From positions 1 to 48,642 of the forward strand of contig JADFXD010000004.1 of NCBI GenBank assembly GCA_015233725.1: DNA of 48,642 nt. The letters are read 5' to 3'. Of the stretch, positions 1-48,642 are shown in pieces. The number at the start of each line of letters is the position of its first letter. Within the stretch, counting starts at the first letter, position 1. Source of the DNA: Nitrospirota bacterium. GTDB lineage: Bacteria > Nitrospirota > Thermodesulfovibrionia > Thermodesulfovibrionales > Magnetobacteriaceae. Both the position numbers and the translations under genes were made by a program. The notes under the pieces were generated by a model. That model had not been told where the DNA came from and searched no databases. It saw only the letters and a list, made by a program, of their open reading frames with translations.

Positions 1-3000
1 CCCGATGATATGGATGTTTCGTTGGAGCATGTAAAACGCTCATTTGACGAAGGCGTAAAGACCATCAACTTTGAAAAGAGATACATCCACAAAGACGGCC
101 ACGCCATATGGGTTGAGTTAAACATCTCCGTGGTCAGGGACAGACAGAACAAGCCATCCTACTTCATCACCCAGATACAGGATATCACTAAACACAAACT
201 GGCAAGAGAGGCCCTCCTGGAGAGTGAAAAACGCTACCGACAGTTGGTAGAGATATCACCGGATGCCATTATTGTCCAGGGTAATGGGGTCATAGAATTT
301 GTCAATTCTGCCGGCATACACCTGTTTGGGGCCGCCCACGTTAACACGTTCATAGGACAAACCCTCATGGACTTCGTCTATCCCCAATACAAAGAGGCGC
401 TCCAGCAACAGCTCCAGCAGGTAAACGAGCACAAGCCACAAACTCCTCTGGCCCCGCCGGCACAACTGCGCCTGATCAAACTCGATGGTAGCACCCTGTA
501 CGTAGAGGCCTCCTCCATCGCCTTCCAGTACAACGGCAGGCACGGCACGCTTACCGTGATGCGCGACATCACCCAACACAAGTACGCGGAGATGGCCACG
601 CGCCGCTCCGAGGAGCTCTATCGCACAATGGTGAGCAACTTTCCAAACGGGGCAGTCCTGCTCTTTGACAGACAAATGACCCTGAGCCTTGTGGACGGCC
701 TGGGACTAAAAGATATGGGATATTCAAAGGAGACCCTGGAGGGTAAGAACATCTGGGAAGCCTTCCCTATTGATATAGCGACCAAGCTGATGCCTCACCT
801 TCGCGCCGCCCTGACAGGCAGACAATCGGTGTCTGAGCTAACGTTTGGACACCGTGTGTATCAGCTCCGCACCATCCCCGTGAGGAACGAGTCAGGTGAT
901 GTCTACGCCGGTACGGCCGTGACACAGGACATCACCGAGCGCAAGAAAATGGAGGATACCCTCAAGAAGGCACACGAGGAACTCGAGATAAAGGTGAAGG
1001 AGCGCACCGCCGACCTGTTGTTTGCAAACGTTGCCCTCAAAAAAGAGATACAGGAGCGCAGACAGGTACAGGAGGCCCTCGACGCAGAACGCAAGAGACT
1101 CTTTGGGGTACTGGACCTCCTGCCAGTCATAGTCTCACTGCATGGACAGGACTACGGGATACACTTTGCCAACAGGTACTTTAAGGAGCACTTTGGAGAC
1201 CCGGAGGCAGGGCCATGTTATCAGGTAATCAGACAACAGCAGGAGATGTGCAAGGAGTGTATCCCCATGCTGGTCTTAAGGACAAACGTCCCCAGGCAAT
1301 GGCAGTGGACCAGACCCGGCACCGCCAGGGTATATCAGATGTACAACTATCCCTTTACCGATGTCGATGGCTCTCCCCTGGTGCTGAAACTTGGGGTAGA
1401 CATAACGGATATACGAATGGCACAGGAGCAGATATCGCGTCTGAATCGTGTCTATCATGTACTTAGCAGCATAAACGAGGCCATTGTACGCATCAGGGAC
1501 AGGGACGTGTTATTTCACGAGACATGTAAGATAGCCGTTGGTCATGGCGCCTTTAAGCTGGTGTGGATTGGGCTGTTTGACCAAAAATTCAGCGAAATCA
1601 CACCCGTTGCCTGTTTTGGCACCTCTGATAGCGACGTTGAAAGGCTGAGGATGACAAATAAGAATGTCATGCGTGGATGCAACATCCTCTGGCAAGACAT
1701 CCTGGGAGGCACGAACTTCATCTGTAACGATATAAAAAACAACGATTGTGTTCGTATCCAAAAGTATGAGGCCATTGAGCGTGGATACAATTCCATGTCG
1801 GCCCTTCCACTTAAGACCGATGGTAAGGTGATAGGGGCCATTCTGTTGTACTCCAATGAGCGGCAGTTTTTCAAAAACAAGGAGGTTCAATTATTATCCC
1901 AACTGGCCGAGGACATCTCCTTTGCCCTGGAGTTCATGCAAAAGGAGCAACGCAACAAAGAGGCCAACGAGGTAATACGCAAGTTGTCTCAGGCAGTCCA
2001 GCAGAGCCCCACCACCGTTATTATCACAGACACACAGGGTATCATAGAGTACGTAAACTCAAAGTTCACCGAAATCACAGGTTATCCCCCTGAGGAGGTC
2101 ATCGGCAGAGAGGTAAATCTGTTTCTCGGCCCCCCCGTTGGCGAAATGGACTCACTATGGAACACCATAAGGGCAGGGGGACAGTGGCATGGAGGCTTTC
2201 AGAGTAAAAAGAAAAACGGCAGCACCTTCTACGAGCAGGCCTCTATCACATCCATAAAGGACCACGATGGTGTCATAACCCACTTTCTCGCCGTAAAAGA
2301 GGACGTCACCGAGCGAAAAAAACTGGAGGAACAGCTCCGTCAATCCCAAAAGATGGAGGCCATAGGACAACTGGCCGGCGGTGTCGCCCACGACTTCAAT
2401 AACATACTCTCTGCCATTATCGGCTACGGCTACGTCCTGCAGTTAAAGACCAAGGAGGAAGACCCCATAAGAAACTATGCCGACCAGATACTAACATCGG
2501 CAGAACGAGCCGTCAAGCTGATCAAGAGCCTCCTGACCTTTAGCAGGAAGCAACAACTGCAGACCGAACCCGTAAATATCAACGAGGTAATCAAGATATC
2601 TCAAAAGATGCTCTCCAGACTGATAGGTGAGGACGTGGAGTTTACCACGCGACTCTTTCCCGATGAGCTTATAATCATGGCCGATACCAATCAGTTGACG
2701 CAGGTGCTCATGAACTTTGCCACAAACGCCAGGGACGCCATGCCCCACGGTGGGATTTTTACCATAAGCACTGAGATAGCAGAGCTGGATGAGGCCTTTT
2801 TAAGCTCACACGGCTATGGCAGCTTAGGCAGATATGCCCTGATGACCGTCTCTGACACCGGCTCAGGGATGGACGATGAGGTCAAGGACAAGATATTTGA
2901 ACCATTTTTCACTACCAAGCCAACCGGCAAGGGGACAGGCCTGGGGCTTTCCATCGTCTACGGTATAGTGAAGCAGCATGGCGGTTACATAACAGTTTAT

Positions 3001-3471
3001 TCTCAGCCCTCCCTGGGGGTTACCTTCAAGGTATATTTTCCCCTGGTTGAGGCCTGTGTTGCAAGCCATGACAGGCCTGTCGAGCCGCTCCCGGCAGGGG
3101 GCCTGGAGACGATACTCATAGCCGAGGACGACGCAGAGTTCAGGCGGATATTGAAGGAGATCCTCCAGAACGTCAGCTACAACGTCATCGAGGCCATAGA
3201 CGGCGCCGACGCAGTAGAAAAATTCACGGCAAGCAAGGACGATATAGAACTACTCATCTTTGATGTCATCATGCCAAGGAAAAACGGCAAGGACGCATAC
3301 GAGGAGATACTTGCCTTACGACCCGACATAAAGGCCATATTTCTAAGCGGTTACACCTACGACGTAATCCTGCAAAAGGGTATCATAGACAAGACGCACT
3401 ACTTTATGTCAAAACCCGTCGCCCCCAAGGAACTCCTGAAAAAGGTCAGAGAAATAATCGACACCGATTGA
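1..3471 (+). CDS. Hybrid sensor histidine kinase with multiple PAS and one GAF domain, 5' end outside window
   Basis: Membrane-free multi-sensor hybrid kinase; the frame is open to base 1, so the true N-terminus lies upstream. Counting from the Met at base 10, I read a PAS/PAC remnant (1-60), PAS domains at about 65-190, 200-310 and 365-475, a coiled-coil linker at 312-360, a GAF domain at about 485-655 and another PAS at 665-785. The HisKA box follows with the phospho-acceptor His794 in GVAHDFNN. The ATPase domain (about 900-1020) has DTGSGM and GKGTGLGLS motifs. A C-terminal receiver (about 1038-1153) has the phospho-acceptor Asp1085 in FDVIMP. All catalytic residues are present, so kinase plus receiver activity is expected (family knowledge). 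Ligands and output are unknown. No partner regulator is adjacent; the next gene is unrelated. Confidence 0.93.
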
Positions 3472-3540
3472 AAAACAAAAACAAGAAAAAAAATTGCTTA
3501 CTGTAAATATTTCTGTGATAAGTACCTGCCCTACCAAAAG

Positions 3541-3675
3541 AGAAGAAAGAAAGGGGCGGCTCCGCCCCCCTTTAGAACCCCCTGCAAGGGCACCAGTGCC
3601 CTTGACCCCATAATTCTTAATCCTGATGTCTCATTCTTAATCATATCATCACAGGATTTTTGACAGCAAGAAAAA
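3541..3675 (-). repeat. GC-rich dispersed element, copy A, with long AT tail
   Basis: Core at 3550-3612 contains two inverted repeats: GGGGCGG/CCGCCCC and AAGGGCAC/GTGCCCTT. In the orientation used here (forward = ATGGGGTCAAGGG first) it lies on the minus strand, 70 bases after the kinase stop. Bases 3578-3673 match 15841-15936 over 96 bases with one mismatch, so the repeat unit includes the AT-rich tail. The 3472-3727 gap holds nothing else that I recognise. Confidence 0.85.
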
Positions 3676-3727
3676 TTGTAGCTTTATTTTAGAGCGAAAT
3701 ATTCGCTAAATATAGGGGGAAACACAG

Positions 3728-6034
3728 ATGGACAAAGAGAAATCATCAGCAACATCGTCTTTTCTGCTTAAGTGGTTAGAATTGTGGGAGGTTTTAAAGA
3801 AATGCCGTATAAGTATTATTAGTATATCAGTTTTTTGGTTGTTGTTCATATTAAGCGACCAGTGTCGCGACCTGTATCTGTCCATGTTGGATTCCAAATT
3901 GACGGCGGGGTCATTCTTATTACGTTTTGTTTTCATCGAACTTCTGGTAGTTTTATGGGCCCTGATAGTTTGGAATGGACCACGTACACTGCTTTACTAT
4001 GATTTTAGAGCCTACTATCTCCATAACAGGAATAAACCGGGGGGGGTGGCACCCATGTACAGGGAAAAGCCACTCTATGGCGAGATGTCCATACCACGGT
4101 ACTTAGGGGCTATATGTTTTCTTGTCATATGTTGCGAAATGCTCTTCATACACTTTGAGATGTCTCCAAAACACAACTTATTTCTTGGATTTGGGACATT
4201 GAACCTTATTATTTCCATGCTTGTATTCCTGCATGCCCAGCTTATAAAGCGGCCCCTGTATAAGAACATAACCAATTTTCTGTCGAGCTACTATTATAAT
4301 TTCTATTACAACCGCACAATTGATTATGTAGAATATGTCAAGCAACATATTGTGACCGACAAAAGATGGTTTACAAGACATGTTTCGATATATAACAGAA
4401 ACGTATTTGCAGTATTGTCGGTGTTGTTATTGGGCATTCCCCTTGTCTTTGCCGTTATTGCCTCTTGTGATACTGGCATCTGGATTCGACTCTGTGTTCA
4501 AATAGGAACGATACCACTTCTTTTGCTTGCATTGTCTTGTTATAGCTTCTTTTTCATGTTCATACATTGGTTTGTCGAAAGATGTCAGCGTCCCTTCACG
4601 TTGATAGTGATGGCAGTTATTGTTATAAACATGCTTTTGCAGGGAACGTGTTATCATAATATAAGAATCGCAGGAGAAGAGATTAAAACTCAGCCAACCC
4701 CGGAAGCTATCTTTAAGCGTTGGATCGACAACATGCAAAAGACCACAGAAAGTTATCATCCCATGTTTATTGTGGCTTCCTATGGCGGCGGTATCAGGGC
4801 CGGGTATTGGACAGCTCAGATACTTGGTGCCTTACAGGACGGCGATCCCCTCTTACAGAACAGAGATTCCTCTTTCGCCAGACACTTAATCGCCACCAGT
4901 ACCGTCTCCGGAGGCAGCCTGGGGGTAGTTACCTTTGCCAATATTATCGTTGCAGGCAAACCTGAGCTTAGTAAAATGACGCAAGCCAATGACATACTCA
5001 AAGAGGATTTCTTATCCCCTGTGTTTGGAGCACTTCTCTTCCGGGATATGCCGGTTGCGGCTATTCCCTTTGCCTCTATAGTGATTAAGCATGACAGAAG
5101 CGAAATATTCGAGGAATCTCTGGCAAAAGCCTGGAAAGATAATTCAGATAAAGATAGCTCAGGTAACCCTAAATACAACGACAACTCTTTTAACATGTTT
5201 ACTAAGCACGAACAGGACAATACAATTCCTCTAATGTTGCTCAATGGCACCATTGTGGATGGTACCAAAGAAGAACAGGGCAACTGCATAGTCACCGGCC
5301 ATCTTAATCTGCAAGAATTTATAGGACGTATCGATTTTTTTGAACAAATCCGAAGAGATATACCTATAAGCACAAGCGTTACAATGAGTTGTCGCTTTCC
5401 TTACATCTTGCCTCCCGGCTATTTTTGTTCGCAAGACGGGAATTGTAAAAAAAATAGTGTCGTTGATGGTGGATATTACGAAAATTCGGGTGCCGAAACA
5501 GCCTTACAGTTCTATGAGAGCATCAAGGGCAAAATAAAAGAGCACAATGAAAGCCATGAAGACATTATCGTACCTATATTCATTCAAATCGATAACGACT
5601 TCTGTCCTAAGGATAAATCCTCCCGCAGAGAATCCCCCATAGCCTCATCCCCACTAGGGGATATGATTGCACCAATTATAGGTATTCTTGACACAAAAGA
5701 CGCTCACGCCACCAATGCCGATAAAAAAGCTATGTTGACCTTCAACAATCAACCTATACCCGGATGCAATGTTCACGGAAAGAGTAAAGATATATGCAAA
5801 AACCGTACTATGAGACACTTCCGCTACAACTTCGGCCCTAAAATAAACAACCCCGTACCGCTAGGATGGTATCTATCGCCGGATGCAATAACAGAACTCG
5901 ATGACCAATACAAAAGAAATAAAGAATGTACTCAAGGAACCTTCAAAATCACAGAAGGACAAAACAAAAAAAATACGGATGATATCATAGACATCTTGAA
6001 AAAAAGCAGCAAGAACAATACTCCAAAGCCCTAA
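3728..6034 (+). CDS. Membrane-anchored patatin-like phospholipase family protein
   Basis: 768 aa. The N-terminal half (about residues 28-330) has around six hydrophobic segments, so it is probably a polytopic anchor. The C-terminal half carries patatin signatures: a Gly-rich oxyanion stretch YGGGIRAG near residue 359, the nucleophile Ser397 in the GxSxG motif GGSLG, and the catalytic Asp580 in a DGG motif. Patatin-fold enzymes hydrolyse acyl ester bonds of lipids with a Ser-Asp dyad (family knowledge). The sequence suggests a lipase domain tethered to the membrane, with substrate unknown. The start ATG is preceded by AGGGGGA at good spacing. The gene is AT-richer than its neighbours and stands alone between two repeat elements. 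The lipase call is solid; physiological role is unknown. Confidence 0.8.
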   Translation: MDKEKSSATSSFLLKWLELWEVLKKCRISIISISVFWLLFILSDQCRDLYLSMLDSKLTAGSFLLRFVFIELLVVLWALIVWNGPRTLLYYDFRAYYLHNRNKPGGVAPMYREKPLYGEMSIPRYLGAICFLVICCEMLFIHFEMSPKHNLFLGFGTLNLIISMLVFLHAQLIKRPLYKNITNFLSSYYYNFYYNRTIDYVEYVKQHIVTDKRWFTRHVSIYNRNVFAVLSVLLLGIPLVFAVIASCDTGIWIRLCVQIGTIPLLLLALSCYSFFFMFIHWFVERCQRPFTLIVMAVIVINMLLQGTCYHNIRIAGEEIKTQPTPEAIFKRWIDNMQKTTESYHPMFIVASYGGGIRAGYWTAQILGALQDGDPLLQNRDSSFARHLIATSTVSGGSLGVVTFANIIVAGKPELSKMTQANDILKEDFLSPVFGALLFRDMPVAAIPFASIVIKHDRSEIFEESLAKAWKDNSDKDSSGNPKYNDNSFNMFTKHEQDNTIPLMLLNGTIVDGTKEEQGNCIVTGHLNLQEFIGRIDFFEQIRRDIPISTSVTMSCRFPYILPPGYFCSQDGNCKKNSVVDGGYYENSGAETALQFYESIKGKIKEHNESHEDIIVPIFIQIDNDFCPKDKSSRRESPIASSPLGDMIAPIIGILDTKDAHATNADKKAMLTFNNQPIPGCNVHGKSKDICKNRTMRHFRYNFGPKINNPVPLGWYLSPDAITELDDQYKRNKECTQGTFKITEGQNKKNTDDIIDILKKSSKNNTPKP

Positions 6035-6087
6035 GTAAGCGTCTATATAGACAAATATGTTCATCTGTGTAATAATAGGGAGATATT

Positions 6088-7161
6088 ATGCACTGTGAGC
6101 AAGATTATAATGTCCTCAGAGTATCCCAACCACAAAGAAGGGGTCAAGGGGGCCGCGACCCCATGCAGGGGAGGTCTGAGGAGGTCCAGGAGCGTCCTGG
6201 AGCGTCAAAGAAGGCAGCGCCGCCCCCCTTCTTTCTTCTTCTTGTCTTTTTCTTTGCAATGTACAGTGGGGCATCTGGAGCGGATATCCGCCCAGCAACT
6301 GTAAGGAGCGATCCGATCAATATAAGGGCTTACGTTGATCGGGGCGTGGTCTTTACCGGGGAGACGATTGCTTACTCCGTGGAGGTCGAGGGAACCAAGG
6401 GCGTTGAGCTACAGTTTCCGGCCTACAGCACGGGCAGCGACAACCTCACCATCGTGGATGAGGACACGCCTCAGAGCGGTTTCCTCAACAAATCGACGAT
6501 CAAGCGTTATCGACTGCGCTCCTACACCCCAGGCACCTACAAGCTCCCCCCGGCAACCGTTAAATATAAAAGCCAGCCGTCTAAAGATTACACAGAGGCA
6601 AAGACAAACGAGCTCACCATAGAGGTAAAAAGCGCCCAAAAGGAAACCGCCGCTACCGATATCAAGGATATCAAAGACCTGGAGGGTACCAAGCCCCCCT
6701 GGCCTTACGTCATAACAGGGGCATTGGCCTTGGCCATAGCGGCCATCGTCCTGTACTTGATCAGGCTCAAAAGGGCAAGACAAGGGCATCTCGGACAGCC
6801 CCCGCAAAGGACAGCCCACGAGCTGGCATACGAGGCCCTCGAGAGACTCAGGACAGGCACACTCCTGCAAGATGGCCTGCTCAAGGAGTACTTCAGCGAG
6901 CTGTCGGCCATCGTCAGGCACTACATCGAGGACAGGTTCCTGCTAAAGGCCCCGGAGATGACCACCGAGGAGTTCCTGCTAAAGATGAGGGAGGCACAGC
7001 AGTTGTCACCCTCTCAGAAGGCACTGTTGAGGGACTTTCTACAGCGTTGCGACATGGTCAAGTTCGCGCGCTACGGCCCCACCCAGGAGGAGATACAGGA
7101 GAGCTTCGATGCCGCCAGACGCCTTGTCGATGAGACACGACCTCTACAGGATTACGCATGA
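6088..7161 (+). CDS. BatD-like secreted/membrane protein with DUF4381-like cytoplasmic tail; repeat-derived N-terminus
   Basis: 357 aa. An Ig-like extracytoplasmic region (about 70-180) resembles BatD/oxygen-tolerance proteins. A membrane helix lies at about 205-225. The soluble tail (about 240-350) has the DUF4381-like pattern with RHYIEDRF, MTTEEFL and MVKFARYGP. With the following VWA gene it resembles the membrane part of a Bat/MoxR operon, but no moxR or DUF58 gene is visible in the window. The ATG has an AGGGAGA ribosome site 4-9 bases upstream, supporting this start. Residues about 13-57 are then encoded by a copy of the dispersed GC-rich element. Its pyrimidine tail encodes the hydrophobic core FFLLLVFFF, followed by a plausible signal-peptidase site GASGA-D. 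A downstream Met start would lose the signal peptide. Confidence 0.72.
   Translation: MHCEQDYNVLRVSQPQRRGQGGRDPMQGRSEEVQERPGASKKAAPPPFFLLLVFFFAMYSGASGADIRPATVRSDPINIRAYVDRGVVFTGETIAYSVEVEGTKGVELQFPAYSTGSDNLTIVDEDTPQSGFLNKSTIKRYRLRSYTPGTYKLPPATVKYKSQPSKDYTEAKTNELTIEVKSAQKETAATDIKDIKDLEGTKPPWPYVITGALALAIAAIVLYLIRLKRARQGHLGQPPQRTAHELAYEALERLRTGTLLQDGLLKEYFSELSAIVRHYIEDRFLLKAPEMTTEEFLLKMREAQQLSPSQKALLRDFLQRCDMVKFARYGPTQEEIQESFDAARRLVDETRPLQDYA
6137..6260 (+). repeat. GC-rich dispersed element, copy B, inside a coding region
   Basis: Forward copy beginning GGGGTCAAGGG and ending in the GC block GCAGCGCCGCCCCCC followed by a long pyrimidine tract. It carries an extra palindromic piece CCAGGAGCGTCCTGG (6185-6199) that recurs inverted in copy F (about 20681-20695) and truncated in copy Q (about 45151). 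It lies wholly inside the BatD-like reading frame. Confidence 0.8.
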
Positions 7162-7268
7162 TGGGGTCAAGGGCACTGGTGCCCTTGCAGGGGGGTGAAG
7201 GGGGGACGGAGCCGCCCCTTTCCAGGGGGCAATGGGACGGAGTCCCCCTTTCTTCTTCTTTATCTTTT
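7160..7268 (+). repeat. GC-rich dispersed element, copy C
   Basis: Forward copy, starting at the stop codon of the BatD-like gene and ending about 35 bases before the VWA gene. It has the GGGCACTGGTGCCC inverted repeat and the GACGGAGCCGCCCC block. A second, partly duplicated block (GACGGAGTCCCCC) follows at 7233-7250, and then a T/C-rich tract. In this orientation the GC stem followed by T-rich sequence looks terminator-like. Confidence 0.8.
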
Positions 7269-7300
7269 AATTCTTTGCTTTTAATTATGGCAGGTACTTT

Positions 7301-8296
7301 ATGAGCTTTAAGGACCCCTGGATATTGATATTGATCCCGTTTCTGTGTGTAGCCGTGTGGTATGGCAACCGCAGGAGGGCGTTGCCTGCGGTGCGGTTTT
7401 CCTCGGGGACGCTCTTACGGGGGCTTGGGCAGACCTTTAGGGTGCGGGCGGCCAGGAACATGGTCTTTCTGAGGCTTGCGACGCTCGTCCTGTTGTTGAT
7501 AGGGCTGGCCAGGCCCCTGTCGGTACTGGAGCAGACCAACGTCAACGTCGAGGGGATAGACATCGCCATTGCAATAGACCTCTCCAGTAGTATGCTCGCA
7601 GAGGACCTCGCAAGGGATAACAACCACCAAAACAGACTCGATGCCGTCAAGGAGGTCGTCAGAGACTTCATAGGCGCCAGGACAACAGACCGGATCGCCC
7701 TGGTAGAGTTCTCCGGGGTGCCCTACATGGCAAGCCCGCTTACCACCGACTACGGCTATCTGTTGGCGGTGCTCGATCGTGCCAGGATCGGGATGATTCA
7801 GGATGGCACGGCGATAGGCAGCGCCCTGGCAATGTCCATCGCGCGCCTCAAGGACACGAAGGCCAAGTCAAAGGTCGTCGTCCTCTTGACCGACGGCCGA
7901 AACAACATGGGCTCGGTCTCTCCGCTTACGGCGGCACAGGCGGCAGCAGCCCTCAATATCAAGGTCTATACCGTAGGGGCCGGGGCAAAGGGGCCAGTGC
8001 CCTATCCCGTAAAAGACCCCTTCGGCAACATCGTCTACAGGCCCGCGCAGATCGACCTCGACGACGAACTACTCACCGAAATAGCCAGGCTAACCGGTGG
8101 AAGATACTTCAGGGCCACAGACTTTAACTCCCTCAAGGGCATATACAAGGAGATAGATACCCTCGAAAAGACCCCTTTCGAAGAAAAGCGGTTCTATCAG
8201 TACAGAGAGCTGTTTATGTACTTTGTGGCAGCAGCAATGGTACTTATTCTGTCAGAAATACTGTTAGGACAAACACTCCTGCGACGCTTGCCATAA
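7301..8296 (+). CDS. BatA-like VWA-domain membrane protein
   Basis: 331 aa. Hydrophobic helices at about 5-22, 52-72 and 303-325 flank a von Willebrand A domain (about 85-280). The metal-ion-dependent adhesion site is intact: Asp93-Leu-Ser-Ser-Ser, a Thr in the middle loop and TDGRNN near residue 198. Proteins of this layout (BatA/BatB, aerotolerance operon) are thought to act with MoxR AAA ATPases on periplasmic or envelope substrates (family knowledge). Here the pairing with the BatD-like gene just upstream is the only context. The two genes are separated by a repeat element, so co-transcription is uncertain. The ATG has only a weak ribosome site (GGCAGG). Confidence 0.85.
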   Translation: MSFKDPWILILIPFLCVAVWYGNRRRALPAVRFSSGTLLRGLGQTFRVRAARNMVFLRLATLVLLLIGLARPLSVLEQTNVNVEGIDIAIAIDLSSSMLAEDLARDNNHQNRLDAVKEVVRDFIGARTTDRIALVEFSGVPYMASPLTTDYGYLLAVLDRARIGMIQDGTAIGSALAMSIARLKDTKAKSKVVVLLTDGRNNMGSVSPLTAAQAAAALNIKVYTVGAGAKGPVPYPVKDPFGNIVYRPAQIDLDDELLTEIARLTGGRYFRATDFNSLKGIYKEIDTLEKTPFEEKRFYQYRELFMYFVAAAMVLILSEILLGQTLLRRLP

Positions 8297-8324
8297 GCCT
8301 CCTTACCTCTTACCCATCGAAAAA

Positions 8325-8412
8325 GAAAGAAAAGAGAAGAAAAAAAAAAGGGGGCGGCTCCGCCCCCCCTCGACCCCCCCTGCAAGGGGACCAGTCCCCT
8401 TGACCCCATTAT
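8325..8412 (-). repeat. GC-rich dispersed element, copy D
   Basis: Reverse-orientation copy about 30 bases after the VWA stop. It has stem GGGGGCGG/CCGCCCCC and stem AAGGGGAC/GTCCCCTT, preceded by a purine-rich tract (complement of the pyrimidine tail). Confidence 0.85.
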
Positions 8413-8492
8413 GCTCAATCCTAATCTTCATATTAATACTCAATCCTGATTTTCATCCTTAATATGCAATCTTGATCTTCATTAATTTTATC
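8413..8492. repeat. Three degenerate ~27-base tandem repeats flanking copy D
   Basis: The unit approximates CTCAATCCTGATTTTCAT followed by a TTAATA-like stretch and is seen at about 8413-8438, 8439-8465 and 8466-8492. The same motif (AATCCTGATGTCTCATTCTTAAT) flanks copies A and E, so this is probably part of the dispersed element that has expanded here. Confidence 0.6.
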
Positions 8493-8593
8493 TTCGGGCA
8501 TTTAGCTATTGACAACGCTACCAGAAATTTTATATACTTCTAAGTTGTAGGAACGTGGTTCCTTAAGATTAAACAGAAAGTGGGGGTAGGGAA

Positions 8594-9007
8594 TTGTATG
8601 CTTTAGGCACTCACCTTTTGGTTGAATTAAGAGATTGTAACACGAGTAAGTTAAAGGATTTACGGGAAGTCACAGACGCTATGGTAGGGGCGGCAAAGCA
8701 GGCAAGGGCAACGGTAGTGGATGTGTCTTTCCACGAGTTTAATCCCTTTGGGATAAGCGGTATGGTAATCATCGCGGAGTCTCACCTTTCGATCCACACG
8801 TGGCCTGAATACAGGTACGCGGCGGTGGATATATTCACCTGTGGAGACATCATTGATCCCGGCACGGCTGCCAGTTATCTAATCAAGAGGTTTGACTCAA
8901 AAAATCACTCTATTGTCGAGATAAAGAGGGGCATTCTCTCCTGCGACAACGTTAAACTTCCACACAAGGTATGTTCGGATGAGGCTCGTCTTACGGTCAA
9001 TGCCTAG
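8594..9007 (+). CDS. speD: S-adenosylmethionine decarboxylase proenzyme (prokaryotic class 1B type)
   Basis: 137 aa, usual length for the short bacterial/archaeal form. It makes decarboxylated SAM, the aminopropyl donor for spermidine. The self-cleavage site is visible in ESHLSIHTWPE: cleavage before Ser63 gives the pyruvoyl cofactor. The conserved YAAVDIFTCGD block (His68 and Cys83 region) follows. No spermidine synthase gene is next to it. A 15-base inverted repeat (AGGAAC GTG GTTCCT, about 8548-8562) lies upstream in the leader, and a GGGGGTAGGG stretch serves as ribosome site. Confidence 0.95.
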   Translation: MYALGTHLLVELRDCNTSKLKDLREVTDAMVGAAKQARATVVDVSFHEFNPFGISGMVIIAESHLSIHTWPEYRYAAVDIFTCGDIIDPGTAASYLIKRFDSKNHSIVEIKRGILSCDNVKLPHKVCSDEARLTVNA

Positions 9008-9109
9008 ACCAACGCCCATGTCAGGGATGACACAGAGGACAACGCAGGAAACGACGGACGTTGGGGCGATTCAACTTTCAGTTTGCAGCCTGTCTATAGC
9101 AAAGCTGTA

Positions 9110-9205
9110 TCTTTTTATCAAGGCTCTAAGGCTTTAAAAGGGAGTATTACATATACTCCTTGCCAGCCCTTACAACAGCCCCCCACGGTTGATTGTAGTG
9201 CTATT
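9110..9205 (+). other. Structured intergenic segment resembling the one at 27130-27205
   Basis: In the 9008-9246 gap a perfect 7-bp hairpin, GGAGTAT-TACAT-ATACTCC (9141-9159), is followed 20-odd bases later by CCCACGGTTGATTGTAGTGCT. A second place in the window (27130-27205) has GTTTGCAG, then a hairpin, then CCCACGGTTGATGTAGCGCT. The hairpin-plus-conserved-tail pattern could be an end of a decayed IS200/IS605-type element or a small RNA. I cannot decide between them. Confidence 0.3.
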
Positions 9206-9231
9206 TTTTTCTACCGTAGGCAAATAAAATA

Positions 9232-9240
9232 TGCTATAAT
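9232..9240 (+). promoter_or_regulatory. Extended -10 promoter of the HicB-like gene
   Basis: TGCTATAAT is a perfect extended -10 (TGnTATAAT); no good -35 is visible at 17 bases. The ATG at 9247 begins 6 bases after it, so the mRNA would be leaderless or nearly so. Alternatively, translation starts at the in-frame ATG at 9262. Confidence 0.5.
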
Positions 9241-9246
9241 GTCGTT

Positions 9247-9483
9247 ATGCTTGTAGCAACTATGAAATTTACATATTGGCAGGATGATAGTATGTGGTTG
9301 GGATATTTGGAAGAGTATCCTGATTATATCACGCAGGGAGATAGCTTAGAGGAATTAGAAGCAAATTTGAGAGATATATACAATGAGTTGCAGAGCGGAA
9401 CAATACCTTGTGTTCGTAAAATAGCTGAACTAAAATTCGTGCCCAGCAACTGTAAGGAACAAATCCGACAAGGCATATATTAA
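9247..9483 (+). CDS. HicB-like antitoxin-family protein, without a visible HicA partner
   Basis: 78 aa. The pattern MKFTYWQDD-WLGYLEEYPDYITQGDSLEELEANLRDIY matches the partially degraded RNase-H-like fold of HicB antitoxins. Normal HicB partners a small dsRBD-like HicA RNase. Downstream, ATG TTA GGA GGT is followed at once by a stop (9486-9500), so no HicA follows, and none precedes. It may be a solitary regulator or the remnant of a TA locus. M6 (9262) is an alternative start that gives the canonical MKFTYW N-terminus. Confidence 0.65.
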   Translation: MLVATMKFTYWQDDSMWLGYLEEYPDYITQGDSLEELEANLRDIYNELQSGTIPCVRKIAELKFVPSNCKEQIRQGIY

Positions 9484-9514
9484 AGATGTTAGGAGGTTAG
9501 CTTTAGCCAGCCCA

Positions 9515-11707
9515 TTAAATAACCTCTGAAAAGACACTCTGACCATTGACCTCCTCGGCCACACAGACCCTGTTGCGTCCTTCGTTCTTTGCGCGATACA
9601 GGGCGGTATCCGCCGCCTGTATGACCGTGTTGGTGTCTGCCCCGTGGACAGGCAATACCGCCACCCCCATCGATAGCGTTATGACTCCAAGGGACTGTTG
9701 CTTATACATGACGTGCATGTGACTGGCGGCCTCTCTTATCTGCTCTGCCCTCTGTGTGGTTATCTCAACGGAGGCCTCGGGCATGATAATGGTGAACTCC
9801 TCCCCGCCATACCTGCACGCTATGTCTCCACCACGGACCTGCTTGACAAGGAACATGCCCAGCTCACAGAGCAGCTTGTCTCCTCCGTCGTGTCCAAAGG
9901 TGTCGTTGAACTGCTTGAAGTGGTCTATGTCGATCATGATTATCCCTATGTGCGTGTACTTGCGCATGGAACGCTGCCACTCAAGCTCCAGCGATTCCTT
10001 CATGTAGCGGCGGTTAAACAACCCCGTTAGCGGGTCCCGCATGGACATGTTCCTTAGGGATTCCTGGAGCTTGAGATTGGTTATTGCCAATCCACACCCC
10101 TCTGCCAACCTCAATGCCAATTGCTCCTTTTCCTTGAGCCGATCTTGTTCATAGGACTTACCTCTCAAGGAGTCAAGCATCAGGTGCAACATCCCTGTTG
10201 TCTCACCCTTTGCCATAATGGGCGTACATATGTAAGGGACACCCTTCTCCCTCACATGTTGACAGACAAGGTCCTTAGCGTCATCGACCATGACGTGCAC
10301 ATGCCCACGCCTCAGGCCCCAGCACTCGTTCTGTGTAATCACAAGCTCCTGGGGCAGCGGACTACCCCATACGGATATGCTCTCAAGCAGGTTCTTTGAG
10401 GAGTTATAGATGTATAGCGCCCCACGGTCGTGGGGAAACAACTGCGAGAGCGTGTTTGTTATAACGACGCTGGCCTCTTCAACGCTATTACAGGCCTGAA
10501 ACAACTCGCTCATCCTGCTAAACAACCCGCTCTCTAACTCACGCATCTCCAGCAGCCTTGCCTTGCTCTTAAGCTCGGCGTTGTTGCTCTGCATCTCAAT
10601 GCTGTACGTCAGTAGTTTCTCGTTATAGTCTTGCAGTTCTACGACCATCTTGTTAAACGACTCTGACATCTGTCCTATCTCGTCCCTTGAGCGAACGTCT
10701 ATCCTTATATCAAGGTTGCCCTTGCCGATCTCGTTAAAACCATGTGATAATACCTCTAATGGCCTTGTTATATGCCGTGAAAAGATATATATAAGGGCCA
10801 ATCCCAGGATAGCAAATAAGACCGATACTATTGCCATCCGGTTCCTCAATTGATCAACGGGTGCAAAGGCCACCCTTGATGGGATGCTCATTATTAGTGT
10901 CCAGTTGTTTCCCTTAAAGTCCCTATATCCACGCTCACGGCTAAAGGCCAATATCTCCTCCTCAGTTCCCTCAGAATGGCGATGTCTTGTGCTGCCAATC
11001 CTCTTGCCCGATGACAACAGCGGTTTGGCAAATACCCAGTCAGACGATGTATCTCTCAGTAAGCCCTTTGAGTTATAGTTGGAATAGATAAGAAGCCCGT
11101 CGCTATTAACTAAATCCACCTCCCTCTTTACCTCCGTGTCGTGGCTCCCCTTGACCTCCTTGACTATATCATACAGGATTTCTAAAGTCAGCCTTAAGAC
11201 GATCACCCCAAAAGAGACCCCATCCTTGTCCTTGACATAGGCCACAAATCTGATAACGTTCTCATTGAGAGAGATTGAGTGACTGACATCTACAAGGACG
11301 TCTGTATCCTCCTTTAACTGCGTCCAGTATCCCGTCAATGGATGCTGGCCCCCGATATCCTTACCGGAGGTATCGGCAACGCTCACCCTGTCTAATGTAA
11401 AAAACGATATTGACGCGTAAGAGCCATAGTTACCCTGATATGACCTCAGGCGTTCTGTAATCTGCCCAGCCGTTGAGTGTCTCGATGTGATGATCGGGTC
11501 CCTCGCTATGTTCTGTACGTCTATGTATCTTTCGTAGAGCATCCTGTCAATCTTGTCCATCGTGTGAAACGTGTAGTCTTCAAGGGCTGTCCTTATCTGA
11601 CTATCCAGTATGTCAACGGTCGTGGTATGCCCTACATACATTGCCACGCTCAGACATACTATCCCGATACCTGAGAAAAATAGGATTAATTTTGTCGATA
11701 ACCTCAT
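9515..11707 (-). CDS. Membrane diguanylate cyclase: periplasmic Cache-like sensor, HAMP, GAF, GGDEF
   Basis: 730 aa. An N-terminal membrane helix (about 7-27), a periplasmic sensory region (about 30-280, Cache-like by position) and a second helix (about 288-307) are followed by HAMP (about 308-360), a coiled coil, GAF (about 400-545) and GGDEF (about 560-715). The active site is GGEEF at 634-638. A product-inhibition I-site RGGD at 625-628 sits exactly five residues before it, so feedback inhibition by c-di-GMP is expected. It makes c-di-GMP from two GTP (family knowledge). The minus-strand leader has GGGAGG 8 bases before the ATG. It is divergent from the kinase gene at 11935 and may share its regulatory gap. 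Confidence 0.92.
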   Translation of the reverse strand: MRLSTKLILFFSGIGIVCLSVAMYVGHTTTVDILDSQIRTALEDYTFHTMDKIDRMLYERYIDVQNIARDPIITSRHSTAGQITERLRSYQGNYGSYASISFFTLDRVSVADTSGKDIGGQHPLTGYWTQLKEDTDVLVDVSHSISLNENVIRFVAYVKDKDGVSFGVIVLRLTLEILYDIVKEVKGSHDTEVKREVDLVNSDGLLIYSNYNSKGLLRDTSSDWVFAKPLLSSGKRIGSTRHRHSEGTEEEILAFSRERGYRDFKGNNWTLIMSIPSRVAFAPVDQLRNRMAIVSVLFAILGLALIYIFSRHITRPLEVLSHGFNEIGKGNLDIRIDVRSRDEIGQMSESFNKMVVELQDYNEKLLTYSIEMQSNNAELKSKARLLEMRELESGLFSRMSELFQACNSVEEASVVITNTLSQLFPHDRGALYIYNSSKNLLESISVWGSPLPQELVITQNECWGLRRGHVHVMVDDAKDLVCQHVREKGVPYICTPIMAKGETTGMLHLMLDSLRGKSYEQDRLKEKEQLALRLAEGCGLAITNLKLQESLRNMSMRDPLTGLFNRRYMKESLELEWQRSMRKYTHIGIIMIDIDHFKQFNDTFGHDGGDKLLCELGMFLVKQVRGGDIACRYGGEEFTIIMPEASVEITTQRAEQIREAASHMHVMYKQQSLGVITLSMGVAVLPVHGADTNTVIQAADTALYRAKNEGRNRVCVAEEVNGQSVFSEVI

Positions 11708-11836
11708 CTAAATTGCCTCCCGCATTAAATATAATCTTAAAATATACTAACATAGGTCGTGAAAAAAGTGCTATACTGAAATCCTAAAAAGAGAAAGAAG
11801 GTAGGGCTTTGAGCGGCAGTTGTAACCCTCTCCCAA

Positions 11837-11865
11837 TTGCTTTTTTATATAATGTTTGCTATACT
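11837..11865 (+). promoter_or_regulatory. Sigma-70-like promoter of the PAS-GAF kinase
   Basis: TTGCTT (11837-11842), a 17-base spacer, then TGC-TATACT (11860-11865, extended -10). The 60-70-base leader ends in AAGGAGAG before the TTG start. A second GCTATACTGA copy lies at 11770-11779. The rest of the divergent gap shows nothing else recognisable. Confidence 0.55.
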
Positions 11866-11934
11866 GATTTAGGTGCAGTAAACTCTTACCCTGAAATGTG
11901 ATTTTTCTTACAGGGTATATGCAAGGAGAGGCAT

Positions 11935-14022
11935 TTGGAGCAAATAGAGCTGGTGTTTCGTGACAACATGGCAGAGAGCGATCTGAAGAGATTCTTTGAC
12001 CTCTCGATAGACATGTTGTGTATTGTGGATATAGATGGATATCTTAGTGTGGTTAGCCCATCATTTGGAAAGACGCTTGGATATACAGATGATGTGCTTA
12101 AATCAAGGCCTCTTATCGAATTTGTCCATCCTGATGACGTAGAGAAAACACTGGATGAAGCAAAGAAGCTCTCTCAGGGGCTCACAACCATAGACTTTGA
12201 AAACAGATATTTGTGTAAGGACGGTAGCTATAAGTACATCAAATGGAGGGCATCGTCCGTTGCCGGGACAGGTCTGATATATGCGGTAGGTCGTGACATA
12301 GCAGGGCAGAGAGAAATGGAGGCAAAAATAAACATAATGGAGCTTACACTCCAATCCTCTATCGCTCATATAACAGAGGCCCTCCTTGACCCTAACTACG
12401 AAAAGGATGATATCTCAAGGATAGTGCACAAAGAATCGCTAAGACTTACGGAAAGCCAGCACGGGTATGTATCATTGATAGATGACAGTACAGGCGATAG
12501 CGTCGCTGTTCATCTTACCCCCATGATGGGTAAGGACTGCAAGATTGCGGAGGAACATAACATGGTCAGATTTCCCAAAGGCCCCAATGGATATAACGCC
12601 CTGTGGGGGCACTCCTTAAATACTGGAGAGGGTTTTTACACAAACTCGCCACACGAGTCCTTTAAGGGGTGTGCGCCACAGGGGCATATAGAGATCAAGA
12701 AATTCCTGTCAGCGCCGGTAAAAATAGCTGACAAGATAATTGGACAAATTGCCCTGGCCAATGCTCAAAGGGATTATATGGACGCTGATCTTGATGCCAT
12801 AAAACGCCTTGCCGCCATCTATGCTGTTGCGGTTGATCGGAAAAAGATGGAAGATCAACTGAGATTATCTGAAGAACGATATAGAACAATCTTAAATACA
12901 TCTATTGATGGCTTTGAGATTGTGGATTTTGAAAGAAGGTTGGTATTTGTCAATGGATCATTTTGTGATATGATTGGATATAGTCAGGAAGAGTTATTAC
13001 AAATGAGAGTAAATGATTTTGAAGCAATAGAATCGCCCGAGGAAACACAAGGCCGTATAATGACATTAATGGAACACGGCGGGCATCGTTTTGAAAGTCA
13101 ACATAGACGTAAAGATGGTAGAATTGTTGATGTTGAAATAAGTATCAATCTTCTCAAAGACAGTAACCTATTTTTTACATTTATCAGAGATATAACAGAG
13201 CGTAAACGGATGGAAAAGCAACTGAGAGATTTGAACGCAAACCTTATGTCCCTTGTGAAGAAAGAAATCGCAAAGAGGCAGGCACATGAGCAGATGCTCA
13301 GACAGCAATCCAAGATGGCCGCCATTGGGGAGATGATGGGCATAATCGCCCACCAGTGGAAGCAGCCGCTAAATGTGATATCGCTGATAATGCAAGGTTT
13401 AGTAGTTACCCATGGGCTTGGTGAACTTGACGATAAAAAGATAGAAGATGTGTTTGCTTCAATAATGGGTCAAATCAGATTCATGGTGGATACTATGGAT
13501 GACTTCAGGGACTTCCTCAGGCCATCAAAGGCAAAGGTCAGGTTCGATGTAAAGACCGCCATAGATGAGTTAATCTCAATGTTTGGCTACATATTTAGCA
13601 AAAACGCCATCAATGTAAACCTCAAGGCTGACCAAGTCTTGAAGCTAACGACAAACGGATACCCCAATGAGTTTAAGCAGGTAATACTCAACATCCTCAA
13701 CAACGCAAAGGAGGCGATTATATCAAGACACAACACCGACGCTAACCTACAAGGCCAGATTGATGTAGATATAACCAACGACGACAATAAAGGGCAAATC
13801 GTAATACTAATCAGAGACAACGGCGGCGGCATCCCGTCAGACGTAATGGACAGGATATTTGAGCCCTATTTTACCACCAAGGGGGCAGAGGGTACGGGGA
13901 TCGGCCTATACATGTCAAAGACCATCATAGAGACCAATATGGATGGCAGCCTTACAGCCAGAGGCATCGATGGCGGCACGGAGTTTACAATAACGCTGCC
14001 AGCATCCCAAGCGGTGGATTAA
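11935..14022 (+). CDS. Cytoplasmic PAS-GAF-PAS sensor histidine kinase
   Basis: 695 aa from a TTG start. AAGGAGAG at about 7 bases upstream supports TTG over the ATG at 11968. It has PAS (about 12-125), GAF (about 135-305), PAS (about 315-425), a coiled-coil and a HisKA-type box with His473 in IAHQWKQPLN. The ATPase domain (about 560-690) has DNGGGI and GTGIGLYMSK. No membrane helix is present. The IAHQW(R/K)QPLN box is a common variant of the phospho-acceptor site. The gene ends overlapping, by 4 bases, the convergent regulator-kinase gene, so the two may regulate one another only indirectly. No linked response regulator is on the same strand. Confidence 0.9.
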   Translation: MEQIELVFRDNMAESDLKRFFDLSIDMLCIVDIDGYLSVVSPSFGKTLGYTDDVLKSRPLIEFVHPDDVEKTLDEAKKLSQGLTTIDFENRYLCKDGSYKYIKWRASSVAGTGLIYAVGRDIAGQREMEAKINIMELTLQSSIAHITEALLDPNYEKDDISRIVHKESLRLTESQHGYVSLIDDSTGDSVAVHLTPMMGKDCKIAEEHNMVRFPKGPNGYNALWGHSLNTGEGFYTNSPHESFKGCAPQGHIEIKKFLSAPVKIADKIIGQIALANAQRDYMDADLDAIKRLAAIYAVAVDRKKMEDQLRLSEERYRTILNTSIDGFEIVDFERRLVFVNGSFCDMIGYSQEELLQMRVNDFEAIESPEETQGRIMTLMEHGGHRFESQHRRKDGRIVDVEISINLLKDSNLFFTFIRDITERKRMEKQLRDLNANLMSLVKKEIAKRQAHEQMLRQQSKMAAIGEMMGIIAHQWKQPLNVISLIMQGLVVTHGLGELDDKKIEDVFASIMGQIRFMVDTMDDFRDFLRPSKAKVRFDVKTAIDELISMFGYIFSKNAINVNLKADQVLKLTTNGYPNEFKQVILNILNNAKEAIISRHNTDANLQGQIDVDITNDDNKGQIVILIRDNGGGIPSDVMDRIFEPYFTTKGAEGTGIGLYMSKTIIETNMDGSLTARGIDGGTEFTITLPASQAVD

Positions 14023-15143
14023 AACAATACCTTAAACGTTGTACCATTGGAGCTATCAATTGCAAATTGGCCTTTGAGTTTTCGTGTGATTAAATCACAA
14101 ACTAGATTCATACCCAGCGAATTCAGCTTTTTTATGTCAAAGCCCTCCGGTAATCCAACACCGTTGTCACCGACGATTAGTTCAAACTTACCCTCTGTTC
14201 TTTTAGCAAATCTAATCCGTATGCAACCTTCCTGACCATTAGAAAACGCGTACTTAAGGGAGTTTGAGACAAGCTCACAGATCACCAGGGCACACGGAAC
14301 TACCATATTGATGTCGAGCATTGCAGCGTTCTTATCTAAATCCAGCTCTAATTTAATGTTGGCATTATTGTTGTAACTACTGTAGGTCTCCAACAACTCC
14401 GCTGCTAGTTCTTCCACGTATTGAGCGAAGTCCAGCCTGGAGATGTCGGCTGACTGATACAGTTTCTCATGTATGAGCGCCATAGACCTGATACGTTGCT
14501 GGCTGTCCATGAATATGCTTAGGAGGTGTTTGTCTGTTATCGTCTCTGCTTGAAGGCTTAGGAGGCTGGAGATGATCTGTAGATTATTCCTTACCCTGTG
14601 GTGGACCTCTTTGAGCAGGGCGGTCTTGTCCTTAAGAGATGCTGACAGGCCCTTGTTTGCTTCAGAGAGTTCGATGGTTCGCTGTCTTACGGTGTCTTCA
14701 ATGTCATTATGCCACTGGAAAATCTGTCGTTCGTTGACTATCCTTTTGCAGGCCGTATATAAAGCATCCAGGAGATTAGCTACTTCAACAGGCTTTAAGA
14801 TAAAGCTGCTCACATTTGCATTTATCAACTCTCTCAGGGAGCGAGAGTCATCGTATGCGGAGACAACGATAACGATCTGCTCGCTATTGAGCTCCTTGAT
14901 CTGCCTTGTCATAGCGATCCCATTGACGACTGGCATATCTATATCCGTAATGACAATATCATGTCTGCCGGACTTATACTTATCAAGCCCTTCCTGACCA
15001 TTTGACGCACAGGTCACGTTATCAAAGTATTTTGAAATTACCTCTAACATTGCATTTAAAGGGATTTCCTCATCTTCCACAAGCAAGACTGTGATATCTC
15101 TTGAAACCTTTTTTAACCTTCTGATCATATCCATCAAATCCAT
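14019..15143 (-). CDS. Response regulator fused to a HisKA_2-type histidine kinase
   Basis: About 374 aa. The N-terminal receiver (about 15-135) has acidic DEE and the phospho-acceptor Asp in VITDIDMPVVNG, plus Lys in FILKP. After a coiled-coil comes a HisKA_2 box with His in EVHHRVRNNLQIISSLL and an ATPase domain (about 265-370) with DNGVGLP. Such receiver-HisKA_2 proteins are common in general stress and light signalling (family knowledge). I choose the ATG at 15143 because AGAGGTGG sits just upstream; tandem GTG codons at 15152 and 15149 are alternatives. It is convergent with the PAS-GAF kinase. Confidence 0.9.
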   Translation of the reverse strand: MDLMDMIRRLKKVSRDITVLLVEDEEIPLNAMLEVISKYFDNVTCASNGQEGLDKYKSGRHDIVITDIDMPVVNGIAMTRQIKELNSEQIVIVVSAYDDSRSLRELINANVSSFILKPVEVANLLDALYTACKRIVNERQIFQWHNDIEDTVRQRTIELSEANKGLSASLKDKTALLKEVHHRVRNNLQIISSLLSLQAETITDKHLLSIFMDSQQRIRSMALIHEKLYQSADISRLDFAQYVEELAAELLETYSSYNNNANIKLELDLDKNAAMLDINMVVPCALVICELVSNSLKYAFSNGQEGCIRIRFAKRTEGKFELIVGDNGVGLPEGFDIKKLNSLGMNLVCDLITRKLKGQFAIDSSNGTTFKVLF

Positions 15144-15183
15144 ATGCACCACCTCTACATACTAAATGTAGTAAAATACTAAC

Positions 15184-15804
15184 ATGAAGATAAAGATATT
15201 ATCAATGCTCAGACTATACACCCCGTCTCTGTCCTGGTTTGTCGTGGTCTTGTCTCTGTGTCTTGTTCAGCAAGTCTATTCAATACGGTTCTTGTTCTGG
15301 AGTATACCGGCGGCGCTCTATCTGATCCCCGCGTACTACCTCAGACGTCTGCCGATGCCTCCCAAATCCGCTGACATCCTCCTGGGTGTACTGGGGTGTG
15401 TCTTTTTTGTGTTGCCGTTTGTACTGATCAAGGTCGTCGTGCTCAAGGGTAGTTTTGCCTTTCCTCTTATTGCTGGTGCAGCCTTTCCTCTTATTGCTGG
15501 TGCAGCCGCACCTCCACTGGTGTATATACTGACATTGCTCATGGTCAATGCCCTGCCTGAGGAGCTGTTCTTCAGGGGCTATCTCCAGGAGTCACTCGGC
15601 AACGGTCCCTCGTCGGTTGTTATCGTCAGCGTCCTGTTTGCCCTGTGTCACAGTGGGAGGTTTCTCATCAGCGGGGACGTTACGCCCCTGCTGACCTTCT
15701 TCCCCTCCCTGATGATGGGATGGCTCTACCTCAAGACGTCCAATATACTGCCGTCAACGCTGTTTCACCTCGTCGCTAACCTCGCCTTTACCTCCATCAG
15801 ATAA
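15184..15804 (+). CDS. CPBP-family intramembrane metalloprotease
   Basis: 206 aa, mostly membrane helices. Family motifs are present: EELFFR (Glu126-Glu127 to Arg131), then a His in FALCHSGRF and a third His in STLFHLVANL. CPBP/Abi proteins include CAAX-type prenyl proteases and bacteriocin self-immunity proteins (family knowledge); the substrate here is unknown. A helix contains a perfect 24-base tandem duplication (15457-15504), giving AFPLIAGA twice. The ATG lacks a clear ribosome site. Confidence 0.85.
   Translation: MKIKILSMLRLYTPSLSWFVVVLSLCLVQQVYSIRFLFWSIPAALYLIPAYYLRRLPMPPKSADILLGVLGCVFFVLPFVLIKVVVLKGSFAFPLIAGAAFPLIAGAAAPPLVYILTLLMVNALPEELFFRGYLQESLGNGPSSVVIVSVLFALCHSGRFLISGDVTPLLTFFPSLMMGWLYLKTSNILPSTLFHLVANLAFTSIR
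15457..15504 (+). repeat. Perfect 24-base tandem duplication inside the CPBP gene
   Basis: GCCTTTCCTCTTATTGCTGG plus TGCA occurs twice in direct succession. It adds eight residues in frame to a hydrophobic segment. Identity is complete, so the event is recent or the tract is prone to slippage. Confidence 0.95.
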
Positions 15805-15937
15805 AAAAAAGGGGGGCAGCGCCAGTAATTCCCTGGCCCCCCCCCTGCAAGGGCACCAGTGCCCTTGACCCCATAATTCTTAATCCTGATGTCTCATTCT
15901 TAATCATATCATCACAGGATTTTTTACAGCAAGAAAC
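15803..15937 (-). repeat. GC-rich dispersed element, copy E, with long AT tail
   Basis: Reverse copy overlapping the CPBP stop. The GC block is modified (GGGGGGCAGCGCCAGTAATT, then CCCTGGCCCC). Bases 15841-15936 match copy A's 3578-3673 over 96 bases with one mismatch. Confidence 0.85.
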
Positions 15938-16008
15938 ATTTCAATTTCATGGGCAATTATGATATATTAAACTCCAAACAAAAGAAGAGAAAAAGGAGGC
16001 ATACGATA

Positions 16009-17229
16009 ATGAAGAGACGTGACTTCTTAAGGTCAGGCGTGGCGGCGGTGGCGGCCACGGCGGCTATTACTGGTCTGGGGGTTGAGGCCGCAGAGCAGGG
16101 TCAATCACAGGGACAAGCTCAGGGGCAATCGGTTATAAAGCGTTATAATAAAATTGGCAAGACCGACCTCAAGATGAGCGACATATCCTTTGGCACGGGG
16201 TCGTTGCCGTCGGCGTCGATGGTGCTGAGGGCAGTGGACCGCGGCATCAACTACTTTGACACGGCGCCCGACTATGGACATGCCGAGGAGCACATAGGCG
16301 AGGCCATGAAGAACCTCAGGCGCGACAAGGTCATCATAGCCTCCAAGTTCTGTAATCCGCTGGCTTATCCGGCGCACCTGCCGGCGGGTTCCACAAAGGA
16401 GCAGTACGTCAAGGCGGTAGAGGATAGTCTCAAGCGGCTTAAGACTGATTATCTGGATATCTGCTTTGTCCACGCCATGGGCGAGATGAGCAAGGAGCTG
16501 GATATGGAGAAGAAGCGTCTGCTGGATGACAACATGCTATCGGCGTTTGATTCCCTGAAGAAGGCCGGTAAGGTTCGTTACTTGGCCGCCTCCTCGCATG
16601 GCCCGACAAACATGGAAGACCTGCTGATGGCCGCGGTTGTCTCGGGGAAGTTCGACCTGATAATGCCCTCGTTTAACTTCCTGAAGTTCCCCAAGCTCCC
16701 CGACATAATCAAGGAGGCCAAGGGCAAGGGCGTTGGGGTCGTGGCCATGAAGACCCTCGCGGGGGCCAAGGAGATGAACCTGGACTTTAAGACCGCCGAC
16801 TTTGCTCAGTCTGCCTTTAAGTGGGTACTAAAGCACCCCGAGGTAAATGGCCTCGTTGTCACGATGAAGAACCTCTCCGACCTGGATAACTACATACCCG
16901 CCTCCGGTGGGGACTTTACGGCAAGGGACCAGAAGGTGTTAGACGCCTACGCGCGTGCCTATGGCCATTCCTACTGTCGCACGGGGTGCGGTCAGTGTGA
17001 GGATGCCTGTGCCAGGGGGGTTGAGATCGCCAACACGCTCAGGTATCAGATGTATTTTAAGGACTACGGGATGGAAAAGAGGGCCATCTTGTCTTATTCG
17101 GCGTTAAGTGCAAAGGCCGATGCCTGTCTCACGTGCGCAGCGCCAACCTGCACGGGCGCCTGTCCATACGGTTTACCGGTTGCGCAGATGTTGCAGGCAG
17201 CCCACCAGAGCCTGACCCTCTATGCCTAA
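16009..17229 (+). CDS. Tat-exported aldo/keto reductase with C-terminal 4Fe-4S ferredoxin-like domain
   Basis: 406 aa from the ATG at 16009, which has GGAGG upstream; an in-frame ATG at 15949 would bury the signal. Residues 1-30 are a twin-arginine signal (KRRDFLRSG, then an Ala-rich helix and AEA-type end), implying folded, cofactor-loaded export. The AKR barrel (about 45-320) has Asp and Tyr in YFDTAPDYG, Lys in IIASKF and His in CFVHAMG, the usual catalytic tetrad. The C-terminus has two Cys clusters: CRTGCGQCEDAC and CLTCAAPTCTGACPYG. Periplasmic electron transfer to a small carbonyl substrate is my inference. The stop overlaps the next start by 8 bases. Confidence 0.88.
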   Translation: MKRRDFLRSGVAAVAATAAITGLGVEAAEQGQSQGQAQGQSVIKRYNKIGKTDLKMSDISFGTGSLPSASMVLRAVDRGINYFDTAPDYGHAEEHIGEAMKNLRRDKVIIASKFCNPLAYPAHLPAGSTKEQYVKAVEDSLKRLKTDYLDICFVHAMGEMSKELDMEKKRLLDDNMLSAFDSLKKAGKVRYLAASSHGPTNMEDLLMAAVVSGKFDLIMPSFNFLKFPKLPDIIKEAKGKGVGVVAMKTLAGAKEMNLDFKTADFAQSAFKWVLKHPEVNGLVVTMKNLSDLDNYIPASGGDFTARDQKVLDAYARAYGHSYCRTGCGQCEDACARGVEIANTLRYQMYFKDYGMEKRAILSYSALSAKADACLTCAAPTCTGACPYGLPVAQMLQAAHQSLTLYA

Positions 17230-18217
17230 GGCAAGCCCCCAAAGGAGCCATAAACTCAGTAGCGTTGTGTATCGGCTCTTGCTTGTTGCCCTCTTGCCGG
17301 TTATAGGGCTGACCATATACGTAACCGGCCAGAGGTACGACCCGGGGTTGATGAACTTCAAGTCCACCGGCGCCTCAGATGGGGGGCGTGTCATAAACTT
17401 TCCCCGTGAAGCGGGCGAGTTCCTGATGCAAGGCCAGGTGCGCACCTTCAACAAGGACAACCTCTTTGAGTACGTGGACGGCCATGCCGAGTATCTCATC
17501 AACAACGGTTTTGTGGCCCTGTACGTGGCCGAGTACGCAAGCAAGGGGTCGTCTACGCCAGGGCAGTCTCCCGATGTAGTGGTTGACGTCTACGTGATGG
17601 GCAAACCCGAGCACGCCTTTGGGGTCCTCATGGACAGCTCCACCTCCGGCAACGATGAGGTAAAGGTCGGATTGATGGGTTACAAGACCGACAGTGGGGT
17701 TAGCTTCTTTGCCGGCTCCTACTACGTACACATCACGGCCCTATCCACTGTAAGTAGCGGAACCAAAATTAATGCTCAACTGCCGGTAGTGAGCCTTGCG
17801 GAGGCCATCAACAGCGCCCTCGATGTCAAGGCCGGGGCGTTTTCGCTGTTTGACAGGCTGCCCGATATCGGGAAGGTCGTCTCGACTCACTATTTTAAGG
17901 AAAACTACCGGGGGCTAGACTTCATCCACAACGTCATAGAGCGCCAGTACGATGTAGACGGTAAGGAGATTCAAGTCGCCCTTGTCACCGGCGGGAAGGA
18001 TGTGATCGACAGGCTTGTTTCGGCCTTTATGGCATATTTTGAGAAGTCGGGCGTCAAGTACAATAAGTCAGAAGTCGCCGGGGTGAGTTACTATAAGGTA
18101 GCAGACAAGTACGAGGGCGATTGGTTTTTGATCCCAGCCGGCAATGCCCTGTTTGGCGTATACGGGGCTGTCAGCGACGAGTTGGCAACTAAGGTTGTCA
18201 CAAAGATTAAGAAATAA
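17222..18217 (+). CDS. DUF6599-like exported protein, coupled to the aldo/keto reductase
   Basis: 331 aa. An N-terminal membrane anchor or uncleaved signal (about 14-38) is followed by a soluble domain with the pattern LFEYVDGHAEYLINNGF and alternating strands, as in DUF6599 proteins. I recognise the family from pattern only, and function is unknown. It overlaps the Tat-AKR gene by 8 bases, so co-translation is likely and a shared periplasmic role plausible. No catalytic motif is evident. Confidence 0.65.
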   Translation: MPKASPQRSHKLSSVVYRLLLVALLPVIGLTIYVTGQRYDPGLMNFKSTGASDGGRVINFPREAGEFLMQGQVRTFNKDNLFEYVDGHAEYLINNGFVALYVAEYASKGSSTPGQSPDVVVDVYVMGKPEHAFGVLMDSSTSGNDEVKVGLMGYKTDSGVSFFAGSYYVHITALSTVSSGTKINAQLPVVSLAEAINSALDVKAGAFSLFDRLPDIGKVVSTHYFKENYRGLDFIHNVIERQYDVDGKEIQVALVTGGKDVIDRLVSAFMAYFEKSGVKYNKSEVAGVSYYKVADKYEGDWFLIPAGNALFGVYGAVSDELATKVVTKIKK

Positions 18218-18242
18218 CGTAACTGGAAAAAAAACAGCGCGG

Positions 18243-18734
18243 TTACAGTAATCCCGCGTGTCTCAATGCCTCTTTCAATTCGGGGTCTTTCTCGGCTTTT
18301 TCTTTAATTGCGAGTGTCAGTTTCTCTGTATGATCTTCAAGCTCCCTGGTGGTTCGTACCACAGGCGCCAAGGTTGTTCGTCTGTCCCACAAGACAAAAC
18401 CGATAAGGATAAATGTGCCGCTCATTGTTACGCTGATCATCACGTATATCAATCCTCTGACATCGTCGATTCTCTGGTTAGTGGCCTTTAATCCCTCCTC
18501 CACCCGAATCATCCGCTCTTCAAGTCGGCTCATTCGCTCTTCCACCCGAATCATCCGTTCTTCAAGGTGGTTCATACGATCTTCAAGCCGAACCATCCGC
18601 TCTTCAAAGCGAATCATCCGTTCTTCAAGCCGAATCATCCGATCCCTGTCCGCCTGGGTAAATGATGAATCAGCCGCATCAACACCGATTGCCGTGCAAA
18701 ACAGCAAACCCAAAAATATCATCAATGCCTTCAT
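18243..18734 (-). CDS. Exported single-pass membrane protein with a seven-heptad coiled coil
   Basis: 163 aa. A cleavable signal peptide (residues 1-21, ending VDAA-D) is followed by seven near-identical heptads (residues 32-80, consensus RMIRLEE), a linker, a membrane helix (95-116) and a short charged tail. The 18495-18641 DNA is a 21-base tandem repeat array. Topology would place the coiled coil outside the membrane and the tail in the cytoplasm. No family is recognised. It is the last gene of a minus-strand run after glf. Confidence 0.75.
   Translation of the reverse strand: MKALMIFLGLLFCTAIGVDAADSSFTQADRDRMIRLEERMIRFEERMVRLEDRMNHLEERMIRVEERMSRLEERMIRVEEGLKATNQRIDDVRGLIYVMISVTMSGTFILIGFVLWDRRTTLAPVVRTTRELEDHTEKLTLAIKEKAEKDPELKEALRHAGLL
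18495..18641 (-). repeat. 21-base tandem repeat array coding for heptads
   Basis: Seven in-frame 21-base units (plus-strand pattern close to CGAATCATCCGTTCTTCAAG). Copies differ at a few positions. One unit equals one coiled-coil heptad, so copy-number change would lengthen the coil without breaking phase. Confidence 0.85.
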
Positions 18735-18761
18735 GATTAATTATACCATTTTTGTTCTTTT

Positions 18762-19877
18762 TTATCCCCCGATCCTTGCAAAGAGGTCGAGGGCGTTTTT
18801 GAAGGCCTGGTCCATGTTCAGATGCTTATAGTTTGCCAGCCTGCCGATTAGATAAATACCATCCTTTTCGAGGGCCTTGGCGGCCTGCTCGTAAAGCATA
18901 TAGGTGTCGAGGTTGTCCTGCGATGGGACGGGGTAGTAGGGGTCGCCCTCCCATGTTGGATACTCCCTGATGATCGTCGTGCGGGGGTGACGCTGACCAG
19001 TGTAGCGCTTTGGCTCGGTGACCCGCATGTAACGATGCTCGTTGGGATAGTTGATCACGACGTTGGACTGAAAGTACTCCATATCCAGCGTCTCATACTC
19101 AAACTCCAACGACCTGTACTGAAGCCTCCCAAACCTGTAATCAAAAAACGCGTCTATCCGCCCGGTAAAGATGAGCGCCTTAGATTGGCCGATATCTCGC
19201 AGGAGCGCCTCTCTGTCCGTCAGGTAATCGACGTTGAGCATGATGGTTATATTTTTATGGTCGAGCATGTTCTGAAATATAGTCGTATAGCCCTGAGCCG
19301 GCACCCCCTCGTACCTGTCGGAGAAGTACCCGTCATCGAAGTTCGTCCTGACGGGAATCCTGCCAAGCAAGGAGGCGTCCAGTTGGGAAGGCCACCGGTC
19401 CCACTGCTTCCAGGTGTAGTTCTTAAACATCTTTTCATAGAGCGCCCTGCCAACCCTCGTCAATGCGACATCCTCGGAGGTCTTTGGCTCCTTTATCTCT
19501 TGCGTGTTGTCGCGCAACCAGTTGAGCATCTCTTCTTCCGAGGACATGCCTAGCCCAAAGAGCCGATTAACGGTCTCTATGTTGACCGGCACCGGCACAA
19601 GCATGCCATCGACGTAGCTCTTGACCCTGTGCGTATATGGCCACCACTGCGTAAAACGCCCAAGATACTGCCAGACGTCCTCGTAACTCGTGTGAAACAT
19701 GTGAGGGCCATACATCGGAATAAGTATCCCCGCCTCATCAAGGCAGTCATAGCAGTTGCCGCCGACATGACCACGCCTGTCGATCACCAGCACCCTCTTG
19801 TTGGCGACGGAGGCAAACCGCTCCGCCAGCACACAACCCGATATACCGGCGCCCACGACCAGGACGTCTACAGACAT
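18762..19877 (-). CDS. glf: UDP-galactopyranose mutase
   Basis: 371 aa, typical length. It converts UDP-galactopyranose to UDP-galactofuranose for surface glycans, using reduced FAD. The N-terminus has the FAD-binding VGAGISGCVLAERFA, then RGHVGGNCYD. The YGPHMFHT block and the MFKNYTWKQW segment contain conserved active-site residues (family knowledge). It overlaps the upstream pyrF by 10 bases, so co-translation is likely. No glycosyltransferases are nearby. Confidence 0.95.
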   Translation of the reverse strand: MSVDVLVVGAGISGCVLAERFASVANKRVLVIDRRGHVGGNCYDCLDEAGILIPMYGPHMFHTSYEDVWQYLGRFTQWWPYTHRVKSYVDGMLVPVPVNIETVNRLFGLGMSSEEEMLNWLRDNTQEIKEPKTSEDVALTRVGRALYEKMFKNYTWKQWDRWPSQLDASLLGRIPVRTNFDDGYFSDRYEGVPAQGYTTIFQNMLDHKNITIMLNVDYLTDREALLRDIGQSKALIFTGRIDAFFDYRFGRLQYRSLEFEYETLDMEYFQSNVVINYPNEHRYMRVTEPKRYTGQRHPRTTIIREYPTWEGDPYYPVPSQDNLDTYMLYEQAAKALEKDGIYLIGRLANYKHLNMDQAFKNALDLFARIGG

Positions 19878-20614
19878 GCCATCCCTGGGGCCTCAGCCAT
19901 TTCGTCCAATATCCTCCTTGTGGCCTCGACCATATCGCCGGCCCTCAGGATCGGCCTGCCCACGACTATGTAATTGGCTCCAAGGGCGATGGCCTCTTTC
20001 GGGGTGGTTATCCTCTTCTGGTCATCCTTGCCCGCAGACCACAGCGGTCTGATCCCGGGGGTCAGGATGGTAAAATCCCCGCCGCAGGCCTCCCTGATCG
20101 CCCCAACCTCTCTGGGCGAGGCCACCACGCCATCGACACCGGCACCCTTGGCAAGCCTCGCCAGGTGAACGACCTGTTCCCCTACGCGTTGCCCCACGAC
20201 CAGCTCCCTTGACAGGATATCGTCGTTTATGCTCGTCAACACGGTCACGGCAAGCACCGTTGGTCTGGCAATACCACGCCGTATGGCCTCCTGCGATGTT
20301 GCCTCAACGGCTGCTTGCATCATCTCACTGCCGCCGCAGGCGTGGACGTTAAAGACATCCACCCCCATAGCCGTGACCACCCTCGCAGCCGCGGCCACGG
20401 TGTTGGGTATGTCGTGAAACTTCAGGTCAAGAAAGACCTTTCCACCAAGCCCCTTGATGCTACCAATGACCCTTGCCCCCTCACCTGTAAATAGCTGCAG
20501 CCCTACCTTGAAAAGCCCCACGTAATCCCTCAAGGCCTCCACAACCACCCCAGCCTCCAAAAGCGTATCTACATCCAGCGCAACTGCCAACCTGTCTCTT
20601 ATCCGCTCATACAT
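19868..20614 (-). CDS. pyrF: Orotidine 5'-phosphate decarboxylase
   Basis: 248 aa. Last step of UMP synthesis. The catalytic Lys/Asp block is visible in FLDLKFHDIPNT, the N-terminal LAVALDVDT strand carries the substrate Asp, and the phosphate-binding end reads ANYIVVGRPI. It starts with ATG; a GGGGGA stretch lies about 14 bases upstream. It is followed by glf with a 10-base overlap. Confidence 0.96.
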   Translation of the reverse strand: MYERIRDRLAVALDVDTLLEAGVVVEALRDYVGLFKVGLQLFTGEGARVIGSIKGLGGKVFLDLKFHDIPNTVAAAARVVTAMGVDVFNVHACGGSEMMQAAVEATSQEAIRRGIARPTVLAVTVLTSINDDILSRELVVGQRVGEQVVHLARLAKGAGVDGVVASPREVGAIREACGGDFTILTPGIRPLWSAGKDDQKRITTPKEAIALGANYIVVGRPILRAGDMVEATRRILDEMAEAPGMACL

Positions 20615-20649
20615 ACTTTGTAATAATTCCCCCTAAGTAAAGTGATTAA

Positions 20650-20792
20650 GAAGGGGGACGCCTGGCCGCTTCTTTACCGCTCCAGGACGCTCCTGGCCCC
20701 CCTCAGACCCCCCTGCAAGGGGAGGGGTGAGGCACGATGTTGTTGCAGCGGGTCGCACCCGCCCCGGCCACGAAGAAGTCCCCTTGACCCCG
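20650..20792 (-). repeat. GC-rich dispersed element, copy F, composite with an internal insert
   Basis: On the minus strand it is a forward copy lying upstream of pyrF. The usual GGGG-CCCC stem is split by about 50 bases that contain their own stem, GCGGGT-CGC-ACCCGC (about 20748-20762). It also carries the GCTCCAGGACGCTCCTGG piece shared with copy B. Confidence 0.75.
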
Positions 20793-20840
20793 TAAATACT
20801 CATCCTTTGTTGTATATTTGATTTTCAGGTACTCAACTGC

Positions 20841-21287
20841 CTATCCTAGCATCCTTACTATTTTACCTGATGCCGTCATTTCTGTTACGAGTTTGTCGAG
20901 GGAACCGGCTTTGCTGGCGTATGCCACGACTATTTCGTCGGCCAGTTCCAGCGTGAGGCGATTGCGGATATTGGCGGTCTCTGCGGTGACCCTCGTTACG
21001 GTGTCTTCAAACGGGGTTATGATCAGGAGGCGATTTTTATCTATCTGAGACCTCAACTGGGGTTCAATGTTTGTCATAAACCCCATGCCGAGGGTAAGTA
21101 TTATTGGCTGATTGCCCTTGAGCAAAAAGTACAGGACGTCTTTCTCTATATCCGAGTGAAATCCGGAGATCACGCACACGCCCTTTTGTCGCTGCTCGAT
21201 GGCCCACTCATAGGACCTGACGACAACGCGGTCGGGGCAATTTCTTGAGCACAGAAATGCCACCTTATGCACGTTCAACAGCTCCAT
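20841..21287 (-). CDS. DprA/Smf-like Rossmann-fold protein, short form
   Basis: About 148 aa. VISGFHSDIEKDVLYFLLKGNQPIILTLGMGF resembles the nucleotide- or ssDNA-binding Rossmann core of DprA-like proteins, but the protein is much shorter than true DprA. The end reads IVVAYASKAGSLDKLV. Its role is unknown; it is not evidence for competence by itself. The ATG at 21287 has AAAGGG just upstream and is preferred over the one at 21311. Divergent from the methyltransferase gene; the gap between them (21312-21445) contains a weak GGGGGTCAGCGACACCCCC inverted repeat. Confidence 0.6.
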   Translation of the reverse strand: MELLNVHKVAFLCSRNCPDRVVVRSYEWAIEQRQKGVCVISGFHSDIEKDVLYFLLKGNQPIILTLGMGFMTNIEPQLRSQIDKNRLLIITPFEDTVTRVTAETANIRNRLTLELADEIVVAYASKAGSLDKLVTEMTASGKIVRMLG

Positions 21288-21445
21288 GTTACCCTTTGAG
21301 TAATATATCATAATTTTCTATGGGGGTCAGCGACACCCCCCTTGGCTCGGTATATTCTGGCATAGGGACAAAGATGTTGTCAACGGGGGGGAGGCAACTC
21401 GATCCCTATTGTTTATTGTTATTTTTATGTTAAAATATTTTTCAT

Positions 21446-22078
21446 ATGGTTTTTGATATTAAAAACATAATCAAGCAGGTATCGTTTAATACGTTTATTC
21501 CTTTTTTCTATCCAATGATGATGTTACCGCTCAGGAGCTGGAGGAAAAATGCTATACGTATGTGCAGTTTCAGGCCTGCTGACAGGGTGATTATACCTGG
21601 TGTGGGCAGCGGTTACGATTTGCCTTATCTGCCTGCTGACGTCGTGGTGGATGGCATCGACATAAGCGAGGTAATGCTGGGCATCGCAGCGACAAAGCAG
21701 AGGCTCAACGGTAATGGGCAAAACATACGACTGAGCATCATGGATGCAGAAAAACTGGACTTCCCTGCAAACACCTTTGACAAGGCAATCCTTGATCTCT
21801 TCCTCACCTGCGTCTATGACCCACAGAAGGCCTTTGCCGAGGTCGTAAGGGTCATGAAACCCAACGGTGAGATACTCATCTACGACCACCTCATCAGGAC
21901 CAACAAGTGGACCGGCACGCTGATGTCCTACATGGACGGCGTGATGAAGTACAATTTCTGTAGCGTAATAAGACCGTTTGACGAGATCATAGAGGGTCAA
22001 CCCGTGGTGGTGATTAAGGAGATAAAAGGAGACCCGCTAGGCTTTATCAGAGGCTTCCTGTTGCGCAAGACAAATTAA
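21446..22078 (+). CDS. Class I SAM-dependent methyltransferase, paralogue 1
   Basis: 210 aa. Motif I reads VIIPGVGSGYDLPYLP (SAM-binding), motif II has GIDISEVML, and the later block DKAILDLFLTCVYDPQKAFAEVVRVMKPNGEILIYDH is typical of UbiE/phospholipid N-methyltransferase-like enzymes. A close paralogue lies at 44429-45049 and shares the FNTFIP-FYP-MLPLR N-terminus and the DPxGFxxxFLxxK end. The substrate is unknown; the hydrophobic N-terminus fits a lipid-linked substrate (inference). No ribosome site precedes the ATG. Confidence 0.82.
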   Translation: MVFDIKNIIKQVSFNTFIPFFYPMMMLPLRSWRKNAIRMCSFRPADRVIIPGVGSGYDLPYLPADVVVDGIDISEVMLGIAATKQRLNGNGQNIRLSIMDAEKLDFPANTFDKAILDLFLTCVYDPQKAFAEVVRVMKPNGEILIYDHLIRTNKWTGTLMSYMDGVMKYNFCSVIRPFDEIIEGQPVVVIKEIKGDPLGFIRGFLLRKTN

Positions 22079-22111
22079 AACGGGGGCATCAAAAAGTCAT
22101 GGGTAGCTTGG

Positions 22112-22184
22112 TCAAAGAAAGAAGGGGAGGCTTTGCCTCCCCTCAGACCCCTCCACAAGGGAGCACGGCCCCCTTGACCCCGTA
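22112..22184 (-). repeat. GC-rich dispersed element, copy H
   Basis: Reverse copy 34 bases after the methyltransferase stop. Stem GGGGAGGC-TTT-GCCTCCCC, then AAGGGAGCACGGCCCCCTTGACCCC, a stem decayed at several positions. Confidence 0.75.
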
Positions 22185-22270
22185 ATTGATACTCTTACCC
22201 ATGAAAAATTGATGCACCCATTAAAACAACAAACTGGACTTTTATATCTTATTTATGCTAAGTTATTTTT

Positions 22271-22519
22271 ATGGAAGATTTAATAACAGATGGTACAGTT
22301 GCTTATAGAGAACAGATAAAAGAAGCGGTAGCTCAACTTTCCCCGGAGTCGATTCTTGTCCTGCAGGATTTCGTGGCCTTCTTAGTTGAGAAAGAGCGCA
22401 AATATAACGCGTTTGTTCAACGTGTATTGGATGCCGAGAAAGAGCCGGTTATATGCTTTGAGTCTGCAGAAGAGGCATTCAACGCCATTTTTAATGATGC
22501 GGAAAGTACAATACCCTAA
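22271..22519 (+). CDS. Putative type II antitoxin
   Basis: 82 aa, acidic C-terminus. It has no clear DNA-binding motif that I can name. It is called antitoxin from its position: it overlaps the RelE/ParE-like gene by 26 bases, the usual antitoxin-first order. No ribosome site; the leader is AT-rich, and TTTATGCTAAGT near 22252 may be a -10. Confidence 0.6.
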   Translation: MEDLITDGTVAYREQIKEAVAQLSPESILVLQDFVAFLVEKERKYNAFVQRVLDAEKEPVICFESAEEAFNAIFNDAESTIP

Positions 22520-22775
22520 GTCATTCTCTAAGAAAGCATTGAGACTTGTCAAGAAAAACCCTGTATTAAAGGAACCCTTAAACAAGGTTTTTAATATACT
22601 TGAGAGAGATGTCTTTGACCCATCTCTCAAAACTCATGCCCTTTCAGGTAAACTCAATGGACTATACTCTTGTTATCTCAACAATGAGATACGCGTTATC
22701 TTCAAAATAACTGATGACTCTGTCAGCCTGCTTGACATAGGTACTCACGATGAGGTATATAAAACATCATTATGA
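22494..22775 (+). CDS. RelE/ParE-superfamily toxin
   Basis: 93 aa from the tandem ATG at 22494/22497. The pattern KSFSKKALRLVKKNP, LKTHALSGKLNGLYSCYLNNEIRVIFKI and LLDIGTHDEVY is typical of the RelE/ParE/YafQ fold. These toxins cleave mRNA on ribosomes or poison gyrase (family knowledge); the subclass is not decided here. Its TGA overlaps the next gene's ATG (ATGA), so the fatty-acid reductase gene is translationally coupled to a toxin, an odd arrangement. Confidence 0.85.
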   Translation: MMRKVQYPKSFSKKALRLVKKNPVLKEPLNKVFNILERDVFDPSLKTHALSGKLNGLYSCYLNNEIRVIFKITDDSVSLLDIGTHDEVYKTSL

Positions 22776-23650
22776 GTACCAGGATCGAGGAAGAAGGGGT
22801 CAAGGGGTCTGGACCCCTTGCAGGGGGGTCTGAGGGGGGGCAGCGCCGCCCCCTTCTTTCTCTCTTTGCGGGGAAGGTTGCGCTGGTAACGGGTAGCAGC
22901 CGCGGGATAGGGCGGGCTATTGCGTTGAGATTTGCGGCCAATGGGGCCGACGTCGTGATAAACCACCGCAGGGCTGAGACCCCAAACCAGGCCAGACAGG
23001 TTGGCATCCAGGCGCTCTGCCAGGAGATAGAGGGCATGGGGTGTCGCGCTTACCCGATCCTGGCTGACATATCGTCCAGGGAATCCGTAAAGCAACTAAT
23101 GGCCGAGATAGCCGATAAGTGTCAGCGGCTGGACTTCCTCGTCCTAAATGCCGCAAGGGCGCCTTTTAAACCCATTGAGCGCCTGCTTGAGAGGGAGCTG
23201 CGCGAGCTCGTGGACGTCAACTACCTCGGTAACATCTTCTGCATCAAGGAGGCCCTTCCGCTGCTGGAAAAAAAAGACGACGATACCACCATCGCAGGCA
23301 AGATAGTCTTTATATCGTCGCTGGGGAGCAAGTTTTACAACCCTGCCTATCCCCTTGGCAGCATGAAGGCGGCGATGGAGAGTGTGGTCAGGGACCTCAG
23401 CCAGTCGCTGGGGGAGCGGGGTATAATGGTCAATGCCGTCTCGGGTGGTCTGGTCAAGACGGATTCCTTTAAGGTGCTGAGGCAGTATATGGAAGGGGTA
23501 GACAAGCTGCCGGAGGGACTCTTCGTCCAGCCGGAGGAGATCGCCGATGTGGTGATGTTTCTATGCAGTCAGGCAAGTCGCGCCATTGCCGGTCAGACCA
23601 TCATCGTTGACAGGGGATTGAGTAACCGGCTGTATCGCCCATTGGGGTAA
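22772..23650 (+). CDS. FabL-like enoyl-ACP reductase / SDR with repeat-encoded N-terminus
   Basis: 292 aa. The NAD(P)-binding TGSSRGIG motif starts near residue 39. The SDR core matches FabL in several places: VNYLGNIF, FISSLGSKFY and MVNAVSGGLVKTD. The candidate catalytic pair is Tyr193-Lys199, spaced Y-x5-K rather than the Y-x3-K of classical SDRs (FabL is Y-x6-K). Residues about 9-30 come from a dispersed GC-rich element. The ATG overlaps the toxin stop (ATGA), and no other in-frame start exists before the SDR core, so the repeat is probably translated. With the carrier protein and ketosynthase downstream it forms a fatty-acyl synthesis set. Confidence 0.8.
   Translation: MSTRIEEEGVKGSGPLAGGSEGGQRRPLLSLFAGKVALVTGSSRGIGRAIALRFAANGADVVINHRRAETPNQARQVGIQALCQEIEGMGCRAYPILADISSRESVKQLMAEIADKCQRLDFLVLNAARAPFKPIERLLERELRELVDVNYLGNIFCIKEALPLLEKKDDDTTIAGKIVFISSLGSKFYNPAYPLGSMKAAMESVVRDLSQSLGERGIMVNAVSGGLVKTDSFKVLRQYMEGVDKLPEGLFVQPEEIADVVMFLCSQASRAIAGQTIIVDRGLSNRLYRPLG
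22795..22868 (+). repeat. GC-rich dispersed element, copy I, inside a coding region
   Basis: Forward copy; in the SDR frame it reads GVKGSGPLAGGSEGGQRRPLL, nearly the same peptide as in Lnt (copy M), in the same frame. Confidence 0.85.
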
Positions 23651-23763
23651 TTATGACGCTTGACCTTCCTGCGGGAGCGCATAAAGGGGTATGAGCGCAT
23701 AAGGGACCTGATGCAATTGATTCGTGGTATAAATTCAGCTATATTAAAATAAATGGAGATTGT

Positions 23764-24327
23764 ATGACACAGGGATTTATTGATGACAACAGGGTCATGG
23801 AGGAGGTCAAAAAGGCCATAGCCCAAACCCTCAGCATTGATACGGAAAAGATAAGGCCAGAGGATTCGCTGGTAAGGGACCTGGGGGCGGAGTCGCTTGA
23901 CTTCCTCGACATTAACTATCGCCTGGAACAGGTGTTTGGGATAAAGATGGCCCGCCACTTCATCCTTGAGCACATGGAGGAGATGTTTGGCGAGGGGTCT
24001 GCCATTGATGACAATGGTCAGCTCACGGAAAAGGCCGTCAAACTCATGCGTCTAAGGCTTGGACAAGAGTCAGAGGGGCTGCAGCCGGGGATGGATATGG
24101 ACCAGGTACCCCCGCTGATAACCGTTGCCACCATTGCCAAGGGCGTCAACGAGATACTGGCGACACTGCCGGAGAAATGCACCTCCTGTGGCTCACCCCA
24201 GTGGAAGTGCAACGATGGCGCCCCCATAGAGTGTTCCGCTTGCAGCCAGGGAGCCGCCTACAGCACGGGTGATGACCTCATCAAGGAGTGGCTCACCAGC
24301 GTACAGCAGGAACATAAGATATTTTGA
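23764..24327 (+). CDS. Acyl carrier protein with C-terminal cysteine-rich (zinc-ribbon-like) extension
   Basis: 187 aa, over twice a normal ACP. Residues 8-85 are ACP-like with the phosphopantetheine Ser44 in DLGAESLDFLDI. After a linker, the tail has C139-x2-C142, C149 and C157-x2-C160, probably binding one zinc (inference). It is followed directly by a ketosynthase (TTGA overlap) and preceded by the FabL-like gene 113 bases upstream, so it should carry the intermediates of this set. The function of the metal-binding tail is unknown. Confidence 0.85.
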   Translation: MTQGFIDDNRVMEEVKKAIAQTLSIDTEKIRPEDSLVRDLGAESLDFLDINYRLEQVFGIKMARHFILEHMEEMFGEGSAIDDNGQLTEKAVKLMRLRLGQESEGLQPGMDMDQVPPLITVATIAKGVNEILATLPEKCTSCGSPQWKCNDGAPIECSACSQGAAYSTGDDLIKEWLTSVQQEHKIF

Positions 24328-25676
24328 GCTCCACAGATAATCGGCGCGTCGTTGTCACCGGCTATGGCATGGTGACCCCCCTGGGACGCAATGCACAGGA
24401 GACCTTCGACAACGCCCGCCTAGGAGTATCGGGAATCAGACGCATAACGTCCTTTGACACCAGTGGATTGCCAACAGACATAGGCGGCGAGATAGACCCA
24501 GCCTGGATCGCCGCCATCACAGAGACCCTCTGTGAGGCAAACATCAGATACGATGGCCGCATAGAGAAATTCGTTACACGCAGCGATACCCTGATGTTAG
24601 CTGCCACGCTTGAGGCCATCGGTATGGCGAGGCTACAGTTGCAGCAGCCTCAGCGCATTGGTGTATCGTTGGGCAATCACGGCCAAAATCCCACCGTTGA
24701 GGATATGATGTTCCTGCACAGGTTCTATGACGGCAAGGGTAATTGGGACGTAAGGGCGTTAGAGAGGACAGGGGGGTATCCCTTCTTTAATTTCTTTAAG
24801 AGGAAGCCCGATGTGGCCTCTGCCCTTATTGCCGCGGCCTTTAAGTTCAGCGGTCCAAACCTCTCGGTAGCGAGTGCCTGTGCTGCGGGCGCTCAGGCAA
24901 TTGGCGAGGCCGTTTGCCTGATCAGAGAGGGCAGGGCAAGGGTGATGATAGCCGGAGGGGCCGAGTCCTGTTTGGATTACACGGGGTTTGTGGGGTTTGT
25001 CCTTATCAAGGCCCTGGCGCAGAAGTATACATCGCCGCAGAAGGCCTCGCGGCCATTTGACAGACGCCGCAGTGGCTTTGTGATGTCAGAGGGTGCCGGG
25101 GCTATCGTTTTGGAAGACCTCGAGCACGCAACAAGCAGAAACGCCACCATATACGGTGAGATACTGGGCTATGGTTCATCGGCTGATGCCTACAGGATCA
25201 CGGACACCCATCCCAAGGGCGATGGCGCTATCCTTGCGATGTGGGCTGCCCTCAAAGACGCCAACCTCATTGTACCAGGGACAACATCCGAGGCAATTGC
25301 TAACGAGACTATTGCCAAGGACTCTATTGATTATATAAACGCACACGGCACCTCCACCGTACAGAACGACTTGACCGAAACCGTGGCTATCAAGCAGGTC
25401 TTTGGCGACATGGCCAAGGACATCCCGGTCAGCTCCAACAAGTCCATGCTCGGCCACACCATAGCCGCCGCCGGGGCCATCGAGGCGATCCTCTCCATCA
25501 TGGGGATCAACGCCTCCCTGCTGCTGCCCACGATTAACTATGAACACCCCGATCCAAAGTGCGACCTCGACTACGTGCCTAATGAGGCGCGCCCCAAACA
25601 ACACAAGAGGGTTCTAAGCAACTCCTTTGGTTTTGGCGGACAAAACGCCTGCCTCTGCATAGGAAAGTTCGAGTAA
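24324..25676 (+). CDS. Beta-ketoacyl-ACP synthase, FabF-like
   Basis: 450 aa, somewhat longer than FabF (about 410). Condenses acyl chains with malonyl-ACP. The Cys-His-His triad is complete: Cys186 in ASACAAGAQ, His341 in INAHGTSTVQND and His378 in MLGHTIAAAGA. The N-terminus VVVTGYGMVTPLG and C-terminus NSFGFGGQN are typical. The start is TTG overlapping the ACP stop. Insertions around residues 60-85 and 110-150 distinguish it from housekeeping FabF, suggesting a dedicated substrate (inference). Confidence 0.9.
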   Translation: MSSTDNRRVVVTGYGMVTPLGRNAQETFDNARLGVSGIRRITSFDTSGLPTDIGGEIDPAWIAAITETLCEANIRYDGRIEKFVTRSDTLMLAATLEAIGMARLQLQQPQRIGVSLGNHGQNPTVEDMMFLHRFYDGKGNWDVRALERTGGYPFFNFFKRKPDVASALIAAAFKFSGPNLSVASACAAGAQAIGEAVCLIREGRARVMIAGGAESCLDYTGFVGFVLIKALAQKYTSPQKASRPFDRRRSGFVMSEGAGAIVLEDLEHATSRNATIYGEILGYGSSADAYRITDTHPKGDGAILAMWAALKDANLIVPGTTSEAIANETIAKDSIDYINAHGTSTVQNDLTETVAIKQVFGDMAKDIPVSSNKSMLGHTIAAAGAIEAILSIMGINASLLLPTINYEHPDPKCDLDYVPNEARPKQHKRVLSNSFGFGGQNACLCIGKFE

Positions 25677-25701
25677 AAAGGCTGCCTGGCTCCATTGACC
25701 A

Positions 25702-25768
25702 GAAAAAAAAGAAGGGGGCGGCTCCGCCCCCCCTCAGACCCCCCTGCAAGGGGTCACGGACCCCTTCC
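25702..25768 (-). repeat. GC-rich dispersed element, copy J
   Basis: Reverse copy 26 bases after the ketosynthase stop: stem GGGGGCGG/CCGCCCCC and AAGGGGTCACGGACCCCTT. The convergent gap 25677-25807 holds nothing else. Confidence 0.85.
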
Positions 25769-25807
25769 TGCTTGAGCTCCTCTGTCTTTGGTTAAGCTAT
25801 ATCTACA

Positions 25808-26852
25808 CTATGACCAGTTTGGTTTGTTTAACCATGTATAACCATATAATTTACAAAATTCCCAAAATACTATCTCATTTGTAGTGTAGTCCGATACGTT
25901 GGAACGCAACTGCATATGATAATTACCATTAATCATGGCAATATATCCTGTATAGCGTCTCCATTTGTTGTTATCAAAACTGTTAAATAATGCAACTGTG
26001 GCAGGGTTTAATCTTTCTCTTGAGTTATGAATCAATATTGCATCATTATATTCTGCTGCAAATTCATCAGTATCAAACAGCCTTTCTTTGTTTGTTTCCA
26101 GGTCATGTTGATGCAAAAGCAACTTACCATCTTTTAAGACAGCTTTTATGTTGTCTGTAACAGGATAATAGATGATATCACCATCTATATTTCTATCCAT
26201 CCCCATAAAACAAGCAGCATCAACCTCCGCTACAGATAAATCGTCCTGCCCTTTTAAAAAAATATCTTTGAAATAAGAATTAATTGTAGAATCCGCAGGT
26301 AATAAAAATACATGGCTGTTTGTTTGCCACTTTGGATGGATAAAAAATGAGTTTTCTACTAACATGTATCCCATCCGTAAATAATATTTACTCATCAATC
26401 CCTCCTTAACATTTATTATATCTAACCTATCCCCTATATTATAGGCATAACTCCACACCTGATAAGTAAGTCTAGGTGCAAATCTATTTATTTCACATTC
26501 ATATTTCTGTACTGCACATAATTTACTGGCAGAGGTTATAATATTGCGGTATCTGTCAATTAATTCAATTGGATAAAACTCTTCACAGTCTAATTTACCA
26601 TCCCTGGCAAATGTTACAGTTAAAGATACTGCAGGTTCTTCATTAAACGTACAAGCAAAATAGATAAGAATACGCATCAAATATAGTCTTTGCCTCATCT
26701 GGACTGATATTAACACCCAAACTCTTTGTAAACGCTTCACTTCTTATATGCAAGACATCTTTGTAAAACGACTCATTACTTGTATTGTCTTGTTTTATTG
26801 CCAGATAACAACCTTTACTTTCGCCTTCGTAAATCAACCCATCTGATCTCAT
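25808..26852 (-). pseudogene. Frameshifted gene of unknown function (about 348 codons if repaired)
   Basis: Two minus-strand frames join: residues 1-69 from the ATG at 26852 (good ribosome site GTAGGAG) and a long frame ending at 25808. Removing one base in the A4 run at 26657-26660 (T4 in the sense strand) fuses them as AYSYLFACTFNEEPAVSL. The start region of the downstream frame (MKRLQRV) is only an out-of-frame shadow, which supports one broken gene. No domain is recognised; the protein has many Asn, Tyr and Asp. It is AT-rich relative to neighbours, hence possibly acquired. A sequencing error is an alternative explanation. Confidence 0.6.
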
Positions 26853-27014
26853 GTCCTACTCCTACACTTGCATTAGCTCTAAAATAAAGCATAGTGAATG
26901 ATAACAAAAAAAAAACGGTTTATCAATAGTCTAATTTGTGTTATAGCCTGAGTGTTTCCTCTGGATGAATGAGAATGAAGGTTTGTGTATAATCAACCCG
27001 CCGTGAACACACCA

Positions 27015-27057
27015 TTAAGGGGGCAAGAGGACGGAGTCCCTATTCTTTTTCTTCTTA
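27015..27057 (+). repeat. Fragment of the GC-rich dispersed element, copy K
   Basis: AAGGGGGCAAGAGGACGGAGTCCC followed by TATTCTTTTTCTTCTT, matching the end of copy C (GGGACGGAGTCCCCCTTTCTTC). The left part is missing. Confidence 0.6.
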
Positions 27058-27129
27058 CCGTGAAAATCACATCGACGCAAGGGTTCATGTCACATATAGA
27101 GCATGTGTAACTCTGTTAAGCGTGTTTGC

Positions 27130-27290
27130 AGAACAGTACAGTCGCTGGGAAAGGCATAAAGATGCCTTAAATCCTAACACCCACGGTTGATGTAGCGCTA
27201 CCGGCGTCAGCGTTGGTTACTTTGCCTTTACCGAATTACCAACCTGTCCACCCCCGCACAGCTAAAACATAGCTTTAGCCTTGACCCTGA
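27130..27290 (+). other. Structured non-coding stretch within the 26853-27526 gap
   Basis: Hairpin AAGGCAT-AAAG-ATGCCTT (27155-27172), then CCCACGGTTGATGTAGCGCT as at 9182-9202, and a second stem GCTAAA-ACATAGC-TTTAGC (about 27261-27279). No protein is seen here. Candidate mobile-element end or small RNA. Confidence 0.3.
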
Positions 27291-27321
27291 TAATCACTAA
27301 ATGGTATATTACTTGTTAATA

Positions 27322-27453
27322 ATGGAAGATTATCTAACAGTTGCCTTGGTACTTGTTACCGTGTTGGCACTCTTAAAGAAAAAGAGACAAATGGCCTCGT
27401 TGGATGGTCTTGATACCGGCGGTGGAGTAATTGCCTACCAAACATCAGCATAA
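27322..27453 (+). CDS. Small membrane protein of 43 aa (50 aa from the ATG at 27301)
   Basis: The reading frame has an acidic start (MEDY), one membrane-length hydrophobic segment (about residues 5-19), a KKKR cluster and a short polar tail. Its stop abuts the forward element L. It lies in an otherwise gene-free stretch, which raises the chance that it is real, but codon statistics are thin and there is no ribosome site. Confidence 0.35.
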   Translation: MEDYLTVALVLVTVLALLKKKRQMASLDGLDTGGGVIAYQTSA

Positions 27454-27490
27454 TGGGGTCAAGGGGGCTAGCCCCCTTCTTTTCTTTTTG
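27453..27490 (+). repeat. Short GC-rich dispersed element, copy L
   Basis: ATGGGGTCAAGGGGGC-TAG-CCCCCTTCTTTTCTTTTTG: the first stem joined directly to the pyrimidine tail, with the whole middle block absent. It is the minimal form in the window. Confidence 0.75.
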
Positions 27491-27526
27491 ATGTGGTCTC
27501 CTGCCCTACACGCGTAGTGTGACGGA

Positions 27527-29842
27527 TTGAACCTCGACATAAAGATAGAGTTTGACAAGGCGGTCAACAAGAACAAGATAGCTATTGGCCCAAAGGGGCT
27601 GTATTACATAAATCCAGCATCCCTGACCCTGCTGCTTAAGGATACGGCCAATGGATTGTGGCATAACAGCGTGCAATCGGCCATCGACCTTGGATCACGG
27701 CTCTATGATATCCTCAATGGCCTCGAAAAGCTCATTGAGAGCGGATTAAAGGAAGCCATCAGGAAGAATGAGCCATTGACTATTTACCTTGAGGTGCCAG
27801 TGGAGTTCTATGCGCTGCCCTTTGAGCTTATCTACAACGGGGACTTCCTGCTCCTGGGCGCGGACATCCAGTTGATATGGCTTGTCAACAGGCGTGGGCA
27901 GACAAGGGGTAGGCAGACAAGGCGTGGGCAGATGAAGCTGCTCTTTATGGCCTGTGCGCCCACTGACCTGCCAGAAGACTTTGACTACGAGCGGGAAGAG
28001 GAGGAGATTGCCAGGGGTATCGAGAGATATCCAGTTGAGTTGACGGTCGAAACCACGGGCAGTTTGCGGGGTCTGCATGATACCATCGTTGAGGGTATGG
28101 GCTATGACGTCCTCCACATAACGGGAGCTGCCGCGATACGAAGAGACGAGGGGCCTATTGTCTACATGGAGGACGACACGGGCAACACGCAGCGTGTAAC
28201 TCCCGATATGCTGTGGGAGTCAATCTACAGTTACCCGCCTCTGTTGTGCCTTCTTTCGGGCTGTTCTATGGCTGGAGTGGAAGGTAGCAATATCCAGAGG
28301 CCGTTTGCCTGGCAGTTGGTTGACAGGGGTATCCCGTTTGCCCTGGGATGGTCAGGGGTAGTCAAGGACGACGAGGCCACTAAGGTTGCGGTGGAGTTTT
28401 ACAGGGCGCTGGCAATTGGCAAGGGCATTTACGATGCCGTCTACGCCGCCCGGAGGGTCGTCAGGGAGCTGCCCAAGGTGTGGGCAGGTCTCAGGCTCCT
28501 GTGCGATGGTACGTCCCCTACGCCGTTAGTCAAGCCTGGTCAGGCTCGCAGAGGCATCTCCATGCGGAGGGCAAGGCATGTGTATCTGAAAAACACAGGC
28601 ATCAGGGTCCTCGAGGCAGGCTTTGTCGGCAGGCGTCTTGAGTTACAGCGGGCGATCAGGGTCTTGAGGGGTGAGACGGACAGGTATGGGGTCGCCTTTC
28701 ATGGCCCGGCGGGGGTTGGCAAGAGCTGTCTTGCGGGCAAGGTCATCGAGCGCCTTAGCGACAAGGAACTCGTTACGTTTAAGGGGGTCGTCACTACCGG
28801 CGGTGTGATATCGGCACTGAGGGGCCTATTTGAACGAGTAGGCCTTGAAGTCGCCCGGGATATTCTGAAGGCGGAGATCGTCTACGGCGACAAGGTCAAG
28901 GGGCTCTTCAGGTCAGCATTTAAGGAGGTCGGTGTCATCATCTTGTTTGACGACTTCGAGGCCAATCTTGAGAGGGTTGGCAACAGGTTTGCCTTTGAGT
29001 GGTACGATAGTTGGATAGCAGGCAGCAAAGAGCCTGATCATCGGTATCTGGAGGAGGCGATTCACCACGCCCTTGAGGTGGGTAATGTCCGGGGCGCCTG
29101 TAGACATGCCGTTGCGGTGGGTGAGTATTACAACAGTAGGGTGTTATATCGTGAGGGGTTAGCGATACTGGAAGAGGTTGTGGCTAGGGTCTCTGATTCG
29201 GTAATCGTTGAGGCGAAAGAGAGTAAGGACGGGGGTGTCGCTGATTTGCTTGATCAGTATGCCTCTACATTAGACAGATTAGGCGATTCAAAAAAGGCGA
29301 TTGACTTTCATGAAAAAGCCCTGGCTATCGTATTGGGATTGTATGGTGAAAAACATCAATATGTGGCTAATTCTTATAATAACATTGGAATCGCATGGGA
29401 TTCGTTAGGAGACTTAAAGAAGGCTATTGAGTTTTACCAAAAAGCCTTGACTATAAGATTGGAAGTGCATGGTGATAAACATCCAGAAGTGGCTTGCTCT
29501 TATAACAATATTGGATACATATGTAATAATTTAGGTGACTCAAATAAGGCGATTGAGTTTCACAAAAAAGCTCTGGATATATGGTTGGAAGTGTATGGCG
29601 ATAAACATCCACACGTCGCTTGGTCTTATAACAACATTGGAAACACATGGGTTTCGTTAGGAGACTCAAAGAAAGCTATTGAGTTTTACCAAAAAGCCTT
29701 GACTATAAGATTGGAAGTGTATGGCGATAAACATCCACATGTTGCAACATCTTATAACAATCTTGCCTCTGTATTTCGCACATTAGGTGATACGCAAAAG
29801 GCAACCCAATACGCTGTAAAGGCTAAGGTAGCCTGGCCCTAA
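27527..29842 (+). CDS. CHAT protease-like domain, P-loop ATPase and TPR repeats (STAND-like), probably shortened
   Basis: 771 aa from TTG. The CHAT (caspase-like) domain spans about 60-335 with His197 in HITG and Cys246 in LLSGCSMAG, the expected dyad. The ATPase has Walker A GPAGVGKS (393-400) and Walker B ILFDDFE (Asp475-Asp476). Five kinesin-light-chain-type TPRs of 42 residues fill about 578-768. Only about 100 residues separate Walker B from the TPRs, so the rest of a NB-ARC-type ATPase appears missing. Base composition shifts from GC-rich to AT-rich near 29240, at the TPR start. CHAT-STAND proteins act in bacterial programmed-death or antiphage responses (family knowledge); role here is inferred. 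Confidence 0.82.
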   Translation: MNLDIKIEFDKAVNKNKIAIGPKGLYYINPASLTLLLKDTANGLWHNSVQSAIDLGSRLYDILNGLEKLIESGLKEAIRKNEPLTIYLEVPVEFYALPFELIYNGDFLLLGADIQLIWLVNRRGQTRGRQTRRGQMKLLFMACAPTDLPEDFDYEREEEEIARGIERYPVELTVETTGSLRGLHDTIVEGMGYDVLHITGAAAIRRDEGPIVYMEDDTGNTQRVTPDMLWESIYSYPPLLCLLSGCSMAGVEGSNIQRPFAWQLVDRGIPFALGWSGVVKDDEATKVAVEFYRALAIGKGIYDAVYAARRVVRELPKVWAGLRLLCDGTSPTPLVKPGQARRGISMRRARHVYLKNTGIRVLEAGFVGRRLELQRAIRVLRGETDRYGVAFHGPAGVGKSCLAGKVIERLSDKELVTFKGVVTTGGVISALRGLFERVGLEVARDILKAEIVYGDKVKGLFRSAFKEVGVIILFDDFEANLERVGNRFAFEWYDSWIAGSKEPDHRYLEEAIHHALEVGNVRGACRHAVAVGEYYNSRVLYREGLAILEEVVARVSDSVIVEAKESKDGGVADLLDQYASTLDRLGDSKKAIDFHEKALAIVLGLYGEKHQYVANSYNNIGIAWDSLGDLKKAIEFYQKALTIRLEVHGDKHPEVACSYNNIGYICNNLGDSNKAIEFHKKALDIWLEVYGDKHPHVAWSYNNIGNTWVSLGDSKKAIEFYQKALTIRLEVYGDKHPHVATSYNNLASVFRTLGDTQKATQYAVKAKVAWP
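29260..29830 (+). repeat. 126-base tandem repeats (TPR array)
   Basis: Four full units plus a partial one, each coding one 42-residue TPR; units at 29386-29511 and 29638-29763 are nearly identical at DNA level, implying recent duplication or gene conversion. Confidence 0.8.
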
Positions 29843-29908
29843 GCAAATATAACAGGTATAAATATGAATAGTTGCTCTATATATAGATAAAATTGAGGTA
29901 TACAATAC

Positions 29909-30463
29909 ATGAATTGTAAAACAACGCATAACACTTATGATGCTTTGATTAACAAATGGAACAATAGCATGGGGGCTAATTTAGAAGGTAAAATTACTCG
30001 TGTCGTAAATGACAAACAAACCGAGATAGCCAAATCGCTTGAACCAGCTAACACGCCTGAACAAACCCCAATCGTCCATGAGACTAGCGGCGAAATTTTA
30101 GCCCTCGTTGAGGAGTGCGTTGGTATCTTGGATTACGCCATAGATGCCCTGGAAAATGAGGATGATATCATTAATAGTGAAATTCAGATGAGTATGCTCC
30201 TTGCAACTGCCTTTGGTTTTGAGAAAATCAAGATCGATAACGAAAATCTATACACGTTGATCTCTATGTTGCAAATCGGCCTCTTTGTTCATAGAGATAG
30301 GGCATATTCCCTAAAAGAAATCAAAACCATCCACGAGGTGTTTAAGATCATCAAGGACAACTTAGATATGAACGCAGATATCCACGAAAAATGTGAAGAT
30401 ATCCTTTACGAAATAGGAATAGACCCATCCGTTATCTTCTATTATATGGATGACAAGGAATAG
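29909..30463 (+). CDS. Helical protein of unknown function upstream of a PIN-domain gene
   Basis: 184 aa, AT-rich, mostly helical with an acidic middle part. No domain is recognised. Ends 3 bases before the PIN-like gene, so the two are probably one operon, and it may be the PIN partner or antitoxin, although 184 aa is large for an antitoxin. Starts with ATG; no strong ribosome site. Confidence 0.6.
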   Translation: MNCKTTHNTYDALINKWNNSMGANLEGKITRVVNDKQTEIAKSLEPANTPEQTPIVHETSGEILALVEECVGILDYAIDALENEDDIINSEIQMSMLLATAFGFEKIKIDNENLYTLISMLQIGLFVHRDRAYSLKEIKTIHEVFKIIKDNLDMNADIHEKCEDILYEIGIDPSVIFYYMDDKE

Positions 30464-30466
30464 ATA

Positions 30467-31075
30467 TTGCCAATGGATAAAAAGCTCTTCTTCGATACAA
30501 CAGCAGTTGTTGACTACATCTTTAAACCCAAAAAAAGAAACACAATAGAAAATATGATTGACAAAGAAAGAAACATAGCCACAACAAAATATACTCAAAT
30601 GGAAATCAAAAAGGGCTATTTAAATAATTTGTGTTTATTGTACAATAAATTATCTGAAACTAATACTTTATCCGCTATCTGTAATTATCTTCATTCCATA
30701 TCATATACACCTTATAGAAAAAACAGAAACATATTAAGTACCTGCTTGGAGACATTGGCAGATTTCTTTGAACAAAATGAATCCTCATTTGAAAAAATCC
30801 TAACTCACTTAAAAAGTTTAACTACCCCTGATGACGAAACAAACAAAAGAATAACCAGCCTGGAAGAAATCCTGAAACTATTAAATAATCCCCTCAATGA
30901 CTTTAGTAATAAGACCCCCAACAACAAACACTGCTGGAATTGCACAGACGCCATTATCGCCGTCTCCGCCCCCAATGACTACGCTATCCTAAATAACAAC
31001 ACAAAACACTTCAACCCAATCTGCAAAGCTATAAACAAGGAAAGCATCACTTACCAGGATAAAACAAAAAAATGA
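30467..31075 (+). CDS. PIN-like domain protein (putative RNase)
   Basis: 202 aa from TTG (AAGGA seven bases upstream); ATG at 30473 is the alternative. The PIN pattern is visible: an N-terminal Asp in LFFDTTAVVDYIF, Glu in YTQMEIKKG, and the C-terminal NCTDAIIAVSAPNDYAIL-NTKHFNPI. PIN domains are Mg-dependent RNases, often toxins (family knowledge). It is longer than VapC (about 130 aa), with a helical insertion at about 60-140. The stop overlaps the lnt start (ATGA). Confidence 0.7.
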   Translation: MPMDKKLFFDTTAVVDYIFKPKKRNTIENMIDKERNIATTKYTQMEIKKGYLNNLCLLYNKLSETNTLSAICNYLHSISYTPYRKNRNILSTCLETLADFFEQNESSFEKILTHLKSLTTPDDETNKRITSLEEILKLLNNPLNDFSNKTPNNKHCWNCTDAIIAVSAPNDYAILNNNTKHFNPICKAINKESITYQDKTKK

Positions 31076-32775
31076 CGACCACGCATTATGGGGTCAAGGG
31101 GACTGGTCCCCTTGCGGGGGGGGCTGAGGGGGGGCGGAGCCGCCCCCTTCTTTTCTTTGCCTTCTTCTTGCCCGTCCTCTCGGGAGTGGCTCTTGCTTTG
31201 TCGTTTCCGAAGCCGGACTTGTACCCGCTGGCCTGGGTTGGACTCGTGCCGCTGCTGATCAGCATCAGACACCCGATGACATCGCCCAGAACGGCAGGGT
31301 TTATCATGGGTCTGACCTTCTTCTTCGGCACCCAATACTGGATATACCACTCCATTAACCACTTCGGACACATCCCCTTTGCACTAAGCATCCTGCTGGT
31401 TGCCACCCTGTGCGCCTACGAAAGCCTCTATACCAGCCTGTTTGCCACGCTCGTCCAATTCACCCACCAAAAGACAAAGCTGCCACTGAACCTGGCCACC
31501 GCTACCCTGTGGGTGGGAGGCGAATACCTGCGCGGTGTCGTTTTTACCGGATTTCCCTGGTCGTTTCTGGGATACACCCAGTACAAGGTTCTACCACTAA
31601 TACAGATCGCCGATATCACCGCAGTCTACGGACTGTCATTTCTGATCGCCTACGCAAACGCCATCATCGCCGATATCATCGGCACAGCCCTCAAGATAAA
31701 TCACGACGCAACCAAAACCTCAACGCGCAACCTGGCGATGGAGACCGTAATGTTTGCCGTCATCATGGGCTGTGTCCTGTGGTACGGCACCATCAGGCTC
31801 AAGGACGTCCAAAGAGGCGACCCCGTCACCATAAGCGTCATCCAGGGCAACCTCAGACAGGATATGAAGTGGGATGAGCACTATCGTGATTACTGCTTCA
31901 ACCGGTATGAGACCCTAAGCTCCCAGGTCAAAAAGGACAACCCACAGCTCATCGTCTGGCCTGAGTCTGCCCTGCCGTTTCTATTTATGAGCGAGGAGGC
32001 ATACACCACCCGACTCCTTGAGTTTCAAAAAACGCTGGGCACCTATCTGCTCTTTGGCTCAGACCTGGTCAGGGGCTATAAAAATAATAACACCATCGCT
32101 CTTTCAAATAGCGCCGTACTATTGTCACCCACTGGTAAAACACTATACACATATGATAAAATTAACTTGGTGCCCTTTGGTGAGTATGTACCACTAAAAG
32201 GCATACTAGGCTTTATAGACAAGATTGTTGTGGTCATTGGAGAATTTGTTAAGGGTAATAGACACAACGTTGCCAGGACACCTTTTGGCACGTTTGCAAC
32301 CCTTATATGTTACGAGGTAATTTTTCCAGACCTGGTAAGGGAATTTTACAGATATGGAGGTGACTTCATTATAAACATTACAAATGATGCCTGGTTCGGT
32401 CAGACCTCGGGGCCCTACCAGCACTTTGCCATGTCGATATTTCGGGCCGTTGAAAATCGAAAGCCCCTTATCAGGGCCGCCAATACGGGGATATCGGCCT
32501 TTGTTGATAGTAGTGGACGGGTGTTGTCTAAGACGGAGCTATTTGAGACCATCACCTTGACCGGCACCGTAAACAAAGGTAGTTTCATCACGTTTTACAC
32601 AACCTTCGGCAACGTGTTTGTTGCCCTGTGTAATATCCTTAATCTATTAATTGTGATAAAAATCATCAGACAATCGTTACGGAGGACAATAAATGATCGC
32701 TCAACTGGAATTAAAGGAAAAAATAAAACCACTGCGGGAAAAGGTCGAAGGTCTCAGAGGTTATCTTTGAAATAG
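31072..32775 (+). CDS. lnt: Apolipoprotein N-acyltransferase with repeat-encoded N-terminus
   Basis: 567 aa. Transfers a third acyl chain to lipoproteins in the inner membrane. The N-terminal half has about six or seven membrane helices; the nitrilase-like periplasmic domain carries the triad Glu298 (VWPESALPF), Lys363 (DKINLVPFGEYVP) and Cys413 (LICYEVIFPDL). Residues about 6-35 are encoded by the dispersed element (GVKGTGPLAGG...RPLLFFAFFLP), so the element's pyrimidine tail supplies part of helix 1. The start overlaps the PIN stop (ATGA); the end overlaps prfB by 83 bases. Confidence 0.94.
   Translation: MTTTHYGVKGTGPLAGGAEGGRSRPLLFFAFFLPVLSGVALALSFPKPDLYPLAWVGLVPLLISIRHPMTSPRTAGFIMGLTFFFGTQYWIYHSINHFGHIPFALSILLVATLCAYESLYTSLFATLVQFTHQKTKLPLNLATATLWVGGEYLRGVVFTGFPWSFLGYTQYKVLPLIQIADITAVYGLSFLIAYANAIIADIIGTALKINHDATKTSTRNLAMETVMFAVIMGCVLWYGTIRLKDVQRGDPVTISVIQGNLRQDMKWDEHYRDYCFNRYETLSSQVKKDNPQLIVWPESALPFLFMSEEAYTTRLLEFQKTLGTYLLFGSDLVRGYKNNNTIALSNSAVLLSPTGKTLYTYDKINLVPFGEYVPLKGILGFIDKIVVVIGEFVKGNRHNVARTPFGTFATLICYEVIFPDLVREFYRYGGDFIINITNDAWFGQTSGPYQHFAMSIFRAVENRKPLIRAANTGISAFVDSSGRVLSKTELFETITLTGTVNKGSFITFYTTFGNVFVALCNILNLLIVIKIIRQSLRRTINDRSTGIKGKNKTTAGKGRRSQRLSLK
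31086..31172 (+). repeat. GC-rich dispersed element, copy M, inside lnt
   Basis: Forward copy beginning TATGGGGTCAAGGGGACTGG and ending in CTTCTTTTCTTTGCCTTCTT. It lies inside the lnt reading frame, in the same frame as copy I in the SDR gene. Confidence 0.88.
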
Positions 32776-33800
32776 AAAAACTCTCCAACGAAATAGACTC
32801 TATAAACAACACGTTGACAAGTAGTGAACACTGGTCATCACACGAGAAACTTACGGAGCTGCAGAGAAGGAAGTCGTACCTGCAGGACATTATAGACTCG
32901 TTTGATGACGTGAATTCTGATGTTACCTACCTCAACGACTCACTGTCTGTATTAGAAGAAGAGGATGGGCAGTTGTTTGTCAAAGAGATAGAGGACAAGC
33001 TACAAAGCACCGAAAAAAAGATCGATGACCTGCAGCTCAGACACACACTGTCAAACAAACTTGACATTTGTAACGCTATCATGGAGATACACCCAGGCGC
33101 CGGTGGTACGGAGAGCCAGGACTGGGCACAGATGTTGATGAGGATGTATCTGAGATGGGCCGAACGCACCGGATATAAGGCCGAAATAACGGACATGCTC
33201 GCAGGTGAGGAGGCAGGCGTTAAGAGCGTGACCATCACGTTTGAGGGCCCATATGCCTACGGGTATCTTAGATCAGAGGTTGGCGTCCACAGGCTTGTCA
33301 GGATATCTCCCTTTGATACCAACAAGAAAAGACACACCTCCTTTACGGCTGTGTTGATCTTCCCTGAGATAGAAAAGGACGTGGAGATAGAGATCAAAGA
33401 GGATGACATCCGGATAGATACCTTCAGGGCCTCAGGGGCAGGCGGTCAGCACGTCAACAAGGTATCCTCCGCGGTCAGGGTCACCCACTATCCAAGCGGC
33501 ATAGTTATCTCATGTCAAAACGAACGGTCTCAACACAAAAACAAGGATCGGGCCATGAAGATACTAAAGTCAAGGCTATACGAAAGACAGCTCAAGCAAC
33601 AGGATAAAACTATCGAGGGTATCATCGGTGACAAGAAGGATATCCAGTGGGGTAGTCAGATACGCTCTTACGTCCTGCACCCCTACAAGATGGTCAAGGA
33701 CCACAGGACAGGGTGTGAGACCTCAAATACCGACTCGGTACTAAACGGTTATATCGATACGTTCATACGGGATTTTCTCTTTTTAAAGAAAAGCGGATAA
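32693..33800 (+). CDS. prfB: Peptide chain release factor 2, with programmed +1 frameshift
   Basis: Starts at ATG 32693 with GGAGG upstream, inside the end of lnt. The first 25 codons end in CTT followed by in-frame TGA (32768-32770); shifting +1 at CTT-T-GA continues into the long frame. The classic autoregulatory site is intact: AGAGG before TAT-CTT-TGA (family knowledge: low RF2 favours the shift). The body has the GGQ motif in ASGAGGQHVNK and the SPF tripeptide (RISPFDT) recognising UGA. About 368 aa after frameshift. Recognises UAA and UGA stops. Confidence 0.97.
32765..32770 (+). promoter_or_regulatory. prfB: prfB programmed frameshift site
   Basis: CTT TGA with the upstream Shine-Dalgarno-like AGAGG (about 32756-32760) that stimulates slippage to +1. 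Confidence 0.95.
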
Positions 33801-33808
33801 GTCTACTC

Positions 33809-34024
33809 TTGAAATATATATATAATAAAAAAATAGTAGTAATAGTAGGCGGTGTTAGTATGTGTAGAGGGTACACAAAGGCAATAGAAACAGGGGGTTA
33901 TGTTGTTTATAAAGATGTCAGGGATTTTGATGTTTATCTGGATCAATTGAGGATAACCCCTGATCGTGATCTTTTTAACATAATCTTAGTTACTTTAATA
34001 ACAGGTTTAAAGGGGAGTTATTAA
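33809..34024 (+). CDS. Uncertain 71-codon reading frame before dnaA
   Basis: TTG start, no ribosome site. KKIVVIVGGVSMCRGYTKAIETGGYVVY looks like the start of a Rossmann-like strand-helix-strand unit, but the frame is short and AT-rich. Could be a remnant or a small protein. Its stop lies in the palindrome before dnaA. Confidence 0.3.
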   Translation: MKYIYNKKIVVIVGGVSMCRGYTKAIETGGYVVYKDVRDFDVYLDQLRITPDRDLFNIILVTLITGLKGSY

Positions 34025-34037
34025 CAATTGTTGATAA
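34018..34037. promoter_or_regulatory. Near-perfect palindrome before dnaA, DnaA-box-like halves
   Basis: TTATTAACAATTGTTGATAA, 14 bases before the dnaA ATG. Each half (TTATTAACA, TTATCAACA) differs from the DnaA box TTATNCACA at one position. A candidate autoregulatory operator, or part of an origin. Confidence 0.45.
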
Positions 34038-34051
34038 CTTGTTTGTAAGCT

Positions 34052-35383
34052 ATGGATATCGAAAAGATTTGGTACGACAGTCTTATGTTTGTACAGTCTC
34101 AGGTGAGTGAGTCCGTGTTTGAGTTGTGGTTTAAACCCATAAAACTCGTTGAACTAAACGGGACTGAGGCGGTGTTGTTGGTGCCTAATCGGTTTTTCAG
34201 GGACTGGGTAGAGGACAACTATCCCAGACTGCTTAATGAGGCATTGAGTGATGTGGTTTCAGGTCCGGTTACCGTGCAGTTCAGGGTAGATGCAGACCAG
34301 GGGTCTGAGCAGGTAAAAAAGGACATTATACTGGAAACTAAAAAGGTGAGGTTTTCAGGTAAGGGGATATACTTAAATGCGAAGTATACGTTTGAGAGTT
34401 TTGTGGTCGGGGCAAGCAATCAATTTGCCCATGCGGCTGCCCTGGCGGTGAGTGAGTCGTTGGGCCGGGCCTATAACCCGCTCTTTATCTATGGAGATGT
34501 CGGCCTTGGTAAGACCCATCTCATAAACGCCATAGGTAACAGGGTCATAGAGAGGTTATCTACGGCCATCGTGCTTTACGTCTCATCAGAGCAATTTACA
34601 AACGAGGTGGTCTCCGCAATAAGACACGAAAAGATGAGCGAGTTGAAGGATAAGTACAGAAGCCTCGATATGCTCCTGATAGACGACGTGCAGTTTATAG
34701 CAAACAAGACCCAGACACAGGAGGAGTTTTTCCATACCTTCAATGCCCTGTATGAAAAACAGAAGCAGATAATAATATCCAGCGATCGTCCCCCAAAGGA
34801 ACTGGGGGCAATAACCGACAGACTCAAGTCCCGTTTTACGATGGGTCTGATAGCCGATATACAACAACCAACGGTGGAGCACAAGATAGCCATCCTGCAG
34901 CGCAAGGCGGAGGAACAGAAGATTCTATTACCCGATGACGTCACCTACTACCTGGCCTCACGCGTGCGATCAAATATAAGGGAGCTTGAGGGATGTCTCA
35001 TTAAGCTGGCCGCACATTCAAACCTCACCGGCCACCCGATAAGCGTCTCGATAGCAAAGAACGTGTTAAAGGACCTGTTCTACGATGATATAAAACCCAT
35101 CACCATTGACAATATCCAGAAGATGGTGTGCGAGTATTACGGGATAAAACTAATGGATATCAAGGCCAAGAAACGCACCAAGGAATTGATAATACCAAGG
35201 CAGTTGGCCATGTATATATCTAAACAACTCACGGACCTCTCTCTGGGCGACATAGGTAAGGCCTTTGGTGGTAAGGACCATGCAACGGTCATCTACTCGT
35301 GTAAGCAGGTAGATGCCAAGATGCAAGAAGACGAGGGGTTTAATAAGGTGGTACAACAGATCATCAACAGGATTAAACCATGA
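34052..35383 (+). CDS. dnaA: Chromosomal replication initiator protein
   Basis: 443 aa, normal length. Domain I at about 1-80, Walker A GDVGLGKTH and Walker B MLLIDDVQF in the AAA+ domain, and C-terminal DNA-binding domain IV with the signature LSLGDIGKAFGGKDHATVIY. Binds the origin and opens it with ATP. dnaN follows, with an element between. The ribosome site is weak. Confidence 0.97.
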   Translation: MDIEKIWYDSLMFVQSQVSESVFELWFKPIKLVELNGTEAVLLVPNRFFRDWVEDNYPRLLNEALSDVVSGPVTVQFRVDADQGSEQVKKDIILETKKVRFSGKGIYLNAKYTFESFVVGASNQFAHAAALAVSESLGRAYNPLFIYGDVGLGKTHLINAIGNRVIERLSTAIVLYVSSEQFTNEVVSAIRHEKMSELKDKYRSLDMLLIDDVQFIANKTQTQEEFFHTFNALYEKQKQIIISSDRPPKELGAITDRLKSRFTMGLIADIQQPTVEHKIAILQRKAEEQKILLPDDVTYYLASRVRSNIRELEGCLIKLAAHSNLTGHPISVSIAKNVLKDLFYDDIKPITIDNIQKMVCEYYGIKLMDIKAKKRTKELIIPRQLAMYISKQLTDLSLGDIGKAFGGKDHATVIYSCKQVDAKMQEDEGFNKVVQQIINRIKP

Positions 35384-35399
35384 GAAGGAAAAAGAAAAG

Positions 35400-35477
35400 G
35401 GAAAGGGAAGAAAGAAAGGGGCGGCTCCGCCCCCCTTTAGAACCCCCTGCAAGGGGTCAAAGACCCCTTGACCCCAT
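35400..35477 (-). repeat. GC-rich dispersed element, copy N, between dnaA and dnaN
   Basis: Reverse copy 17 bases after the dnaA stop. Its GC half (AAAGGGGCGGCTCCGCCCCC then CTTTAGAACCCCCTGCAAGGG) is identical to copy A over about 40 bases. Stem AAGGGGTC-AAA-GACCCCTT. Confidence 0.88.
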
Positions 35478-35543
35478 CTTTATCTTTTTTTACAGTGGGT
35501 AAGAACATTAACTATAGATGAAATTAAAAAAGGGGGTTTATTG

Positions 35544-36650
35544 ATGAAGATCACTATAAATAGACAAGAGCTACACGACAAATTAGCCGATATACAGGGT
35601 ATAGTCGAGAAAAAGACAACACTACCAATTGTAAATAATTTTCTGATAACATTTGGTACTCAAAAGAGCGAGATATATGCAACCGACCTTGAGGTTGCCC
35701 TAAAGGAACCTATCACTATAGAAGGTATACAAGAGGAACTGACGTTGTGTATGCCCGGCAAGAGGCTATTTGATATATCAAGGGAGGTCGAGGATGACCT
35801 GGAATTGCAATACGATGACTCGGGGTGGGTAAAGTTGAAGTCGGGTAAGAGCTTATTCAGGATTGCCTGTATGAACCCCGATGATTATCCCATCTGGCCA
35901 AAGCTCTCTAATAAAAAGACTATCACCATACACTCGGATACACTACTATCAATGTTTGAAAAGACCATATACTGCGCCGGAGAAAATGACCCCAGATATG
36001 CCTTCAATGGCGTGCTCCTACACCTGTCCGGCAGTCGCAAGAAGCTCCACATAGTGGGTACGGACGGTCACAGGCTCGCAATTGTCAGTCGCGATATGGA
36101 TGTTGACTTTGAGGATGAGATCAAGGTCATAATCCCCAGAAAGGCTGTAACAGAACTCAAAAAGATACTGGCCACCATAGATGAGGAGATAGTAATTGAT
36201 ATAACAAAGAATCACCTGCTATTTAAGTTAAAAGACAAGGAGTTTCTTACACGGCTGATTGATGGCGCTTATCCCAACTACGAACAGGTTATACCGGCCA
36301 ACAATGACAAGGTGGTTGCTATTAACAGGGATGAGCTTATCAAATGTCTACGAAGGATACTGGTCATAAGCAGGGATAAGACACGCATTATGAAGGTAGA
36401 GATAAGCAATAATATCTTTGGGGTCTCCGTCTCAGACCCTGAGATTGGAGAGGCCAACGACAGCGTAAACGTGCAGTATGAAGCAAAGCCAATTACGATG
36501 GGTCTTAACGCGAAGTTCTTGCTGGAGACATTACTGTCAATGCAATCTCCAACGGTAATTATGGAATTGTTGGATACCCTCAATCCAACACTCTTTAAAG
36601 AAGAAGGCTCCGATGACTATCGATGCGTCTTAATGCCCATGAGGATATAA
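35544..36650 (+). CDS. dnaN: DNA polymerase III sliding clamp, beta subunit
   Basis: 368 aa. The beta-clamp pattern is seen from MKITINRQELHDKLADIQGIVEKKTTLPIVNN to the C-terminal YRCVLMPMRI. The ATG at 35544 has AGGGGG 8 bases upstream; the preceding TTG is too close. Forms the ring that tethers DNA polymerase III. The usual neighbour recF is not present; a kinase-like gene follows. Confidence 0.96.
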   Translation: MKITINRQELHDKLADIQGIVEKKTTLPIVNNFLITFGTQKSEIYATDLEVALKEPITIEGIQEELTLCMPGKRLFDISREVEDDLELQYDDSGWVKLKSGKSLFRIACMNPDDYPIWPKLSNKKTITIHSDTLLSMFEKTIYCAGENDPRYAFNGVLLHLSGSRKKLHIVGTDGHRLAIVSRDMDVDFEDEIKVIIPRKAVTELKKILATIDEEIVIDITKNHLLFKLKDKEFLTRLIDGAYPNYEQVIPANNDKVVAINRDELIKCLRRILVISRDKTRIMKVEISNNIFGVSVSDPEIGEANDSVNVQYEAKPITMGLNAKFLLETLLSMQSPTVIMELLDTLNPTLFKEEGSDDYRCVLMPMRI

Positions 36651-36688
36651 GAATGAGGTATTATGGACAGAAAGATTAGAATTGAGAA

Positions 36689-36798
36689 TTATGGGGTCAA
36701 GGGGACTGGTCCCCTTGCGGGGGAGGTCAAGGAGGGGGCGGAGCTGCCCTTCTTGCGGGGGTTAGGGGCGGAGCCCCTTTCTTCTTTCTTTTCTCCTA
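36689..36798 (+). repeat. GC-rich dispersed element, copy O
   Basis: Forward copy with a duplicated GC block (GGGGGCGGAGCTGCCC and GGGGCGGAGCCCC) and T-rich tail; it ends in ATTATGGGCAGGTACTT, a flank also seen before the VWA gene (7275-7300). Confidence 0.82.
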
Positions 36799-36834
36799 TT
36801 ATGGGCAGGTACTTAGAATAAAGGAGATTTTTAG

Positions 36835-37746
36835 ATGAAACTTTTAACGGATGCGGAATTAATAGAAGAGCTCAAGAAACGCTTCCAGGAGCAAGAGAAG
36901 GCCCTGCATGACATGAGGATTATGACCAGGAAGCTGGAGTCTCTAAACAGAAAACTCCAGGAATCTGAGGCATCAAAGTCCAGTTTCCTTTCAAACATAA
37001 AAAACGAGATCAACAATCCCCTGACGTCCATCCTGGGTCTGTCTGAGCAGCTTATGAAAAGCACGGCAAAGACAAAATTAGACCCTGATGACATATCCAC
37101 GATGGCAAGGCTTATACATGAAGAGGCCTTTGGTCTTGATTTCCAACTAAAAAACATCTTTATTGCCGCAGAACTTGAGGCCGGAGAGGCTCATATTGGT
37201 ATATCCCTGGTTGACTGTGCTTCAATTATTAATGCTACCATAGATTTATTCAGACACACGGCAGAAGGAAAGGGGGTAACGATCAAACTCGTACATGATT
37301 GCGTAGAGGAAGAAGAAGCGGAGCCTTTCTTTAAGACGGACCCGGAGAAATTGCAAATAGTCCTGGCCAATCTCGTCTCTAACGCGATAGAATTCAGCCC
37401 CGATGGCTCAGAGGTAGACATAAAGGTGTGGAGAGAGTCTAGCGAATTGCGGATGACCGTAAAGGACCACGGCGTTGGAATAACTGAAGAAGAGAAACCG
37501 CTTATCTTTGACAGATTCAGGCAGATAGAAACTGGAAGCACAAAGACCCATAAAGGACAGGGCCTAGGGCTTAGTATAACCAAGGCCATTGTAGAGATGT
37601 TAAATGGGGAGATCATCGTTTCCAGCGCCAAGGGCAAAGGGAGTATCTTTTCGGTGTCTATACCGGAGTCAGACGTGACGGTCGATAGTGACGTCTTCTC
37701 TACCGATGGCAATGACTTTCTCTTTGATGAGGAAGGGGAATTTTAG
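36835..37746 (+). CDS. Histidine-kinase-like protein lacking the phospho-acceptor histidine
   Basis: 303 aa, no membrane helix or sensor domain, only an N-terminal coiled coil. The dimerisation box aligns with HisKA (SNxSHELxTPL) but reads SNIKNEINNPL: Asn57 replaces His. The ATPase domain is intact: NLVSNAIEFSP (N box), DHGVGI, and GQGLGLSI (G box). It may be a pseudokinase that binds ATP or another regulator, or act in trans. AAGGAG ribosome site. It sits between dnaN and cheD, where recF often lies in other bacteria. The His loss is read directly from codon AAC at 37003. Confidence 0.88.
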   Translation: MKLLTDAELIEELKKRFQEQEKALHDMRIMTRKLESLNRKLQESEASKSSFLSNIKNEINNPLTSILGLSEQLMKSTAKTKLDPDDISTMARLIHEEAFGLDFQLKNIFIAAELEAGEAHIGISLVDCASIINATIDLFRHTAEGKGVTIKLVHDCVEEEEAEPFFKTDPEKLQIVLANLVSNAIEFSPDGSEVDIKVWRESSELRMTVKDHGVGITEEEKPLIFDRFRQIETGSTKTHKGQGLGLSITKAIVEMLNGEIIVSSAKGKGSIFSVSIPESDVTVDSDVFSTDGNDFLFDEEGEF

Positions 37747-37760
37747 GTGCGCCAATAAAC

Positions 37761-38240
37761 ATGGAATCTGACAAGAACATCTATGATCATTTTTTATATC
37801 CAGGCAATATCTATTTCCATAGAGAGCCTTGTTCTATCACCACGATCCTGGGTTCCTGTGTGGCGGTATGCCTGTGGGACCCGGTATTGAAGTATGGCGG
37901 TATGAATCACTACCTGCTTCCCCTATGGAATGGAGAGGGGTTGCCATCTCCGAGGTATGGAAACATAGCGATTGATAAGTTGATAGAAAAGATGCTGTCT
38001 TTGGGCTGCAACAAGAAGTCTTTGAAGGCCAAGGTCTTTGGAGGGGCTGCTATGATGCAACAATCCTCCGGACTTTTAAACGTCGGTGAGCGAAACATCA
38101 TTGTGGCCGAGGATGTGCTTGCCGAGGAGGGTATCACTATTATGAGCTCGGACCTGGGTGGAAATCTGGGACGTAAGATCGTATTTAAGACGGATACGGG
38201 CGGTGTATTATTAAAGAAGGTAAAAAAGTCTACGGAGTGA
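37761..38240 (+). CDS. cheD: Chemoreceptor glutamine deamidase CheD
   Basis: 159 aa. The catalytic Cys33 in LGSCVAVCL and His50 in GMNHYLLP are visible, with VFGGAAMM. CheD deamidates Gln in chemoreceptors and interacts with CheC (family knowledge). It lies 14 bases after the kinase-like gene and 8 bases before gyrB, so it probably belongs to their operon, away from any other che gene in the window. Confidence 0.94.
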   Translation: MESDKNIYDHFLYPGNIYFHREPCSITTILGSCVAVCLWDPVLKYGGMNHYLLPLWNGEGLPSPRYGNIAIDKLIEKMLSLGCNKKSLKAKVFGGAAMMQQSSGLLNVGERNIIVAEDVLAEEGITIMSSDLGGNLGRKIVFKTDTGGVLLKKVKKSTE

Positions 38241-38248
38241 TTAGATAA

Positions 38249-40678
<2,430 letters not shown>

Positions 40679-40696
40679 AAAACAAAGGCAAAGACA

Positions 40697-40768
40697 AAGA
40701 AAGAAGGGGAGCGGCTCCGCCCTCCCCTCAGACCCCTCCCGCAAGGGGACAAGTCCCCTTGACCCCAT
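40697..40768 (-). repeat. GC-rich dispersed element, copy P
   Basis: Reverse copy 19 bases after gyrB: stem GGGGAGCGG-CT-CCGCCCTCCCC and AAGGGGAC-AA-GTCCCCTT. Confidence 0.85.
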
Positions 40769-40838
40769 AATTGGCGATCCTTATTCTTTGGCTCGATTGT
40801 TTTGTGTAGGCATGGGGGGGTAATGAAGTGAGGTGATT

Positions 40839-41765
40839 ATGGGTTATGATGTCTTTATCAGTTATAATAGAGAAGACCGAGGCTTTGCTGATAAACTTGT
40901 AAGCGAGTTAGAAAATATAGGTATTGGGTGTTGGATTGACCGTGGAGAGATTGTTGCTGGTTTAAATTGGAGAGAAGAGGTATCTAAGACAATAACAGAA
41001 AATCCTAAACTACTGATGGTTGTTCTCTTGTCTAAAGAAACATTACAATCAAAGCGAGTTGCAGAAGAAGTCGGCCTGGCAGATGACAATGACCTTTATA
41101 TGATACCTGTGTTCATTGAGAATGTTAAACTCAAGGGTGCATTAGCCTTGCCCTTGAATAGCAAACATAGGATAGAGGCTTTTAATCCTGATATTGATGT
41201 TGCCAATGAAATATGTGTTGCATTTAAAAAACAGAAATCTGCTCCCCCAATTCCACCCCCAACACCAAAATCTACGACTCCCCCATCACCTCCCACAAGG
41301 TTTGTGGATAACGGGGACGAAACTATAACTGACAGGTCAACCAGACTAGTGTGGACAAAAGACGCTAACCTTGCAGGTCGCAAAAATTGGCAAGGGGCAT
41401 TAGACTATGTCGCCTCGATGAATAAGGGTACGGTTAAGAATTTTGGCTACACAGACTGGCAGTTGCCAACTATCCAGGAGTTGTATAGCCTTTGTAGGAC
41501 GGATGGGACCACGACAGGTTTAACAGGTTTAAATGGAATTCTACATAGTGGCAAAAAAGGCTATTGTAACGGCAAGAAAGTTGATGTTGCATCATTGCTC
41601 ACTGAGGCTGGCTTTACTAATGTGCGGTCTGGCTACTACTGGTCATCTACGTCATATGCTGGCAGTACGTCCAGTGCGTGGTTCATCTCCATGGTCGGTG
41701 GCCGCGTCTACGCCGACGTTAAGTCCAACAACGACTACGTTTGGCCGGTTCGTTCTGGACATTGA
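40839..41765 (+). CDS. TIR-domain protein with C-terminal DUF1566 (C-lectin-like) domain; candidate retroelement-diversified target
   Basis: 308 aa. TIR (about 1-130): YDVFISYNREDRGFADKL, GCWIDRGEI, LLSKETLQSKRVAEEVGLA with the candidate catalytic Glu. A Pro/Thr-rich linker (about 138-152) leads to DUF1566 (about 153-308): DTITDRSTRLVWTKDAN-like start, WQLPTIQELYSLC, SGYYWSSTSYA and the end VWPVRSGH. TIR domains often cleave NAD as immune effectors (family knowledge). The last codons (41682-41741) are mostly NNC, unlike the AT-rich rest, and a hairpin follows the stop; both match diversity-generating-retroelement targets. No reverse transcriptase is in the window. The ATG at 40839 has GAGGTGA upstream and is preferred to GTG 40833. 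Confidence 0.82.
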   Translation: MGYDVFISYNREDRGFADKLVSELENIGIGCWIDRGEIVAGLNWREEVSKTITENPKLLMVVLLSKETLQSKRVAEEVGLADDNDLYMIPVFIENVKLKGALALPLNSKHRIEAFNPDIDVANEICVAFKKQKSAPPIPPPTPKSTTPPSPPTRFVDNGDETITDRSTRLVWTKDANLAGRKNWQGALDYVASMNKGTVKNFGYTDWQLPTIQELYSLCRTDGTTTGLTGLNGILHSGKKGYCNGKKVDVASLLTEAGFTNVRSGYYWSSTSYAGSTSSAWFISMVGGRVYADVKSNNDYVWPVRSGH

Positions 41766-41779
41766 GGGCAAAAAAGCCC
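41640..41779 (+). other. Candidate retroelement variable region, constant 3' block and hairpin
   Basis: 18 of 20 codons at 41682-41741 end in C or T (15 in C), as produced by mutation of AAC/AAT codons of a template repeat. The constant end TTTGGCCGGTTCGTTCTGGA and stop precede GGGC-AAAAAA-GCCC (41766-41779), in the place of the post-variable-region hairpin of known systems. Confidence 0.55.
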
Positions 41780-41845
41780 ACGGCGCTGTTGTCAAACGGT
41801 TGCGGAACATGCTAACATAGAAGGTATGAAGGGAGGATTCTGACA

Positions 41846-42539
41846 ATGCCAATGTTATTGGAATCGAGGGTTGATCGACTAGAGAACCTCATTGCGGAGG
41901 TGATCGAGCTTCACCGGGAGTTGGCTGCTCGGGTTGAGGAACGGGAGCGCAGGGATGCCGAGCGCGATCGGAGGTTTGAGGAGCAGGCTTAAACAGAATA
42001 AGGAAGCACAACAAGAGCAGGCTCGAAAGGATAAGGAAGAATGGCAAAAAGAACGTAAGGAATTAGAGAGGTCGATCAATAAAGTAAATGCCGATAATTC
42101 TAAACTATTCGGCACCCTCGTTGAAAACTTAATAGCGCCTGGAGCAAAACCCTTGATAAGACAATACTTTAAATGTGAACCTAATAGTTTTCGTGTAAGA
42201 GCCAGTGAAAAGCAAGGCGCTAATAACTGTGAGGTTGACATATTAATTATCTCTGAGGACAAGGCCTTCATGATAGAGGTAAAATCCAAACCTGATGGCC
42301 GGGATGTCAAGAAGATACTTGCTAAGGCAACAACACTGACAACCTTTTTCAAAGATTGCGCAGGGAAACAAATAATCCCGATGCTGGCAAGCACTTATGT
42401 TGATGAAGACATCATAACCTTTGCAACCAGGAAGGGCCTACATGTTATCGCTTACAGACAGTGGGAGTACCTCGACATACTCAATTTCGATGCGATAAAC
42501 AAAAAAGACAAAGACACCTCCCATGATCTAAAAACTTAA
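41846..42539 (+). pseudogene. Frameshifted coiled-coil PD-(D/E)XK nuclease-like protein (DUF3782-like)
   Basis: The first 48 codons (41846-41992, GGGAGG ribosome site) give a coiled coil (ESRVDRLENLIAEVIELHRE). The nuclease part continues in another frame to 42539: coil KEAQQEQARKDKEEW, then GTLVENLIAPG, CEVDILI, FMIEVKSKP and a helical end. Skipping one base near 41986 joins RRFEEQ to LKQNKEAQ. The core Asp and E-x-K residues of the nuclease fold are visible. Either a pseudogene or a sequencing error; a programmed shift looks unlikely. Confidence 0.7.
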
Positions 42540-42699
42540 GCACCCCAGGTAGCCTCATTTACCTAATGTACTCGCCCCACCCTCAAATATTGTTTTCTCG
42601 TTGAGGCTATAGATTTGAAAAAAGATTAGCAAAGAATAAATCAAATATGCTACCATATAAAAGTATGCAGTTTGCAAGCGATGTTAGAAAGAGGCAGGA

Positions 42700-44400
42700 T
42701 TGTCTGACGATGTAGGGACATTAGAGCGTAGATTGCAGGAGCAGGGTGATGAGATAGTAGCGCTCAAGGCCCTTCTATGCCAAAAGTGTCATCTGGCAAG
42801 TGACCTGCTCAAGATAGGCGCTGCCCTGTCGGCAGAGAAGAACATAGAGGCCCTTCTGGAGATGATCGTCGTTGAGGCTATGAAGCTGACAAACTCAGAC
42901 GGTGCAACCCTTTACATCAAGACTACCGATGACGTGGCCATCGCCTTTAAGATTCTGCAAAACCGTACCTTGGGGTTACAGATGGGTGGCACGAGCGCAA
43001 ATGAGATAAAGTTTCCCCCCCTGAAGTTATACAACCCCGATGGTACCGTTAACAAGCACCTCGTCTCAGTATATGTAGCCCTGACAGGCACGACGTTAAA
43101 CATCCCCGATGTCTATGAAATAGAGGGCTTTGACTTTCAGGGTACCAAGGCCTTTGATAAAAAAACGGGCTATCGTTCCAAGTCCATGCTTGTAACGGCG
43201 CTGAGAAACTATGAAAACGAGATAATCGGTGTCCTGCAATTAATCAATTCCCTGGACGATAAGGGCAGTATAATACCGTTTTCCTTGGAACATCAGGAGT
43301 TGACAGAGTCTTTGGCCTCACAGGCGGCTGTGGCCATCACCAATGCCTCCCTGCTCAATGACCTGAAGAACCTTATGGATGGCTTCATCAAGAGCATCGC
43401 GGGCGCCATTGACCAGAAGTCTCCCTATACGGGAGGACATATCCGCCGCGTGGCAGAGCTCACACTGGATATCGCCCAGGGCCTTACCAAATCAAACGAC
43501 CAGAGATGGCAAGACTTTAACCTCTCCCAGGATGAGCTAAACGAACTAAGAATTGCCGCGTGGATGCACGATATCGGCAAGATATCCACCCCTGAGCACA
43601 TAGTGGATAAGGCAACTAAACTCGAGAGCATATATGACAGGATTAAATACATAGAGGCAAAGTTTGAGATACTCAGCCGTGATATCGAACGGTTCTATTT
43701 AAAGAAACACGCCGAGATATCCTCCTGTGACGATAACGACAGGCAGGGACAACTGCAAAGACTCAAGGAGGTCTACGACGAGCGAATAAAAAAGATCGCC
43801 TCAGACCTTGACTTCCTGATGCTCGTTAATAAAGGCGGAGAATTTATGTCAGATGCCTTTGTCGATCGGGTAAAGGACATTGCCACCACACAGATTATCA
43901 TCAATGGCGTACAACAAAACCTGCTGACCGAGGACGAGGTCAATAACCTGATCATCAGAAAGGGGACGTTGACAGAAAAAGAGCGAAATATTATCCAAAA
44001 TCACGTGGTCTTGACGCACTCAATGCTTGCCAAACTACCGTGGCCCAAGAAACTCAAGGGCGTCTGTGAATATGCCGGCGAGCACCACGAAAAACTCGAT
44101 GGTACAGGCTATCCTAACGGCCTGGAAGCCGACTCCTTATCCGTACAGTCAAGGATCATAGCGATCGCAGATATATTTGAGGCGCTATCGGCAGGGGACA
44201 GACCCTATAAATATGGAAAGAAACTATCAGAGTGTGTTAAGATAATAGGCATGATGGTCAAGGATAACCACATAGACAAAGATATCGTGGACTTCTTTAT
44301 CCATTCAGGATCACTACAGAAGTACGCAAGGAAAGAGCTGAAGGATTATCAGATAGACCCCTTTACGTACAATGGCGTAACGTATGACTTTAAGGTGTAA
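42700..44400 (+). CDS. GAF-HD-GYP cyclic-di-GMP phosphodiesterase
   Basis: 566 aa from TTG with GAGG just upstream. Coiled N-terminus, a GAF domain (about 25-225), then HD-GYP with His290-Asp291 in WMHDIGKIS, HH-EKLDGTGYPNGL (GYP at 470-472) and a roughly 100-residue insertion (about 310-415) between the metal-binding parts. Hydrolyses c-di-GMP (family knowledge); the GAF ligand is unknown. Acts opposite to the cyclase at 9515-11707. It overlaps by position the promoter-poor leader of the next methyltransferase gene, which starts 28 bases later. Confidence 0.92.
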   Translation: MSDDVGTLERRLQEQGDEIVALKALLCQKCHLASDLLKIGAALSAEKNIEALLEMIVVEAMKLTNSDGATLYIKTTDDVAIAFKILQNRTLGLQMGGTSANEIKFPPLKLYNPDGTVNKHLVSVYVALTGTTLNIPDVYEIEGFDFQGTKAFDKKTGYRSKSMLVTALRNYENEIIGVLQLINSLDDKGSIIPFSLEHQELTESLASQAAVAITNASLLNDLKNLMDGFIKSIAGAIDQKSPYTGGHIRRVAELTLDIAQGLTKSNDQRWQDFNLSQDELNELRIAAWMHDIGKISTPEHIVDKATKLESIYDRIKYIEAKFEILSRDIERFYLKKHAEISSCDDNDRQGQLQRLKEVYDERIKKIASDLDFLMLVNKGGEFMSDAFVDRVKDIATTQIIINGVQQNLLTEDEVNNLIIRKGTLTEKERNIIQNHVVLTHSMLAKLPWPKKLKGVCEYAGEHHEKLDGTGYPNGLEADSLSVQSRIIAIADIFEALSAGDRPYKYGKKLSECVKIIGMMVKDNHIDKDIVDFFIHSGSLQKYARKELKDYQIDPFTYNGVTYDFKV

Positions 44401-44428
44401 CAAAATAAAACCACAGGAGGAAACTGCA

Positions 44429-45049
44429 ATGAAGAACATCGTAAAACTACTATCCTTTAACACGTTTATACCTGTCTTCTACCCTGCCCTGATGCTACCG
44501 CTTAGGGGCAATCGTAAGAAGGCTATCAACATGCTTGAATTTAATGCCGGCGACCGGGTCTTGGTCCCTGGCGTGGGGACGGGTCATGACCTGTCTGCCC
44601 TGCCCAAGGATGTTGTAGTTGAAGGCGTGGATATCAGCGACGTCATGCTCGGTATCGGAAAACTTAAGCTCAAGGTATTCGGCCTTGATAAGAACGTCAG
44701 ACTCAAGAAAATGGACGCAGAAGACCTCTACTACGACGACAACACCTTTGACAAGGCCATACTCAGCCTCTTCCTGACGGTCGTCTTTAACCCCAAAAAG
44801 GCATTTGCCGAGGTCGTCCGTGTACTCAAGCCAGGAGGGCAGATACTCGTATACGACCACCTGTTCAGGACAGGCGACATCCCCCCCTCTGTGGCCAAAC
44901 CCATAGACGCCGTCCTGAGCTATGGCTTTACAAGCGTCACAAGAAACCTCGATGACATCATAGAAGGACAACCCGTTACCCTCGACAAGGCCATAACTGG
45001 TGACCCCGTAGGGTTTATGAAGGCCTTCCTCTTCAAAAAAAATCGATAG
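44429..45049 (+). CDS. Class I SAM-dependent methyltransferase, paralogue 2
   Basis: 206 aa from the ATG with AGGAGG upstream (44416-44421). Motif I VLVPGVGTGHDLSALP, GVDISDVML, and FAEVVRVLKPGGQILVYDH align end to end with the gene at 21446-22078 (N-terminus SFNTFIP, end GDPVGFMKAFLFKK). Likely the same reaction on a related substrate, unknown. It follows the HD-GYP gene by 28 bases, probably one operon. Confidence 0.85.
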   Translation: MKNIVKLLSFNTFIPVFYPALMLPLRGNRKKAINMLEFNAGDRVLVPGVGTGHDLSALPKDVVVEGVDISDVMLGIGKLKLKVFGLDKNVRLKKMDAEDLYYDDNTFDKAILSLFLTVVFNPKKAFAEVVRVLKPGGQILVYDHLFRTGDIPPSVAKPIDAVLSYGFTSVTRNLDDIIEGQPVTLDKAITGDPVGFMKAFLFKKNR

Positions 45050-45089
45050 CTTTTCGCCTTTACCAGATGCGTGTAAGTATTGGATATAA

Positions 45090-45200
45090 TTAATAACATT
45101 AAGGATTGAGGATTATTGGGTCAAGGGCACTGGTGCCCTTGCAGGGGGGGCCAGGAGCGATAAAGAAGCAGCGCCGCCCCCCCTTTTTCTTTGGGCATAA
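45090..45200 (+). repeat. GC-rich dispersed element, copy Q
   Basis: Forward copy: left flank ATTAAGGATTGAGGATTATT, core from GGGTCAAGGGCACTGGTGCC (45117), a GCCAGGAGCGATAAAG piece as in copies B and F, then GCAGCGCCGCCCCCCC and T-rich tail. Confidence 0.82.
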
Positions 45201-45589
45201 TATTTCTGCTATTGACAAGGATAAAATCATAAGGTTAAAATTCCAAATGATGATAATACTTATACACAGGCAGGATGCGTTGAAGTTTGCTGTGGTAAAG
45301 TCTGCACCTGGAGGCTATATAAATAACCCCAACATGTCTGGCACGCCTCTTGCCTCTCTCTCTCTCTCTCTCGGATAACACACCCCTTAATAAGCCTTTT
45401 TCCGTTAACCTCAATACTGTCTCTGCGCTTATGTCTTGTCTATTGACACATAAGCATGGGTGGATTTTGTTGTATTTGGGTATCTTCGTATTCTCTTGAC
45501 TTTAGCCGCTTTGTACGAGCAGGAATAGTATCTGTCCAAGTACCGGCATTGCTGGTATAGAAATGAAATTCAAAGTTTTGGAGGAAGTT
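45200..45589. other. Gene-poor stretch with a TC dinucleotide run
   Basis: Between copy Q and the secreted-protein gene I see no convincing gene. A run of nine TC units lies at about 45355-45372. TTGACA at about 45444 could be a -35 but no good -10 follows at 17 bases. Confidence 0.5.
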
Positions 45590-48070
45590 ATGCTTGGTGT
45601 AAGTAGTAGATCAAGAAAAGTGTTGGCTATGTTTTTGGTTGTCAATATGCTGCTTTTATCGGTAGGCAATGGATATTGTGTAGGAGAAATTGGATCTAAA
45701 GTAGCGCATGCAAACCAGTATTTCTTTAAAGATGCACAGCATGTAGTTCCACATATGAGCGCACATGAGAATCAAAACGCTGTGGGTGTCAATAGCACTG
45801 GAGACAGCACTGGAGACAGCACTGGAGAGGTACATTTTAACGTTTTTAATAATTTAGCATGTCAAAACACACTTAGTCCATCATCAGTGCTATGGGGTGC
45901 TGACGCGGTATATTACAGTATTGCTGCTTCTGTTGGTGATTCTAATACACATAAGTCATTTGCTTATAACACTGGAAATTGTAGTAATTTGTATAACGGA
46001 GTAAGCTGTAATGGCGTTGAGTTGGCGGATGCAACCTTGTATAAAAACCAATATATAACCATGATGGTTAAGGTGATGAACCAACCGACTTGGCTTACGA
46101 GTTTTATTGAGTCTTTTACTTCATGGATAAATGCGAATCTTGTACAATTAATAAAGGGTTTAGTAGAAGCTTTAGTCGCTGCTGCAGCTGTTTATGTAAG
46201 TGGTGGCACAGCTGCTTTAGTGTTGGCGCCATTAGAAGAACAAATAGTGGAAGATTTAAAGTCAGCTGGTGAATATCTGGCAGCAAATACCAATAATAGT
46301 AACCAAGTAATAGGTACATTTCAGGTTGCAGCATTTTATGACGGTGCTAATTTAACTGTAGTTTCGGTTCCTGTAGTCGACAACTCTGTCTATTCTACAC
46401 AAGATGTAGGAGTTGATGGTACTATTGGTCATATGGATCAAATGTGGTTTAGAAATAGTTCTGGTTCAACAACTTCACAATACTTTATGTGGAGTTACTA
46501 CACTGTTGTGAGCCAGGAAGTTGATTGGGTGACAAATCCATCAAATAACCATCAGTACAAGATGATAGCATGTAGTACATGGGGCGGTTGTGAGGCAGCG
46601 GCAGCTACTCAAGGGGCTAATCTGGCAACAGTAAGGAGTAAAGCCGAGAATGACTGGATTGTAAAAACATTCGGGCTTGTTAATATGTGGATTGGCTTAA
46701 ATAGTCAAGCTACACAGGACAAATGGGTATGGGTAAGTGGTGAGACGTCAAGTTATACTGATTGGGGAAGTGGTGAACCAAATTATACTTCTACTGACAG
46801 ATGTGCCAACATTGACGTTAGTTATGATGGTACTGGACAGTGGGATAACACTGCATGCAATAATACTCAGGTAACTGAAGCTGTTATTGAATCAATATCT
46901 AAGCCCCAAATAAGCATAACCGCCCCTAAGGATAGTGAGGTTTTGACAGGCGGGTCTACTTACACCATCAAGTGGACAGAATCTAACTTGACAGCGGGTA
47001 ATAATTTAACTGTTTTGTTTAATCCAGGGACAACAGGTTCAGTCTGGGGTTATGTGAAACAGAACTTGCCTGTTACCACACAATCATACGATTGGGCTGT
47101 TCCAAATGACGCCGATTTACCCAATGCGCAGGTATACGTCTGTAGTGGTAACTATCCTTTTGAAACATGTGACTCGAAAACAATCAGTATAAAGAAATCC
47201 ACAAACACCTCTTCTTCATTCTGGACAGGGAACGGTTCGCTTATAAGCTATCACGGTCGCTTGTTGTCATTAGGGGCTGGAGTAGATTATCCTTATGCAA
47301 TTACACAGGATGTCACTATGGCACAATCGTCAACAGGTCTGCCGATAGGCTTCTTCCAGTGGCAAGTCAACACAAATGGGTGTAGCAGTCTAAAGATTGA
47401 TACATCAACCAGTGAAAAAAATGTTGACATTACATTAGGAACATGGAGCACGAGAGATACAGATATAACCTTCTCAAATGTTACGTTACCGGCTGTTATT
47501 AGTAATCCTAGTGGAGTAAAAGATGGAGATTGGTATGTTGTAATGGTTGCATTTAAGAACAAGGTTAGTTCCTCTGGCAGAGTAGATGTAAAATGCACAA
47601 CTGAAGCAATAACATCTTCTTCCCCCACAGCCGCCTCATCTAATGCAGGTGCGCTGTATGATGGCAGTTATAAGTGGAATGGAAACGCCTCGGTTATTAG
47701 CCATATGTACAGAGGTCTTACCGGTAAAAGTGTTACAAGTATAGATTGGCCATTTGGCGTTTTTAAAGATATCACAAAGGTCAGCCCATCATCCTACAAA
47801 CCGGTAGTGTTTTTCCAATGGCAGGTGTGGAATAGTGGATGCAACAAACTTACATTAGATGCACCAAGTTTAAGTAGTAGTGAGAAAAACGCCACTATCA
47901 CAGTGAAGAATTGGGATTCAACTGGCTCTGTTGAATATGCTAGCAAGCAACTACCTTTTACCATTGATGCTTCAAGTGAAAGTGATGGAACATGGAAGAT
48001 CATAGAGGTTAAGTTTTTAAATCCTGTGAGCACGGCCTCAGAGGTAAGGGCAAACTGCCCTGGATATTAG
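45590..48070 (+). CDS. Large secreted protein with C-type lectin domain, Kre9/KNH-like Ig domain and a duplicated C-terminal module
   Basis: 826 aa from the ATG with GGAGGA upstream; ATG 45563 is the longer alternative. Signal peptide (about 1-32). A repeat STGDSTGDSTGE (12-base unit three times) is near residue 71. A long N-terminal region has a hydrophobic stretch at about 170-210. A classical C-type lectin domain spans about 310-435 (WIGLNSQATQ, WGSGEPN, CANID, WDNTAC). A Ser-Thr-rich Kre9-type domain follows (TGGSTYTIKWTESNL, about 450-530). Two copies of a module with WNGNASVIS / FFQWQV / SSEKN (about 545-680 and 690-826) end the protein. Probably cell-surface adhesion or recognition (inference). 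Confidence 0.78.
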   Translation: MLGVSSRSRKVLAMFLVVNMLLLSVGNGYCVGEIGSKVAHANQYFFKDAQHVVPHMSAHENQNAVGVNSTGDSTGDSTGEVHFNVFNNLACQNTLSPSSVLWGADAVYYSIAASVGDSNTHKSFAYNTGNCSNLYNGVSCNGVELADATLYKNQYITMMVKVMNQPTWLTSFIESFTSWINANLVQLIKGLVEALVAAAAVYVSGGTAALVLAPLEEQIVEDLKSAGEYLAANTNNSNQVIGTFQVAAFYDGANLTVVSVPVVDNSVYSTQDVGVDGTIGHMDQMWFRNSSGSTTSQYFMWSYYTVVSQEVDWVTNPSNNHQYKMIACSTWGGCEAAAATQGANLATVRSKAENDWIVKTFGLVNMWIGLNSQATQDKWVWVSGETSSYTDWGSGEPNYTSTDRCANIDVSYDGTGQWDNTACNNTQVTEAVIESISKPQISITAPKDSEVLTGGSTYTIKWTESNLTAGNNLTVLFNPGTTGSVWGYVKQNLPVTTQSYDWAVPNDADLPNAQVYVCSGNYPFETCDSKTISIKKSTNTSSSFWTGNGSLISYHGRLLSLGAGVDYPYAITQDVTMAQSSTGLPIGFFQWQVNTNGCSSLKIDTSTSEKNVDITLGTWSTRDTDITFSNVTLPAVISNPSGVKDGDWYVVMVAFKNKVSSSGRVDVKCTTEAITSSSPTAASSNAGALYDGSYKWNGNASVISHMYRGLTGKSVTSIDWPFGVFKDITKVSPSSYKPVVFFQWQVWNSGCNKLTLDAPSLSSSEKNATITVKNWDSTGSVEYASKQLPFTIDASSESDGTWKIIEVKFLNPVSTASEVRANCPGY

Positions 48071-48091
48071 CCGACGATATCAAATGAATAC

Positions 48092-48113
48092 ACCCCGCCG
48101 CAAGCGGCGGGGT
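48092..48113. terminator. Strong GC hairpin between two secreted-protein genes
   Basis: CCCCGCCG-CAAG-CGGCGGGG, then TATTAAAC. A perfect 8-bp stem (9 with the flanking A-T). It has no long T run, so it may be a REP/IS605-linked palindrome rather than a true terminator. Confidence 0.5.
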
Positions 48114-48149
48114 ATTAAACCCAAAGAGATTAAAGGAGTATTAGTTAGA

Positions 48150-48642
48150 ATGAGATTAAGAAGAGGACTTACGAGTAGTTACATAGTGTACATGTTTCAG
48201 GTGGTTGTGGCGTTTCTGTCAGTGTTGTGTATGTCAGCACAGTCAGCAAACGCAGCGTGTAGTGGAAAATCATGCTCTACGCTAACCGTGACTGTATCAG
48301 GAAGTGGTAAAGGCACGGTAACAAGCGCAGATAATGTGATAAATTGCTCAGGCAGCGGAGGTACTTGTTCTACCACCTACAACACCAGTACATCTGTTAC
48401 TCTAACTGCGACAGCAGATACCGCTTCAAATTCAAAGTTTGGAAGTTGGAGCGGGGGTGGTTGCACAGGGACGACTTCAACCTGTACGGTCACGATGTCG
48501 GCAGATACGACTGTGACCGCCACGTTTAACGCAAGTGGGCCAACCCCAACACCTACGGTGACCCCAACCCCAACACCTACGGTAACACCAACCCCAACAC
48601 CTACGGTGACCCCAACCCCAACACCTACGGTGACCCCAACCC
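48150..48642 (+). CDS. Secreted protein with bacterial InlB-like repeat and Pro-Thr repeat linker, 3' end outside window
   Basis: 164 codons up to the window edge. AAGGAG ribosome site upstream. Signal peptide (residues 1-36, ending SANA-A). Then a divergent InlB B-repeat-like domain (LTVTVSGSGKGTVTS ... FGSWSGGGCTG ... MSADTTVTATF, about 43-126), followed by a PTPTPTVT repeat array that runs off the window. This layout is common in surface proteins where the linker spans the envelope. Function unknown. Confidence 0.8.
   Translation, partial: MRLRRGLTSSYIVYMFQVVVAFLSVLCMSAQSANAACSGKSCSTLTVTVSGSGKGTVTSADNVINCSGSGGTCSTTYNTSTSVTLTATADTASNSKFGSWSGGGCTGTTSTCTVTMSADTTVTATFNASGPTPTPTVTPTPTPTVTPTPTPTVTPTPTPTVTPT
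48540..48642 (+). repeat. 24-base tandem repeats coding PTPTPTVT
   Basis: Four full units of CCAACCCCAACACCTACGGT plus GACC (or AACA), and the start of a fifth at the window end. Near-identical units suggest a slippage-prone linker. Confidence 0.92.

Follow-up and report, generated by a model that had tools for sequence, protein, structure and literature searches.

The window, a 48,642-nucleotide stretch of DNA from a Nitrospirota bacterium of the family Magnetobacteriaceae (contig JADFXD010000004.1, positions 1 to 48,642 of the forward strand), contains a replication gene cluster in which a gene for a histidine-kinase-like protein lies between dnaN and a cheD-gyrB pair (Table 1). We refer to the family of Asn-box HisKA proteins to which its product belongs as NHK, a label of our own. 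Only 14 bp separate the NHK gene from cheD, and 8 bp separate cheD from gyrB. In the 184-bp gap between dnaN and the NHK gene lie a terminator-like site and one copy of a palindromic repeat that is dispersed through the window, so cotranscription of these two genes is not obvious.

Table 1. Positions of genes and sequence features at the NHK locus, numbered from the first nucleotide of the window.
Feature	Position	Strand	Basis or remark
dnaA	34052..35383	+	Curated models
dnaN	35541..36650	+	Curated models
NHK, Asn-box histidine-kinase-like protein, 303 aa	36835..37746	+	ORF, Pfam and model
HisKA (DHp) match, residues 48-98	36976..37128	+	Pfam
Codon AAC, Asn57, at the phospho-acceptor His site	37003..37005	+	Asn in 98/98 distinct relatives
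Codon AAT, Asn61 (H+4), counterpart of the HisKA phosphatase residue	37015..37017	+	Role from PMC3510030
DHp helix 2 signature DFQLKNIFxAAExEAG, residues 102-117	37138..37185	+	Near-invariant across the NHK family
HATPase_c domain, N/G1/F/G2 boxes intact	37339..37668	+	Pfam, alignment
Acidic C-terminal tail ending in Phe	37690..37743	+	Low-confidence in model
cheD, chemoreceptor glutamine deamidase	37761..38240	+	PF03975 1e-29, curated models
Signature of NHK-linked CheDs, GGMNHYLLPLWNGEGLPSPRYGNIAIDKL	37896..37982	+	Mostly missing from unlinked CheDs of the phylum
gyrB	38249..40678	+	Curated models

The palindromic repeat, GTCAAGGGGACTGGTCCCCTTGCGGG, lies at positions 36696-36721 and recurs at 3581, 7166, 8379, 15844, 22799, 31093, 40738 and 45120, which makes 9 copies with no more than 3 mismatches in the window against 0 expected. 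One of these copies falls just within the listed start of the ORF at 31072. Directly 3' of gyrB (40833-41765) is a gene for a protein with TIR_2 and Lcl_C domains, possibly a defence or signalling gene, and downstream of the cluster (42700-44400) is a 566-aa ORF with a translation that looks like a GAF and HD-GYP protein.

Domain organization of the NHK protein

The NHK protein consists, in order, of an N-terminal helix, a HisKA-type DHp domain, a HATPase_c domain and an acidic C-terminal tail. A Pfam scan of the protein returned only HisKA and HATPase-type families (HATPase_c at 9e-29; HisKA at 26.4 bits, slightly under the cut-off of 26.9), with no recognized sensor domain and no match to the CheC, CheX or CheZ family models. 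The box around Asn57 is FLSNIKNEINNPL (FLSNIK-N-EINNPL), and the N, G1, F and G2 boxes of the ATP site are intact here and conserved family-wide. The ORF, the Pfam scan and the family alignment thus bear out the preliminary description of a histidine-kinase-like protein with Asn57 in place of His and intact ATP-binding motifs. The protein has the HATPase_c boxes of an active HisKA kinase but lacks the phospho-acceptor His, and Asn61 supplies the Asn or Thr that characterizes HisKA receiver phosphatases at H+4. With a conserved non-His residue on an otherwise intact histidine kinase fold, it is a pseudo-histidine kinase of the DivL kind, although it has neither the Tyr at the site nor the PAS sensors of the DivL family proper.

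The best fold matches of an AF2 model of the NHK protein (mean pLDDT 78) are the receiver-bound HK853-RR468 complex and DivL, a likeness that is suggestive but weak since the model is of a single chain. The C-terminal tail is probably disordered, judging from this model, and its final Phe is found in 91 of 98 relatives.

Asparagine at the phospho-acceptor site is a family trait

A first search of genome contigs with six patterns yielded 80 relatives, all of which have Asn at the site where the region is present. Because one of these patterns included the Asn, the search was repeated with a whole-protein profile in 148 Nitrospirota. This search recovered NHK members in 20 genomes at 243-419 bits; the next-best matches, at 191 bits or less, are ordinary kinases, and those that we read have His. 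Altogether, Asn occupies the site in all 98 distinct relatives that have the region, a frequency far beyond chance given that ordinary kinases from the same genomes carry His there. These Asn-box proteins come from several bacterial phyla, and in a phylogenetic tree one fully supported branch splits them from the His kinases. The dN/dS of the NHK gene relative to its two nearest relatives is 0.13-0.16, values that indicate purifying selection. The conservation of the Asn, the separate clade and the low dN/dS therefore indicate that codon 57 reflects neither error nor decay. No orthologue has His at this position, the finding that the preliminary description had named as the sign of a local mutation or error.

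The residues that follow the site are conserved as well. Glu is found at H+1 in 96 of the 98 relatives, and H+4 is Asn in 94, Ser in 3 and Asp in 1, the four exceptions being divergent members. One genome (G145) has two divergent NHK-cheD pairs (L133 and L134), with Ser and Asp at H+4; the two NHKs may have lost phosphatase activity. Two His-bearing proteins adjoining a CheD (L165 and L160) were considered as sisters of the family and rejected, as they are NtrB-like kinases and not close relatives. A survey of 296 Bacteroidota genomes found NHK in the centre genome only, and the family is rare in Bacteroidota as sampled. We found no earlier account of the NHK family in the open-access literature; most subscription papers, including the main chemotaxis-system classification, lay outside this search, and an earlier mention is possible.

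NHK is paired with cheD

The product of the cheD gene downstream of NHK belongs to the CheD family by its family match and by its catalytic Cys and His; aligned to T. maritima CheD (2f9z), it keeps the catalytic-site residues T28, C33 and H50. Of 116 entries, which count some genomes twice via two overlapping loci, 111 have cheD as the next gene downstream of NHK, mostly within about 15 bp. Three of the five entries without an adjacent cheD call end at a contig edge, and the other two represent one genome, in which CheD was located at that position. cheD is the invariant partner of NHK and lies directly downstream wherever the sequence continues. A candidate natural NHK-CheD fusion in genome G016 (a 453-aa frame) was rejected, since it comprises two genes in different frames.

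When 99 loci were classified by their neighbouring genes, 72 were found to include at least two of cheA, cheW, cheR, cheB and mcp, and 8 include one of these; 13 lie in a replication cluster and 6 are of other kinds or short. The usual order in Bacteroidota is cheA-cheW-cheR-NHK-cheD-cheB, sometimes with mcp. The MCPs of NHK operons often end in a receptor pentapeptide (D-x-[FY]-E-[KR]-[FY]). The C-terminal tail of NHK was considered as a copy of this pentapeptide and rejected because the likeness is only partial. From sequence and gene order, we conclude that NHK is a kinase-dead, sensor-less, soluble HisKA family and the constant genetic partner of CheD in chemotaxis systems.

The CheDs that are linked to NHK are themselves distinct. 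The catalytic-site Thr, Cys and His are kept in 95 of 95 NHK-linked CheDs, which share the loop NHY.LP.WNG..L.SP.[YF]GNIAI. Residues W56, G58, L61 and G67 are each present in all 95. Among 20 CheDs encoded at Nitrospirota loci where no NHK adjoins, the loop is mostly missing and these residues are not the rule. An unlinked CheD is also present in this genome, in an ordinary che operon on another contig (C103). A Phe that marks CheC-binding CheDs, those of species with CheC (PMC3513319), occurs in only 3 of the 95 linked CheDs. The private loop signature and the rarity of this Phe suggest that the linked CheD and NHK have evolved to fit each other.

Placement in the replication cluster and absence of recF

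The dnaN-NHK-cheD-gyrB arrangement is confined to Magnetobacteriaceae and accounts for the 13 replication-cluster loci. In a single-contig genome (G073), the order dnaA-dnaN-NHK-cheD-gyrB-gyrA stands at the contig start; in another genome of this family (G135), the NHK-cheD pair sits elsewhere. Replication-cluster NHKs nest within che-operon relatives in the tree, and our reading is that the NHK-cheD pair moved from a che operon into the dnaA-dnaN-gyrB cluster and was retained in one family. On a contig binned to Magnetococcales (L016), an NHK that nests among those of Magnetobacteriaceae has its own pair outside a replication cluster, a placement that represents either a binning error or a transfer.

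The preliminary description was correct in placing the NHK gene between dnaN and cheD-gyrB. Its proposal that the gene replaces recF there is not upheld. A search for recF elsewhere in this genome, as the description had recommended, found none above the cut-off. However, recF is missing from 142 of 148 sampled Nitrospirota and present in 6, and in two genomes (G006 and G016) recF occurs alongside NHK. The rarity of recF in the phylum and its coexistence with NHK therefore indicate that NHK did not replace it.

A proposed role for NHK in chemotaxis

We propose that NHK binds CheY~P, dephosphorylates it and controls CheD in the manner of CheC, a model to which, taken as a whole, we assign a probability of about one half. 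Within the chemotaxis machinery, NHK would most likely serve in adaptation or as an off-switch. Its DHp helices would bind the phosphorylated receiver of its own chemotaxis system, either CheY~P or CheB~P, and the Glu-Asn pair of the ExxN motif (E58 and N61) would speed dephosphorylation of the bound receiver, with nucleotide in the CA domain favouring the dephosphorylating state. NHK would also bind CheD, and CheY~P levels would thereby govern the amount of CheD that is free for receptors, a role that we liken to that of Bacillus CheC acting with CheD. We infer receiver binding, phosphatase activity, CheD binding and the role in adaptation. A broader proposal, which we advance more tentatively, is that a histidine-kinase scaffold was turned wholly to chemotactic adaptation. 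As a HisKA enzyme without kinase activity, NHK would remove the phosphate from CheY~P and gate CheD, and in entire lineages, namely chemotactic Bacteroidota and certain other groups, it would stand in for the unrelated phosphatases CheC, CheX and CheZ.

In HisKA kinases, Thr or Asn at H+4 is needed for phosphatase activity and loss of the His costs little: the half-life of CrdA~P is 0.7 min with the wild-type kinase, 2.6 min with the H371A variant and 53.5 min alone (PMC3510030). Glu-x-x-Asn is the motif of CheX as well (PMC3510030). ADP in the CA domain stimulates HisKA phosphatase activity (PMC7005713), which would explain why NHK has retained its ATP site. An H+4 Asn and an ATP site kept without the His are what a phosphatase-only HisKA protein would be expected to look like. 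Phosphatase chemistry alone leaves the conservation of the H+1 Glu unexplained, since this residue is required for the kinase activity of HisKA proteins and not for their phosphatase activity (PMC3510030).

The distribution of known phosphatases also bears on the model. Among 25 Bacteroidota genomes, all NHK carriers, 23 gave no match to CheZ, CheX or CheC; the other two each gave a single weak match, CheX-like in one and CheC-like in the other, and CheZ was found in none. Bacteroidota NHK operons often encode a CheY with an intact D/D/K active site, which leaves these carriers, NHK aside, with no known phosphatase for CheY~P. Nitrospirota carriers, including this genome, often have CheX, CheC or CheZ too, so the exclusion supports a phosphatase role only in part; the coexistence itself neither helps nor hurts the model. 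With respect to CheD, studies of Bacillus CheC and CheD indicate how CheD can be metered by a partner that binds CheY~P (PMC3513319).

The alternative that survives best, although we consider it unlikely, is that NHK is a phospho-receiver sensor without enzymatic activity, which would bind CheY~P via its DHp domain and signal by binding or releasing CheD. DivL, which has Tyr for His, keeps its histidine kinase motifs yet is neither a kinase nor a phosphatase, and serves to sense DivK~P (PMC4211667), so the presence of the motif is not sufficient for phosphatase activity. DivL is among the nearest folds to the NHK model, and in B. subtilis the binding of CheC to CheD matters more than the phosphatase activity of CheC (PMC3513319). 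However, ATP binding is poor in DivL, and the near-invariance of the ATP motifs and the H+4 Asn in NHK suggests catalysis or nucleotide-gated binding.

It is considerably more doubtful that NHK is a trans-acting kinase, its CA domain phosphorylating the His of a heterodimer partner or of a free HPt protein. The intact ATP site and the conserved H+1 Glu would suit such a kinase, and some NHK operons have an HPt-like gene (cluster C10, its identity read from sequence). Nevertheless, that gene is present in just 11 loci, and no recurrent His-bearing partner kinase adjoins NHK, whose invariant neighbour is CheD.

Very improbable is the coupling to replication or supercoiling that the preliminary description drew from the link with gyrB, by which NHK would signal to gyrase or the sliding clamp. 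The dnaN-NHK-cheD-gyrB order is kept across Magnetobacteriaceae and the small NHK-cheD-gyrB gaps suggest cotranscription, yet the replication placement represents 13 of 99 loci in a single family, of which G135 has its pair elsewhere. The conserved link is to cheD, a receptor deamidase that moved along with NHK, and most relatives, including those of other phyla, lie in che operons. Apart from the gene order in this one family, nothing points to replication. A decaying pseudogene, an assembly error at codon 57 or the passenger gene that the preliminary description also allowed for would fit the missing key residue and the unusual genomic place, but has a negligible chance given the Asn in 98 of 98 distinct sequences across phyla, the dN/dS of 0.13-0.16 and the invariant ATP motifs.

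Known removal of CheY~P and control of CheD rely on a few phosphatase folds. If the phosphatase and CheD-gating model is correct, chemotaxis in bacteria would gain a new component, a kinase-dead histidine kinase that is widespread and tied to CheD, a candidate phosphatase could be named for chemotactic Bacteroidota that seemingly have none, and pseudo-histidine kinases would have a second well-defined job beside that of DivL. Culturable carriers of NHK include Labilibacter, Saccharicrinis and Reichenbachiella.

Comparison with known systems

The CheC-CheD system of Bacillus subtilis and Thermotoga maritima resembles NHK-CheD in joining cheD to a putative CheY~P-handling partner with an acidic-plus-amide motif, and in both systems the catalytic residues of CheD are kept. 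In contrast, CheC has an unrelated fold, NHK being composed of HisKA and HATPase_c domains, and the CheC-binding Phe of CheD is rare in NHK-linked CheDs. Caulobacter DivL shares with NHK the HisKA and CA fold, a non-His residue at the site and a close fold match. DivL has Tyr at the site, carries PAS sensors, binds ATP weakly and targets CckA, whereas NHK has Asn, lacks a sensor domain, conserves the ATP motifs and is associated with CheD. The bifunctional HisKA proteins HK853, CrdS and EnvZ have the same domains as NHK, the H+1 Glu and Asn or Thr at H+4; unlike them, NHK cannot undergo autophosphorylation at the canonical His and has no sensor or membrane part. CheA3 of Rhodobacter sphaeroides is likewise related to histidine kinases, works in chemotaxis and acts as a receiver phosphatase (PMC2924250, PMC6829392), but its architecture is of the CheA type, with P1 and P5 around the phosphatase region, and it has no known link to CheD.
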